43,498 nt of DNA, taken from contig JAHEKZ010000003.1 of assembly GCA_024644435.1 (NCBI GenBank), positions 69,273-112,770 of the forward strand. Reading direction: 5' to 3'. The notes below the pieces were generated by a model that was not told the origin of the DNA, ran no database searches, and saw only the letters and a list, made by a program, of their open reading frames with translations. The stretch is from Actinomycetes bacterium. Its GTDB lineage: Bacteria > Actinomycetota > Actinomycetes > JAHEKZ01. Shown one piece after another: positions 1 through 43,498 of this stretch. Each line of letters begins with the position of its first letter. The first letter of the stretch is position 1. Both the position numbers and the translations under genes were made by a program.

Positions 1-986
1 GCCATCGACAGGGCGTTGCCGTAGACCGTGCCGCCGGTGGGAACCGACGGACCTGGCACGAAGTCACCCTCGACATGGCTGGCCAGGAAGTCGGCCAACG
101 GGCTCGTCATGCCGAACACGCCGACGGGCACACCCCCGCCGATCCCTTTCCCGCCCGTGATGATGTCGGGGTCGAGCCCGAACTCGTGCGTCCCGCCCCC
201 GTACATCGCGAACTGGGTGTGGGTGACGTCAGCAGCGACCAGTGTTCCGTGTCGACGAGTGACCTCGCGCAGGTGCTGATGGAAGCCGGGCTGCGGCATC
301 ACCAGTCCGCAGTTGGTCATCACCGGTTCGAGCAGCACCGCTGCCACGTCACCCCCGGCGAGCGCCGCGTCCAGCGCCTCGACGTCATTGAAGGGAACCG
401 CCCTGACGTGGTCACCGGACCCGGTGGGCAGGCCGACGCCATCCGGCGTGCCCTCAGACCAGAGCATCTCGTCCATGTGACCGTGGTACTTGGCATCGAA
501 GACCACCACCTGTTGCCGGCCGGTGAAGGCCCGGGCGACCCGAAGCGCATCAACGTTCGCGCCGGACGCCGAAAGCGTGTACTGCCACGCGGGAAGCCGG
601 AACCGTTCGGCGAGAAGCTGGCTGACATCGAGCGCATCAGTGGTGGGGAGGAGGAAGTGGTTGCCCTTGGCCGCTTGTTCGGTAATCGCCCGGACGATGG
701 GCTCTGGAGCGAATCCCGCGGCCATGGCCAGGTCGCAGAGGTTGAAGTCTCGGTAGCTGTTGCCGTCCAGATCGATGAAGGTGCTGCCACTTCCGGAGAC
801 TGCCACCACGGGAGAGTGGCGCCAGAAGCCCTTCATCCACGACACAGGGACGCCGTTCGGCATCGTCGGACGGGCGGTGTCCAACCACGCCAGCGAACGT
901 GGGATCGAGGCGTGGAAATCAGCGGTCTCTGCGTCGCGCAGCTGCTCGAGCGTGCGCTTGAGCGTGGGTGTGATCAGTGAGTCCAT
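1..986 (-). CDS. Class III aminotransferase, glutamate-1-semialdehyde aminomutase-like (C-terminus beyond the window)
   Basis: Translation of the minus strand from an ATG at 986 stays open to the left edge (about 328 residues), so the C-terminus is missing. The protein reads as a PLP-dependent fold-type I aminotransferase of class III: an early segment with FIDLDGN and FNLCDLAMAAGF, the motif SGANVDALRVAR typical of GSA aminomutase-like enzymes, KYHGH, an FEPVMTN segment before the cofactor aspartate in VAADVTH, and the Schiff-base lysine in TGGKGIGGG. Class III enzymes move amino groups between amino acids or amines and keto acids or aldehydes in the cytosol. It is divergent from the cyclophilin gene and is not next to other haem-synthesis genes, so a role as hemL is not supported. 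The substrate cannot be named. Confidence 0.85.
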   Translation of the reverse strand, partial: MDSLITPTLKRTLEQLRDAETADFHASIPRSLAWLDTARPTMPNGVPVSWMKGFWRHSPVVAVSGSGSTFIDLDGNSYRDFNLCDLAMAAGFAPEPIVRAITEQAAKGNHFLLPTTDALDVSQLLAERFRLPAWQYTLSASGANVDALRVARAFTGRQQVVVFDAKYHGHMDEMLWSEGTPDGVGLPTGSGDHVRAVPFNDVEALDAALAGGDVAAVLLEPVMTNCGLVMPQPGFHQHLREVTRRHGTLVAADVTHTQFAMYGGGTHEFGLDPDIITGGKGIGGGVPVGVFGMTSPLADFLASHVEGDFVPGPSVPTGGTVYGNALSM

Positions 987-1065
987 GCCTGATCCTGGCA
1001 CGTCTGGGTGAACGTCGGTATGCGAGGATCGTGTGGTCGGCGACCGCACACCAGAAGGGCCCACC

Positions 1066-1596
1066 GTGGCTGAGCAACTCTTCGCGACCTTGAACACCAA
1101 CCGTGGCGCGATTCGGATTGAGCTGTACCCCAACCACGCACCGAAGACGGTCGCCAACTTCGTTGACCTGGCCGAGGGGAGTCGCGAGTGGAAGCACCCC
1201 GGCACCGGAGAGACCAGCACCGACAAGCTCTATGACGGCACCACGTTCCACCGGGTGATCAGCGGGTTCATGATCCAAGGTGGCGACCCGCTCGGCACCG
1301 GTACCGGTGGCCCCGGGTACCGCTTCGGCGACGAGTTCCACCCCGAGCTCACCTTCAGCGAGCCCTACCTCCTGGCCATGGCCAACGCCGGCCCAGGTAC
1401 GAACGGCTCGCAGTTCTTCATCACCGTCTCAGCCACCGACTGGCTCAACTTCAAGCACACGATCTTTGGCAAGGTGGCCGATGCGGAGTCGCGCGACGTG
1501 GTCGACGCGATCGGTGCGACGCCGACAGGAGCCCAAGACCGACCGGTCGACCCGGTGGTGGTTGAGTCAGTGACGATCGAGCGCGTCGGCGCCTGA
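1066..1596 (+). CDS. ppiA: Cyclophilin-type peptidyl-prolyl cis-trans isomerase
   Basis: A 176-residue cytosolic cyclophilin that catalyses proline cis-trans isomerisation. The whole protein is one cyclophilin domain: FHRVISGFMIQGGD carries the catalytic Arg and the Phe/Met/Gln of the active site, and GTNGSQFFIT, WLNFKHTIFG and VVDAI complete the binding face. The chosen GTG at 1066 has AGAAGGG about 7 bases upstream and gives the usual actinobacterial start VAEQLFATL. An in-frame GTG at 1033 would add 11 non-conserved residues. The gene sits 10 bp before the rhomboid gene. Cyclophilin close to crgA, trpG and pknB is the arrangement known from the origin-proximal region of Mycobacterium, which supports the symbol ppiA. 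Confidence 0.95.
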   Translation: MAEQLFATLNTNRGAIRIELYPNHAPKTVANFVDLAEGSREWKHPGTGETSTDKLYDGTTFHRVISGFMIQGGDPLGTGTGGPGYRFGDEFHPELTFSEPYLLAMANAGPGTNGSQFFITVSATDWLNFKHTIFGKVADAESRDVVDAIGATPTGAQDRPVDPVVVESVTIERVGA

Positions 1597-1606
1597 CGCG
1601 TCCGGT

Positions 1607-2578
1607 ATGACAGAACAACCGGCTGGACAGTCAGCGGGGGAGTCCGAGCCACCCAGCTGCTATCGACACCCCGAGCGCGAGAGCCACATCCGGTGCACCC
1701 GGTGCAACCGGCCGATCTGTCCCGACTGCATGGTGAGTGCGGCCGTCGGGTTCCAGTGCCCCGACTGTGTGCGTGAGGGCAAGCAGACCACGCGTCAGGT
1801 ACGTAACCTCGCCGGCGGCGCGATCCACGGCGATCCGGTGCTCGTCACCAAGATCTTGATCGCGGTGAACGTCGGGGCCTTCGTTCTCCAGTATGTGTCG
1901 AACGATCGGATCACCAACCGGTTCGCCATGCAAGGTCTGGCAGTAGCACTTGACGGCGAGTGGTGGCGGTTGATGACGTCGGCCTTCCTGCACGCCGGTG
2001 TCACCCATATCGCTTTGAACATGTTGGCCCTGTGGTTCATCGGTGGCGCTGTCGAGCCAAGGCTCGGGCGGTGGCGCTACGCGACGGTCTATTTGCTGAG
2101 CGCCCTCGGTGGTTCGGTGCTGTCGTACGCAGTCGACTCGCCCTTCCAGGCGTCGGTTGGTGCGTCCGGGGCGGTCTTCGGGCTCTTCGGCGCACTCTTC
2201 GTCCTGATGCGCCGGCTGCGCTTCGAGGTCGGCGGGTTGATCTCGATCATCGTGATCAACGTCGTCATCGGGTTCGTCCCCGGGTTCAACATCAACTGGC
2301 GCGCCCACCTGGGCGGGTTGATCGTAGGGACGATCTTGACCGCGGTGATGGTCTACGCGCCGCAGCGGCAACGTCTGGTCGCATCGATCGCGGCCTCGGT
2401 CGTCGTCGTCGTCCTGTGCGTAGGAGTGACGGTGTGGCGCACCGATCAGATCAACGGCTGTGTCGACGGCACCCAGAACCCGAACACGTGCCTCGACGGC
2501 ATCACGTTGGTGGGGGCGCCGGCGTCACGTGCTGGCGGCGGGATCGCGACGAGCGCGGCCGTACACGCAGCCCGATAG
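1607..2578 (+). CDS. Rhomboid family intramembrane serine protease with N-terminal zinc-binding segment
   Basis: A 323-residue membrane protein. Residues 18-54 hold a B-box-like zinc segment (CYRHPE, then CTRC, CPDC and CPDC pairs), followed by a rhomboid domain with about six transmembrane helices. The catalytic serine is in GASGA (Ser187), the catalytic histidine in RAHLGG (His234), and HIALNM supplies the oxyanion-hole Asn138. Rhomboids cut transmembrane substrates within the membrane; the substrate here is unknown. ATG 1607 follows the cyclophilin stop by 10 bp, so the two are probably co-transcribed. The 3' end overlaps the convergent serine hydrolase gene by 54 bp, so the last 18 codons are shared in antisense. 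Confidence 0.95.
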   Translation: MTEQPAGQSAGESEPPSCYRHPERESHIRCTRCNRPICPDCMVSAAVGFQCPDCVREGKQTTRQVRNLAGGAIHGDPVLVTKILIAVNVGAFVLQYVSNDRITNRFAMQGLAVALDGEWWRLMTSAFLHAGVTHIALNMLALWFIGGAVEPRLGRWRYATVYLLSALGGSVLSYAVDSPFQASVGASGAVFGLFGALFVLMRRLRFEVGGLISIIVINVVIGFVPGFNINWRAHLGGLIVGTILTAVMVYAPQRQRLVASIAASVVVVVLCVGVTVWRTDQINGCVDGTQNPNTCLDGITLVGAPASRAGGGIATSAAVHAAR

Positions 2579-3853
2579 GTCCAGCTGCTGGAAGCTGCCC
2601 TGCACCTCGACACTCACCTCGACGACATCAGGTGAGTCGACACGTCCGACACGGAAGCGTGTGAGTGACTCGGGATGCAGCACCTCAAAGCCGCCGGCCA
2701 CCGGGTCGGCCAGGCGCAGCTCTCCGTCGGCGTGCAGGATCCGTAGTGTCGGCGCCCACGGGTTGTACGAACGGTAGAGACCGACGGCCGCCCGGTACGG
2801 ATGCTCGCTGCCGTCGTCCAGCGGCTCGGGGCGCGGTCGAGCCGGCTCTTGGGACGGTAGGCCGCACAGCAGGCGCAGCAGATGTCTGTTCGCCTCGGAC
2901 ACCTCCCCGTACCCGTTGATGAGCAGACAGGTTCCGATCCCGCGGTCACGGTCGACGAGCACGTCGGCGAACATGCCGACCATCCCACCGCTGTGACCCA
3001 CCGTCGTCTGGTCGTCGGACTCGATGGTGTCCAGGCCACATCCGTACCACCCGTCGTCGGTGCGGGCGTGGCGTCCGGCGAGAATGGCGAAGTCGTCGGC
3101 CCGCAGCACACCGTCGGCGCCGCCGCCCATCAGGAAGCGGAGGTAGTGGGCCATGTCGTCGGGGGTGGCTGCGATCGCTCCGTCCGCGGTGCAGGTGGGG
3201 AAGGGCACGTCGGGCGTCTGCTCGGAGGCCGCGCGCCACAGCGCGTCGTCCCGCGGCGGGCGGTGGCCCCGCACGTCGACGCCGTGGTCGGGCGACACCA
3301 CCGAGGCGGCTGAGTGGCTCATCCCCAATGGGCCCAGCACCCGCTCTTCCAGGGAGATCTCGAGAGGCCGACGCTCGATGGCCTCGATCACGTCACCGAG
3401 CAGCTCGTACCCCGGGTTCGAGTACCAGAAGGGGCTCCCTGGAGGTTGGGGTACTCCGACCGCCCCTTGCCGCGCTGACTCGAGCAGGGAGTCCGGCGTC
3501 CATTCGCTGCCTCCTGGAAGCCCGGCTGTGTGCGACATCAGATGATGCAACGTGATCTTGGGGTCTAGGTGAGAGGCCCAGGGAAGGTGCTTGCGCACGG
3601 GGTCGCCGGTCGAGAGCCCACCTTCCCGCTGCATCTGCAGCACGGCAATGCTCGAGAAGGCCTTCGAGATCGACCCGATCTGCCAGCGCTGTGTCGCGTC
3701 GACCGGTCGCATCCCGGCTCGGTCGGCGAGGCCGGACAGCTCGACGTGCAGGGTCTTGGTTCGGTCGGTGACGACCAGCGCCATCCCGGGTATTCGGCGC
3801 TGCGCCTGCCACTGCAAGGCCCAGCGGGTCGCGTCCTCGAGTGGACCAGGCAC
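2525..3853 (-). CDS. Serine hydrolase of the beta-lactamase class C / penicillin-binding-protein-like family
   Basis: A 442-residue protein with the three motifs of this family: SxxK at Ser61-Lys64 (SISK), YxN at Tyr143-Asn145 (YSN), and HSG at 286-288 in place of KTG. Such enzymes act as D-aminopeptidases, esterases or D-Ala carboxypeptidases. No signal peptide or lipobox is evident, so it may be cytosolic. The last roughly 110 residues look like a separate beta-rich domain, as in PF00144 proteins with a C-terminal lipocalin-like part. The GTG start at 3853 is preceded by a strong AGGAGG at 5-base spacing. The promoter region upstream (3854-3960) carries DnaA-box-like sequences and a 9-bp tandem repeat, described separately. 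The physiological substrate is not known. Confidence 0.9.
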   Translation of the reverse strand: MPGPLEDATRWALQWQAQRRIPGMALVVTDRTKTLHVELSGLADRAGMRPVDATQRWQIGSISKAFSSIAVLQMQREGGLSTGDPVRKHLPWASHLDPKITLHHLMSHTAGLPGGSEWTPDSLLESARQGAVGVPQPPGSPFWYSNPGYELLGDVIEAIERRPLEISLEERVLGPLGMSHSAASVVSPDHGVDVRGHRPPRDDALWRAASEQTPDVPFPTCTADGAIAATPDDMAHYLRFLMGGGADGVLRADDFAILAGRHARTDDGWYGCGLDTIESDDQTTVGHSGGMVGMFADVLVDRDRGIGTCLLINGYGEVSEANRHLLRLLCGLPSQEPARPRPEPLDDGSEHPYRAAVGLYRSYNPWAPTLRILHADGELRLADPVAGGFEVLHPESLTRFRVGRVDSPDVVEVSVEVQGSFQQLDLSGCVYGRARRDPAAST

Positions 3854-3880
3854 GGAACCTCCTGTGGTGGTCTGACGTCG

Positions 3881-3910
3881 CCATCCACAGGAGTTATCCC
3901 CACTGTGGAC
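3881..3910. promoter_or_regulatory. DnaA-box-like cluster and 7-bp dyad upstream of the serine hydrolase gene
   Basis: Between 3881 and 3910 lie CCATCCACA (two mismatches to TTATCCACA), TTATCCCCA (one mismatch) and, on the other strand, CAGTCCACA (two mismatches to TTGTCCACA). TCCACAG at 3884-3890 and CTGTGGA at 3903-3909 form a perfect dyad. The location in an origin-proximal gene block makes DnaA binding conceivable, but the boxes are few and imperfect. A regulator-binding dyad for the serine hydrolase promoter is equally possible. Confidence 0.35.
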
Positions 3911-3926
3911 TGAGTTACATGCCTGT

Positions 3927-3952
3927 GATTCAGGGGATTCGGGTGATTCAGG
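3927..3952. repeat. Three tandem copies of a 9-bp unit (GATTCRGGN)
   Basis: GATTCAGG, GATTCGGG and GATTCAGG start at 3927, 3936 and 3945, an exact 9-bp period. The array lies just past the 3' end of crgA and upstream of the serine hydrolase start, so it could be part of that promoter region or an iteron-like array. Confidence 0.6.
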
Positions 3953-3964
3953 TGTAGCGGGCCG

Positions 3965-4219
3965 CTACTTCCAGCGGGTGGCCACCATGAGACCGGCGAA
4001 CATGAACCCGAACCCGATGGCCACGTTCCAGGCCCCGAGCTGGCTCACGAATCCGATGGAGCTGGCGGCGACGTAGTAGAGGACCACCCACGTCAGCCCG
4101 ATCAGCAGCAGGGTGATCATCGTGGGGACCACCCACCGACCGCTGACGGCAGACGCCTTGTTGGTGCGCTCCGGGGGCGGGATGTAGTCGGCTTTCTTCC
4201 GGGACCGGGACTTCGGCAC
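3965..4219 (-). CDS. crgA: Cell division protein CrgA
   Basis: An 84-residue protein: a basic N-terminus (VPKSRSRKKADYIPPP), then two transmembrane helices at about residues 28-50 and 60-80, ending TRWK. This size, layout and the PKSR/YxPPP start are those of CrgA, a small actinobacterial membrane protein that interacts with FtsZ, FtsQ and penicillin-binding proteins and affects septum formation. The GTG at 4219 was chosen because AAGGAG lies 8 bases upstream; a longer reading frame continues upstream but is not CrgA-like. It is divergent from the DUF881 gene, as in mycobacteria. Confidence 0.95.
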   Translation of the reverse strand: MPKSRSRKKADYIPPPERTNKASAVSGRWVVPTMITLLLIGLTWVVLYYVAASSIGFVSQLGAWNVAIGFGFMFAGLMVATRWK

Positions 4220-4273
4220 GTCCACCACTCCTTGTGTCACGCCCGGCGGTCCCGGGCAGATGGCTCCGCCCCG

Positions 4274-4279
4274 TAGCGT
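4274..4279 (+). promoter_or_regulatory. -10 element TAGCGT of a leaderless promoter (DUF881 gene)
   Basis: TAGCGT ends 7 bases before the ATG at 4287, placing the expected transcription start on or next to the start codon. No ribosome binding site precedes the ATG. It belongs to a set of at least ten such sites in this window. Confidence 0.55.
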
Positions 4280-4286
4280 AGTTCCT

Positions 4287-4985
4287 ATGCGGTCGACTGT
4301 GGTGTGGCGCGTCCTCGTGCCCGTGATGCTGCTGCTCATCGGCATGCTCCTGGCCACGTCGGCGCGCCTGGCGTCCGGCACCGATCTACGCACCGACCGT
4401 CGCACCGACCTCGTCGGTCTGATCAGGGCGGAGCAGGAGCGCGTGGCGTCCGACACCGAGCAGGTCACGGCGCTGCAGAACCAGCTTGAGGCCGCGGCCG
4501 CGGCCGAGGTGCCTACGGCACCCGATCCATCGCTGGAAGCATTGATCTCCAAAGTGGAGGGCCCGGGACTTGTCGTCTCGCTCGCGGACGCACCGATCCC
4601 CGCCAACGGGGTCGGTGACGGCTTCACGGCGGACGACTACATCGTGCATGAGCAGGATCTCCAGGCGGTGATCAACGCCCTCTGGGCCGGTGGTGCTGAC
4701 GCCATCGCCGTGATGGACCAGCGGATCATCGCCACAAGTGCCGTGCGCTGCGTCGGAAGCACGCTGCTGCTGCACGGACAGGTCTACGCACCCCCGTATA
4801 CGGTGGCCGCTGTGGGCCCCCCGGACCGAATGCAGCGCGCCCTTGACGCGTCGCCTCGCGTCGAGCTCTACCAGCAGTACGCCGATCTGCTAGGTCTGCG
4901 GCTCGACGTCAGCGAGTCCGACCGCGTGATGATCCCGGCGTACGCGGGTCCGCTGGCCGCGCGGTATGCCGAGGTGGTCGAGTGA
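4287..4985 (+). CDS. DUF881 family membrane-anchored protein
   Basis: A 232-residue protein with an N-terminal transmembrane segment (about residues 5-27), a short coiled-coil-like stretch (EQERVASDTEQVTALQNQL) and an extracytoplasmic DUF881 domain with GPGLVVSLADAP, a YIVHEQDLQAVINALW segment and MDQRIIATSAVRCVG. DUF881 proteins are found beside crgA and trpG across Actinobacteria; their function is not established. ATG 4287 is used rather than an upstream in-frame ATG at 4260, because TAGCGT is placed as a leaderless -10 element and residue 1 then falls just before the membrane helix. The stop overlaps the sortase start (GTGA), indicating translational coupling. Confidence 0.9.
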   Translation: MRSTVVWRVLVPVMLLLIGMLLATSARLASGTDLRTDRRTDLVGLIRAEQERVASDTEQVTALQNQLEAAAAAEVPTAPDPSLEALISKVEGPGLVVSLADAPIPANGVGDGFTADDYIVHEQDLQAVINALWAGGADAIAVMDQRIIATSAVRCVGSTLLLHGQVYAPPYTVAAVGPPDRMQRALDASPRVELYQQYADLLGLRLDVSESDRVMIPAYAGPLAARYAEVVE

Positions 4986-5653
4986 GCGCGGCCCGTCGCG
5001 CCACTGGAGTCGTCGGCGAGCTGCTCATCACCGCAGGTGTCGTTGTCCTGCTGTTCGTGGGCTATCAGCTGGTGTGGACCAATGTGCAGGCAGATCGGGT
5101 GGCCGCAGAGAAGATCGACTCGCTGGAGCAGACGTGGCAGGAGGAGCCGCCGACCAAGCCTGACGTACAAACCATCCGCGACGGTGACGCCTTCGCGATT
5201 CTGCGGATCCCACGCTTGGGGCAGAACTACCGCGTACCCATCGTCCAGGGAGTCAGCCTTGAAGACCTCGCCACCGGAGTCGGCCACTACCCCGACACCG
5301 CGATGCCAGGGGAGGTCGGGAACTTCTCGGTGGCTGGGCACCGGGCCACGAACGGAGAGCCGTTCGCCTATCTCGACCAGCTGAACAAGGGTGATGCGGT
5401 GGTCGTCGAGACGGGGACGACGTGGTTCACCTACCGCGTCACTGACGAGTACATCGTCCCGCCGACTCAGGTAGGCGTGATCCTTCCGGTTCCCAACGAG
5501 CCAGGGGTCGAGCCCCGCAAGAAGCTCATGACGTTGACAACCTGCAACCCTCGGTGGGCGTCCTACGAGCGACTGATCTTCCACGCCAAGCTCATTGACG
5601 AGCTGAGCAAGGGCGACGGCGTGCGTCCCGACGCACTCGGAGGTGGGGCCTGA
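4982..5653 (+). CDS. Class E sortase
   Basis: A 223-residue transpeptidase with an N-terminal membrane anchor (about residues 11-32) and a sortase domain facing outward. The catalytic triad is visible: His120 in VAGHR, Cys188 in TLTTCNP and Arg197 in YERLIF. Class E sortases of high-GC Gram-positives attach proteins carrying a C-terminal LAxTG-type signal to peptidoglycan, and in some species process pilin shafts. No protein with an obvious LAxTG/LPxTG tail is encoded in this window, so this looks like a housekeeping sortase. It lies in a tight operon: 4-bp overlap with DUF881 upstream and TGATG overlap with the small membrane protein downstream. Confidence 0.95.
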   Translation: MSAARRATGVVGELLITAGVVVLLFVGYQLVWTNVQADRVAAEKIDSLEQTWQEEPPTKPDVQTIRDGDAFAILRIPRLGQNYRVPIVQGVSLEDLATGVGHYPDTAMPGEVGNFSVAGHRATNGEPFAYLDQLNKGDAVVVETGTTWFTYRVTDEYIVPPTQVGVILPVPNEPGVEPRKKLMTLTTCNPRWASYERLIFHAKLIDELSKGDGVRPDALGGGA

Positions 5654-5844
5654 TGTATGCCTGGCTCTGGCGTCATCTGCCCGGTCCGACGGCTGTCCGC
5701 GTGGTGATCGCGCTGGCGTTGTTCGTTGCTGTGGTGGCGGTTCTCTTCCTGTGGGTCTTCCCCTGGGTCGAGCCGCGCCTCCCGTTCACCGACGTCACCG
5801 TTGACGAGTCGGCGTCCGCGGCTGGCCTAGGCTGGCGGTTGTGA
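5653..5844 (+). CDS. Small single-pass membrane protein of unknown function
   Basis: A 63-residue protein with start MYAWLWRHLPGP, one strongly hydrophobic helix (about residues 16-40) and an acidic, probably extracytoplasmic, tail. The ATG overlaps the sortase stop (TGATG), and its stop overlaps the trpG start by 4 bases, so it is translated as part of the sortase operon. The codon use and tight coupling argue that it is a real gene. It may assist the sortase or simply be a conserved small protein of this locus; no domain is recognised. Confidence 0.75.
   Translation: MYAWLWRHLPGPTAVRVVIALALFVAVVAVLFLWVFPWVEPRLPFTDVTVDESASAAGLGWRL
5828..5833 (+). promoter_or_regulatory. -10 element TAGGCT of a possible internal leaderless promoter (trpG)
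   Basis: TAGGCT inside the last codons of the small membrane protein ends exactly 7 bases before the GTG of trpG at 5841. It would allow trpG to be transcribed separately from the sortase genes. Confidence 0.45.
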
Positions 5845-6467
5845 GCACCCGGGTCCTGGTCGTCGACAACTACGACTCGTTCGTCTACAACCTCGTGCAG
5901 TACCTCGCCCAGCTCGACGCCGACTGCACCGTTCTTCGCAACGACGAGGTCGATCTCGACCGGGCAGCCGATTACGACGGCATATTGCTGAGCCCTGGGC
6001 CGGGCACGCCAGAGGACGCCGGTGTCTGTGTGCCACTGGTCCGGCAGCTTGCCGGGAGGGTGCCGATCTTCGGTGTCTGTCTCGGGCTGCAGGCGATGGC
6101 GGTGGCTTACGGCGCGACCGTGGGGAGGGCACCCGAACTGCTGCACGGCAAGACCAGTCTTGTCGAGCACGAGGGGGTCGGCGTGCTGGCCGGACTACCG
6201 AACCCGTTCACGGCGACCAGGTACCACTCGCTCGCCGTCGAGACGGCAACGGTCCCCGCCGAGTGGGACGTGACCGGGCGTACGGCGTCCGGCGTGATCA
6301 TGGCGATGAAGCATCGGACGCTGCCGGTCGAGGGTGTGCAGTTCCATCCTGAGTCGGTGCTCACCGAAGGCGGCCACCTGATGCTGGCCAACTGGCTCGG
6401 GGTGTGCGGTGACACCGGGGCCGTCGAGCGGTCGAGCGGGCTGGCCCCAGTCGCCCCCTCCCAGTAG
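5841..6467 (+). CDS. trpG: Glutamine amidotransferase, anthranilate / aminodeoxychorismate synthase component II
   Basis: A 208-residue class I glutamine amidotransferase that releases ammonia from glutamine for anthranilate synthase (tryptophan) or aminodeoxychorismate synthase (folate). It begins with VLVVDNYDSFVYN, has the oxyanion strand SPGPGTPEDAG, the nucleophile Cys80 in GVCLGLQ, and His169/Glu171 in FHPES. All catalytic residues are present. It is isolated from trpE and pabB, as is normal for the trpG gene next to pknB in Actinobacteria, where it may serve both pathways. The GTG start overlaps the preceding stop (GTGA). The gene is convergent with pknB, and a repeat-rich 129-bp gap separates them. 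Confidence 0.93.
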   Translation: MSTRVLVVDNYDSFVYNLVQYLAQLDADCTVLRNDEVDLDRAADYDGILLSPGPGTPEDAGVCVPLVRQLAGRVPIFGVCLGLQAMAVAYGATVGRAPELLHGKTSLVEHEGVGVLAGLPNPFTATRYHSLAVETATVPAEWDVTGRTASGVIMAMKHRTLPVEGVQFHPESVLTEGGHLMLANWLGVCGDTGAVERSSGLAPVAPSQ

Positions 6468-6468
6468 T

Positions 6469-6526
6469 GGGGCCATGTCACACCGGTTTGAAATGACCGA
6501 ACCAATCTGACATGGCGCCGATTCGG
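6469..6526. repeat. Dispersed hairpin repeat, copy 1 (partly diverged)
   Basis: From 6469 the arm GGGGCCATGTCACACCGG leads into GGTTTG, loop AAATGAC and CGAACC (6485-6503). The left arm matches the inverted form of copy 3 at 18873-18911. The right arm (6504-6526) is a diverged direct copy of the second half of copy 2 at 6559-6597. It begins two bases after the trpG stop. Confidence 0.7.
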
Positions 6527-6558
6527 GGGTGCGTGATTCGGGGTCCCCGTGCGGCGCT

Positions 6559-6597
6559 GGTTCGAAATGACCGAACCGGTGTGGCATGGCCCCGAAT
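6559..6597 (+). repeat. Dispersed hairpin repeat, copy 2 (39 bp identical to copy 3)
   Basis: These 39 bases are identical, in inverted orientation, to 18873-18911. The core is GGTTCG-AAATGAC-CGAACC, a 6-bp stem with a 7-base loop, followed by GGTGTGGCATGGCCCC. The element ends exactly at the pknB stop codon. It could work as a bidirectional terminator between trpG and pknB, or be a REP-type mobile relic. Confidence 0.85.
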
Positions 6598-8303
6598 TAG
6601 GGGGGGTTGCCTTGGCCGTTGCCGTTGTTGGTCTTGGTGTCGCTGGGTGAGGGGCTCGGTGATGCCGTGTCGGTCGGCGTGGGCGGTGCCTCGGCGATCG
6701 TGATCACCACGGTGGTGCCGAGACGCACCAAGGTTCCGCCGGCGGGCGACTGGGCGATCACGGTGCCCGGACGCGCCTGGTCGGTTTCTTCGTAGACCGG
6801 AGTGACGTTGAAGCCGGCGGCCTCCAGCACCTTGGTCGCGGTGGCCTCGCTGCTGTCCACGACATTCGGCACCTCGACCTCGCCGGTACTCACCGACAGG
6901 ACGACGGTCGACCCGACATCTTGGAGGGTGCCGCCGGGTGGGTCTGTGCTGATCACCGTGCCTGCTGCCTGGTCGGAGTTGACCGGCTGGGTCTCGACCC
7001 TGAAACCGGCCCCTTGCACCTGTTCGATGGCGACCTGCTGCGCCAACCCGACGACGTCAGGCACCTCGACCTGCTCAGGACCGGCTGATACGACCAAGGT
7101 GACGGTGGAGCCCTCTTCGGCCTCGGTGTCACCCAGCGGGTCTTGGGTCAACACGGTGTTCTTCTTCACGTCACTGCTCTGGGTCTCGACGTTGACCTGG
7201 AACTTGGCGTCTTCCAGCGTCTGCTGCGCATTCGACAGCTTGTCGCCCACGACATTGGGGACGGCCACTGTGGTGGTATCGCCCCCGAGCAGCGCCCAGG
7301 CCCCGGCGCCGAGCAGCGCGAGCGCGAGGATCACACCGATGGCCAGGGCCCAGTAGGCGCCCTTGCGGCTCTTCTCCTCGACCTCTTCGGGCTCGGTGAT
7401 GGCGGCGATCGCCTGGGTGGGCGGCTCGGCCATGACGGGGGGCGCCGCCACCGTGGCGCCCTGCAACGCCCGGTTGATGTCGGTTCGCATCTCAGCGGCC
7501 GACTGGTAGCGGTTCGCCGGGTTCTTGGTGAGCGCCTTCATGACGATGGCGTCGGCCTCGGCACCGATGTCGGGATTGAGCGTGGACGGGGGCAGCGGGT
7601 TCTCGCGGACATGCTGGTAGGCCACTGCCACAGGAGACTCGCCCTGGAACGGCGGACGCCCGGTGAGCAGCTCGTAGAGCAGACATCCGGCGGAGTAGAC
7701 GTCAGATCGGGCGTCCACCGTCTCGCCGCGCGCTTGCTCTGGCGACAGGTACTGGGCAGTCCCGAGGACGTTCGCGGTCTGGGTCATGGTCGCGCCGCTG
7801 TCGGCGACGGCCCTGGCGATACCGAAGTCCATCACCTTGACGTCACCGTTGGTGGCCAGCATCACGTTGGCCGGTTTGATGTCGCGGTGGATGATGCCCT
7901 GCCGGTGGCTGTACTCGAGCGCGCTCAGCACTCCGGTCGTGATCTCGAGTGCACGGTTCGGCATCAGTCGCTCGCCCTGGCGCAGCAGGTCGCGCAGTGT
8001 CTGGCCCTCGACGTACTCCATCACGATGTAGGGCACGCGGACGCCGTCGAGCTCGTCCTCTCCGGTGTCGTAGACGGCGACAACCGAGGGAGCGTTGAGC
8101 GATGCGGCTGACTGAGCTTCGCGTCGGAACCGGGCTTGGAATGTGGCGTCGCGCGCAAGGTCGGTGCGGAGCATCTTCACGGCCACGGAGCGACCGAGCC
8201 GAAGGTCGGTCGCCTTGCGCACGTCGGCCATGCCACCGTGGCCGAGCAGCTCGCCGAGCTCGTAGCGCCCGCCGAGTGTGCCGTTAGTTCTGTCGCCGCT
8301 CAC
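6597..8303 (-). CDS. pknB: Serine/threonine protein kinase PknB with three PASTA domains
   Basis: A 568-residue transmembrane Hanks-type kinase. The kinase domain covers about residues 12-280: GHGGMAD loop, Lys43 (VAVK), HRDIKPAN with Asp141, DFG at 159-161, and an activation loop MTQT (Thr174/Thr176) matching the autophosphorylated pair of mycobacterial PknB. A linker precedes a membrane helix at about 317-339, followed by three extracellular PASTA repeats (starting VPNVVGD, VPDVVGL and VPNVVDS), which bind muropeptides or lipid II. Mycobacterium has four PASTA units. The GTG at 8303 overlaps the pbpA stop (GTGA) and starts VSGDRTNGTLGGRYEL; a longer upstream reading frame lies within pbpA and is rejected. 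It is the last gene of the fhaA operon. Confidence 0.97.
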   Translation of the reverse strand: MSGDRTNGTLGGRYELGELLGHGGMADVRKATDLRLGRSVAVKMLRTDLARDATFQARFRREAQSAASLNAPSVVAVYDTGEDELDGVRVPYIVMEYVEGQTLRDLLRQGERLMPNRALEITTGVLSALEYSHRQGIIHRDIKPANVMLATNGDVKVMDFGIARAVADSGATMTQTANVLGTAQYLSPEQARGETVDARSDVYSAGCLLYELLTGRPPFQGESPVAVAYQHVRENPLPPSTLNPDIGAEADAIVMKALTKNPANRYQSAAEMRTDINRALQGATVAAPPVMAEPPTQAIAAITEPEEVEEKSRKGAYWALAIGVILALALLGAGAWALLGGDTTTVAVPNVVGDKLSNAQQTLEDAKFQVNVETQSSDVKKNTVLTQDPLGDTEAEEGSTVTLVVSAGPEQVEVPDVVGLAQQVAIEQVQGAGFRVETQPVNSDQAAGTVISTDPPGGTLQDVGSTVVLSVSTGEVEVPNVVDSSEATATKVLEAAGFNVTPVYEETDQARPGTVIAQSPAGGTLVRLGTTVVITIAEAPPTPTDTASPSPSPSDTKTNNGNGQGNPP

Positions 8304-9739
8304 TGGAGCACCGCCTCCATGACTTCTCGTGCGATGGGTCCAGCCACCGCTCCACCAGTGGCGTCGTCTCCGAGACGCCCGCCGTTCTCCACGATCACGG
8401 CTACCGCCACCTGCGGGTCTTCCGCGGGCGCGAAGGCCATGAACCACACATGTGGTGGACGCTTTCCGTCCTGTGCGGTGCCGGTCTTGCCGCCCACGCT
8501 GAACCCGGGGATCGCAGCGCTCGCCCCGGTGCCGTTCGCGACCACCGTAACCATCATGTCCTGCAGTTCTCCGGCCACCTGCGCCGACACGGCCCGTGAC
8601 AGGGGCTTTGGCTCGGTGATCGACAGCGCCGACAGGTCGGGCGCCCGCTCCTCCGCCACAAGGTAGGGAGTCATCACGACGCCGTCGTTGGCCACTCCGG
8701 CGGCCACCATGGCCATCTGGAGCGGAGTGGACCGGACATCGAACTGACCGATCGCCGACTGGGCGGTCTGGGGCGCATTGAGATTGTCTGGATAGATGCT
8801 GGGAGCGACGGTGAGGGGGACGTTCAGCCGTTCGTTGAATCCGAAGCGTTCGGCCTGCTCGCGAATTGCCGCGTCACCGAGCTTGAGGCCGATCTTGGCG
8901 AACGCGGTGTTGCATGAGATGGCCAGTGCTTCGGTCAAGGTGAGGGTGCCACCGATGCAGGGTCCGTCGAAGTAGTTGCCGATCGTTGCTGAGGTATCGG
9001 GCAGGTTGAGGATCGCGGGCCCCGGGACCTCGGTGTCCGGTGTGTACTCACCGCTGCTCAGGGCGGCGGCGGACACGACCACCTTGAACAGTGAGCCCGG
9101 GGGGTACACCTGCTGGATCGACCGGTTGAGCAGAGGGTCGCCGGGATCTCGCCGCAGCTTCTCGTAGTTGTCGCTGACCTCGGTGGGGTCATGGGACGCC
9201 AGCAGGTTCGGGTCGAAGGACGGTGATGACGCCATGGCGAGGATCGCTCCGGTGCGAGGGTCGATGGCGGCGACCGCGCCCTCCTGCCCGTCCAGGCCGT
9301 CGAAGGCTGCCCGTTGGGCATCTGCATCGAGGGTGAGCACGACGTTGCCGCCCTGTTGCTGCTGCCCCGAGAACAACGTGGTCAAGCGGTCGACGAAGAG
9401 CCGGTCATCTGAGCCGGCGAGCAGGTCGTTGTCTGTCTTCTCGATACCGGTTGCGCCGTAGACCGAGTAGTAGCCGGTGGCCGGCGCGTACGCGGCGCCG
9501 TCGCTGTAGACGCGCAGGTAGCGAAGCCGCTCGTCGGTTGCGACGGATTTCGCGATGGCTTTCCGCCCCACCAAGATGGATCCGCGCTGCTGGTCGTACT
9601 CGTCGATGATCTGTCGACGGTTTCCGTCACGGGCGCGCAGGTCGTCGTTCTGGATCACGGCAATGACGTTGGCGTTGATCATCAGCGCGATGATCAAGAT
9701 GCCGAGGGCCACGGCGGTCCGACGGATAGTTGAGTTCAC
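8300..9739 (-). CDS. pbpA: Penicillin-binding protein 2, class B transpeptidase (PbpA)
   Basis: A 479-residue peptidoglycan transpeptidase. An N-terminal membrane anchor (about residues 9-29) is followed by a non-penicillin-binding region and a transpeptidase domain with SxxK in GSLFKVV, SxN in ISCNTAF and KTG in GGKTGTAQ. PbpA of Actinobacteria cross-links peptidoglycan in partnership with the RodA glycosyltransferase encoded just upstream, and is regulated through PknB. The GTG at 9739 overlaps the rodA stop (GTGA) and has GGGAGG upstream. The stop overlaps the pknB start. In mycobacteria pknA lies between pbpA and pknB; here there is none. Confidence 0.95.
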   Translation of the reverse strand: MNSTIRRTAVALGILIIALMINANVIAVIQNDDLRARDGNRRQIIDEYDQQRGSILVGRKAIAKSVATDERLRYLRVYSDGAAYAPATGYYSVYGATGIEKTDNDLLAGSDDRLFVDRLTTLFSGQQQQGGNVVLTLDADAQRAAFDGLDGQEGAVAAIDPRTGAILAMASSPSFDPNLLASHDPTEVSDNYEKLRRDPGDPLLNRSIQQVYPPGSLFKVVVSAAALSSGEYTPDTEVPGPAILNLPDTSATIGNYFDGPCIGGTLTLTEALAISCNTAFAKIGLKLGDAAIREQAERFGFNERLNVPLTVAPSIYPDNLNAPQTAQSAIGQFDVRSTPLQMAMVAAGVANDGVVMTPYLVAEERAPDLSALSITEPKPLSRAVSAQVAGELQDMMVTVVANGTGASAAIPGFSVGGKTGTAQDGKRPPHVWFMAFAPAEDPQVAVAVIVENGGRLGDDATGGAVAGPIAREVMEAVLQ

Positions 9740-11130
9740 GCGACCACCTCCCGCCTGGCGGCGTCCGGTGGTCGGCGAGCGGCGTCACTGACCCGCAGCA
9801 ACAGTGCCACCAGCGCCCAGTTGGCCACCAAGGATGATCCGCCGTAGGAGAGGAAGGGGGTGGTGAGGCCGGTGAGCGGAATCAGCTTCATGACGCCACC
9901 GACCACGACGAAGACCTGGATGCCGAGGGCCACGGAGAGTCCCGCCGCGAGCAGCTTGCCGAAGCTGTCGCGGCAGGCAACGGCGGTGCGCATCCCGCGT
10001 TCGATGACAATTCCGTACAGGGCCAGCAGCGCCATGACTCCGGTGAGCCCCAGCTCTTCGCCGAACGCCGACATGATGAAGTCGGTCTTGGCAAAGGGGA
10101 CGAAGTCCGGGTGGCCCTGCCCGAGGCCGACGCCCAGTACACCGCCGCTGGCGAAGCCGTAGAGACTCTGCGCTATCTGGAACCCGTTGCCGGACTCGTC
10201 GGTGAAGGGGTCGAGCCAGATTCCGACGCGCAGCTGTACGTGGTCGAAGAGCTGGTAGGCCGCAAACGCTCCGGCTGCAAAGAGGAATCCTCCGATGAAG
10301 ATCCACGATCGACGCTCGGTGGCGATGTAGAGCATGGTGACGAAGAGCCCGAAGAAGAGCAGCGAGGTGCCCAGGTCTTGCTGGAACACCAGAACGCCGA
10401 GTGAGGCGACCCACGCCACGACAATGGGGCCGAGGTCGCGTCCGCGAGGCAGGTCGATCCCGAACACGCGGCTGCGCGCCAGTGCGAGCACGTCACGCTT
10501 GACCACGAGGTACCCGGCGAAGAAGACGATCAGGACGATCTTGGCCACTTCGGCCGGTTGGAAGCTGAAGGTACGGGGACCGAGCGTGAGCCGCACCCAT
10601 ATCCGGGCGCCATTGATCTCGGCTCCGATCACAGGCAGCAGCGGGAGTATCAGGAGGAGCAGACCGAGCAGCATCGCCGTGTACGTGTAGCGCTGCAGAA
10701 CCCGGTGGTCGCGCACGAGCAGCAGCACGGCGAAGAAGACGCCAACCGCGAGCACGAACCATCCGAGCTGCGCGACGTAGTCGGGATCGGCCGGTTGGAG
10801 GTCTTCGGCCAGATCCAGCCGATGAATCATGGCCAGCCCGAGCCCGTTGAGCAGAGAGACGGCCGGCAGCAGGATGGGATCGGCATGCGGCGCCAGATAG
10901 CGCAGAGTGGCATGCGCGCCTACCAGTCCGAGGCCGAACACGATGGCGAACGTGGTGAAGTCGGTGCTCAGCTTGTCGAGCAGAACGATGTCAACCTGGG
11001 CAAACGCGCCCAGGGTGATCGCGTAGGCAAAGGCCAGCAGCCACAGCTCGGTTCCTCGCCGCTGTTTCGGGGACTTCTTGCTGACGGCCGCAGGGCTGAC
11101 GTCGAGCGCGGTCACGGTGACTCCGGGCAT
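9736..11130 (-). CDS. rodA: SEDS-family peptidoglycan glycosyltransferase RodA/FtsW
   Basis: A polytopic membrane protein of up to 464 residues, with about 11-12 helices, that polymerises lipid II. Family motifs are visible: AEVAKIVLIVFFAGYLV, FQQDLGTSLLFFG (acidic residue before G-T), GVGLGQGHPDFVPFAKTDFIMSAFGEELG (the extracellular loop, cited here in part) and LPLTG-like IPLTGLTTPFLSYGGSS near the end. ATG 11130 overlaps pstP by 19 bp and lacks a clear ribosome binding site. GTG 11115 would give the 4-base GTGA overlap used elsewhere in this operon and has CCGGAG upstream, so it is a serious alternative. It is paired with pbpA downstream. Confidence 0.95.
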   Translation of the reverse strand: MPGVTVTALDVSPAAVSKKSPKQRRGTELWLLAFAYAITLGAFAQVDIVLLDKLSTDFTTFAIVFGLGLVGAHATLRYLAPHADPILLPAVSLLNGLGLAMIHRLDLAEDLQPADPDYVAQLGWFVLAVGVFFAVLLLVRDHRVLQRYTYTAMLLGLLLLILPLLPVIGAEINGARIWVRLTLGPRTFSFQPAEVAKIVLIVFFAGYLVVKRDVLALARSRVFGIDLPRGRDLGPIVVAWVASLGVLVFQQDLGTSLLFFGLFVTMLYIATERRSWIFIGGFLFAAGAFAAYQLFDHVQLRVGIWLDPFTDESGNGFQIAQSLYGFASGGVLGVGLGQGHPDFVPFAKTDFIMSAFGEELGLTGVMALLALYGIVIERGMRTAVACRDSFGKLLAAGLSVALGIQVFVVVGGVMKLIPLTGLTTPFLSYGGSSLVANWALVALLLRVSDAARRPPDAARREVVA

Positions 11131-12356
11131 CCGGCCGGCGGATTCTTGCTCGCACAGCGCTGAGCCTCTTCATCCAGACGCTGAACGATGTCACGGGCGT
11201 CCTCCAGGTTCTTCGCCACGATGGCGTCGGCCACCTGCTCCTGCTCGAACTCGGGCAGCTCGTCGACGCCGACCGTCGATGTCTCGACCAGGCGCGAGAG
11301 ATCGAGACCGAACAGTGGTTCGGTCGGCCCTTGGTAGACGGCCACAACGGCGCCGGTCGTTCCTGGCGTTGTCGATACGAAGTACTGCCCCTGCGACCAC
11401 GTGTACCAGCCGAGGAGCGCACCGACCACGAGCCCGATCAGCAGCATGCCGAGGGCCGTCAGCACCAGCACCCTGCGCCGTAGCCGTCTGCTTGGAGCGC
11501 CGTGCTCATCGTCGTCATCGCGTGCCAGCTGGGCGGCTCGCCCTGCGGGGGTGTCCGGCAGCCTCAACCGTCGTGAGTTGCGCTGTACGCCGACGGCCCC
11601 GACGACTAGCGCATCTTCGCCATCTGCGTCGATGTCGTCGTCAACGACGTCGGCCACCACACAGGTGATGTTGTCCGGGCCTCCACCGCGAAGGGCCAGG
11701 TCGACCAGCTCGTCCACCGCCTCCTGCGCGTCATCGTTCGCGAGCAGACTGGCAGCGATCGTTTCGTTGGAGACCACGCCGGACAGGCCGTCACTACACA
11801 ACAAGATCCGGTCGCCGGCCTTGATCTCTCTGATGGAGAGATCGGCCTCGGTGGGGTGTGCACCGTCGAGAACGCGGGTCAGCACGTTGCGTTGCGGATG
11901 TGTTGTCGCATCGCTCTCGCTGAGCCGCCCGGCATCGATCAGGGACTGCACCAAGGTGTGGTCGCGGGTGATGCGCTCGAGGACACCTCCTCGCATCAGG
12001 TACGCACGCGAGTCGCCCACGTGGACCAGCCCGAGTCGGGTTCCGGCGTGCACGACCGCAGTCAGGGTCGTTCCCATTCCGCGAAGGCGTGGTTCTGCCT
12101 CGACCAGTCCGCCAAGCTGGTCCTCGATCCGGCGGACGGCATCGCCGAAGACCTCGAGGAGATCGCCGCTCGGTTCGCCTTCGTCCAGAGTGGCGAGCGC
12201 GGCGACCGCCACCGAGCTGGCCACCTCACCGGCGGCCGCGCCTCCCATGCCGTCTGCGACGACGAGCAGGTGCGGACTGGCATAGCCACTGTCTTCGTTG
12301 CCATCGCGGAGCAACCCGACGTCAGAGCGTGCGGCGAAGCGCAGGGTCAACACCAT
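11112..12356 (-). CDS. pstP: PP2C-family Ser/Thr phosphatase PstP
   Basis: A 414-residue membrane phosphatase that counteracts PknB. The PP2C domain (about residues 5-235) shows the metal-binding motifs RDGNEDS, VADGMGG, GDSRAY, CSDGL and GGPDNIT. A basic linker, one transmembrane helix (about residues 300-325) and a roughly 90-residue extracellular tail without an evident domain follow. This layout matches mycobacterial PstP. The start ATG at 12356 gives MVLTLRFAARSDVGLLRDGNED, the normal N-terminus, and is 16 bp from fhaB. The 3' end overlaps rodA. Confidence 0.96.
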   Translation of the reverse strand: MVLTLRFAARSDVGLLRDGNEDSGYASPHLLVVADGMGGAAAGEVASSVAVAALATLDEGEPSGDLLEVFGDAVRRIEDQLGGLVEAEPRLRGMGTTLTAVVHAGTRLGLVHVGDSRAYLMRGGVLERITRDHTLVQSLIDAGRLSESDATTHPQRNVLTRVLDGAHPTEADLSIREIKAGDRILLCSDGLSGVVSNETIAASLLANDDAQEAVDELVDLALRGGGPDNITCVVADVVDDDIDADGEDALVVGAVGVQRNSRRLRLPDTPAGRAAQLARDDDDEHGAPSRRLRRRVLVLTALGMLLIGLVVGALLGWYTWSQGQYFVSTTPGTTGAVVAVYQGPTEPLFGLDLSRLVETSTVGVDELPEFEQEQVADAIVAKNLEDARDIVQRLDEEAQRCASKNPPAGCPESP

Positions 12357-12372
12357 GGGCGCGCTCGCCGGA

Positions 12373-12864
12373 TCACTTGCGAAGCTCCATCACGGTCTTC
12401 CCGATCCGGATCGGCGTTGACAGCGGCACGCTCATGGCGCCGGCCACTCGGGTGCGCTGCACGTATGTGCCGTTGGTCGATCCGAGGTCTTCGATGATCC
12501 AACCGGATTCATGTGGGGAAATCCGCGCATGGTGGTTGGAGGCGTAGTCGTCGTCGATGACAACCGTGCAGTCGGCCGAGCGGCCGATGGTGATCGGTGC
12601 CGTTCCCAACGTGACGGACGTTCCGGCCAGTGAGCCCTCGAGCACCATCAGCACGCGAGCGCTTCCGCGGCGGTTGCCTTTCGTCCCCGTCCCCTTGGCT
12701 GGTTTGGCCGTCGACACCTGACGCCCAGCGGGCTTGGGCGTTCGGCTCCGGGTAACGCGGGGGCCGAACATGTCAGTGCGCATCACACCGGCAAGGGTGA
12801 GCACGAACGTCCACAGCAAGACGAGGAAGCCGAGCCGCAGGACGGTGAGGGTGAGCTCGGACAT
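12373..12864 (-). CDS. fhaB: FHA domain membrane protein FhaB (FipA)
   Basis: A 163-residue protein with one N-terminal membrane helix (about residues 6-28), a basic Pro/Lys/Gly-rich linker, and a C-terminal forkhead-associated domain (about 85-160) with ITIGRSADC, SNHHARI and DLGSTNGTYV, the phosphothreonine-binding residues. FhaB is a PknA/PknB substrate that links kinase signalling to division and wall synthesis. ATG 12864 overlaps the fhaA stop by one base (TGATG), with AGGAGG just upstream. GTG 12865-12867 is an alternative adding one residue. Confidence 0.93.
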   Translation of the reverse strand: MSELTLTVLRLGFLVLLWTFVLTLAGVMRTDMFGPRVTRSRTPKPAGRQVSTAKPAKGTGTKGNRRGSARVLMVLEGSLAGTSVTLGTAPITIGRSADCTVVIDDDYASNHHARISPHESGWIIEDLGSTNGTYVQRTRVAGAMSVPLSTPIRIGKTVMELRK

Positions 12865-13538
12865 CACCCTCCTTGGTTTCGAAAGATGACGCGAGAACTG
12901 CCGAGCGTGATGATCGAGCCGTCACTGAGGTCGGCCTGCTCTGACCGGACGTCGTTGACCAAGGTGCCGTTGGTGGACCCGAGATCGACCACACTTGGGG
13001 TTGGCCGAAGTCGCAGCATGGCGTGTCGTCGCGAGATGCCAGGGTCGTTGATACGTACGTCAGCTTCGCTTCCGCGGCCGATGACGCTGACGTCCTGGGT
13101 CAGCGGGATCTGCTGCCCGGAGACGTCGAGCCATGCCTTGGGAAGGTGGGTGTCGGGAGGAACCTCGCCAGGTGCGGCCTCACCGAGAACTCGGAACAGG
13201 CCGGTCTCCAGAGTGTCGTCGCACCGGAGGTCGACCGTCAGGGGGCCGACGAAGGCGTAGCCCTGAACGCCGGCGTGCTCGCGTACGACGTCGGAGAGCT
13301 CACGTGAGAGAGCTTCGCGATAGACCGTGAGCCGCTCGAAGTCGCTGGAGGACAGGTCAACGGAGAAGGCGTTGGGCACGATCGTGCGGTCTCGCGCGAC
13401 GATGGCGGCTCGGTCGTCGCACTCCTTCTGGAGGGCGCCGGCGATCTCGACGGGCTGAACCTCAGACTTGAAGGCGCGGGCGAAGGCACCGTTGACCATC
13501 CGGTCGAGGCGTCGCTCGAAGCGGTCGAGGATGCCCAC
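12864..13538 (-). CDS. fhaA: FHA domain protein FhaA (DUF3662 plus FHA)
   Basis: A 224-residue cytoplasmic protein. The N-terminal part (ILDRFERRLDRMVNGAFARAF, then the segment through VVREHAG) is the DUF3662/FhaA N-terminal domain. The C-terminal FHA domain contains SVIGRGSEADVRI, SRRHAML and DLGSTNGTLV. In mycobacteria FhaA binds phosphorylated MviN/MurJ pseudokinase partners and PbpA/PknB system members; here the linker between the domains is much shorter than in Mycobacterium. The GTG at 13538 is preceded by GGAGGT and gives the conserved start VGILDRFERRL; the longer frame upstream crosses the promoter and is rejected. It is the first gene of the operon. Confidence 0.93.
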   Translation of the reverse strand: MGILDRFERRLDRMVNGAFARAFKSEVQPVEIAGALQKECDDRAAIVARDRTIVPNAFSVDLSSSDFERLTVYREALSRELSDVVREHAGVQGYAFVGPLTVDLRCDDTLETGLFRVLGEAAPGEVPPDTHLPKAWLDVSGQQIPLTQDVSVIGRGSEADVRINDPGISRRHAMLRLRPTPSVVDLGSTNGTLVNDVRSEQADLSDGSIITLGSSRVIFRNQGG

Positions 13539-13574
13539 CGCACCTCCAGATCGATGACCGGCGTTGAGCCGGGC

Positions 13575-13603
13575 GTTGTGGCCTCGGGGGTAGGCCCTGT
13601 CAA
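13575..13603 (-). promoter_or_regulatory. Candidate promoter of the fhaA-fhaB-pstP-rodA-pbpA-pknB operon
   Basis: On the minus strand TTGACA (13603-13598) is followed after 17 bases by CACAAC (13580-13575). The predicted start lies about 30 bases upstream of the fhaA GTG. The -35 hexamer is perfect; the -10 is weak. Confidence 0.45.
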
Positions 13604-13723
13604 GGCGCCGAACCGGACGCTGGGTTGATCGTATCGGCGCGGACTGGGGCGTCCGGCCACCCGCTGGCGGCGATTCGGGAGCAGCCGCCTCCGGTGGTAG
13701 CCTTTCCGGGCCCTGTTGGGCAC

Positions 13724-13810
13724 GCGCGAGTGGCGGAATTGGCAGACGCGCACGGTTCAGGTCCGTGTGTCCGAAAGGGCTTGGGGGTTCAAGTCCCCCC
13801 TCGCGCACCA
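13724..13810 (+). tRNA. tRNA-Leu (anticodon CAG)
   Basis: An 87-base class II tRNA. The acceptor stem GCGCGAG pairs with CTCGCGC, followed by discriminator A and an encoded CCA. The anticodon stem CACGG/CCGTG encloses loop TTCAGGT, giving anticodon CAG (decodes CUG). A long variable arm (TGTCCGAAAGGGCTT) and the TTC-containing T loop between GGGGG and CCCCC follow. A leucine tRNA upstream of fhaA is part of the conserved actinobacterial neighbourhood. A TAGCCT hexamer at 13698-13703 may be its -10 element. Confidence 0.97.
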
Positions 13811-13865
13811 CCCTTTCAATAGGCGGGGCACATGGTCGTCCCCTCACGAGTTCGAGCGGAGCCTG

Positions 13866-14453
13866 ATGATCAATCGATCCCTGATGAGCGCCGCTGTGAT
13901 TGCCCTTGTGTTGGGGCTGGCTGCGTGCAGCTCGGACGACGAGGCGAGTACGCCCGAGGCGTCCGCAGGGGCGTCGTGGGCCGGCGGCGTCTGCTCGGCC
14001 ATGACTGACCTTGAATCCTCGCTGAAGGACCTGGGTCAGGGCTTGGACGTGAGCGTGGGATCAGGCGACGCCGTGGAACAGTTCAAGACGCAGGCGGGCG
14101 AGCAGGCCGACGCCGTCAAGGCTGACCTTGATGCGTTGGCCAGCGCGGCATCCGATGTTCCCGCTGACGCCAGTGCTGATGTCTCGGCCGAGGCCGCAGA
14201 GCTCCGGTCCCAGCGTGCCGACCTCGAGGCCTCCGTGAGCGTGGTTGAGACAGCCATCTCAGCAGTCGCAGATGCCGACAGCGCGCCCGCACTGGCTACG
14301 TTGGTCGCATCCGCCACCTCGGCGGTCAAGGTGGCGGCCGACGAGTTCTCGTCATACGCATCGAGCCTTGAGTCCGCGGCCTCGAGTGGCGCAGACAGTG
14401 TCCAGGCTGCGTTCGACCAAGCACCTGAGTGCGCTGCGTACTCTACGAGCTGA
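13866..14453 (+). CDS. Putative lipoprotein with alpha-helical, alanine-rich mature region
   Basis: A 195-residue protein with a lipoprotein signal peptide: MINRSLMSAAVIALVLGLAAC, lipobox LAAC with the acylated Cys at residue 21, then a Ser/Asp/Glu-rich tether. The mature part is rich in Ala, Asp, Ser and Val in heptad-like order (for example QADAVKADLDALASAASDV), so it is probably a helical bundle or coiled coil, and contains two further cysteines (in GVCSAM and PECAAY). ATG 13866 fits the signal peptide; the frame extends upstream into the tRNA and is rejected there. No function is recognised. It is probably anchored on the outer face of the membrane. Confidence 0.8.
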   Translation: MINRSLMSAAVIALVLGLAACSSDDEASTPEASAGASWAGGVCSAMTDLESSLKDLGQGLDVSVGSGDAVEQFKTQAGEQADAVKADLDALASAASDVPADASADVSAEAAELRSQRADLEASVSVVETAISAVADADSAPALATLVASATSAVKVAADEFSSYASSLESAASSGADSVQAAFDQAPECAAYSTS

Positions 14454-14523
14454 GCAGTCTCAGGTCCGGCAGGCGGGACCTTCGGCCATGGGCGACCGAT
14501 CGCGAGCGGCCGATCATCAAGAC

Positions 14524-15111
14524 ATGAACGAGACGATGTCGACCTCGCGCGCGTGGTTCGGAGCCATCGTCCTTGCAGCTGTCGTCGGGATGGCCGCCAC
14601 CATCATTCAGATCGTTGAACGGGTGGAGCTCGCCGAGAACGCCGATGCGAACCTGCTGTGTGACATCAACGGCACGTTCTCGTGCGGCAACGTACTCACC
14701 GCGTGGCAGTCGAGCGTCTTTGGTCCCATCCCGAACTCTGCGATCGGGCTGAGCGTGTTCGCCCTCACCCTCGGCATTGCTGGCGCAGGGATGCTCGGCT
14801 CGCACCTGTCGAAGGCTGCGTGGGGGGTCGCCACCTTCTTCGCCGGCTTCATGGCCGCGTTCACTGTGTGGTTCCTTGCGCAGACGGCCTTCGTCATAGG
14901 CGCGGTGTGCCTCTACTGCCTGGTGATCGGCACCATGGTGCTGTTGGTCAACATCTCGTGGTGGCGGATCGGCAACCGTCTGGGATTTCTCGAAGGCAAC
15001 CGGTTTCTGGACGCCGCTGGCTGGATGGTGCGCGGTGGCACGGACCTCTTCGCCTGGGTGGGCCTTGGCGTGATCGTGGCGGTGATGATGGTGGCGGGCC
15101 TCGCCATCTGA
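14524..15111 (+). CDS. Vitamin K epoxide reductase (VKOR) family membrane protein
   Basis: A 195-residue protein with five predicted membrane helices. It has the VKOR signature: loop cysteines Cys46 and Cys54 (CDINGTFSC), a conserved serine/asparagine region in IPNSAIGLSVF, and the active-site CxxC at Cys129-Cys132 (CLYC). Bacterial VKOR homologues reoxidise DsbA-like thioredoxins using quinones and so support disulfide formation outside the cell. No DsbA-like domain is fused and none is encoded nearby. ATG 14524 lacks a ribosome binding site. GATCAT six bases upstream could be a weak -10 of a leaderless start. The frame upstream overlaps the lipoprotein gene and is rejected. Confidence 0.93.
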   Translation: MNETMSTSRAWFGAIVLAAVVGMAATIIQIVERVELAENADANLLCDINGTFSCGNVLTAWQSSVFGPIPNSAIGLSVFALTLGIAGAGMLGSHLSKAAWGVATFFAGFMAAFTVWFLAQTAFVIGAVCLYCLVIGTMVLLVNISWWRIGNRLGFLEGNRFLDAAGWMVRGGTDLFAWVGLGVIVAVMMVAGLAI

Positions 15112-15130
15112 CGCACCTGTCCCGCCCTCG

Positions 15131-15136
15131 TAGGCT
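15131..15136 (+). promoter_or_regulatory. -10 element TAGGCT of a leaderless promoter (acetyltransferase gene)
   Basis: TAGGCT ends 7 bases before the GTG at 15144. No Shine-Dalgarno sequence is present. Confidence 0.55.
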
Positions 15137-15143
15137 GCGCTTT

Positions 15144-15968
15144 GTGCAGATCCGACCGGCGGGCATCAGCGACCTCGATGCGGTCTCCGATATTGCGGCG
15201 ATCGTTGATCCACCACATGACGGCGCTGAGTTCGACACCACCTACTACCAGCACCTGCTTCGCAAGGGGCAGGTAGTGGTGGCTGAGGAGTCGGACATCG
15301 TCGTGGGGTACGCCGGCATCATCGAGGTCGACGGAGCTCACCATCTCAGCGACCTCTTCCTGCACCAGGATCTCCGTGGCCGCGACATCGGCCGTCAGCT
15401 GCTCGACGCCGCCTGGGCGGGCACGGCGCCGTCTGCGCTGCGTCAGACCTTCTCCTCGCTTCACCCCGCTGCGCTGGCTCTGTACGTACGGGCCGGCATG
15501 ACGCCGAGCTGGCCGCTGCTCTACCTGCATGGTCGATCGGCAGCGCTACCGACCACTCAGCTGCAGGTCGCCGCGTGCGACCGAGATGAGGCCGCCGGCT
15601 ACGAGGCAGAGTGGCTCGGCTGGGACCGCCGCGACGAGTACGGCTACTGGTGGCGGCACCCTGACGGCGAGATCTTCGTCGTGCGTGACGGGAACGGTCC
15701 GGTTGCCGTGGGATGCAGCGTGAACCGGCGGGGTGCGAGCACGTTGGGGCGGCTTGCCTGTGCCGATCCCTCGGTTGCGTGCGATGCCGTGGCTGCCGCC
15801 GTTCGCTGGTGCGACGACGACATGTTGGTCTCGGTTCCGGGTGTCAACCCGGCGGCACGCATGCTCATCAACGCCGGATGGCGGGTCATCGACCACGACT
15901 TGTACTGCGCGAGTGGACCGGACCTCGTCGACCCCCTGCGGCTGTTGCCTCATCCAGGTCTGCTGTAG
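15144..15968 (+). CDS. GNAT family N-acetyltransferase, probably two tandem GNAT-like domains
   Basis: A 274-residue cytosolic protein beginning VQIRPAGISDLDAVSDI. The N-terminal GNAT domain (about residues 1-130) includes the acetyl-CoA loop region DLFLHQDLRGRDIGRQLLDAAW (cited in part) and ALYVRAGM. The second half repeats the layout more loosely and ends with NPAARMLINAGWRVIDHDLY, a typical last-strand motif, so this may be a mycothiol synthase-like double GNAT of unknown substrate. The GTG at 15144 is supported by the leaderless TAGGCT and by the normal GNAT start (two residues before IRPA). The frame running back over the VKOR gene is rejected. A long stem-loop follows. Confidence 0.85.
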   Translation: MQIRPAGISDLDAVSDIAAIVDPPHDGAEFDTTYYQHLLRKGQVVVAEESDIVVGYAGIIEVDGAHHLSDLFLHQDLRGRDIGRQLLDAAWAGTAPSALRQTFSSLHPAALALYVRAGMTPSWPLLYLHGRSAALPTTQLQVAACDRDEAAGYEAEWLGWDRRDEYGYWWRHPDGEIFVVRDGNGPVAVGCSVNRRGASTLGRLACADPSVACDAVAAAVRWCDDDMLVSVPGVNPAARMLINAGWRVIDHDLYCASGPDLVDPLRLLPHPGLL

Positions 15969-15985
15969 CCCCCGCGTACAACAAA

Positions 15986-16035
15986 GAACGGCGCGGTCGA
16001 TGCCACCCCCTCGTGTGGCACCGGCCTCGCCGTTC
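15986..16035. terminator. Long stem-loop after the acetyltransferase gene
   Basis: Arms 15986-16006 and 16015-16035 pair over 21 positions with three mismatches and an 8-base loop. The outer 8 bp (GAACGGCG/CGCCGTTC) and inner 6 bp (TGCCAC/GTGGCA) are perfect. It lies 18 bases after the stop codon and has no T-tract, as is common for actinobacterial terminators. Confidence 0.6.
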
Positions 16036-16099
16036 ATCAGTGTCATCGGAGCGCAAGGGCCGGTTGTGTTCCGCCATGTGGGTGAACTCTCGGCCTGTC

Positions 16100-16105
16100 T
16101 AGGGT
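16100..16105 (+). promoter_or_regulatory. -10 element TAGGGT of a leaderless promoter (CoA hydrolase/transferase gene)
   Basis: TAGGGT ends 6 bases before the GTG at 16112. No ribosome binding site is visible. Confidence 0.5.
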
Positions 16106-16111
16106 GAGCAC

Positions 16112-17353
16112 GTGAAATGGGTGAGCGCAGACGGCGCCGTTGCGGCGGTCGCATCGCTAGGCGGATGCCCGCGCGTCGTGGTGAGCGGAAATCACGCAAC
16201 TCCCGGAGCGATGGTCGACGCACTGGACGCCGGTATGCCGCAGTTTCGACTCTGGGCGCTCAATGCCCAGTCGGGGATGCCCGATCGAGACGGCATCGAG
16301 CTCGAGACGTGTTTCGTCGGTCCCGGGATGCGCAAGAGCCGCCATCTTCGGTACGTCCCATCACGGTTGTCGCTCGTCCCTGTCCTGTTCCGTGAACGGC
16401 TGCGTCCGGATGCGGTCGTGGTTCACGTCTCGCGGGTTGTCGAGGGAAAGGTGTCGCTCGGGGCCGAGGTGAATGTGCTTCCCGCCGCCATCGAGCAGTG
16501 CCGAGCAGCCGGGGGCTTGCTGATCGGGCAGGTGAACCGATTCATGCCCTACACCTACGGCGACGGTGAGTACTCCGTCGATGACTTCGACTACCTCGTT
16601 GAAGCAGATCAGCCACTGATGGACCTTCCCCGGCCGCCGATCGACGATGTTTCCGGGGCGATCGGTGAGCGAGTCGCCCAACTCGTCACCGATGGAGCCA
16701 CGCTGCAGCTGGGGATCGGTGCTGTCCCCGATGCCTCGCTTCCGGGGATGGCCCAACGGCGGCAGCTGAAGATCTGGTCCGAGATGGTGAGCGACGGCGT
16801 CCTGACCTTGCGTGAAGACGGTGCACTGGACGTTGACGAGCCAGTCGTGGCGTCGTTCGTCTTCGGTTCGCAGCAGCTGTACGACTGGGTGGATGAGAAC
16901 CCGGCGGTCCGGCTACTGAGGACTGAGACGACGAACGACCCGGCGCACATCTCGACCAGACCGCTGATGGTGTCGGTCAATGCGGCGTTGCAGGTGGATC
17001 TGTTCGGTCAGGCGAATGCGTCGCGGATCGGGAACCGGATCTACTCGGGATTCGGCGGTCAGTCCGACTTCGTGGTCGGAGCTCTGCACTCGCCGGGGGG
17101 TAAGGCGTTGATCGCCATGCGGTCGTGGCACCCCAAGGCGAACGTGTCGACGATCGTGCCGCTGGTGGACGAACCGGTGACGTCGTTCCAGCACAGCGCC
17201 GTGGTGACCGAGCACGGGGTGGCGCCGATCTGGGGCTGCTCGCAGCAGGAGCAGGCACTGAACCTGATCGATCATGCGGCACATCCGGACGTGCGCGACG
17301 AGCTCTACGAAGAAGCGGTTGCCCTCTCGCTGGTCAGCCCCATCTCAAGCTGA
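16112..17353 (+). CDS. Acetyl-CoA hydrolase/transferase family protein
   Basis: A 413-residue CoA-transferase family I protein, similar in layout to 4-hydroxybutyrate CoA-transferase and acetyl-CoA hydrolase. It shows LQLGIGAVPDASL (CoA-binding loop), IWSEMVSDG (region of the catalytic Glu), NAALQVDLFGQANASRIGNRIYSGFGGQSDF (cited as a motif in part: DLFGQ, GFGGQ), GKALIAM and VVTEHGVA. These enzymes move CoA between carboxylic acids, or hydrolyse short acyl-CoAs. The substrate cannot be told. The 3' end overlaps the convergent nitronate monooxygenase gene by 9 bp, with no room for a terminator between them. Confidence 0.9.
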   Translation: MKWVSADGAVAAVASLGGCPRVVVSGNHATPGAMVDALDAGMPQFRLWALNAQSGMPDRDGIELETCFVGPGMRKSRHLRYVPSRLSLVPVLFRERLRPDAVVVHVSRVVEGKVSLGAEVNVLPAAIEQCRAAGGLLIGQVNRFMPYTYGDGEYSVDDFDYLVEADQPLMDLPRPPIDDVSGAIGERVAQLVTDGATLQLGIGAVPDASLPGMAQRRQLKIWSEMVSDGVLTLREDGALDVDEPVVASFVFGSQQLYDWVDENPAVRLLRTETTNDPAHISTRPLMVSVNAALQVDLFGQANASRIGNRIYSGFGGQSDFVVGALHSPGGKALIAMRSWHPKANVSTIVPLVDEPVTSFQHSAVVTEHGVAPIWGCSQQEQALNLIDHAAHPDVRDELYEEAVALSLVSPISS

Positions 17354-18823
17354 TGCTGGCGGCGCTTCGATCTCTGACAGCAGCCACTGCATGACCTCGG
17401 CAGCTGACCAACCGTCGGGGTGCATCTCGAGCAGGGCGTGAACTGCCTCGAGGTCTTGGCCGAGCGTCAACAGCGGTGGCTCAGCCGACCCGTTGGGCCG
17501 GATCTGCGGAACGCCGGCTGATGCCATGAGCCCGTTGCACAGACACTTGCGCCCCTCGGTCTCTTCGACGGTCCCGCCCTTGCGGACGTAGGCATCGATC
17601 GGCTCGGACGGACAGCGCTGCCCGATCGTGCCGTCGTCACGTAGGTAGGGAGTGCGCAGGTAGCCGAGGTCGCAGATGCGTCCGCGGGTGGCCGCCACCT
17701 CGGGGTCGGCGATGGTGCCGGCCATCTGGACCACCTTGAAGGGAAACCCGGTGGGGCTGGCGCGGGGGTCGGTCCGGACCTCGGCGGTACCCGCGTCCAA
17801 GGACTTGCGGAGGGCCGTGCGAAGGGGCTCAGAGATGCCGGACTCGTTGCACAGAGCAAAGACCGTGCCGATCTGGACGCCCTGGGCGCCGCCCTCGAGC
17901 GCCGCCGCCACGTGCTTGGGAGCGGCCTGTCCACCGGCCAACCAGTAGGGCAGGCCAACCTTCATCAGCTTGTCGAGGTCGACGACGTCGCGCGGTCCGT
18001 AGATCGGCTCGCCACCCTCGTCGAGCTCGTTGCGCCGTGGCGGGGCGTTGTGTCCGCCGGCGGTGGGGCCCTCGACGACGAAGCCGTCGGGCTTGGTGGC
18101 GTCGTCACGGGCGAGGTAGGCACCGAGGATGTGCGAGGAGATGATCGCAAGGAACACCGGTCGGGGCAGGGTGTCGGGTGCTGGAGGGACGACAGCCTTC
18201 GGGTCGAGCGTGATGACGAGCTCGGTGGATGACTCAGCGCCGGCCACGTCGATCGGCAGCGACACCTCGCGGCCGTTCGCGAAGTCGTCGAGCAGGCGCG
18301 GGATATGGGTCGGTAGGCCGGCGCCGACGAGTACGACGTCGACGTTCGCGAGCATCGCGCCGTAGAGGGTGGCGGGGCTCCAGAGCTGGATCTTCTCGAG
18401 AAGGTTGATGCCAACCGGGCCGTCGTGACCACTCTTGGCCATCGTCACCTGGACGAAGGCGCCGAGCACTGCCAGGCGTACGGCGTCCATCTTCTGGTGG
18501 TGGTCGAGCCGCGGGATGGGACGGTACGGAGCTCCGGGCTCGCGCCCGTCGGGCCGGTAGAAGCGCTTGAGGGTTGCAGCGACGAAGTCTTGGTCGGGGT
18601 ACTCGACCATGGCGGCCTGCACGTGACCGCCCTGGTCGCCGTCCTGGAGCCACCGGGCGACGAGCAGGTCGGAGGCGACACCGCTGATCACGCCGAGCCC
18701 GCCGTGCTGGGCAACCTCGCGGGCGAGGCGCCAGCTGGAGACCGCAACACCCATGCCGCCCTGGATCACCGGAGGGAGCTGGTCCGCGGGGGTGGCCAGC
18801 TCGCGGTCGGAAACGTTCGTCAT
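17345..18823 (-). CDS. Nitronate monooxygenase family flavoprotein
   Basis: A 492-residue FMN-dependent TIM-barrel protein of the NMO / 2-nitropropane dioxygenase family. Motifs in order: PPVIQGGMGVAVS at the N-terminus, GGLGVISGVASD, VDVVLVGAGLPTH, EGPTAGGHN (FMN phosphate and catalytic His region), YWLAGGQA and GAQGVQIGTVFALC. It is longer than the common 320-380-residue enzymes because of a C-terminal extension with CLCNGLMASAG. NMOs oxidise alkyl nitronates such as propionate 3-nitronate; longer members are poorly characterised. ATG 18823 is used, because the frame upstream contains the dispersed repeat. A 12-bp palindrome lies 9 bp upstream. Confidence 0.9.
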   Translation of the reverse strand: MTNVSDRELATPADQLPPVIQGGMGVAVSSWRLAREVAQHGGLGVISGVASDLLVARWLQDGDQGGHVQAAMVEYPDQDFVAATLKRFYRPDGREPGAPYRPIPRLDHHQKMDAVRLAVLGAFVQVTMAKSGHDGPVGINLLEKIQLWSPATLYGAMLANVDVVLVGAGLPTHIPRLLDDFANGREVSLPIDVAGAESSTELVITLDPKAVVPPAPDTLPRPVFLAIISSHILGAYLARDDATKPDGFVVEGPTAGGHNAPPRRNELDEGGEPIYGPRDVVDLDKLMKVGLPYWLAGGQAAPKHVAAALEGGAQGVQIGTVFALCNESGISEPLRTALRKSLDAGTAEVRTDPRASPTGFPFKVVQMAGTIADPEVAATRGRICDLGYLRTPYLRDDGTIGQRCPSEPIDAYVRKGGTVEETEGRKCLCNGLMASAGVPQIRPNGSAEPPLLTLGQDLEAVHALLEMHPDGWSAAEVMQWLLSEIEAPPASA

Positions 18824-18831
18824 CGACAACC

Positions 18832-18843
18832 TACGGTACCGTA
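18832..18843. promoter_or_regulatory. 12-bp perfect palindrome TACGGTACCGTA, operator candidate
   Basis: TACGGTACCGTA is perfectly self-complementary and lies 9 bp upstream of the nitronate monooxygenase ATG, overlapping TAGGTT, the best -10 candidate of that gene. Palindromes of this TAC-GGTACC-GTA type are typical of TetR-family operators. No TetR gene is in the window. Confidence 0.45.
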
Positions 18844-18872
18844 ACTTGGGGATCTTTCGCCAACCCAACCCC

Positions 18873-18911
18873 ATTCGGGGCCATGCCACACCGGTTCGGT
18901 CATTTCGAACC
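18873..18911 (-). repeat. Dispersed hairpin repeat, copy 3 (39 bp identical to copy 2)
   Basis: The 39 bases are the exact reverse complement of 6559-6597. Here the element lies between divergent genes (nitronate monooxygenase and DNA glycosylase), unlike copies 1 and 2, which lie between convergent genes. That makes a pure terminator role unlikely. Confidence 0.85.
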
Positions 18912-18931
18912 ATTTCCGCATGCTGCGTCAG

Positions 18932-18937
18932 CACAAT
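18932..18937 (+). promoter_or_regulatory. -10 element CACAAT of a leaderless promoter (DNA glycosylase gene)
   Basis: CACAAT ends 6 bases before the GTG at 18944. One mismatch from TATAAT-type TAnnnT. Confidence 0.4.
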
Positions 18938-18943
18938 GGCGGT

Positions 18944-19801
18944 GTGCCCGAGATGCCGGAAGTGGAAGCGCTCGCCGGGTTCCTCGGCGAGCGACTGGTC
19001 GGACGCGTGGTGGCGAGCGTCGACGTCGCCGGTATCGCGGCCCTGAAGACCTACGACCCACCGGTCACGTCGCTCGGCGGCCTGACCGTGACGGCGGTCG
19101 CCCGGCGTGGCAAGTTCATCGACATCGACGTCGATGGCCTCCACCTCGTCGTCCACCTCGCCCGTGCAGGCTGGGTGCGCTGGCGAGAGTCGATGACGGC
19201 CACTCCGTTGAGGCCGGGCAAGGGGCCGATCGTCCTACGAGTCCACCTCGATGACGAGTCGGGCCTGGACTTCACCGAGGCGGGTACCACCAAGAAGCTC
19301 GCCGTGTACGTCGTGCGCGACGTGCACGAGGTTCCGGGGATTGCTCGCCTCGGCCCTGATCCGCTGACGCTCGACCCGGCAACCTTGGACTCGCTGCTCA
19401 CTGAGCACGGACGGACTCAGCTCAAGGGGTTCCTGCGCAGCCAGGCGATCATCGCGGGGATTGGCAACGCCTACAGCGACGAGATCCTGCACGTGGCTCG
19501 GCTCTCTCCCTTCGCGCTCACCGGACGCCTCGACGCGTCCGCCCGCGAGAGGCTCTTCGACGCGATCGGGTCGACCCTGCGGGACGCCGTGGATCGCTCG
19601 ATGGGACTTCCCGCGTCCGAGCTGAAGGACGACAAGCGAGCGGCCATGCGCGTCCATGGACGCACAGGTCAGCAGTGTCCCGAGTGCGGCGACGTCATCC
19701 GCGAGGTGTCGTTCGCCGACTCGTCGCTGCAGTACTGCGCGACGTGTCAGACGGGCGGAAGGCCGCTGGCCGATCGCCGCCTCTCGCGCCTGCTCAAGTA
19801 G
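18944..19801 (+). CDS. Formamidopyrimidine-DNA glycosylase / endonuclease VIII family (Fpg/Nei)
   Basis: A 285-residue bifunctional DNA glycosylase/AP lyase of base excision repair. GTG 18944 gives VPEMPEVEAL, so Pro2 (the Schiff-base nucleophile) and Glu3 are placed as in Fpg; an ATG at 18953 would also give a Pro2-Glu3 start but is three codons shorter than the family norm. Further evidence: ARRGKFID (beta-lysine), IAGIGNAYSDEILH (Asn of the helix-two-turn-helix) and a C-terminal zinc finger CPEC-x16-CATC. Members with this sequence style in Actinobacteria are often called Fpg/Nei; substrate preference (8-oxoG or oxidised pyrimidines) is not clear. Confidence 0.93.
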   Translation: MPEMPEVEALAGFLGERLVGRVVASVDVAGIAALKTYDPPVTSLGGLTVTAVARRGKFIDIDVDGLHLVVHLARAGWVRWRESMTATPLRPGKGPIVLRVHLDDESGLDFTEAGTTKKLAVYVVRDVHEVPGIARLGPDPLTLDPATLDSLLTEHGRTQLKGFLRSQAIIAGIGNAYSDEILHVARLSPFALTGRLDASARERLFDAIGSTLRDAVDRSMGLPASELKDDKRAAMRVHGRTGQQCPECGDVIREVSFADSSLQYCATCQTGGRPLADRRLSRLLK

Positions 19802-19829
19802 TGCACCAGTGCGCCGGCACACGCGGGAG

Positions 19830-19890
19830 CGGAGCGTCTCCGGCACATACGGGCCCTGGTAGTGGACGCCGTCGTGCCGGAAACGCTCCG
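19830..19890. terminator. Stem-loop between convergent genes
   Basis: Arms 19830-19846 (CGGAGCGTCTCCGGCAC) and 19874-19890 pair over 17 positions with one mismatch and a 27-base loop. It lies between the glycosylase stop (19801) and the stop of the convergent secreted-protein gene (19921), a natural place for a bidirectional terminator. No T-tract. Confidence 0.55.
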
Positions 19891-19920
19891 ATCAGTGGAA
19901 GCAGTGGGGGGCCACTCCTT

Positions 19921-20544
19921 CTAAAGGGCGGCGCGCACCTTGGCGGTGCCGAACGGCAGCCCCGCCGAGAACACGCTGGTGTTGAGCGTGGCGTTGAGTG
20001 CGTCCGCCGCCTCCGCGGTCAGTTCGAGGCGGACGCCGGTGAGCACCGCGAAGCCTCCTGCGGTCAGCTTGGGCTCGAGCGAGGTGGGAATGATCGTGAA
20101 GATCGGCACCTCAGCAGGCTGGTTGTTGACCTTGGTCGCGTAGAGGAGGCCCTCATCGAGACGAATGTCGAAGTCGCTCACCTTCAGCGCCTTGAAGTTG
20201 CGCAGGTTCACGAACCGCACACCACCGGTGTGGGCGATCTCGCCGCCGGTCAGCGACAGCGGGTCACCTGCAGCGGTCACGAAGCTGTCGGACGTGATCG
20301 GGAACCCGTACTTCACCGTCGGGCCCCGCTTCGTCCACTTCAGCTTGGTCGATGCATCGGTGGCGTACGGAAGGATCTTGTTCTTCAGCAGAGCCTCGGT
20401 CACCGCGGGGTTCACGGTGACGGAGGTGACGCCACCAGAGATCGGAATGGTCGCGTCGGCCGCTGCCTGTGCGGGAACGACGCTGAGCCCGGCGGCGAGG
20501 GCGCCGGCGCTGGCGAAGACAGCCAGCCGTTGCAGAACACGCAT
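19921..20544 (-). CDS. Secreted protein of unknown function
   Basis: A 207-residue protein with a clear Sec signal peptide: MRVLQRLAVFASAGALAAGL, cleavage likely after AQA (about residue 30). The mature part has no cysteine, is rich in beta-branched residues and Thr/Leu, and looks like an all-beta domain (KLKWTKRGPTVKYGFPI, VRFVNLRNFKALKVSDFDI, AEVPIFTI). It has some of the flavour of extracellular HtaA-type domains, but no motif is diagnostic, so no function is given. The ATG at 20544 has GGGAG 7 bases upstream; the frame further upstream runs into the divergent gene. It is monocistronic, convergent with the glycosylase gene. Confidence 0.8.
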   Translation of the reverse strand: MRVLQRLAVFASAGALAAGLSVVPAQAAADATIPISGGVTSVTVNPAVTEALLKNKILPYATDASTKLKWTKRGPTVKYGFPITSDSFVTAAGDPLSLTGGEIAHTGGVRFVNLRNFKALKVSDFDIRLDEGLLYATKVNNQPAEVPIFTIIPTSLEPKLTAGGFAVLTGVRLELTAEAADALNATLNTSVFSAGLPFGTAKVRAAL

Positions 20545-20643
20545 GATGACTCCCAAGGGAAGGGGGAACGTCAGATGCCCTTGCTTCGCTGTCACTGCTG
20601 CAGCTGGATGCAGAAGACCGCAACTACCTCGCTGCGTGATGGC

Positions 20644-20649
20644 TAGGCT
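20644..20649 (+). promoter_or_regulatory. -10 element TAGGCT of a leaderless promoter (FAD oxidase gene)
   Basis: TAGGCT ends 7 bases before the GTG at 20657, with no ribosome binding site. Confidence 0.55.
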
Positions 20650-20656
20650 GCAGAGT

Positions 20657-21988
20657 GTGAGCGCGCTCGACCGACTCCGAGACGCCGTCGGCGCCGAGCA
20701 CGTGCTGACCGACCCCGGTGTCACCCAGGCCTACGGCACTGACTGGACGGGACGCTGGTCCGTATCGCCCCTGGCCGTTGTGCGTCCGGCAGACACCTCA
20801 GAAGTCTCGGCGGTCGTGCAGGTCTGCGCAGCTGACGGCATCCCGCTCGTGCCGCAGGGGGGCAACACAGGGCTGGTCGGCGGATCGGTTCCCGCGCGTC
20901 CGGACGCCGTGGTCCTGTCGTTGCGAAGGCTGACGTCGCACTCCGACGTCGATGTGTTCGGCCGCCAGGTCACGGTTGGTGCGGGCCTTTCTGTCGCCGA
21001 GGTGCACGCTCTTGCGGCCCGCAGCGGCCTGACCTACGGCGTCGACCTTGCGTCGCGCGACTCGGCCACGATCGGCGGCACGGTCGCGACCAATGCCGGC
21101 GGCGTACGCGTGGTCCGGTTCGGTGACACACGGGCGCAGGTCGTGGGGCTTGAGGCAGTCCTTGCCGACGGGTCGGTGATCGACCGGACGGGCGCTCTGC
21201 CCAAAGACTCCGCGGGCTACGACATCTCAGAGCTGGTGGTCGGTAGCGAAGGGACGCTGGCCGTGGTCACGGCTGTCCTGCTTCGCCTGCGGGATCGGTT
21301 GCCACCTGAGCGCGTCACCGCCATGGTCGGGGTCTCCTCGCTCCGTGAGGCCGTTGAGCTGGCGGCAACGGTGGCGACCTCTCGCGATGACCTCTTGGCC
21401 GCCGAGTACATCGACGACGTCGGGATGCGTCTGGTCTGCGGCGTGGCCGGCCTCACCCACCCGCTGGCTGAGCGGTGGCCCTACTACCTGCTCATCGAGA
21501 CCGCGCGGACGCCGCATCTGCCCGTCGGCTCCGATGGCGCCGTCGACCGGCGCCTCTGGGCCTACCGCGAGCGACAGTCCGAAGCGGCCGCCACCCTCGG
21601 TACCGGCCACTCCCTCGACATCGCGCTTGCCGTGCACCACCTCGACGACTTCCTCACCCAGCTTCCTGAGCTGGTCGTGCCGCACCGGGCGTTCACGTTC
21701 GGGCACCTGCTCGAGGGGAATGTGCACGTCCAAATCAACGGGCCGGACCCTGGTGACGACGCTGCGACCGACGCTGTGCTCCAGGTGGTGGCGCGACTGG
21801 GTGGCAGCGTCAGCTCAGAGCACGGCGTCGGACGTGCCAAGCCCGGCTACCTGGCGCTCTCCCGCGACCAGGCGGAGATAGACACCATGCGTGCGATCAA
21901 GGACGCGCTCGACCCCGGTCATTTGCTCAATCCCGGCGTGCTGTTCGCCTCCGGGACATCGGACAGTGGCACCATGTCGACACCATGA
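20657..21988 (+). CDS. FAD-binding oxidase of the GlcD / D-lactate dehydrogenase (VAO) family
   Basis: A 443-residue flavoenzyme. The FAD-binding domain (about residues 35-215) contains PLVPQGGNTGLVGGSVP, GGTVATNAGGVRVVRFG and SAGYDISELVVGSEGTLAVVT (partial motifs), and the C-terminal substrate domain ends with SSEHGVGRAKPGYL and LDPGHLLNPG. Relatives oxidise D-2-hydroxy acids such as D-lactate, glycolate or 2-hydroxyglutarate. The substrate is not identifiable here and no iron-sulfur partner (GlcF) is adjacent. GTG 20657 is supported by the TAGGCT leaderless element; the reading frame extending far upstream lies antisense to the secreted protein gene and is rejected. The stop overlaps the next start (ATGA). 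Confidence 0.92.
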   Translation: MSALDRLRDAVGAEHVLTDPGVTQAYGTDWTGRWSVSPLAVVRPADTSEVSAVVQVCAADGIPLVPQGGNTGLVGGSVPARPDAVVLSLRRLTSHSDVDVFGRQVTVGAGLSVAEVHALAARSGLTYGVDLASRDSATIGGTVATNAGGVRVVRFGDTRAQVVGLEAVLADGSVIDRTGALPKDSAGYDISELVVGSEGTLAVVTAVLLRLRDRLPPERVTAMVGVSSLREAVELAATVATSRDDLLAAEYIDDVGMRLVCGVAGLTHPLAERWPYYLLIETARTPHLPVGSDGAVDRRLWAYRERQSEAAATLGTGHSLDIALAVHHLDDFLTQLPELVVPHRAFTFGHLLEGNVHVQINGPDPGDDAATDAVLQVVARLGGSVSSEHGVGRAKPGYLALSRDQAEIDTMRAIKDALDPGHLLNPGVLFASGTSDSGTMSTP

Positions 21989-22815
21989 GCTCCGGGACGT
22001 CTGAGCCGAGCCGACCGCTGGTGATCGCGCACCGCGGCGCGTCCGAGCACATGCCTGAGCACACGCTCGCCGCCTACGTGCAGGCAATCGACGACGGTGC
22101 GGACGGGCTCGAGGCAGACGTGCGACTCACCGCCGATGGCCACTTGGTCTGCGTCCACGACCGTCGGATCGATCGCACCTCCAACGGCGAGGGTGTCCTG
22201 TCGACCCTCGAGCTTGCCGATCTCGAGTCGCTCGACTTCGGCGGGTGGCAGCAGGCACCCGGCGCCGTCGAGGTGCCTGACCAGGTCAGCGACGACCAGT
22301 CCCAGGTACTGACCCTCGAGCGTCTGCTCGAGCTGATCGTGGACTCCCCTCGGCGCGTGCAGCTGATGGTCGAGACCAAGCATCCGACGAGGTACGCAGG
22401 GTTGGTTGAACGTCGCCTGGTCGAGAAGCTGCGCCACTTCGGCCTCGACGGTTGGGTTCCTCCGGACGAGGCGCTGGTGACGGTGATGAGCTTCAGCGAA
22501 GTTGCGCTGCGCCGCGTACGCAAGCTCGCCCCTGGAGTCCCTCTGGTCATGCTCATGGAGCGGGTGCCGGTGGCGTACCGGTCGGGCATGCTGCCGAAAG
22601 GCGTCCGCGTTGCCGGCCCCGGTCTGCCGGTGATCAAGGCGCACCCGCGCTACGTGCAGCGCGTGAGGGACGGCGGCGCGCGCGTCTATGTGTGGACTGT
22701 TGACGATCCTCAGGACGTCGTGCTCGCCTTCGGCATGGGGGTAGATGCGATCATCACCAACCGACCCCGCGAGGTGCGCGAGCAGCTCGACGCGCTGGTA
22801 GCCGCTCGCCAGTAG
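21985..22815 (+). CDS. Glycerophosphodiester phosphodiesterase
   Basis: A 276-residue GDPD TIM-barrel enzyme that hydrolyses glycerophosphodiesters to an alcohol and glycerol 3-phosphate. It has VIAHRGASEHMPEHT (catalytic His with the GDPD signature), GLEADVRLTADGHLVCVHD (acidic metal ligands E-x-D and the second His), DRTSNGEG, and near the end VYVWTVDDPQDV and IITNRPREV. No signal peptide, so it is cytosolic like many actinobacterial members. The start overlaps the oxidase stop by 4 bases, so the pair is co-translated; a functional link with the oxidase (glycerol 3-phosphate or hydroxy acid metabolism) is possible but unproven. Confidence 0.93.
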   Translation: MSSGTSEPSRPLVIAHRGASEHMPEHTLAAYVQAIDDGADGLEADVRLTADGHLVCVHDRRIDRTSNGEGVLSTLELADLESLDFGGWQQAPGAVEVPDQVSDDQSQVLTLERLLELIVDSPRRVQLMVETKHPTRYAGLVERRLVEKLRHFGLDGWVPPDEALVTVMSFSEVALRRVRKLAPGVPLVMLMERVPVAYRSGMLPKGVRVAGPGLPVIKAHPRYVQRVRDGGARVYVWTVDDPQDVVLAFGMGVDAIITNRPREVREQLDALVAARQ

Positions 22816-22830
22816 CGCTAGCACCCTCAC

Positions 22831-22836
22831 TAGGGT
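22831..22836 (+). promoter_or_regulatory. -10 element TAGGGT of a leaderless promoter (SEC-C protein gene)
   Basis: TAGGGT ends 7 bases before the GTG at 22844. Confidence 0.5.
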
Positions 22837-22843
22837 CTGCGGT

Positions 22844-23791
22844 GTGAGCAAGCGTCGCGCCCGGACCCCAGGTCCAGATTCCTCTGCCCCCGACGTCGAC
22901 GTCCCCGTTGTCGGTGGGCGTGAGCCGTGCCCTTGCGGCAGCGGACGTCGCTACAAGGCGTGCCACGGCAAGGCGGCCGCCACGCAGCATCGCGTCGTAC
23001 GGCCGTTCGCCGGAATGGCCTCCGAGCCCGACTGGGTGGCCATGCACGACCTGATCCCCGCGGCCACCGCGGTGCTCACACCAAAGGACTCAGACCGCTC
23101 GGTGACGCTGTGCACGCTGCTTCCGATGGCCTGGCCGGCACTGGTGCGCGACAGCGGTGAGGTATTGCTCGCCACACAGACCCAGACCTCGTCCGGTGAC
23201 GTGTCGCGGGATATCGGCGACGCGCTCGACCGCGCCCTGAAGGCCGAGCCCGGCAATCCGGTTCCGCCGCGTCCGTTGCCGGCCGACGCTCCACAGATCG
23301 CCGACCTGATCGACGCAGATCGCCCTCTCGAGGTGCTGGTGCACCAGCGCTTCGACTTCTGGATCGACGACCTCGACGCCGCCGACGACAGCACCCGGGC
23401 CGGCCTCGAGCGCGCCAACGAGGTGGCCACGCCGACGGCGCGGCTGGCATCCGTCGACGGCGCCTACTGGATGCAGCTCGGTGACCGCCGACAGGTGCGC
23501 TGGGTGCTGCCCGAGGACGAGGCGCCTTTGGTCGATGCCCTGGCCAGGCTGCAGGTGGAGTCCGGCCTCGAGCTGGCGCCGGGCACCCGCTTCCTCGGGT
23601 CGTTCCGGGCCGGTGGCCTGGTCGTGCCGGTGTGGGACCTGCCCGAAGGCACCGAGGTCGACGAGGTCGAGGACGCCGCTGCCGACTTCCGTGCCCGGCT
23701 CGATACGACAATTGCGGACGGTGCGCCGTTGACCGGGGCGCAACGACGGGCTCGCGAGTCGATCAGGGCCCGACAGCTGACGGTGCACTGA
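22844..23791 (+). CDS. SEC-C motif, DUF5926-like protein
   Basis: A 315-residue protein with a SEC-C zinc-binding motif near the N-terminus (EPCPCGSGRRYKACHG; C-x-C...C-H ligands) like the C-terminal tail of SecA. It is followed by a conserved actinobacterial domain starting FAGMASEPDWVAMHDLIPAATA, which fits DUF5926. The role is unknown; SEC-C motifs can bind ribosomes or SecB-like partners. GTG 22844 is chosen because of the leaderless TAGGGT and gives VSKRRART, a normal basic start. It is 28 bp behind the GDPD gene but seems to have its own promoter. Confidence 0.85.
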   Translation: MSKRRARTPGPDSSAPDVDVPVVGGREPCPCGSGRRYKACHGKAAATQHRVVRPFAGMASEPDWVAMHDLIPAATAVLTPKDSDRSVTLCTLLPMAWPALVRDSGEVLLATQTQTSSGDVSRDIGDALDRALKAEPGNPVPPRPLPADAPQIADLIDADRPLEVLVHQRFDFWIDDLDAADDSTRAGLERANEVATPTARLASVDGAYWMQLGDRRQVRWVLPEDEAPLVDALARLQVESGLELAPGTRFLGSFRAGGLVVPVWDLPEGTEVDEVEDAAADFRARLDTTIADGAPLTGAQRRARESIRARQLTVH

Positions 23792-23890
23792 AGGGCCCAG
23801 CTGGCCGGTTCGATGCTGAACGACCATTCGTCAAGACTTGGTCAACGTGCGGGTATGTAGTTGCATCGGCGAACTCGACGGAGGCAGGCT

Positions 23891-23968
23891 GTGCGAGGTC
23901 CGAACGCCGCTGTATCCCCCGTCGGTGGCGTTCGGACCTATAAATTCTCTCGCGAAATGCGCCTCTGA
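23891..23968 (+). CDS. Possible 25-codon small ORF with a strong ribosome binding site
   Basis: A GTG at 23891 has GGAGG 6 bases upstream (23880-23884) and opens 25 codons to a TGA at 23966-23968. The product would be small and basic (starts MRGPNAAVSPVGG, ends SREMRL). The 12-bp hairpin at 23897-23938 lies inside it, which could equally be the terminator of the SEC-C transcript. Evidence is limited to the ribosome binding site and reading frame. Confidence 0.25.
   Translation: MRGPNAAVSPVGGVRTYKFSREMRL
23897..23938. terminator. Perfect 12-bp stem-loop in the 233-bp gap between SEC-C and UPF0016 genes
   Basis: GGTCCGAACGCC (23897-23908) and GGCGTTCGGACC (23927-23938) are perfectly complementary with an 18-base loop. 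The AT-rich TATAAATTCTCT follows on the plus strand. It probably terminates the SEC-C gene transcript and may also serve the convergent UPF0016 gene. Nothing else is recognised in 23792-24024. Confidence 0.55.
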
Positions 23969-24024
23969 CCGAGATTTCGGAAGGCAAGCGGGTCGATGAC
24001 TTTCGGCGGGAAGAAGCCCGGTTG

Positions 24025-24633
24025 TCACCAGATCCCGAGGGCTTCGGCGAACGTGGCGGCGGCCAGCAGAGCCAGCAGCGAACCTGAGATCCGCCGGACG
24101 ACGCCGAACCGAACCCTCGCGACCAGCCATCGACCGGCCAGGGCCGCGAGACCGGCGACCAGGCTCAGGGCCAGCCACGCGCCGAGCCAGACGGCGACGG
24201 GAGCGTGGTATCGGGCCGAGAGGCTGGCGGTGGTCAGCTGAGAGAGGTCGCCCCACTCCGCGGCGAAGAGCACCAGGAACGAGACGGTGAAGGCACGCCC
24301 GTGCCCACGGTCCACGACGGCGTCCACCGCGTCCTCCTCCTCGGTCTCGGTGTCGCCGGGATCAGGGTGCCCGGCTCCCCGGAACATGAGGATCGACCCG
24401 ATGGAGAACAAGGTGGCGGTGACGACGAGCACCGGCGTCTCGGGCAACAGCGTGAGCACCGTGCCGGCCGCCACGGCGATCGTCGTCTGCACCGCGAAGG
24501 CCGCGCTCACCCCCAGCCAGACGACCACCGGGCGGTACCGCGTCGACAGCACGAGGGTCGCGATGAGGGTCTTGTCGGGCAGCTCGGCCGGGATGATGAG
24601 CGCCAAGGTGACGAAGAACGCGGCCAGGTTCAC
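24025..24633 (-). CDS. UPF0016 / GDT1 (TMEM165) family cation transporter
   Basis: A 202-residue protein with six predicted membrane helices in two homologous halves. Each half carries the family motif E-x-G/P-D-x-[ST]: ELPDKT (residues 17-22) and EWGDLSQ (about 125-131). A charged, acidic cytoplasmic loop (DPGDTETEEEDAVD) joins the halves. Bacterial members export manganese (MneA type) and eukaryotic relatives exchange Mn/Ca with protons. The first motif has Pro in place of Gly, and the second has Leu-Ser in place of Lys/Arg-Ser/Thr, so specificity should not be assumed. The start is a GTG at 24633. A yybP-ykoY manganese riboswitch was looked for upstream and not seen. Confidence 0.88.
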   Translation of the reverse strand: MNLAAFFVTLALIIPAELPDKTLIATLVLSTRYRPVVVWLGVSAAFAVQTTIAVAAGTVLTLLPETPVLVVTATLFSIGSILMFRGAGHPDPGDTETEEEDAVDAVVDRGHGRAFTVSFLVLFAAEWGDLSQLTTASLSARYHAPVAVWLGAWLALSLVAGLAALAGRWLVARVRFGVVRRISGSLLALLAAATFAEALGIW

Positions 24634-24726
24634 GCCAGGACGATAGTGCGAGAGCGGGCAGGGTGACCGAGCGAGGTCGGGGGATCGCTAGCCTGGTGCT
24701 CCCCTCCCCCAACGTCTGGGATACCC

Positions 24727-25233
24727 GTGACTGTGCTTGGCCTCGACACCGACCAGATTGCCGCCATTGCGATTGCCGCTGCCGCCGTTGCGCTGGTCGC
24801 ACTCGTGCTGGCGATCGTGCTGGCGCTCCGCATCCGACGCATGCGGCACCAGTACGTCGTTCTGCAGCAAGGCGACGATGGCCAGTCGTTCCTGGACGCT
24901 GTTACGCGGCAGAACAACGACGTCACCCAGATGCGAGCGGAGATCGCCACCCTCAGCTCTGCGGTTCAGACGCTCCGCGTCGACCTGGCTGACGCGATTC
25001 GCCATGTTGCCGTCGTGCGCTATGACGCGTTCAACGACATGGGGGGCCGCATGTCCTTCTCGGCGGCGCTCCTTGACGATGCGGGTGACGGTGTCGTGAT
25101 CAGCTCGATCAATGGCCGTAGCGAGACGCGGACCTATGCGAAAGGTGTCAAGGGCGGGGTGAGCGAAGCCGACCTGTCGCCCGAAGAAGTTCAGGTGATC
25201 GGCTATGCGAGAGCCAGTAACCCGCGTTCGTAG
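24727..25233 (+). CDS. DUF4446 family membrane protein
   Basis: A 168-residue protein: one N-terminal membrane helix (about residues 10-34), a short coiled-coil segment (FLDAVTRQNNDVTQMRAEI, then further heptads to DAIRH), and a C-terminal domain with VVRYDAFNDMGGRMSFSAALLD, ISSINGRSETRTYAK and LSPEE (partial motifs), which is characteristic of DUF4446. The family is widespread in Gram-positives, often near parB/soj or serS; its function is unknown. The start is GTG 24727 (GTG 24733 is possible). The gene is 38 bp upstream of pheA but pheA has its own -10 element. Confidence 0.88.
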   Translation: MTVLGLDTDQIAAIAIAAAAVALVALVLAIVLALRIRRMRHQYVVLQQGDDGQSFLDAVTRQNNDVTQMRAEIATLSSAVQTLRVDLADAIRHVAVVRYDAFNDMGGRMSFSAALLDDAGDGVVISSINGRSETRTYAKGVKGGVSEADLSPEEVQVIGYARASNPRS

Positions 25234-25258
25234 CGGCCCGCCCCGCTCAGACCTGCAA

Positions 25259-25264
25259 TAGGCT
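25259..25264 (+). promoter_or_regulatory. -10 element TAGGCT of a leaderless promoter (pheA)
   Basis: TAGGCT ends 7 bases before the GTG at 25272. Confidence 0.55.
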
Positions 25265-25271
25265 GCCCGCC

Positions 25272-26219
25272 GTGTCCTCAGAATCGAGCGCTGCCGTTGC
25301 CGGTCCCCGTTACGGGTTCCTTGGTCCTGCCGGCACGTTTACCGAGGCAGCTCTGCTGCAGTGGCTCGATGGGCGTAACGCGGAGGTCGTCCCCTACGCC
25401 ACGGTCGATGCCGCGGTTGACGCAGTGCGGGGCGGAGAGGTGATGGCCGCCATGGTCCCGCTGGAGAACTCGGTTGAAGGGTCGGTTACGGCGACGATCG
25501 ATGCGCTCGCCGGAGGGCCAGGGCTCGCGATCATTGCCGAGGCGCAGGTACCGGTCTCGTTCTCGCTGGTCGCGAGGCCCGGCGCGACCCTTCGCGATGT
25601 GAAAGGCGTCACCACGCATCCGCATGCGCACGCCCAGTGCCGACGGTGGCTGGCCGAGGAGCTGCCCGGTGTCCCCGTCACGTTCGCCCCCTCGACAGCG
25701 ATGGCTGCATCGATGGTGGCTCAGGGTGAGCACGATGCGGCGATCTCGGCACCGCTCGCCGCGTCGGTCTACGGACTCGACCAGCTCGCGGCAGACATCG
25801 GCGACCGTCCCGCTGAGACGCGGTTCGTGCTGATCAGCACTCCGCAGCCGCCGCAGCCGGCATCTGGAGCGGACAAGACCTCGCTGGTGCTCTTCATGGG
25901 CGAGGACCACCCGGGCGCCCTGCTCGAGATCCTCACCGAGTTCGCGGTACGCGGGGTGAACCTCACCCGGATTGAAAGCCGTCCCACGGGTGGCGGAATC
26001 GGTGACTACTTCTTCTCCGTCGACGTCGAGGGCCACCTCGACGATGCCCGCGTGGGCGAGGCCCTGATGGGTCTGCGCCGCGTCTGCGCCGAGGTGCGGT
26101 ATCTCGGGTCGTACCCGCGGATCGACGGTCGTGAGCCAGTGATCAGGCGTGGAGTGGCTGACGGGGAGTTCCGTGGGGCCCAGGCTTGGCTGGCCCGGAT
26201 ACGCGAGGGCAGGGGCTGA
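25272..26219 (+). CDS. pheA: Prephenate dehydratase
   Basis: A 315-residue monofunctional enzyme converting prephenate to phenylpyruvate, the committed step to phenylalanine. The catalytic PDT domain (about residues 12-195) has YGFLGPAGTFTEAAL, VPLENSVEGSV, THPHAHAQCRRWL and DRPAETRFVLI (the TRF motif needed for activity). A C-terminal ACT domain (about 207-285) with HPGALLEIL and NLTRIESRPTG carries the ESRP phenylalanine-binding motif, so feedback inhibition by Phe is expected. There is no chorismate mutase domain. The GTG start follows TAGGCT. The next gene begins 54 bp downstream. Confidence 0.96.
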   Translation: MSSESSAAVAGPRYGFLGPAGTFTEAALLQWLDGRNAEVVPYATVDAAVDAVRGGEVMAAMVPLENSVEGSVTATIDALAGGPGLAIIAEAQVPVSFSLVARPGATLRDVKGVTTHPHAHAQCRRWLAEELPGVPVTFAPSTAMAASMVAQGEHDAAISAPLAASVYGLDQLAADIGDRPAETRFVLISTPQPPQPASGADKTSLVLFMGEDHPGALLEILTEFAVRGVNLTRIESRPTGGGIGDYFFSVDVEGHLDDARVGEALMGLRRVCAEVRYLGSYPRIDGREPVIRRGVADGEFRGAQAWLARIREGRG

Positions 26220-26273
26220 TCCCGGGCGGGCACCGGGCTCAACTCACCCCGCCATCCTGCCGATGGCCCCCAT

Positions 26274-28283
26274 GTGCGCCGTGTAACCCTCACCGGGACG
26301 TTCGCTGTGGTCAGCCTGACGACCATGGTGCTGCTTGCGGTGGTCGTGACCTGGGTGGTCTCGACCTCGCTGCAGCGGCAGGCGGAGCGCGACGGTGAGC
26401 AGCTGGCCGCGAACTACGTTGCGCAGGGGGTTCAGTCGAAGATCGACTCCGAGTCGGTCAGCTTCTGGAGAGATCCCAGCTCCATTCCGGCCCCCGTCGT
26501 CGACTCGCTCGACCGGATCGTGCGAGCGAACAACAACAAGGTGCTTGATGGACTGTCGCTGTACTCCAGCGCAGGTGAGCCGCTCTGGACGAGCAGAGGT
26601 GCCACAACCGACGCTCCGGCGCTCGACCCCGTCCGCATGCAAGAAGCCAAGGACACTCTTGGGCCCAGCTCGAAGGTGGTGGAGACCGACGAGGGCAGTG
26701 TCCTCGGGGTCACGGTGCCAGTCTTCTACGGCGACCAGCTCGCCGGAATCTATGGATTCGCCCAGGTCGACATCCCGTGGGATTCCACTCAGGCCTTCAT
26801 GACGCGAACCGTGGCGACCGTGGCCGCCGTGATCACGATCATGGTGCTGCTGGCCTGGTTGCTGCTCTTCCGCACCGTGCATCGGGCCAGTTCGACCTTG
26901 CGCTCGCAGTCGGAGGAGAACAAGCATCTCGCGCTGCACGACGCCTTGACCGGCCTGCCCAACCGGCGTTTGCTGCAGGACCGCCTGGACCGGGCGATTG
27001 CCACCTCGGAGAGGTCGGGCAAGCGCCTCGCTCTGATGATCCTTGACGTCGACCGGTTCAAAGAGGTCAACGACACATTGGGGCACGACCGCGGGGACTC
27101 CTTGCTCAAAGAGGTGGCCAACCGTCTGACCGAGGTTGTGCGTGACGCAGACACGGTGGCTCGGCTCGGTGGTGATGAGTTCGCAGTCCTCGCGCCTGAC
27201 GTAGGGAGCCCACTGGACGCCGAACGGCTTGCCGGCCGGGTCCACTCAGCCTTCGACGAGCCCTTCCTGATCGGCGACCTTCAGCTGCACGTCGAGTCGA
27301 GCATCGGGATTGCGACGCTTCCCGACCACGCCGATGACGGCATCGAGCTGATGCAGCGCGCCGACACCGCCATGTACGCGGCGAAGGCCACACATCTTGG
27401 GATGCTGCTCTACCGCCCCGGTGACGACGGCAACTCAGCCGAGCGGCTGCAGCTGCTGGGCGACCTGAGGAACGCGTTGGGCACGACGCAGCTGTCGATC
27501 AACTACCAGCCCAAGATCGACCTGGCCTCGGGCCAGGTCATCGGGACCGAGGCGCTGCTCAGGTGGATGCATCCCGACCGTGGCAACATTCCGCCCAATG
27601 ACTTCATCCCATTGGCCGAGAACACCGGTCTGATCCAAGGACTCACGCGGTACGTGCTCGAGATGGTGTGCGCCCAGATGGCCGAGTGGGACCGCCTCGG
27701 TACCGAGTTCGCGCACCTTCCGGTAGCAGTGAACCTGTCGGCACGGAACCTGTTGGAGACCAACTTCGACGAGTTCCTTGAGGACATCCTCGCCAGCCAC
27801 CTGATCGAGCCCGAGCGTCTCGAGCTTGAGGTGACCGAGAGCGCGTTGATCGAAGATCCCGTACGAAGCCACCAGATGTTGCACAAGATCGCCGGCCTGG
27901 GCGTGACGCTGGCAGTGGATGACTTCGGCACCGGCTACACCTCGATGTCGCAGCTCGAACAGATGCCGCTATCGACGTTGAAGATCGACCGCTCGTTCAC
28001 CCAACGTCTGGCCGACGACCCTGCCGGAGCGACCCTGGTCAAGGCGATGGTCGACCTCGCCCACGAGTTCGGCCTGGAGGTGGTGGCCGAAGGCGTCGAG
28101 GACACCGAGGTCACTTTGCGCCTGCGCGAGCTCGGCTGCGACATCGGCCAGGGCTACCTGTGGTCGAGACCGGTCACGTCTGATGCCCTGCCTGCGGTTC
28201 TCTTCCAGCTGTCGTTCCGCGGCAAGGCCCCGATCGCGGCCACGACGACGGGAACGGTGCCCGCCGGGGCAACCCAGCCGTAA
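26274..28283 (+). CDS. Membrane-bound GGDEF-EAL protein (cyclic di-GMP synthase/phosphodiesterase)
   Basis: A 669-residue protein. Two membrane helices (about residues 8-30 and 178-200) flank an extracytoplasmic sensor region. The GGDEF domain (about 215-380) has an intact GGDEF at 299-303 and an RxxD product-inhibition site at 290-293. The EAL domain (about 395-650) keeps EAL at 426-428, NLSARNL, EVTES, DDFGTGYTS, LKIDRSF, AEGVED and GQGY, so both activities look possible. Such proteins set cyclic di-GMP levels in response to an outside signal. The GTG at 26274 is the first start in frame; an ATG two bases earlier is out of frame and closes at once. No other cyclic di-GMP gene is nearby. Confidence 0.95.
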   Translation: MRRVTLTGTFAVVSLTTMVLLAVVVTWVVSTSLQRQAERDGEQLAANYVAQGVQSKIDSESVSFWRDPSSIPAPVVDSLDRIVRANNNKVLDGLSLYSSAGEPLWTSRGATTDAPALDPVRMQEAKDTLGPSSKVVETDEGSVLGVTVPVFYGDQLAGIYGFAQVDIPWDSTQAFMTRTVATVAAVITIMVLLAWLLLFRTVHRASSTLRSQSEENKHLALHDALTGLPNRRLLQDRLDRAIATSERSGKRLALMILDVDRFKEVNDTLGHDRGDSLLKEVANRLTEVVRDADTVARLGGDEFAVLAPDVGSPLDAERLAGRVHSAFDEPFLIGDLQLHVESSIGIATLPDHADDGIELMQRADTAMYAAKATHLGMLLYRPGDDGNSAERLQLLGDLRNALGTTQLSINYQPKIDLASGQVIGTEALLRWMHPDRGNIPPNDFIPLAENTGLIQGLTRYVLEMVCAQMAEWDRLGTEFAHLPVAVNLSARNLLETNFDEFLEDILASHLIEPERLELEVTESALIEDPVRSHQMLHKIAGLGVTLAVDDFGTGYTSMSQLEQMPLSTLKIDRSFTQRLADDPAGATLVKAMVDLAHEFGLEVVAEGVEDTEVTLRLRELGCDIGQGYLWSRPVTSDALPAVLFQLSFRGKAPIAATTTGTVPAGATQP

Positions 28284-28288
28284 ATCTT

Positions 28289-28334
28289 GCCGAGTGCACA
28301 GCTGGTGGACGCAAAACCGCGTCGAGTGCACGCC
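28289..28334 (+). repeat. Paired-box dispersed repeat, copy A (upstream of serS)
   Basis: CGAGTGCAC occurs at 28291-28299 and again at 28323-28331, 32 bp apart, with GCTGGTGGACGCAAAA between. The 46-bp unit matches the minus strand of 32517-32562 at 35 of 46 positions. It starts 6 bases after the GGDEF-EAL stop codon and ends 10 bases before the serS -10 element. Confidence 0.65.
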
Positions 28335-28344
28335 CTGGGCTCGG

Positions 28345-28350
28345 TAGGCT
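28345..28350 (+). promoter_or_regulatory. -10 element TAGGCT of a leaderless promoter (serS)
   Basis: TAGGCT ends 6 bases before the GTG at 28357. No ribosome binding site and no T-box leader is seen. Confidence 0.55.
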
Positions 28351-28356
28351 CATCCC

Positions 28357-29625
28357 GTGCTCGATCTCAGAGTCCTTCGGGACGCCCCCGACACCGTCCG
28401 CCACTCACAGGCCGCTCGTGGTGAGGATGCCTCACTGGTCGACGTGGTAATCGCCGCTGACGAGGCTCGCCGTGCTGCCATCAGCGCCTACGAAGCGCTC
28501 CGGGCCGAGCAGAAGGCGCTGGGGAAGCAGGTGGCGTCGGCGCAGGGAGACGAGAAGCAGGCACTGCTCGCCCGCACCAAGGACCTGTCGAACCAGGTGA
28601 AGCAGGCCGAGGGATCGGCGCGTGAGGCCGAAGAAGCGCTCACGGTCGTTCAGCTGCAGCTGTCGAACGTGGTCGAACCGGGTGCACCGGTCGGCGCCGA
28701 GGAGGACTTTGCGGTCCTCGAGCACATCGGGACGCCACGTGACTTTGCTGCCGAAGGTTTTGAGCCCCGCGACCATGTGGACCTCGGAAAGCTGCTGGGT
28801 GCCATCGACGTCGAACGGGGCGCGAAGGTATCGGGCGCACGCTTCTTCTACCTGACGGGCCCCGGTGCGCTGCTCGAGCTGGCGCTGATCAACGTCGCTG
28901 TGCAGCAGGCCGTGGCCGCCGGGTTCACTCCGATGGTGACGCCCGTACTGGTGAAACCGCCGGCGATGGAGGGCACCGGCTTTCTCGGTCAGGCCGCCGA
29001 GAACGTGTTTCACCTCGAGCAGGACGACTTCTATCTTGTCGGCACATCCGAGGTGTCGCTGGCGGCTTACCACTCCGACGAGATTCTCGACGTCGCCGAC
29101 CTGCCCCTTCGATACGCCGGTATCTCGACCTGTTTCCGCCGCGAGGCCGGAACCTATGGGAAGGACACCAGGGGAATCATCCGGGTGCACCAGTTCGACA
29201 AGATCGAGATGTTCTCGTTCTGCCATCCCGATGACGCGGTTGCCGAGCACCAGCGTCTCCTGGCCTGGGAGAAGCAGTTCCTCGACCAGCTCGAGCTGCC
29301 CTACCGCGTCATCGACGTCGCCACTGGCGACCTCGGGTCGAGTGCGGCGCGCAAGTACGACATCGAGGCGTGGATCCCTACGCAGGGTAAGTACCGCGAA
29401 GTGACGTCGGCGTCCAACTGCACCGACTTCCAGGCGCGCCGGCTCGGCGTCCGCATGCGTGACGGCGACCGCACAACGCCGGTTGCCACGCTGAACGGCA
29501 CGCTGGTGGCGATCCCGCGCATCATTGTGGCGATCCTGGAGAACCACCAGCAGGCTGACGGGTCAGTGCGAGTCCCTGCTCCGCTGCAGGCGACTCTCGG
29601 GACCGACGTCATCACGCCGCGCTAG
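28357..29625 (+). CDS. serS: Serine--tRNA ligase
   Basis: A 422-residue class II aminoacyl-tRNA synthetase that charges tRNA-Ser (and tRNA-Sec where present). The N-terminal coiled-coil arm (about residues 25-105, e.g. [19 protein letters not shown]) binds the tRNA variable arm. The catalytic core shows the motif 2 region [21 protein letters not shown] (cited in part: FRREAG, RVHQF), [15 protein letters not shown], and motif 3 [17 protein letters not shown]. Length and order match standard bacterial SerRS. The GTG start gives [17 protein letters not shown], the expected N-terminus. Two inverted repeats follow the stop codon. Confidence 0.97.
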
Positions 29626-29626
29626 G

Positions 29627-29642
29627 CGCCAACGCGTTGGCG
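29627..29642. repeat. 16-bp perfect palindrome directly after serS
   Basis: CGCCAACGCGTTGGCG is fully self-complementary and begins two bases after the serS stop. It could fold into a 6-bp stem with a CGCG loop and protect the 3' end, or be a protein-binding site. Confidence 0.5.
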
Positions 29643-29694
29643 GAGGCCGGATGTCCGAAGACGTGGCCAGCAGTGAGACCGACCTTGATGCAAC

Positions 29695-29734
29695 GCGGAA
29701 GTTTGCTGGGGTCAGGACCCCAGCAAACTTCCGC
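29695..29734. terminator. 19-bp perfect inverted repeat between serS and trpB2
   Basis: GCGGAAGTTTGCTGGGGTC (29695-29713) and its exact complement (29716-29734) are separated only by AG. It sits between convergent genes, 9 bases from the trpB2 stop. It is most simply a bidirectional terminator, although there is no T-tract. Confidence 0.7.
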
Positions 29735-29743
29735 ATTGACTGG

Positions 29744-31108
29744 CTAGATGGCTGGGACGGTGGCCAACGCCGCGGCGAATCTCTCCTCCGACACCGGCTC
29801 GTCGGTCATGCGCTCGCCGAGATAGGCGTCGTACGCCGCCAGGTCGAAGTGTCCGTGTCCACAGAGGGCCGTGAGGATCACCTTCTCTTCACCGCTCTCC
29901 TTGCATCGCAAGGCCTCGCGGACCGTCTCGGCGAGGGCATGCGTCGGCTCGGGTGCCGGCACGATCCCCTCGGTCCGCGCAAACTGGACGCCGGCGGCAA
30001 AGCACTCGCTCTGCCCGATCGCGACTGCGTCCATGAGCCCGAGCTCGTAGACGTGCGAGATCAGTGGTGCCATGCCGTGGTAGCGCAGGCCGCCCGCGTG
30101 GATCGGGTCAGGGATGAAGTCGTGGCCCAGCGTGTGCATCTTCATCAGCGGGGTCATTCCTGCGGCGTCACCGAAGTCGTACGCGTACGTGCCGTGTGTC
30201 AGCGAGGGGCACGATGCGGGCTCGACCGCTCGGATGTGCGGGCTCATGTTCCCGGCGAGCTTCTCGCGCAGGAACGGGAACGACAGGCCGGCGAAATTCG
30301 ATCCTCCGCCGGTGCAGCCGACGATGACGTCTGGAGTCTCACCGATCTTGGCGAACTGCAGCAGCGCCTCTTCACCGATGATCGTCTGGTGCATGAGCAC
30401 GTGGTTCAGCACCGACCCGAGCGCGTAGCGCGTCTCGGGCTCGGTCGCCGCGACCTCGACGGCCTCGCTGATGGCGATGCCGAGCGAACCGGTGTGGTTC
30501 GGGTCAGCGGCGAGATAGGCGCGCCCGGCCTGCGTCAGCTCGGACGGTGATCGGTGCACCTTCGCGCCGAAGGTCTCGATCATCATGCGGCGGTAGGGCT
30601 TCTGGTCGTAGGACGCCCCGACCTGCCAGACGTCGCACTCGATGCCAAACATCGAGCAGGCCAGCGCCAGCGCAGTTCCCCACTGGCCCGCGCCGGTCTC
30701 GGTGGTGATCTTGGTGACGCCGGCCTTCGCGTTGTAGTAGGCCTGCGGCACGGCCGTGTTCGGCTTGTGCGAACCGGCGGGTGAGACGCCCTCGTACTTG
30801 TAGTAGATGCGCGCCGGCGTCCCCAAAGCCTTCTCCAGGCGGTGAGCCCGGAAGAGCGGCGAGGGCCTCCAGAGGCGGTAGATATCTTGGACCTCGTCGG
30901 GGATGTCGATGTACCGGTCGGACGAGACCTCTTGCAGGATCAGGTCCATCGGGAAGAGCGGTGCGAGGTCTTCGGGCCCCACCGGCTGGTGGGTTCCCGG
31001 GTGCAGCGGCGGCGGCGGGGGGGACGGCAGGTCGGGCACGATGTTGTACCACTGCGTCGGCATCTCTGACTCGTCGAGAATGATCTTGTGCTGCTGGGGC
31101 TCTGTCAT
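29744..31108 (-). CDS. trpB: Tryptophan synthase beta chain, TrpB2 type
   Basis: A 454-residue PLP enzyme condensing indole with serine (or phosphoserine) to tryptophan. It has the N-terminal extension and the segments WYNIVPDLP and [12 protein letters not shown] that mark the TrpB2 subfamily. The PLP lysine is in AGSHKPNTA, then [32 protein letters not shown] (partial), [10 protein letters not shown] (phosphate loop) and [10 protein letters not shown]. TrpB2 proteins usually act without TrpA and salvage indole. No trpA is next to it. ATG 31108 is the best start; the frame upstream overlaps the divergent HAD gene promoter. It is monocistronic. Confidence 0.93.
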
Positions 31109-31173
31109 GTGCCGCTGCCTCTCTCGTCCTTGTGGTGTGTCGAACCTTAGCCACGAGGGGCGATGATGGTCTG

Positions 31174-31995
31174 GTGAACACCGCACCCCGGCTGATCGCC
31201 ACCGACCTCGACGGCACGATCGTGCGGCATGACGGGTCGGTATCGGCTCGTGTCCTTGAGGCGTTCGCCGCGGCCTCGGACGCCGGAGCGCGGATCGTTT
31301 TCGTCACGGGCCGACCTCCGCGGTGGATGGGTGAGGTGGCTGACGTCACTGGACACGCTGGTGTGGGCATCTGTGCCAACGGTGCCTTCGTCTATGACAT
31401 GCACGATGAGGTCGTGCTGGAAACCTTTGCGATGTCGTCGGAGGTGGCCGTGGACGCCGTGGGGCGTGTGCGTGAGGTGCTTCCGACCTCCGCATTCGGT
31501 GTTGAGTCGCTGTCGGGGTTCAGCTACGAGCCGTCGTACCGGCCGCGCTGGGACATTCACGAGCCGACGACCGTCGGGCCCATCCATGGGTTGCTGGGTG
31601 GCGACGTCGCCAAGCTCCTGGTGCGAGACGACGAGATCCCGGGCGACGCGATGCTCGCTGCTGCCTCACCGGCGTTGACCGGCGTCGTCGAGGTGACGCA
31701 CTCCGACGCGAACGACTCACTGCTCGAGCTGAGCGCCCTGGGCGTCACGAAGGCGACGACCCTGGCCTTGCTGGCGGCGCGCTGGGGAATCGCACAAGAG
31801 GACGTGGTGGCGTTCGGTGACATGCCGAACGACATCGACATGTTGAAGTGGGCCGGCCGCGGGTACGCGGTGGGTAACGCACACCCGTCGGTGCTCGCCG
31901 TCGCAGACGAACGTGCGCCGTCCATCCACGACGACGGGGTGGCGCAGGTGGTCGAGCGGCTGTTGGGCTCGCCGACCAGGGCTAGTGGGCCTTGA
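31174..31995 (+). CDS. HAD family hydrolase, Cof-type
   Basis: A 273-residue protein of the haloacid dehalogenase superfamily, type IIB (Cof) architecture. Motif I is [10 protein letters not shown] with the nucleophile Asp and acid/base Asp; motif II lies in IVFVTGRP; motif III Lys is in [10 protein letters not shown]; motif IV is [14 protein letters not shown]. Cof-type enzymes dephosphorylate sugar phosphates, PLP or flavin precursors; the substrate is unknown. The GTG at 31174 starts [14 protein letters not shown], as expected. It is divergent from trpB2, and its last 14 bp overlap the convergent next gene. Confidence 0.9.
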
Positions 31996-32464
31996 CGCGA
32001 AGCGTCTTGACGTCGAAGTGACGCTGGATCTTGCTGGCGAGGTCGGTGCGCGTGGCCTCGTTGAGGTGGTGGTGGCGAATCATCACGACGACCTCGTCGG
32101 GGTTGTGATGCGCCACGAGGTCGCCGATCGTGTCGAGCGGGTGGTTTGGCGTCACTACACCTTCCGCTGACGCACCAGAGTTCTGCAGCTGCTGCAGCGA
32201 CGTCGCCAGCACCTGCTCGGCGTCATGGCGGGCGATGGCGCCCGGGTTGGTCTCGTTCTCAGAGATCGTGCGTGAGCCGACACCGCGTCCGGCGGCGACA
32301 CCGAGCTCCCAGTCGTTGATGACGGCGCCCATCGAGGCGGAGGTGGGCTGCTCGGGAACGGCCACATAGAGCACGGCGCTGCCCGCCCCACCCGCTGAGT
32401 CGACGAGATCAGCAGCGCTCTCGGCGCTGATCGGTTCCTGAGTGACGACGATGACGGTGCTCAT
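31982..32464 (-). CDS. Uncharacterised protein, possibly universal-stress-protein-like
   Basis: A 160-residue cytosolic protein. It begins MSTVIVVTQEPISAESAADLV and ends with a segment DEVVVMIRHHHLNEATRTDLASKI that resembles the last strand-helix of a Rossmann-like alpha/beta fold; the order strand-helix repeats (VLYVAVPEQP, QVLATSLQQLQNSGA, VVTPNHPLDTIGDLV) is compatible with a UspA-like fold, but the ATP-binding G-x2-G-x9-G motif is not visible. The ATG at 32464 has GGGAGAG upstream. No function is assigned. Its upstream region holds copy B of the paired-box repeat. Confidence 0.75.
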   Translation of the reverse strand: MSTVIVVTQEPISAESAADLVDSAGGAGSAVLYVAVPEQPTSASMGAVINDWELGVAAGRGVGSRTISENETNPGAIARHDAEQVLATSLQQLQNSGASAEGVVTPNHPLDTIGDLVAHHNPDEVVVMIRHHHLNEATRTDLASKIQRHFDVKTLRVKAH

Positions 32465-32516
32465 GGGCTCTCCCGATCCGAAGTGACGGCCGCAGTCAAG
32501 CACACGGCGTCGTCAC

Positions 32517-32562
32517 GGTGCGCACTCGATGGCCATTTTCGTCATCCAGGTGTGCACTCGGC
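32517..32562 (-). repeat. Paired-box dispersed repeat, copy B
   Basis: On the minus strand CGAGTGCAC (32560-32552) and CGAGTGCGC (32528-32520) are 32 bp apart, with ACCTGGATGACGAAAA following the first box. It aligns with 28289-28334 at 35 of 46 positions, in the same position relative to the preceding stop codon (it starts 8 bases after the hotdog lyase stop). Confidence 0.65.
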
Positions 32563-32570
32563 GAGAGGGG

Positions 32571-32975
32571 TCAGGCGTCGGGGTTCTTGCGGCTGTGCTC
32601 CTTGGGGATGACGGTCGTCCCAGTCGCACGGCAGACCACCACTGGCTCCTTGAGGACATCGGCGGCGCTGGGTGACAGGTCGTAGCGGGAGGCGATGATC
32701 TTCTTCGCCTCGAACTCGACCGTGCGGCTGGTGTTGCCGATCTTGACGACGCGTCCGGTCGCCTCGATGAAGTCGCCGGCGTAGACCGGAGCCGTGAACT
32801 CGATGTTGCTGTAGCCGACGAACAGTCCCTCGTCCCCGTCGGTGATGACCGCGATCTCGGTGATGACGTCGCCGAAGAGCTTGAGCATGCGTGCGCCCTC
32901 GACGAGGTTCCCCCCGTAGTGCGCCTCCTCCTGGCCGATGCGGACGCGCAGGGTAGAGGTGATGTCGCTGGTCAC
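32571..32975 (-). CDS. Hotdog-fold beta-alanyl-CoA / 3-aminobutyryl-CoA ammonia-lyase-like protein
   Basis: A 134-residue single hotdog domain. From memory of the family, it closely follows the clostridial beta-alanyl-CoA ammonia-lyase and 3-aminobutyryl-CoA ammonia-lyase (Kal): [44 protein letters not shown] (cited in part), [18 protein letters not shown]. These enzymes remove ammonia from 3-amino-acyl-CoA to give acrylyl-CoA or crotonyl-CoA, reversibly. The GTG at 32975 overlaps the acyl-CoA synthetase stop (GTGA) and has AAGGAG upstream, so the two are co-translated. The neighbour AcuI, which reduces acrylyl-CoA, makes the C3 substrate more likely. Other hotdog hydratase or thioesterase activities are not excluded. 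Confidence 0.8.
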
Positions 32976-35134
32976 GGTTTTGCTCCTTGGTTGATGGCGT
33001 GAGCCGGGATGGTCGAGCCCAGGGTGGTCGATTCGAGGTCTGGCATGTGAACACGCTCGATCACGGCGTCGACCGCAACCGCTCGGTCGCGTCCGACGAT
33101 GATCGGGTTGATGTCGATGGCGACGATCTCGGGGTGCGCGATCCCAAGGTCGCTCACCGCCACAAGGGCGTGTGCCACCGCATCGACGTCGAGCGCTCCC
33201 CCACGGGCCTCGTGCATCATCCGCCCGACCTGGCTGGCGTCGAGCAGCCGGTGTGCGGCGTCGAGGTCGAGTGCGCCCACATGCACGCTCACCGAGTCGA
33301 GCATCTCGGCCCAGACACCGCCGAGCCCGACGATCGTGGTCGGCCCGAACTGCGGGTCACGCTTGTACCCGACAACCACGTCCAGTGACCCCGATATCTG
33401 CTCAACCACGAGGAGCTCGACTTCCAGCCCGGCTGCCGATGCGCGACACAGCACCTCGCGCGCGGCCAGCTGCACCGCATCAGCGCCAACGGCGTTGGTG
33501 ACGACCAGACCGAGGTCGCTCTTGTGCAGCAACCCATCGGCCACTGCCTTGATGACGACTGGCCCCTCGAGGCCAGCTGCAGCCGAGACTGCTTCGGCTG
33601 GGGTCGTTGCCCGTTTCTGGAGCGGGGTGCGGATTCCCACCTCGGAAAGGATCTGCAGTGCAACGTCTTCGGTGAGCTCAGTGGATTCGCTGATCGCCAC
33701 TACGCGAGCCGGCGACCGTGACACCTGAGGTGACGGTGGCGTCCGGTGCGCGAGAGACCCAAGAGCGCGCAGTGCACCGCGCGCTCCACGCAGCAAGGCG
33801 ATGTCGTTGTCACGACAGAACGCAGTGAGTCGCGGGTCGGGGTCCTGGCTCGTCGGGCTCAGCATCACGGGCACGGTGTCGCGCGCACCCGTGGCATCGG
33901 CGAGGTACTGGGCAAGGTCGAGCCCGAGCTGCCGCTCGTAGTCGCCTGCGGTGACTTGCTGGTCCTGCGACACGATCACGATGTCGCCGCCCTCCCTCGC
34001 CAAGGAGTCGATGGCAGCGGGATAGACGGTCGTGTAGTCGTCGACGCCCCATGGGTCGAGCGGGTTCGCGGTGTGGAACGCCGGCCACCGTTCGGTGAGT
34101 GGCGCGGACGCCGTTGGCGTGAGATCTGGCAGGTCGAGCGCGGCGTCCTCGGCAAGATCGCTCAGCAGGTTTGCCTCGCCGCCGGAGTTCGTGACGATGT
34201 GCGTGCGTGCGCCTCGCACCCGGCGTCCGGTACCGAGGATCTCGCCGATGGTGATCAGCTCGTCGAGGTCTTCGGCGAGCACGACGCCGGCTTGGCGAAG
34301 GGCAGCTGCGGTGACGCGGGCGCTCGGGGCGAGCTTGCCGGAGTGGGCCAGGATGCCGTCGCGCGCCTTGGCCGACCGGCCGACGAAGCAGGCAGCGACA
34401 GTCTTGCCGGCCTCCGCAACGTCACGCGCCGCCGCGAGCACGTCCTGGGCATCTGCAAAGCCTTCGATAAAGACGAGCACGGCGTCGGTCTCGGCGTCGG
34501 CGGCGAAGAACCGCAGGTAGTCGGCCGTCGTGGTGACCACTTCGGCGCCGCTGCTGACGAGCGTGGAGAACGGAATGCGTCCACCGGCGCTGACAAGAGC
34601 CTCGATCACGGCGCCACTCTGCGCGATCGCTGCAACGCCCCCGCGGCGCACATCACGCGGAACGGTGCCGATGTAGGGCATGGCACCGGTGACCAGGTCG
34701 ACCACTCCCATGCAGTTCGGGCCGACGACCGAGATGCCGGTGACGTCCGCCAGCGTCGCCAGCGACGCACCGAGGTCGGTGGCTTCGCCGCCGGAGTCGG
34801 TGAACCCGCCGCCAGGGACGATGACCGCTCCGGCACCGATGGCCGCCGCCTCCTCTGCGATCGCCTGCACGCGGGCCGTCCCCACCAGGGCGACGACGGC
34901 GTCGGGAGCTTGGTCGAGATCAGAGAGCGAGGCCACCGTGGGGACGCCGGCGACGTCGGTGTACTTGCCGTTGACCGGAACGATGAGTCCTTCGAAGCGG
35001 TGGTCGGCGCAGTTGCGCTGCACGATCTGGCCGGCGAACGAGCGCGGGCTAGCCCCGACGACGGCTATCGACCGCGGCCGCAAGGTGGCGGTGAGCGCCG
35101 CACCTGGCAGTGGGAAGTGGCCGTTGGTGTTCAT
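32972..35134 (-). CDS. NDP-forming acyl-CoA synthetase (acetate--CoA ligase family), fused alpha-beta
   Basis: A 720-residue protein. The N-terminal CoA-binding domain (about residues 10-110; [19 protein letters not shown]) is followed by two succinyl-CoA-ligase-like domains, with LAHSGKLA carrying the phospho-histidine expected in SHTGSLA of this family. A C-terminal ATP-grasp domain (about residues 485-710) has [20 protein letters not shown] and DINPIIV. These enzymes form acyl-CoA from a carboxylate, CoA and ATP (ADP product). There is no GNAT domain, unlike Pat/PatZ. The ATG at 35134 lies in a divergent promoter region shared with acuI. Context suggests it activates the substrate of the co-translated ammonia-lyase. 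Confidence 0.88.
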
Positions 35135-35190
35135 GCACCAAGCGTCGGGGACTCACGGACGGGCGAACCAGCAGCAATGTGTTCCGACTC

Positions 35191-35234
35191 ACACCCGATC
35201 CCGCGACACTCTGCCCGTTGGCATGATCGGGTGT
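35191..35234. promoter_or_regulatory. 10-bp inverted repeat in the divergent acyl-CoA synthetase / acuI promoter
   Basis: ACACCCGATC (35191-35200) and GATCGGGTGT (35225-35234) are exact complements, with centres 34 bp apart. They lie in the 142-bp gap between the two divergent starts. This is a plausible two-site operator for a shared regulator not encoded in this window. Confidence 0.45.
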
Positions 35235-35276
35235 CTGCACAAGACTGGCCGTGTTCCCAAGCCTTGGAGTCTCTTG

Positions 35277-36275
35277 ATGTCAAGCCTTCCCTCGACGTTC
35301 GCTGCCTTCGTCGCGCAGAAGGACGGTGACGCCATCGTCCGCGAGGTACGCCAGCTCACTCCTGACGATCTCGGTGAAGGAGACGCCGTTGTCCGCGTCA
35401 CCTGGTCCTGCATCAACTACAAGGATGGCTTGGCCACGCTGGCTAACGGCAAGGTAGCCCGCATTGATCCCATCATCCCCGGTGTGGACATGGCGGGAGA
35501 GGTCGTCGAGCCTGGCCACTCCGGCCTTGCCGTCGGCACCGAGGTGATCGCGCACGGCTATGACCTCGGCGTCGCCCACCACGGCGGCTACACCGAGTAC
35601 GCGCGCGTTCCGTCGCAGTGGTTGGTTCCGCTGCCCGATGGGCTGACGGCGAAGCAGGCGATGGCCGTCGGCACTGCCGGGTTCACCGCCGCGTTGTCTG
35701 TACACGCGCTCGAGCAGCACGGCCTCCGGCCCGGCACCGGTCCGGTGCTCGTGACCGGCGCCACTGGCGGCGTCGGGTCGGTAGCAGTCGGCATCCTCGC
35801 CGACCGTGGCTACGAGGTGGCTGCGTCCACGGGCAAGACCGATGCCGAGGGGTTCCTGAAGGGCCTCGGAGCCACCGAGATCGTCACGCGTGACGAGACT
35901 TCCGGTCCGGGCAAGCCGCTCGAACGCGAGCGATGGGCCGGCGCGGTCGACTGTGTGGGCGCGTCGACGCTGCCCTACATCTTGCGCACGCTGAAGTACG
36001 GCGGCGCGGTTGCGGCGTCCGGCAACACCGGTGGCATCGGTCTTGAGGCCACGGTCTTCCCGTTCATCCTGCGCGGCGTCGCGTTGTTGGGCATCGACTC
36101 GGTAGCCATGCCGATCGAGGCGCGGCGTGAGGTGTGGCAGCGGATCGCCACCGACCTGCGACCTCGCGGTCTCGACGACATCGGTTCGCGCGAGGTGTCG
36201 CTGGCTGAGCTTCCAGGGGCGCTGGACGACGTCCTCGCTGGCGCCAACACGGGCCGGACGTTGGTACGTCTGTAG
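35277..36275 (+). CDS. acuI: Acrylyl-CoA reductase (NADPH), AcuI / YhdH type
   Basis: A 332-residue medium-chain dehydrogenase/reductase without zinc ligands. It follows the AcuI/YhdH subgroup throughout: CINYKDGLA, IIPGVDMAGEV, AVGTAGFTAALSVHALE, VLVTGATGGVGSVAVGIL (NADPH loop), LKGLGATEIVTRDE, WAGAVDCVG, and PFILRGVALLGIDSV. AcuI reduces acrylyl-CoA to propionyl-CoA, removing a toxic electrophile. The ATG at 35277 has TTGGAG 10 bases upstream; the long frame before it is antisense to the synthetase gene and is rejected. Being divergent from the synthetase and ammonia-lyase genes supports a shared C3-CoA pathway. Confidence 0.9.
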   Translation: MSSLPSTFAAFVAQKDGDAIVREVRQLTPDDLGEGDAVVRVTWSCINYKDGLATLANGKVARIDPIIPGVDMAGEVVEPGHSGLAVGTEVIAHGYDLGVAHHGGYTEYARVPSQWLVPLPDGLTAKQAMAVGTAGFTAALSVHALEQHGLRPGTGPVLVTGATGGVGSVAVGILADRGYEVAASTGKTDAEGFLKGLGATEIVTRDETSGPGKPLERERWAGAVDCVGASTLPYILRTLKYGGAVAASGNTGGIGLEATVFPFILRGVALLGIDSVAMPIEARREVWQRIATDLRPRGLDDIGSREVSLAELPGALDDVLAGANTGRTLVRL

Positions 36276-36337
36276 GCGGTCATTGTTCGCGTCCGGCCGT
36301 ACCGAGCTACGTGCCGTTCTCGCAGGGCGGGCCGGCG

Positions 36338-36871
36338 CTAGATGGCACCTGGCTCTTCACGCGGCCTTCTCCGTTCAGCGAAGTCGGCAGCCCAAATCTC
36401 CTCGCCGTCGCTGTCGAGGGTGGACGTCGGCACCAGTCCAATGTGGCTGGCGACCGCCTGTGACGCTGCGTGTGAGGGGTGAACGTGCGCCTCGACGCGC
36501 TGGACGCCGCTGGCCGCAAGCCAAACGCTCACTGCCCGCGCGGATTCAGTGGCGATGCCGCGCCCTTGGTCCTGGACACCGACAAGCCACGCGATGTCGG
36601 CTGTACTCGGGTAGACGGTGGCTTGGACGAACCCCACCGGGCGTTGGTCGCCCACCGGGCGAACGATCCAGTTGAGCCACACCTCGTCTGGGACACCTGA
36701 GCCCGATGTCTGGCTGCGATAGCGCTCGGTGAGTGTGTCCAGCGTTGGAGCCTCGCCGCCGATGAACTCGTACAGCGAATCGTGGGCCAGAACGAGGACC
36801 ATGCCTTCGGCGTCGCCAACGCGGAGCGGGCTCAGGAGCAGGCGCTCGGTCTGGATGGGCTCGGCTTTCAT
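36338..36871 (-). CDS. GNAT family N-acetyltransferase, RimJ-like
   Basis: A 177-residue single GNAT domain, starting MKAEPIQTERLLLSPL, with RPVGFVQATVYPSTADIAWLVG (partial) and the acetyl-CoA pyrophosphate loop VQDQGRGIATESARAV (Q/R-x-x-G-x-A/G form), then ASGVQRVEAHVHPSHAASQAVASHIG. This is the layout of RimJ/RimL-like acetyltransferases that modify protein N-termini or small amines. The ATG at 36871 follows ACGCTTGGTCG, with CACGCT as a possible leaderless -10. The upstream frame runs into the ABC gene and is rejected. It is convergent with acuI across a 62-bp gap. Confidence 0.87.
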   Translation of the reverse strand: MKAEPIQTERLLLSPLRVGDAEGMVLVLAHDSLYEFIGGEAPTLDTLTERYRSQTSGSGVPDEVWLNWIVRPVGDQRPVGFVQATVYPSTADIAWLVGVQDQGRGIATESARAVSVWLAASGVQRVEAHVHPSHAASQAVASHIGLVPTSTLDSDGEEIWAADFAERRRPREEPGAI

Positions 36872-36946
36872 CGACCAAGCGTGGCACAAGGAGGCTGCCG
36901 GTCCGCCGGAGGAAATCTGGGTTGCGTGACTGTCAGGTGACAGGGC

Positions 36947-36952
36947 TAGGGT
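36947..36952 (+). promoter_or_regulatory. -10 element TAGGGT of a leaderless promoter (ABC transporter operon)
   Basis: TAGGGT ends 6 bases before the ATG at 36959. Confidence 0.5.
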
Positions 36953-36958
36953 CGCCGC

Positions 36959-37816
36959 ATGACTCCCCCCACGGACTCTGCTCCGACCCCTGACGCATCC
37001 GGCCCCACGCCCAGTACCGAGCCGGCCATCACCGCTCGCGACCTCGTCAAGACCTTCACCGGTCGATCCGGCACCGTTGAGGCGGTACGCGGTGTGAACC
37101 TCACGGTGAGCCAGGGCGAGGTGTTCGGCTTCCTCGGGCCCAATGGCGCCGGAAAGTCGACGACGGTACGCATGCTGACGACGCTGACCGGGATCACGGG
37201 TGGCTCGGCCACCGTCGCCGGTGTCGACGTCGCCACCGACCCGGACGGCGTCCGGCACAAGATTGGTGTTGCCCTGCAAGAAGCCGGTCTCGACATGCGG
37301 CAGACCGGACGTGAGCTGGTCGTGCTGCAGGCCAGGCTGTTCGGGCTCTCACGCGCAGATGCTCGTACTCGCGCTGAAGAGCTGCTCGAGCTCGTTGAGC
37401 TCACCGATGCTGCCGACCGACTGATCAAGGGCTACTCGGGCGGCATGAAGCGACGCCTCGACCTCGCGTCCGCGCTGGTGCACCGGCCCGACGTTCTCTT
37501 TCTCGACGAGCCGACCACCGGGCTCGACCCCGCCAGTCGGCTTGTGGTGTGGGACGAAGTGCGTCGGATCAACGCGAAAGGCACGACGGTCTTCCTCACG
37601 ACGCAGTACCTCGAAGAGGCCGACCAGCTCTGCGAGCGTCTGGCGATCATCGACGACGGCACGATCGTCACCGAGGGAACGCCAGCCAGCCTCAAGGCCG
37701 ACCTTCGGGCCCGCCGCGGTCTCGACGCCGACCCCACACTCGACGACGTCTTCCTCGACGTCACAGGGCGCCAGCGAGAACGGCGCGCCGGCGAGGTCAG
37801 CGAGGTGGCGTCATGA
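36959..37816 (+). CDS. ABC transporter ATP-binding protein, DrrA/daunorubicin-resistance type
   Basis: A 285-residue ATPase subunit. It has Walker A GPNGAGKSTT, the Q-loop region VALQEAG, signature YSGGMKRRLDLA, Walker B VLFLDEPTTGLDP and the switch His replaced by Gln (TTQYLEEAD), a replacement usual in DrrA-type exporters. The C-terminal tail (TLDDVFLDVTG) is typical of the same group. A Pro/Thr-rich N-terminus of about 22 residues precedes the domain. It energises the permease encoded next, with which it overlaps by 4 bases (ATGA). The exported compound is unknown. Confidence 0.95.
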   Translation: MTPPTDSAPTPDASGPTPSTEPAITARDLVKTFTGRSGTVEAVRGVNLTVSQGEVFGFLGPNGAGKSTTVRMLTTLTGITGGSATVAGVDVATDPDGVRHKIGVALQEAGLDMRQTGRELVVLQARLFGLSRADARTRAEELLELVELTDAADRLIKGYSGGMKRRLDLASALVHRPDVLFLDEPTTGLDPASRLVVWDEVRRINAKGTTVFLTTQYLEEADQLCERLAIIDDGTIVTEGTPASLKADLRARRGLDADPTLDDVFLDVTGRQRERRAGEVSEVAS

Positions 37817-38568
37817 AGACCGTCCTGATTCTTGGCGAGCGCGCAGTGCGCGAGGCAAGACGCACGCCTGACGCGTTGTTGCCCACCTTGCTGATCCCGA
37901 TCTTCTTCCTGATCGTGAACACCGGCCAGGCCGCGAAGATCTTCCCGACCGGCAGCACGCCGTTCCTCGAGGGCCAGAGCTACGCGGCCTTCCAGCTGCC
38001 GGCGACGCTGTTGCTGGCGGCGTCCTTCGGGACGGCCGCGCTTTACCTCGTCGAAGAGATCGAGAACGGCTATTTCGACAAGCTGCGGGCAACCCCGATC
38101 TCGCGGGGCTCGTTGGCCATGGGGCGGTTGTCGGCTGAGGCGCTGAAGTCGTCGCTGATGACCATCGTGATCTTGCTGATCGCGCTGCCCTTCGGTATTC
38201 GGATCGCCAGCGGTCCCATCGGAGTCGTGCTGCTCATCGTCCTCACCGCGGGCTGGGCTGTCGGGTACTCGGGGTTTCTGCAGTTCGTGGCGCTCAAGAC
38301 CCGTAACGCTGCAGCCACCAACTCGGCGGGGCTGATCTTCTTCCCGCTGCTCTTCCTGACGCCGAACTTCGTTCCGCGCAACCTGTTGGCGCGTCCGATG
38401 GAGATCGCGGCGACGTTGAACCCGGTCACGTACATGATGGAAGCGCTGCGGTCGCTGATCCTCGTCGATCTCGACTGGGCGGTGATCGGCAAGGGGTTCG
38501 CGGTGGTGGCGGGCTTCGTCCTGATCACGGTGTTCGTCAACATTCGGACGATGGCGACCTACGACTGA
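37813..38568 (+). CDS. ABC transporter permease, ABC-2 / DrrB type
   Basis: A 251-residue permease with about six membrane helices, of the ABC-2 family. Conserved points include EIENGYFDKLRATPISRGSL (partial; the coupling region after the second helix), and PLLFLTPNFVPRNLLARPMEIAATLNPVTYMMEALRSL (cited by its ends), the typical late segment with P-x-N/x-NPVTY. It pairs with the DrrA-like ATPase to form an exporter, probably for a hydrophobic metabolite or lipid. The start ATG overlaps the ATPase stop. The operon ends 35 bp before the convergent secreted-protein gene; no clear terminator is visible. Confidence 0.93.
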   Translation: MKTVLILGERAVREARRTPDALLPTLLIPIFFLIVNTGQAAKIFPTGSTPFLEGQSYAAFQLPATLLLAASFGTAALYLVEEIENGYFDKLRATPISRGSLAMGRLSAEALKSSLMTIVILLIALPFGIRIASGPIGVVLLIVLTAGWAVGYSGFLQFVALKTRNAAATNSAGLIFFPLLFLTPNFVPRNLLARPMEIAATLNPVTYMMEALRSLILVDLDWAVIGKGFAVVAGFVLITVFVNIRTMATYD

Positions 38569-38603
38569 GCTTGAGCCGGTTCGGTGGTGGCCGGTTGCCA
38601 CGT

Positions 38604-40403
38604 CTAGCTCAGTGCTGCGCTCCACGAGGGTGCGTACGTGGGTGCGCCTGACGTTGCGACCCGGTACGCGAACCCGCGTCGTGGCGTCACTGTGATGCGG
38701 TAGTGGCCGTCGGCGGTGGTCGTCGCCGTTCGGTGTGTCGTGGAGAAGCTGGCCAGGTCAGTCGTTGACGCCTTCTGGATGAGAACCGGAACGCGGGGTA
38801 CGCCGCTTCCATTGGCATCAACGACCCGACCACGGAGTTCGACTTTGTGGCGAGGTCGTAGCTCGGTGGCTCGGACTTTGGTGCGGGTCCCGGTCAGGTG
38901 GGCAACCGTGCCCGCTGATTCCTGTCCTTGAGCATCGATGGCGAAGACCGCGAAGGTGTAGCTGCGGCCAGGCACCAGGTCTCTTGCGCTATACCGAGTA
39001 GCAGTGAGGCCGAGGGCAGAAGTGCTGGGGCCAGGCATCTGATCCAGCGTGCGGTTACCCGGGCGCCGCGTCACCACATAGTGATCGGCTGACTCACCGG
39101 TAGTTGGCGGCGTCCAGTCAACCCGGCCGCCCCAGAGACGTCCGGTGGCCGTGAGGTCCTCAACTGGGCCACTGGGTTGGGTCGAGAAGGTCAGGGGAAG
39201 CGACCAGCCGCCCGGGCCGAATCGGTTCACCGCGCGAACGCGGACCGTGTGCCCACCGGGCGAGACCAGGCTGTCGTTGATCGTGGTGCCCGTGTCGGGC
39301 CAGGGGTAGGCGACGATGTCGCCGTCCACCTCGACCTGGTAAAGCCAGTCGTAGAACATCAACGAGCCATCGCTCGTCAACGCGCTTGAGCTCGTCCACT
39401 CGATGGCCCACTGACCGTTGCTGCGCATCACCGTGAGCCCGGTCGGAGCTTCCGGCGCCTCCAGAGGTGGAAGCAGCATGATGACGCCGAACACCAAGCC
39501 GGCGATGGACACGTCGTCGGGTACCCGAGCGTCGGGGTCGACGCCGCCGAGGGAGCAGTCCGCGGTCCCGCTCATCGCTTCGAAATCGGGGCCGCCGAGG
39601 GAGTAGATCCGTTCGTTGCAGGCGTTGTCTGAGATACCGAGGGCCGTGACTTGGTAGATCCCTTCGACGGCGCCGTCAGGCACCGGGATGGAAATCTGAC
39701 CCGACGAGGGGGGCGGTCCTTCGGTGAACTCCTCGAGGAGTTGGCTGAACGTGCCGTCCGAGGCCCGGAGCTGGACTCGGATCCACCGAATTCCCGTGTG
39801 ATCGTCGGCGCCGGCCCAGTTCACGGTGACGTTGCCGCCGGGCAGCCCGGTGCCCTGAGCCATCGAGACCGAGGTAAAGCGCGGGGCTTCGGTGTCTGTC
39901 AGCGCTTGACGGATGTCTACGGAGATGCCGGTGAACAGGTCGGGGCCGTCGAACTCGGTACCGACGGGGCTGCCGTCCAGATAGACGACCGCCCGGCTTT
40001 CATCGCCGGCGGTGCGTGGATCGTCGGAGTAGTAGATCCGGCCATCTCCTGCGGAGTCGAAAACCTCGAAGGCGATCGGCACCGCGGGTCCGCTCGCCCA
40101 TGAGCCGTCCACGATGCCGCGCATGACGCCGGTCGTGGGCACGTCCCCTTCGCCGTCAATGAGCTCGTGCGACCCCCAGTCGAAGTCCTGAAAGACCGCC
40201 TTGACGTAGAAAACCCCCGCCCCGCCATCGTCCCCGCTCCATGCGAGCTCGATTTGCTCGCCGTCGGTCACGAGCGGTGTCACCACCGAGACCTCGGCGA
40301 GCGTCGGAGTCGCGGGCAGCACGTCTGCGTGTGCGGGGGCGCTGGTGACCAGGGGGGCGAGAACCGCGAGCGCAACGGCGGCTCCGAGCCACGGACGTGT
40401 CAC
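38604..40403 (-). CDS. Secreted multidomain protein with fibronectin type III repeats
   Basis: A protein of about 599 residues from GTG 40403. The signal peptide (TRPWLGAAVALAVLAPLV, cleavage after AHA) is followed by two beta-rich regions of Ig-like style, two fibronectin type III domains (APEAPTGLTVMRS to VRAVNRFGPGG, and PVEDLTATGRLWGG to YTFAVFAIDAQG), and a last Ig/carboxypeptidase-regulatory-like domain (VELRGRVVDANGSGVPRVPV). There is no enzyme domain, lipobox or LPxTG tail, so it is probably released or loosely wall-bound. An ATG at 40478 would add 25 residues, but that start lies inside a 30-bp dyad and lengthens the signal region, so the later GTG is preferred. The role is unknown. 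Confidence 0.82.
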   Translation of the reverse strand: MTRPWLGAAVALAVLAPLVTSAPAHADVLPATPTLAEVSVVTPLVTDGEQIELAWSGDDGGAGVFYVKAVFQDFDWGSHELIDGEGDVPTTGVMRGIVDGSWASGPAVPIAFEVFDSAGDGRIYYSDDPRTAGDESRAVVYLDGSPVGTEFDGPDLFTGISVDIRQALTDTEAPRFTSVSMAQGTGLPGGNVTVNWAGADDHTGIRWIRVQLRASDGTFSQLLEEFTEGPPPSSGQISIPVPDGAVEGIYQVTALGISDNACNERIYSLGGPDFEAMSGTADCSLGGVDPDARVPDDVSIAGLVFGVIMLLPPLEAPEAPTGLTVMRSNGQWAIEWTSSSALTSDGSLMFYDWLYQVEVDGDIVAYPWPDTGTTINDSLVSPGGHTVRVRAVNRFGPGGWSLPLTFSTQPSGPVEDLTATGRLWGGRVDWTPPTTGESADHYVVTRRPGNRTLDQMPGPSTSALGLTATRYSARDLVPGRSYTFAVFAIDAQGQESAGTVAHLTGTRTKVRATELRPRHKVELRGRVVDANGSGVPRVPVLIQKASTTDLASFSTTHRTATTTADGHYRITVTPRRGFAYRVATSGAPTYAPSWSAALS

Positions 40404-40454
40404 GGTGGTGATATCGACGGTCGCGCTGGGGATCTTGAGGAGATCTGGCCCTGG

Positions 40455-40484
40455 CACCCTGTGGAATGTGTGTTCCACAGGGTG
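40455..40484. promoter_or_regulatory. 30-bp dyad with perfect 12-bp arms between the FN3 gene and fdsG
   Basis: CACCCTGTGGAA (40455-40466) and TTCCACAGGGTG (40473-40484) are exact complements around TGTGTG. It lies about 44 bp upstream of the fdsG -10 element and upstream of the FN3 gene. It may be an operator for one or both genes, or an RNA hairpin. Confidence 0.55.
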
Positions 40485-40527
40485 GATCGTCCCCGTTCAG
40501 AGCGTGGTATTTCGACGTCGAGAGGCT

Positions 40528-40533
40528 TACTCT
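40528..40533 (+). promoter_or_regulatory. -10 element TACTCT of a leaderless promoter (fds operon)
   Basis: TACTCT ends 7 bases before the ATG at 40541. CGGGGAAATG gives only a weak ribosome binding site. Confidence 0.45.
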
Positions 40534-40540
40534 CGGGGAA

Positions 40541-41068
40541 ATGACTGAACGGTCGCTCAGCGAAATCCCGGGCGGCGCGTCGAACGACGCCGCCGACCCT
40601 GTTTCCGCGCGGGTACGAGCCGTCGCCGAGTCCCGCATCGCGGAGCCGGGCCCGCTGCTCGAGGTCCTGCACGACATCCAGAGTGAGTTCGGCTACCTGC
40701 CCGAGGTCACGGTCCCAGTGGTTGCCCAGGTGCTCAACCTCAGCCGGGCCGAGGTCCACGGTGTGGTCTCGTTCTATTCCGACTTCCGCTCCAGCCCTCC
40801 AGCTGATATCGGCGTCGAGATCTGCCGCGGTGAGGCCTGCCAGGCGGTGGGGGCTGAGGCCCTCGTCGCGCATGCCGCCAAGAGCCTGGGCATCGGGGTA
40901 GGCGACCAGACCGGCGATGGTTCGGTCGGCCTCGAGCAGATCTTCTGCTTCGGCAACTGTGCCCTCGGCCCGACGGCTTCGGTCGCTGGACGCGTGCACG
41001 GGCGCGTGACCCCCGAGCGTCTCGATGCGCTCGTCAACGAAGCGCAGGCAGGGAGCAAGGGCACGTGA
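40541..41068 (+). CDS. fdsG: NAD-dependent formate dehydrogenase gamma subunit (NuoE-like)
   Basis: A 175-residue thioredoxin-like [2Fe-2S] subunit of the NuoE/HoxE family. The helical N-terminal part (PLLEVLHDIQSEFGYLPE) is followed by the cluster domain with Cys95, Cys100, Cys136 and Cys140 (CRGEAC and CFGNC). In the FdsGBA complex it passes electrons between the molybdenum subunit and the FMN/NAD subunit. Its identity as FdsG rather than NuoE rests on the following fdsB and fdsA genes. The 3' end overlaps fdsB by 4 bases (GTGA). Confidence 0.92.
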   Translation: MTERSLSEIPGGASNDAADPVSARVRAVAESRIAEPGPLLEVLHDIQSEFGYLPEVTVPVVAQVLNLSRAEVHGVVSFYSDFRSSPPADIGVEICRGEACQAVGAEALVAHAAKSLGIGVGDQTGDGSVGLEQIFCFGNCALGPTASVAGRVHGRVTPERLDALVNEAQAGSKGT

Positions 41069-42618
41069 CCACCACCATCTACATCCCCCGCGACTCCTCC
41101 GCCCGAGCTGTCGGCGCTGACGAGGTTGCCGTCGCGCTCACGGCCGAGGCGGCCCGCCGCGGAGACGACGTCACCATCGTGCGCAACGGGTCACGCGGCA
41201 TGCTCTGGCTCGAGCCGTTCGTCGAGGTCGACGTCGAGGGCACACGGGTGGGGTACGGCCCGGTCCAGGCCGACGACGTCGCGGGCCTGCTCGATGCCGG
41301 ACTTCTGACCGGCGCCGACCATGCCCTTCGTCACGGCGCCGTCAGCGAGATCGCCTGGCTCGCGCGTCAGGACCGACTCACGTATGCCCGCATGGGCGTG
41401 ATCGACCCCCTCGACCTCGACGACTATCAGGCACATGGGGGTCTGGCCGGCCTTCGCAACGCGATCGCCCTGACACCGCAAGGTGTTGTTGACGCCGTGG
41501 CAGCGTCCGGGCTGCGTGGTCGCGGTGGTGCTGGCTTCCCTGCCGGACGCAAGTGGCAGACCGTTCTCGACGCCCCCGGTGACACCAAGTACATCTGCTG
41601 CAACGCCGACGAGGGCGACAGCGGCACCTACGCCGACCGCATGCTGATGGAAGGCGACCCGTTCACCCTTCTCGAAGGCATGACGATCGCCGGCCTGGCC
41701 GTGGGAGCAACGCAGGGCTTCATCTACCTGCGCTCGGAGTACCCCGATGCCCGCGACATCCTGCGCGAGGCAATCGAGATCGCCCGCGGTTTCGGCTGGC
41801 TCGGTGCGGACGTGTTGGGTAGTGGTCGCACCTTCGACATCGACGTCCGCATGGGTGCGGGCGCCTACATCTGCGGCGAAGAGACCTCGATGCTCGACAG
41901 CCTCGAGGGCAAGCGCGGCATGGTGCGCGCCAAACCGCCGCTTCCTGCACTCGAGGGTCTCTTCGGAAAGCCCACGGTCGTCAACAACGTGCTCACGCTC
42001 GGCAGCGTCCCGTTCGTGCTCGCCGAGGGGGCCGACGCCTATGCCTCGCGCGGGCTCGACCGCTCGCTCGGCACGCAGGTGTTCCAGCTGGCCGGCAACA
42101 TCAAACAAGGTGGTGTCGTCGAGCTCGGCTTCGGCGTCACGTTGCGCGAGCTGGTCGAAGACTTCGGTGGCGGCACGGCGTCCGGACGCCCGATCCGCGC
42201 CATTCAGGTGGGTGGTCCGCTCGGTTCGTATCTCACTGCTGACCAGCTCGACCTGCCGCTCGAATACGAGACGTTTGCTGCCGCGGGTGCGATGGTCGGC
42301 CACGGCGGCATCGTCGTGCACGACGACACCGCTGACATGGCACGTCTCGCGCGGTTCGCCATGGAGTTCTGCTCAGAAGAGTCGTGCGGAAAGTGCACCC
42401 CGTGTCGCGTGGGATCTACGCGCGGCGTCGAGGTAATCGACAAGATCACTGCCGGCGACGACCGCCAGGGCAATCTCACGTTGCTGCTCGATCTGTGCGA
42501 CGTGATGACGGACGGTTCGCTCTGCGCGATGGGTGGACTCACGCCGATGCCGGTGCGCAGTGCAATCAGCAAGTTCCCCGAAGACTTCGGCCTGACGGCG
42601 CAGGAGGTCACCTCATGA
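41065..42618 (+). CDS. fdsB: NAD-dependent formate dehydrogenase beta subunit (NuoF-like, FMN/NAD binding)
   Basis: A 517-residue subunit that reduces NAD with electrons from formate. The N-terminal thioredoxin-like domain (about residues 1-110) is followed by the 51-kDa domain: GRGGAGFPAGRKW (FMN/NADH loop), CCNADEGDSGTYADR, GAGAYICGEETSML and RAKPPLPA. A C-terminal [4Fe-4S] site sits in ESCGKCTPCRVGSTRG (about residues 438-450), with a fourth Cys near residue 486. All expected ligands are present. The start overlaps fdsG and the stop overlaps fdsA (ATGA), so the three are translationally coupled. Confidence 0.95.
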   Translation: MTTTIYIPRDSSARAVGADEVAVALTAEAARRGDDVTIVRNGSRGMLWLEPFVEVDVEGTRVGYGPVQADDVAGLLDAGLLTGADHALRHGAVSEIAWLARQDRLTYARMGVIDPLDLDDYQAHGGLAGLRNAIALTPQGVVDAVAASGLRGRGGAGFPAGRKWQTVLDAPGDTKYICCNADEGDSGTYADRMLMEGDPFTLLEGMTIAGLAVGATQGFIYLRSEYPDARDILREAIEIARGFGWLGADVLGSGRTFDIDVRMGAGAYICGEETSMLDSLEGKRGMVRAKPPLPALEGLFGKPTVVNNVLTLGSVPFVLAEGADAYASRGLDRSLGTQVFQLAGNIKQGGVVELGFGVTLRELVEDFGGGTASGRPIRAIQVGGPLGSYLTADQLDLPLEYETFAAAGAMVGHGGIVVHDDTADMARLARFAMEFCSEESCGKCTPCRVGSTRGVEVIDKITAGDDRQGNLTLLLDLCDVMTDGSLCAMGGLTPMPVRSAISKFPEDFGLTAQEVTS

Positions 42619-43498
42619 CACTGCTTCACGAGCCAGCAGGACGCGTGGCGTCCGACATGGGTACGCCCGTGGTACCGGGTGAGGCGACCGTCGAGGTGGA
42701 GATCGACGGCCTCGCCGTCACGGTGCCCGAGGGCACCTCGATCATGCGTGCCGCCGCCGAGGCCGGCGTCGACGTTCCGAAACTCTGCGCGACCGACTCG
42801 ATGAAGTCGTTCGGCTCGTGCCGCGTCTGCCTGGTCGAGATCGAAGGACGCCCAGGAACCCCCGCGTCCTGTACGACGCCTGTCGCACCCGGCATGAAGG
42901 TGGCGACGACCACCCCCAAGATCGACAAGCTGCGCCAGGGCGTCGTCGAGCTGTACCTGTCCGACCACCCGGCCGACACCTGCGCCGAGGGAGCGTGCGA
43001 GCTGCACGCGATGGCCGAGACCGTCGGGCTCACCGACGTGCGCTACGGCCAAGAGGGCCATAACCACCTGAACATCGAGGTGGACGAGTCGAACCCGTAC
43101 TTCACGTTCGACCCCAAGGCGTGCATCGTCTGCTCGCGCTGCGTTCGTGCCTGCGACGAGATCCAGGGAACTCTTGCACTCACGGTTGAAGGTCGTGGGT
43201 TCGAGTCGTTGATCTCGGCGTCCGGCACGTCGTTCATGGAGTCTGAGTGCGTGTCGTGCGGCGCCTGCGTACAGGCCTGCCCGACGACTGCCCTGCAAGA
43301 GAAGAGCATCATCGAGCTGGGCCTGCCGACGCGCACCGTCAAGACCACCTGCGCCTACTGCGGCGTCGGGTGCTCGTTCGATGCCGAGATGCGCGGCGAC
43401 GAGCTCGTTCGCATGACGCCTTCGAAAGAGGGCGGCGCCAACGAGGGCCACTCGTGCGTCAAGGGTCGGTTTGCCTGGGGCTACGCGACGCACCGCGA
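42615..43498 (+). CDS. fdsA: NAD-dependent formate dehydrogenase alpha subunit, N-terminal part (cut by window end)
   Basis: 294 residues are visible of a molybdenum subunit that should be over 900. They include a [2Fe-2S] ferredoxin domain (Cys58, Cys69, Cys72, Cys86), a shortened His-cluster region (HPADTCAEGAC, residues 118-128), two [4Fe-4S] motifs (Cys170/173/176/180 and 212/215/218/222) and the start of the molybdopterin domain with its own [4Fe-4S] ligands (CAYCGVGC, then HSCVKGRF). Formate is oxidised to CO2 at the molybdenum centre in the missing part. The His-cluster lacks one Cys compared with the usual HPxDCxxC form (see findings). The ATG overlaps the fdsB stop. Confidence 0.93.
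   Translation, partial: MTLLHEPAGRVASDMGTPVVPGEATVEVEIDGLAVTVPEGTSIMRAAAEAGVDVPKLCATDSMKSFGSCRVCLVEIEGRPGTPASCTTPVAPGMKVATTTPKIDKLRQGVVELYLSDHPADTCAEGACELHAMAETVGLTDVRYGQEGHNHLNIEVDESNPYFTFDPKACIVCSRCVRACDEIQGTLALTVEGRGFESLISASGTSFMESECVSCGACVQACPTTALQEKSIIELGLPTRTVKTTCAYCGVGCSFDAEMRGDELVRMTPSKEGGANEGHSCVKGRFAWGYATHR

Follow-up and report, generated by a model that had tools for sequence, protein, structure and literature searches.

A composite palindromic element between trpG and pknB

The window analysed here, a stretch of 43,498 nucleotides, contains the convergent genes trpG and pknB, and one 125-bp element fills the gap between their stop codons (Table 1). The stop codon of trpG (TAG) lies 1 bp before the element and that of pknB (TAA) occupies 6597-6599 on the minus strand. 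The element consists of inverted outer arms of 22 bp, a middle that is weakly palindromic, and the core GGTTYG-AAATGAC-CGAACC in two directly repeated copies at 74 bp. The first AAATGAC loop is non-complementary between the arms in most copies. We detected the core GGTTCGAAATGACCGAACC three times in the window at ≤3 mismatches, compared with no match in 100 shuffles. A right half, comprising one core and the right outer arm, lies between two gene starts, with its inner end 8 bp from the start of the Fpg/Nei gene.

Table 1. Features of the two loci in the window
Feature	Position	Strand	Evidence
Full composite palindromic element, 125 bp, between convergent trpG/pknB stops	6469-6593	+	Covariance model E 2.0e-20; fold
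Left outer arm GGGGCCATGTCACACCGGTTTG	6469-6490	+	20/22 complementary to 6572-6593
Loop motif AAATGAC, first copy	6491-6497	+	Direct repeat of 6565-6571 at 74 bp
Variable inner region	6504-6558	+	Inner inverted repeat CACCCATCCGTCCACAG..CTGTGGACAGATGGGTG in better-preserved copies elsewhere
Loop motif AAATGAC, second copy	6565-6571	+	Core match
Right outer arm CGAACCGGTGTGGCATGGCCCC	6572-6593	+	Complementary to left outer arm
Right half element (core + right outer arm), between divergent genes	18877-18911	-	Core match
trpG/pabA, anthranilate/aminodeoxychorismate synthase component II	5841-6467	+	NF005849 1.2e-103; PF00117
pknB-type PASTA Ser/Thr kinase; stop 3 bp after element	6597-8303	-	NF033483 1.1e-187
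Nitronate monooxygenase-family gene; start side towards right half	17345-18823	-	PF03060 1.6e-19
Fpg/Nei-type DNA glycosylase gene	18920-19801	+	PF01149, PF06831

This layout revises an earlier, sequence-only reading of the locus, which had counted 6469-6526 and 6559-6597 as separate hairpin copies. The two together make up one element, as its left and right halves, and what looked like a diverged right arm in the first copy is the inner part of that element. The reading had correctly identified the 39-bp block 6559-6597 as the exact reverse complement of 18873-18911. It also had the element ending exactly on the pknB stop codon; the block shares one base (6597) with that codon, whereas the element itself ends at 6593.

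Two other palindromic sequences were observed in the window. At 18828-18841, immediately upstream of the nitronate monooxygenase-family gene, lies a palindrome-like sequence, CTACGGTACCGTA(G). It is probably a regulator site, and all four species of the genus compared below share its core CCTACGGTACCGTA unchanged. Convergent genes flank a near-perfect inverted repeat of 23 bp (loop of 2 nt) at 29691-29738.

A repeat family in the host genome and two congeners

We compared the host genome (G000; 2.53 Mb, 110 contigs) with two congeners (G001 and G002) and a fourth species of the genus (G003). All four are apparently fragmented drafts (100-380 contigs), and G003 is 73% complete. The core matched 26 places in G000 at ≤3 mismatches and the reversed control pattern none. 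Often these matches form direct pairs, spaced by 74-75 or 86 bp. A covariance-model search catalogued 57 elements in three genomes (18 in G000, 23 in G001 and 16 in G002), counts that take in full, 51-bp solo and right-half forms. The catalogue lists the trpG-pknB elements of G000 and G002 as solos, since their left half by itself qualifies as one, but both are full length. Together with the gene context, the catalogue supports the earlier proposal that hairpin-forming repeats of one family lie in intergenic places near gene ends throughout the genome.

The consensus layout of the aligned copies is GGGGCCATGTCACACC-GGTTCGnAATGACCGAACC-(~55 bp containing an imperfect inverted repeat)-GGTTCGnAATGACCGAACC-GGTGTGACATGGCCCC, and the outer ends carry variable flanks of 4-6 nt between CCCC and GGGG. 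In full copies both outer arms are present, complementary at 16-22 of 22 positions; the earlier impression that each copy keeps only one arm intact arose from taking a half element for the whole. Reduced forms are the 51-bp solo, with one core and both outer arms, and the right half. Hardly any true left halves exist: the G000 candidate is a full copy broken by Ns, and in the G002 candidate, also a full copy, the second core is degraded.

A paired-core pattern search of 118 relatives gave matches in G000-G002 only, and the outer arms were not shared by anything outside the genus. Other taxa and viral contigs contain isolated exact matches to the core, which we regard as chance because none has outer arms. 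The type-A core was not found in G003. Of the weak covariance-model matches in that genome (L158 and L162), L158 was set aside since it appears to read as pheS/pheT coding sequence. Searching Rfam 15 returned nothing above the gathering threshold, only sub-threshold matches to mir-4520. Core spacings of 54, 65 and 86 also occur, which led us to drop a tRNA-like reading of the ~75-bp spacing. We also set aside a LexA-type site, whose half-site order we take to be the opposite.

Elements lie behind stop codons

The 17 unique sites in G000 comprise 8 convergent, 8 tandem and 1 divergent gap. At 16 of them an outer end lies within ~50 bp of a stop codon, usually at 1-30 bp, and overall 23 outer ends point towards stops and 6 towards starts. 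Between convergent genes the element is often directly behind the stop codons of both. Adding the G001-only sites gave 27 unique sites, 14 convergent and 2 divergent. Relative to the window's own 21 gaps of at least 50 bp (5 convergent, 9 divergent), divergent gaps are depleted (Fisher P 0.006) and convergent gaps are in excess (P 0.07). We note that genes were called with a home-made codon-usage caller, so that single contexts may be wrong, and that the right half at 18877-18911 was assigned as divergent by hand. The orientation of the loop relative to the gene is not constant. The flanking genes covered by family searches are mostly ordinary housekeeping genes.

Positions are shared between species

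Most G000 elements have a counterpart at the orthologous place in G002 and/or G001. The flanks of orthologous sites are 74-90% identical overall (mostly 82-90% for G000-G002 and about 74-82% for G000-G001). Because most copies occupy orthologous sites in sister species, we consider them inherited and not recently moved. A conserved site found always at the same orthologous genes, which the sequence-only reading had named as grounds for abandoning its proposal, describes many of the sites and not all.

The state of the element varies between orthologous sites. The trpG-pknB site is full in G000 and G003, full but with its left core degraded in G002 and a right half in G001; elsewhere, solos (G000:C66 and G002:C101) correspond to a full copy (G001:C69). 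The Fpg/Nei site of G003 aligns otherwise, and the right half is absent. At two full sites specific to G001, other genomes differ: at one, G000 and G002 have direct repeats of a second family (family B), and at the other, G003 has an element of its own type. Sites that lack the element show neither clean junctions nor a target duplication. One rearrangement breakpoint falls at elements: G001:C33:10982 joins the flanks of G000:C15:40256 and G000:C74:6371.

Family B (GCCGAGTGCACACCTGGTTGACGC-like) also lies directly behind stop codons, at 28284-28340 and 32504-32570 of the window. It is present in G000:C30 and G002:C96, where G001 has the present family (family A), as if the two were interchangeable at one orthologous site. 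Two orthologous solos, G000:C71:5674 and G002:C149:15916, apparently carry the loop in opposite orientations, which may reflect either a flip or drift. A gene for a 336-aa protein (L190:3057-4067, G000:C72), located between meaB and an Rrf2 gene, is bracketed by two inverted right halves, and the gene with both halves is present in all four species. As a candidate for a missing enzyme it is a weak lead, with only a sub-threshold AbiEi_4 match (E 0.015). Its AlphaFold model (pLDDT 37) is too poor for a fold search. The protein has a conserved ExD-H motif, which we take to resemble that of PD-(D/E)XK nucleases.

Concerted change of the outer arms in G003

G003 has elements with a different arm, GGTGCAACGTCACGTTGCGTTC. 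One lies at the orthologous trpG-pknB site with the same layout as in the other species, and others at orthologues of the C72 pair, G001:C37, G001:C35, C12/C15/C144, C53:8001/C86 and C52/C152/C23. The full copies of G003 (125, 126, 126 and 136 bp) fall into the same length classes as those of the other species. Outer-arm identity between G003 elements and their orthologues is 0.53, and among G003 elements it is 0.87. In the other genomes, paralogues reach 0.87-0.92, and orthologues of G000 and G002 reach 0.97. The G003 arms are still palindromic, and pairs 3/124, 6/121, 8/119, 14/113 and 22/105, among others, are changed on both sides. The arms have thus changed in concert while the positions stayed. 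Across the genus, positions are inherited from species to species and the arm sequence is homogenised within each genome, with palindromy kept.

By flank identity, G000 groups with G002, and G001 groups weakly with G003 (5 of 6 loci); the arm change would therefore fall on the G003 branch. Single type-C-like sequences in G000:C64 and G002:C68 suggest that both arm types may have existed earlier. We found no report of concerted arm replacement at conserved REP positions in the literature searched, most subscription literature lying outside the search.

Comparison with known repeat systems

ERIC-type elements, imperfect palindromes of ~127 bp, are of similar length and likewise intergenic, a likeness by description alone. 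Direct core repeats are, to our knowledge, no feature of ERIC.

REPINs and BIMEs are REP doublets with inverted ends round a variable spacer, a fixed spacing of 71 bp and compensatory changes (Bertels and Rainey 2011, PMC3116915). The elements described here share the inverted ends, variable spacer, long hairpin, compensatory changes, extragenic location and singlets as remnants, and have a spacing of 74-75 bp. Unlike REPINs and BIMEs, they have no detectable RAYT gene and no 5' GTAG tag, number tens and not hundreds of copies, occupy orthologous sites in species with 74-88% nucleotide identity, and carry directly oriented cores whose spacing classes differ by about one helical turn. CGTC-tagged REPs have no dedicated transposase; convergent copies lie within 20 bp of both 3' ends, and tandem copies near the 3' end of the upstream gene (Di Nocera 2013, PMC3733652). 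The present elements likewise lie near 3' ends without a dedicated transposase, but they are composite, 125-137 bp long and from an actinobacterial host, and lack a conserved unpaired CGTC end. In the work summarised in PMC12306157, REPs within 15 nt of stop codons lower translation. The elements similarly place a predicted stable hairpin ~1-30 nt from a stop codon, but differ in sequence and size from the REPs of that summary.

As extragenic palindromes mostly downstream of genes, the elements resemble REPs, and their two inverted ends at fixed spacing form one hairpin as in a REPIN, though the core loops are direct. The 16-23 elements catalogued per genome do not reach the copy number typical of REPs (>100 per genome), and no unpaired GTAG or CGTC tag is conserved at the element ends. 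The family works like REP/REPIN; tag, RAYT and copy number set it outside that class.

RNA hairpin or DNA site

The predicted RNA fold of 6455-6612 is very stable (-94.8 kcal/mol, z -7.3). No intrinsic terminator was called at 6469-6593; there is no U-tract and therefore no canonical intrinsic terminator. We favour a 3'-end boundary hairpin as the probable role and estimate a probability of roughly one half for an old, non-autonomous, position-conserved REPIN-like family of such hairpins, confined to one uncultured actinobacterial genus. Covarying arms, the place behind stop codons, the orthologous positions and the stable predicted fold are in its favour, as is the apparent exchange with family B at one orthologous site. 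Against it are the right halves, which lack the long outer stem, the absence of a U-tract, the Fpg/Nei site between two gene starts, the core-spacing classes and the inconstant loop orientation. A transcript entering the element from either side would form a rod hairpin directly after the stop codon. Such a hairpin would act as a two-way 3' boundary, protecting mRNA 3' ends and limiting read-through into the convergent neighbour. Solo forms may derive from recombination between the two direct core repeats, and new copies were probably seeded only rarely, by an enzyme possibly since lost.

The main rival, which we consider unlikely, is that a trans-acting protein of architectural, supercoiling-related or recombinase-like kind binds the elements as double-stranded DNA, with both AAATGAC cores on the same helix face and all sites following a specificity shift in G003. 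Element lengths are only 105, 116, 125-127 and 136-138 bp, that is, in steps of ~10.5 bp; the probability of such phasing by chance is ~0.007 for four changes and 4e-5 for eight, in both cases treated as independent although the length classes partly share ancestry. Core-spacing classes ~10.6 bp apart are as indicative of a double-stranded DNA site as of RNA. The concerted arm change at orthologous sites also fits a protein site, as does the asymmetric, conserved 7-bp loop in direct orientation between symmetric, palindromic arms. Recombinase core sites likewise have a directly oriented core between palindromic arms. However, we found no candidate protein, the elements lie behind stop codons and not in promoters, and many sites are half or solo. 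We give somewhat less credence still to the specific version in which a co-evolving DNA-binding protein maintains 3'-end palindromes at orthologous positions as a RAYT-free, position-conserved counterpart of REPs, its shift in specificity in G003 having changed the arms genome-wide with layout, spacing phase and palindromy kept.

It is improbable that the elements are a decaying MITE/REPIN population of ancient insertions, passively inherited and functionless now, with halves and solos as wrecks. The differing states at orthologous sites, the absence of the element at some of them and the breakpoint in G001:C33 would be expected of decay. Yet the arms are 87-97% identical between elements of G000, G001 and G002 and mostly complementary, whereas neighbouring genes are 74-88% identical and inner parts drift, and the outer ends keep facing stop codons. 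The sequence-only reading had invoked a RAYT (Y1) transposase that actively moves the elements as REPs, and dispersed intergenic hairpin doublets near gene ends are indeed REPIN-like (PMC3116915, PMC3733652). That reading is already largely refuted, and we regard it as very improbable: the RAYT/Y1 transposase family (Pfam PF01797) matched none of the four genomes of the genus, compared with 6 of 14 control genomes in the same search, copies sit mostly at orthologous sites, and neither a clean insertion nor a GTAG/CGTC tag was seen.

Implications

The function of REPs and REPINs has long been an open question because mobility and function are mixed in the genomes studied. Here, conservation between species extends to place, layout and arm pairing, with no RAYT detectable, while the arm sequence itself has turned over in concert. 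The family thereby separates what selection keeps (place, pairing, loop and spacing phase) from the arm sequence, and RNA-hairpin and DNA-protein models become separately testable in it.
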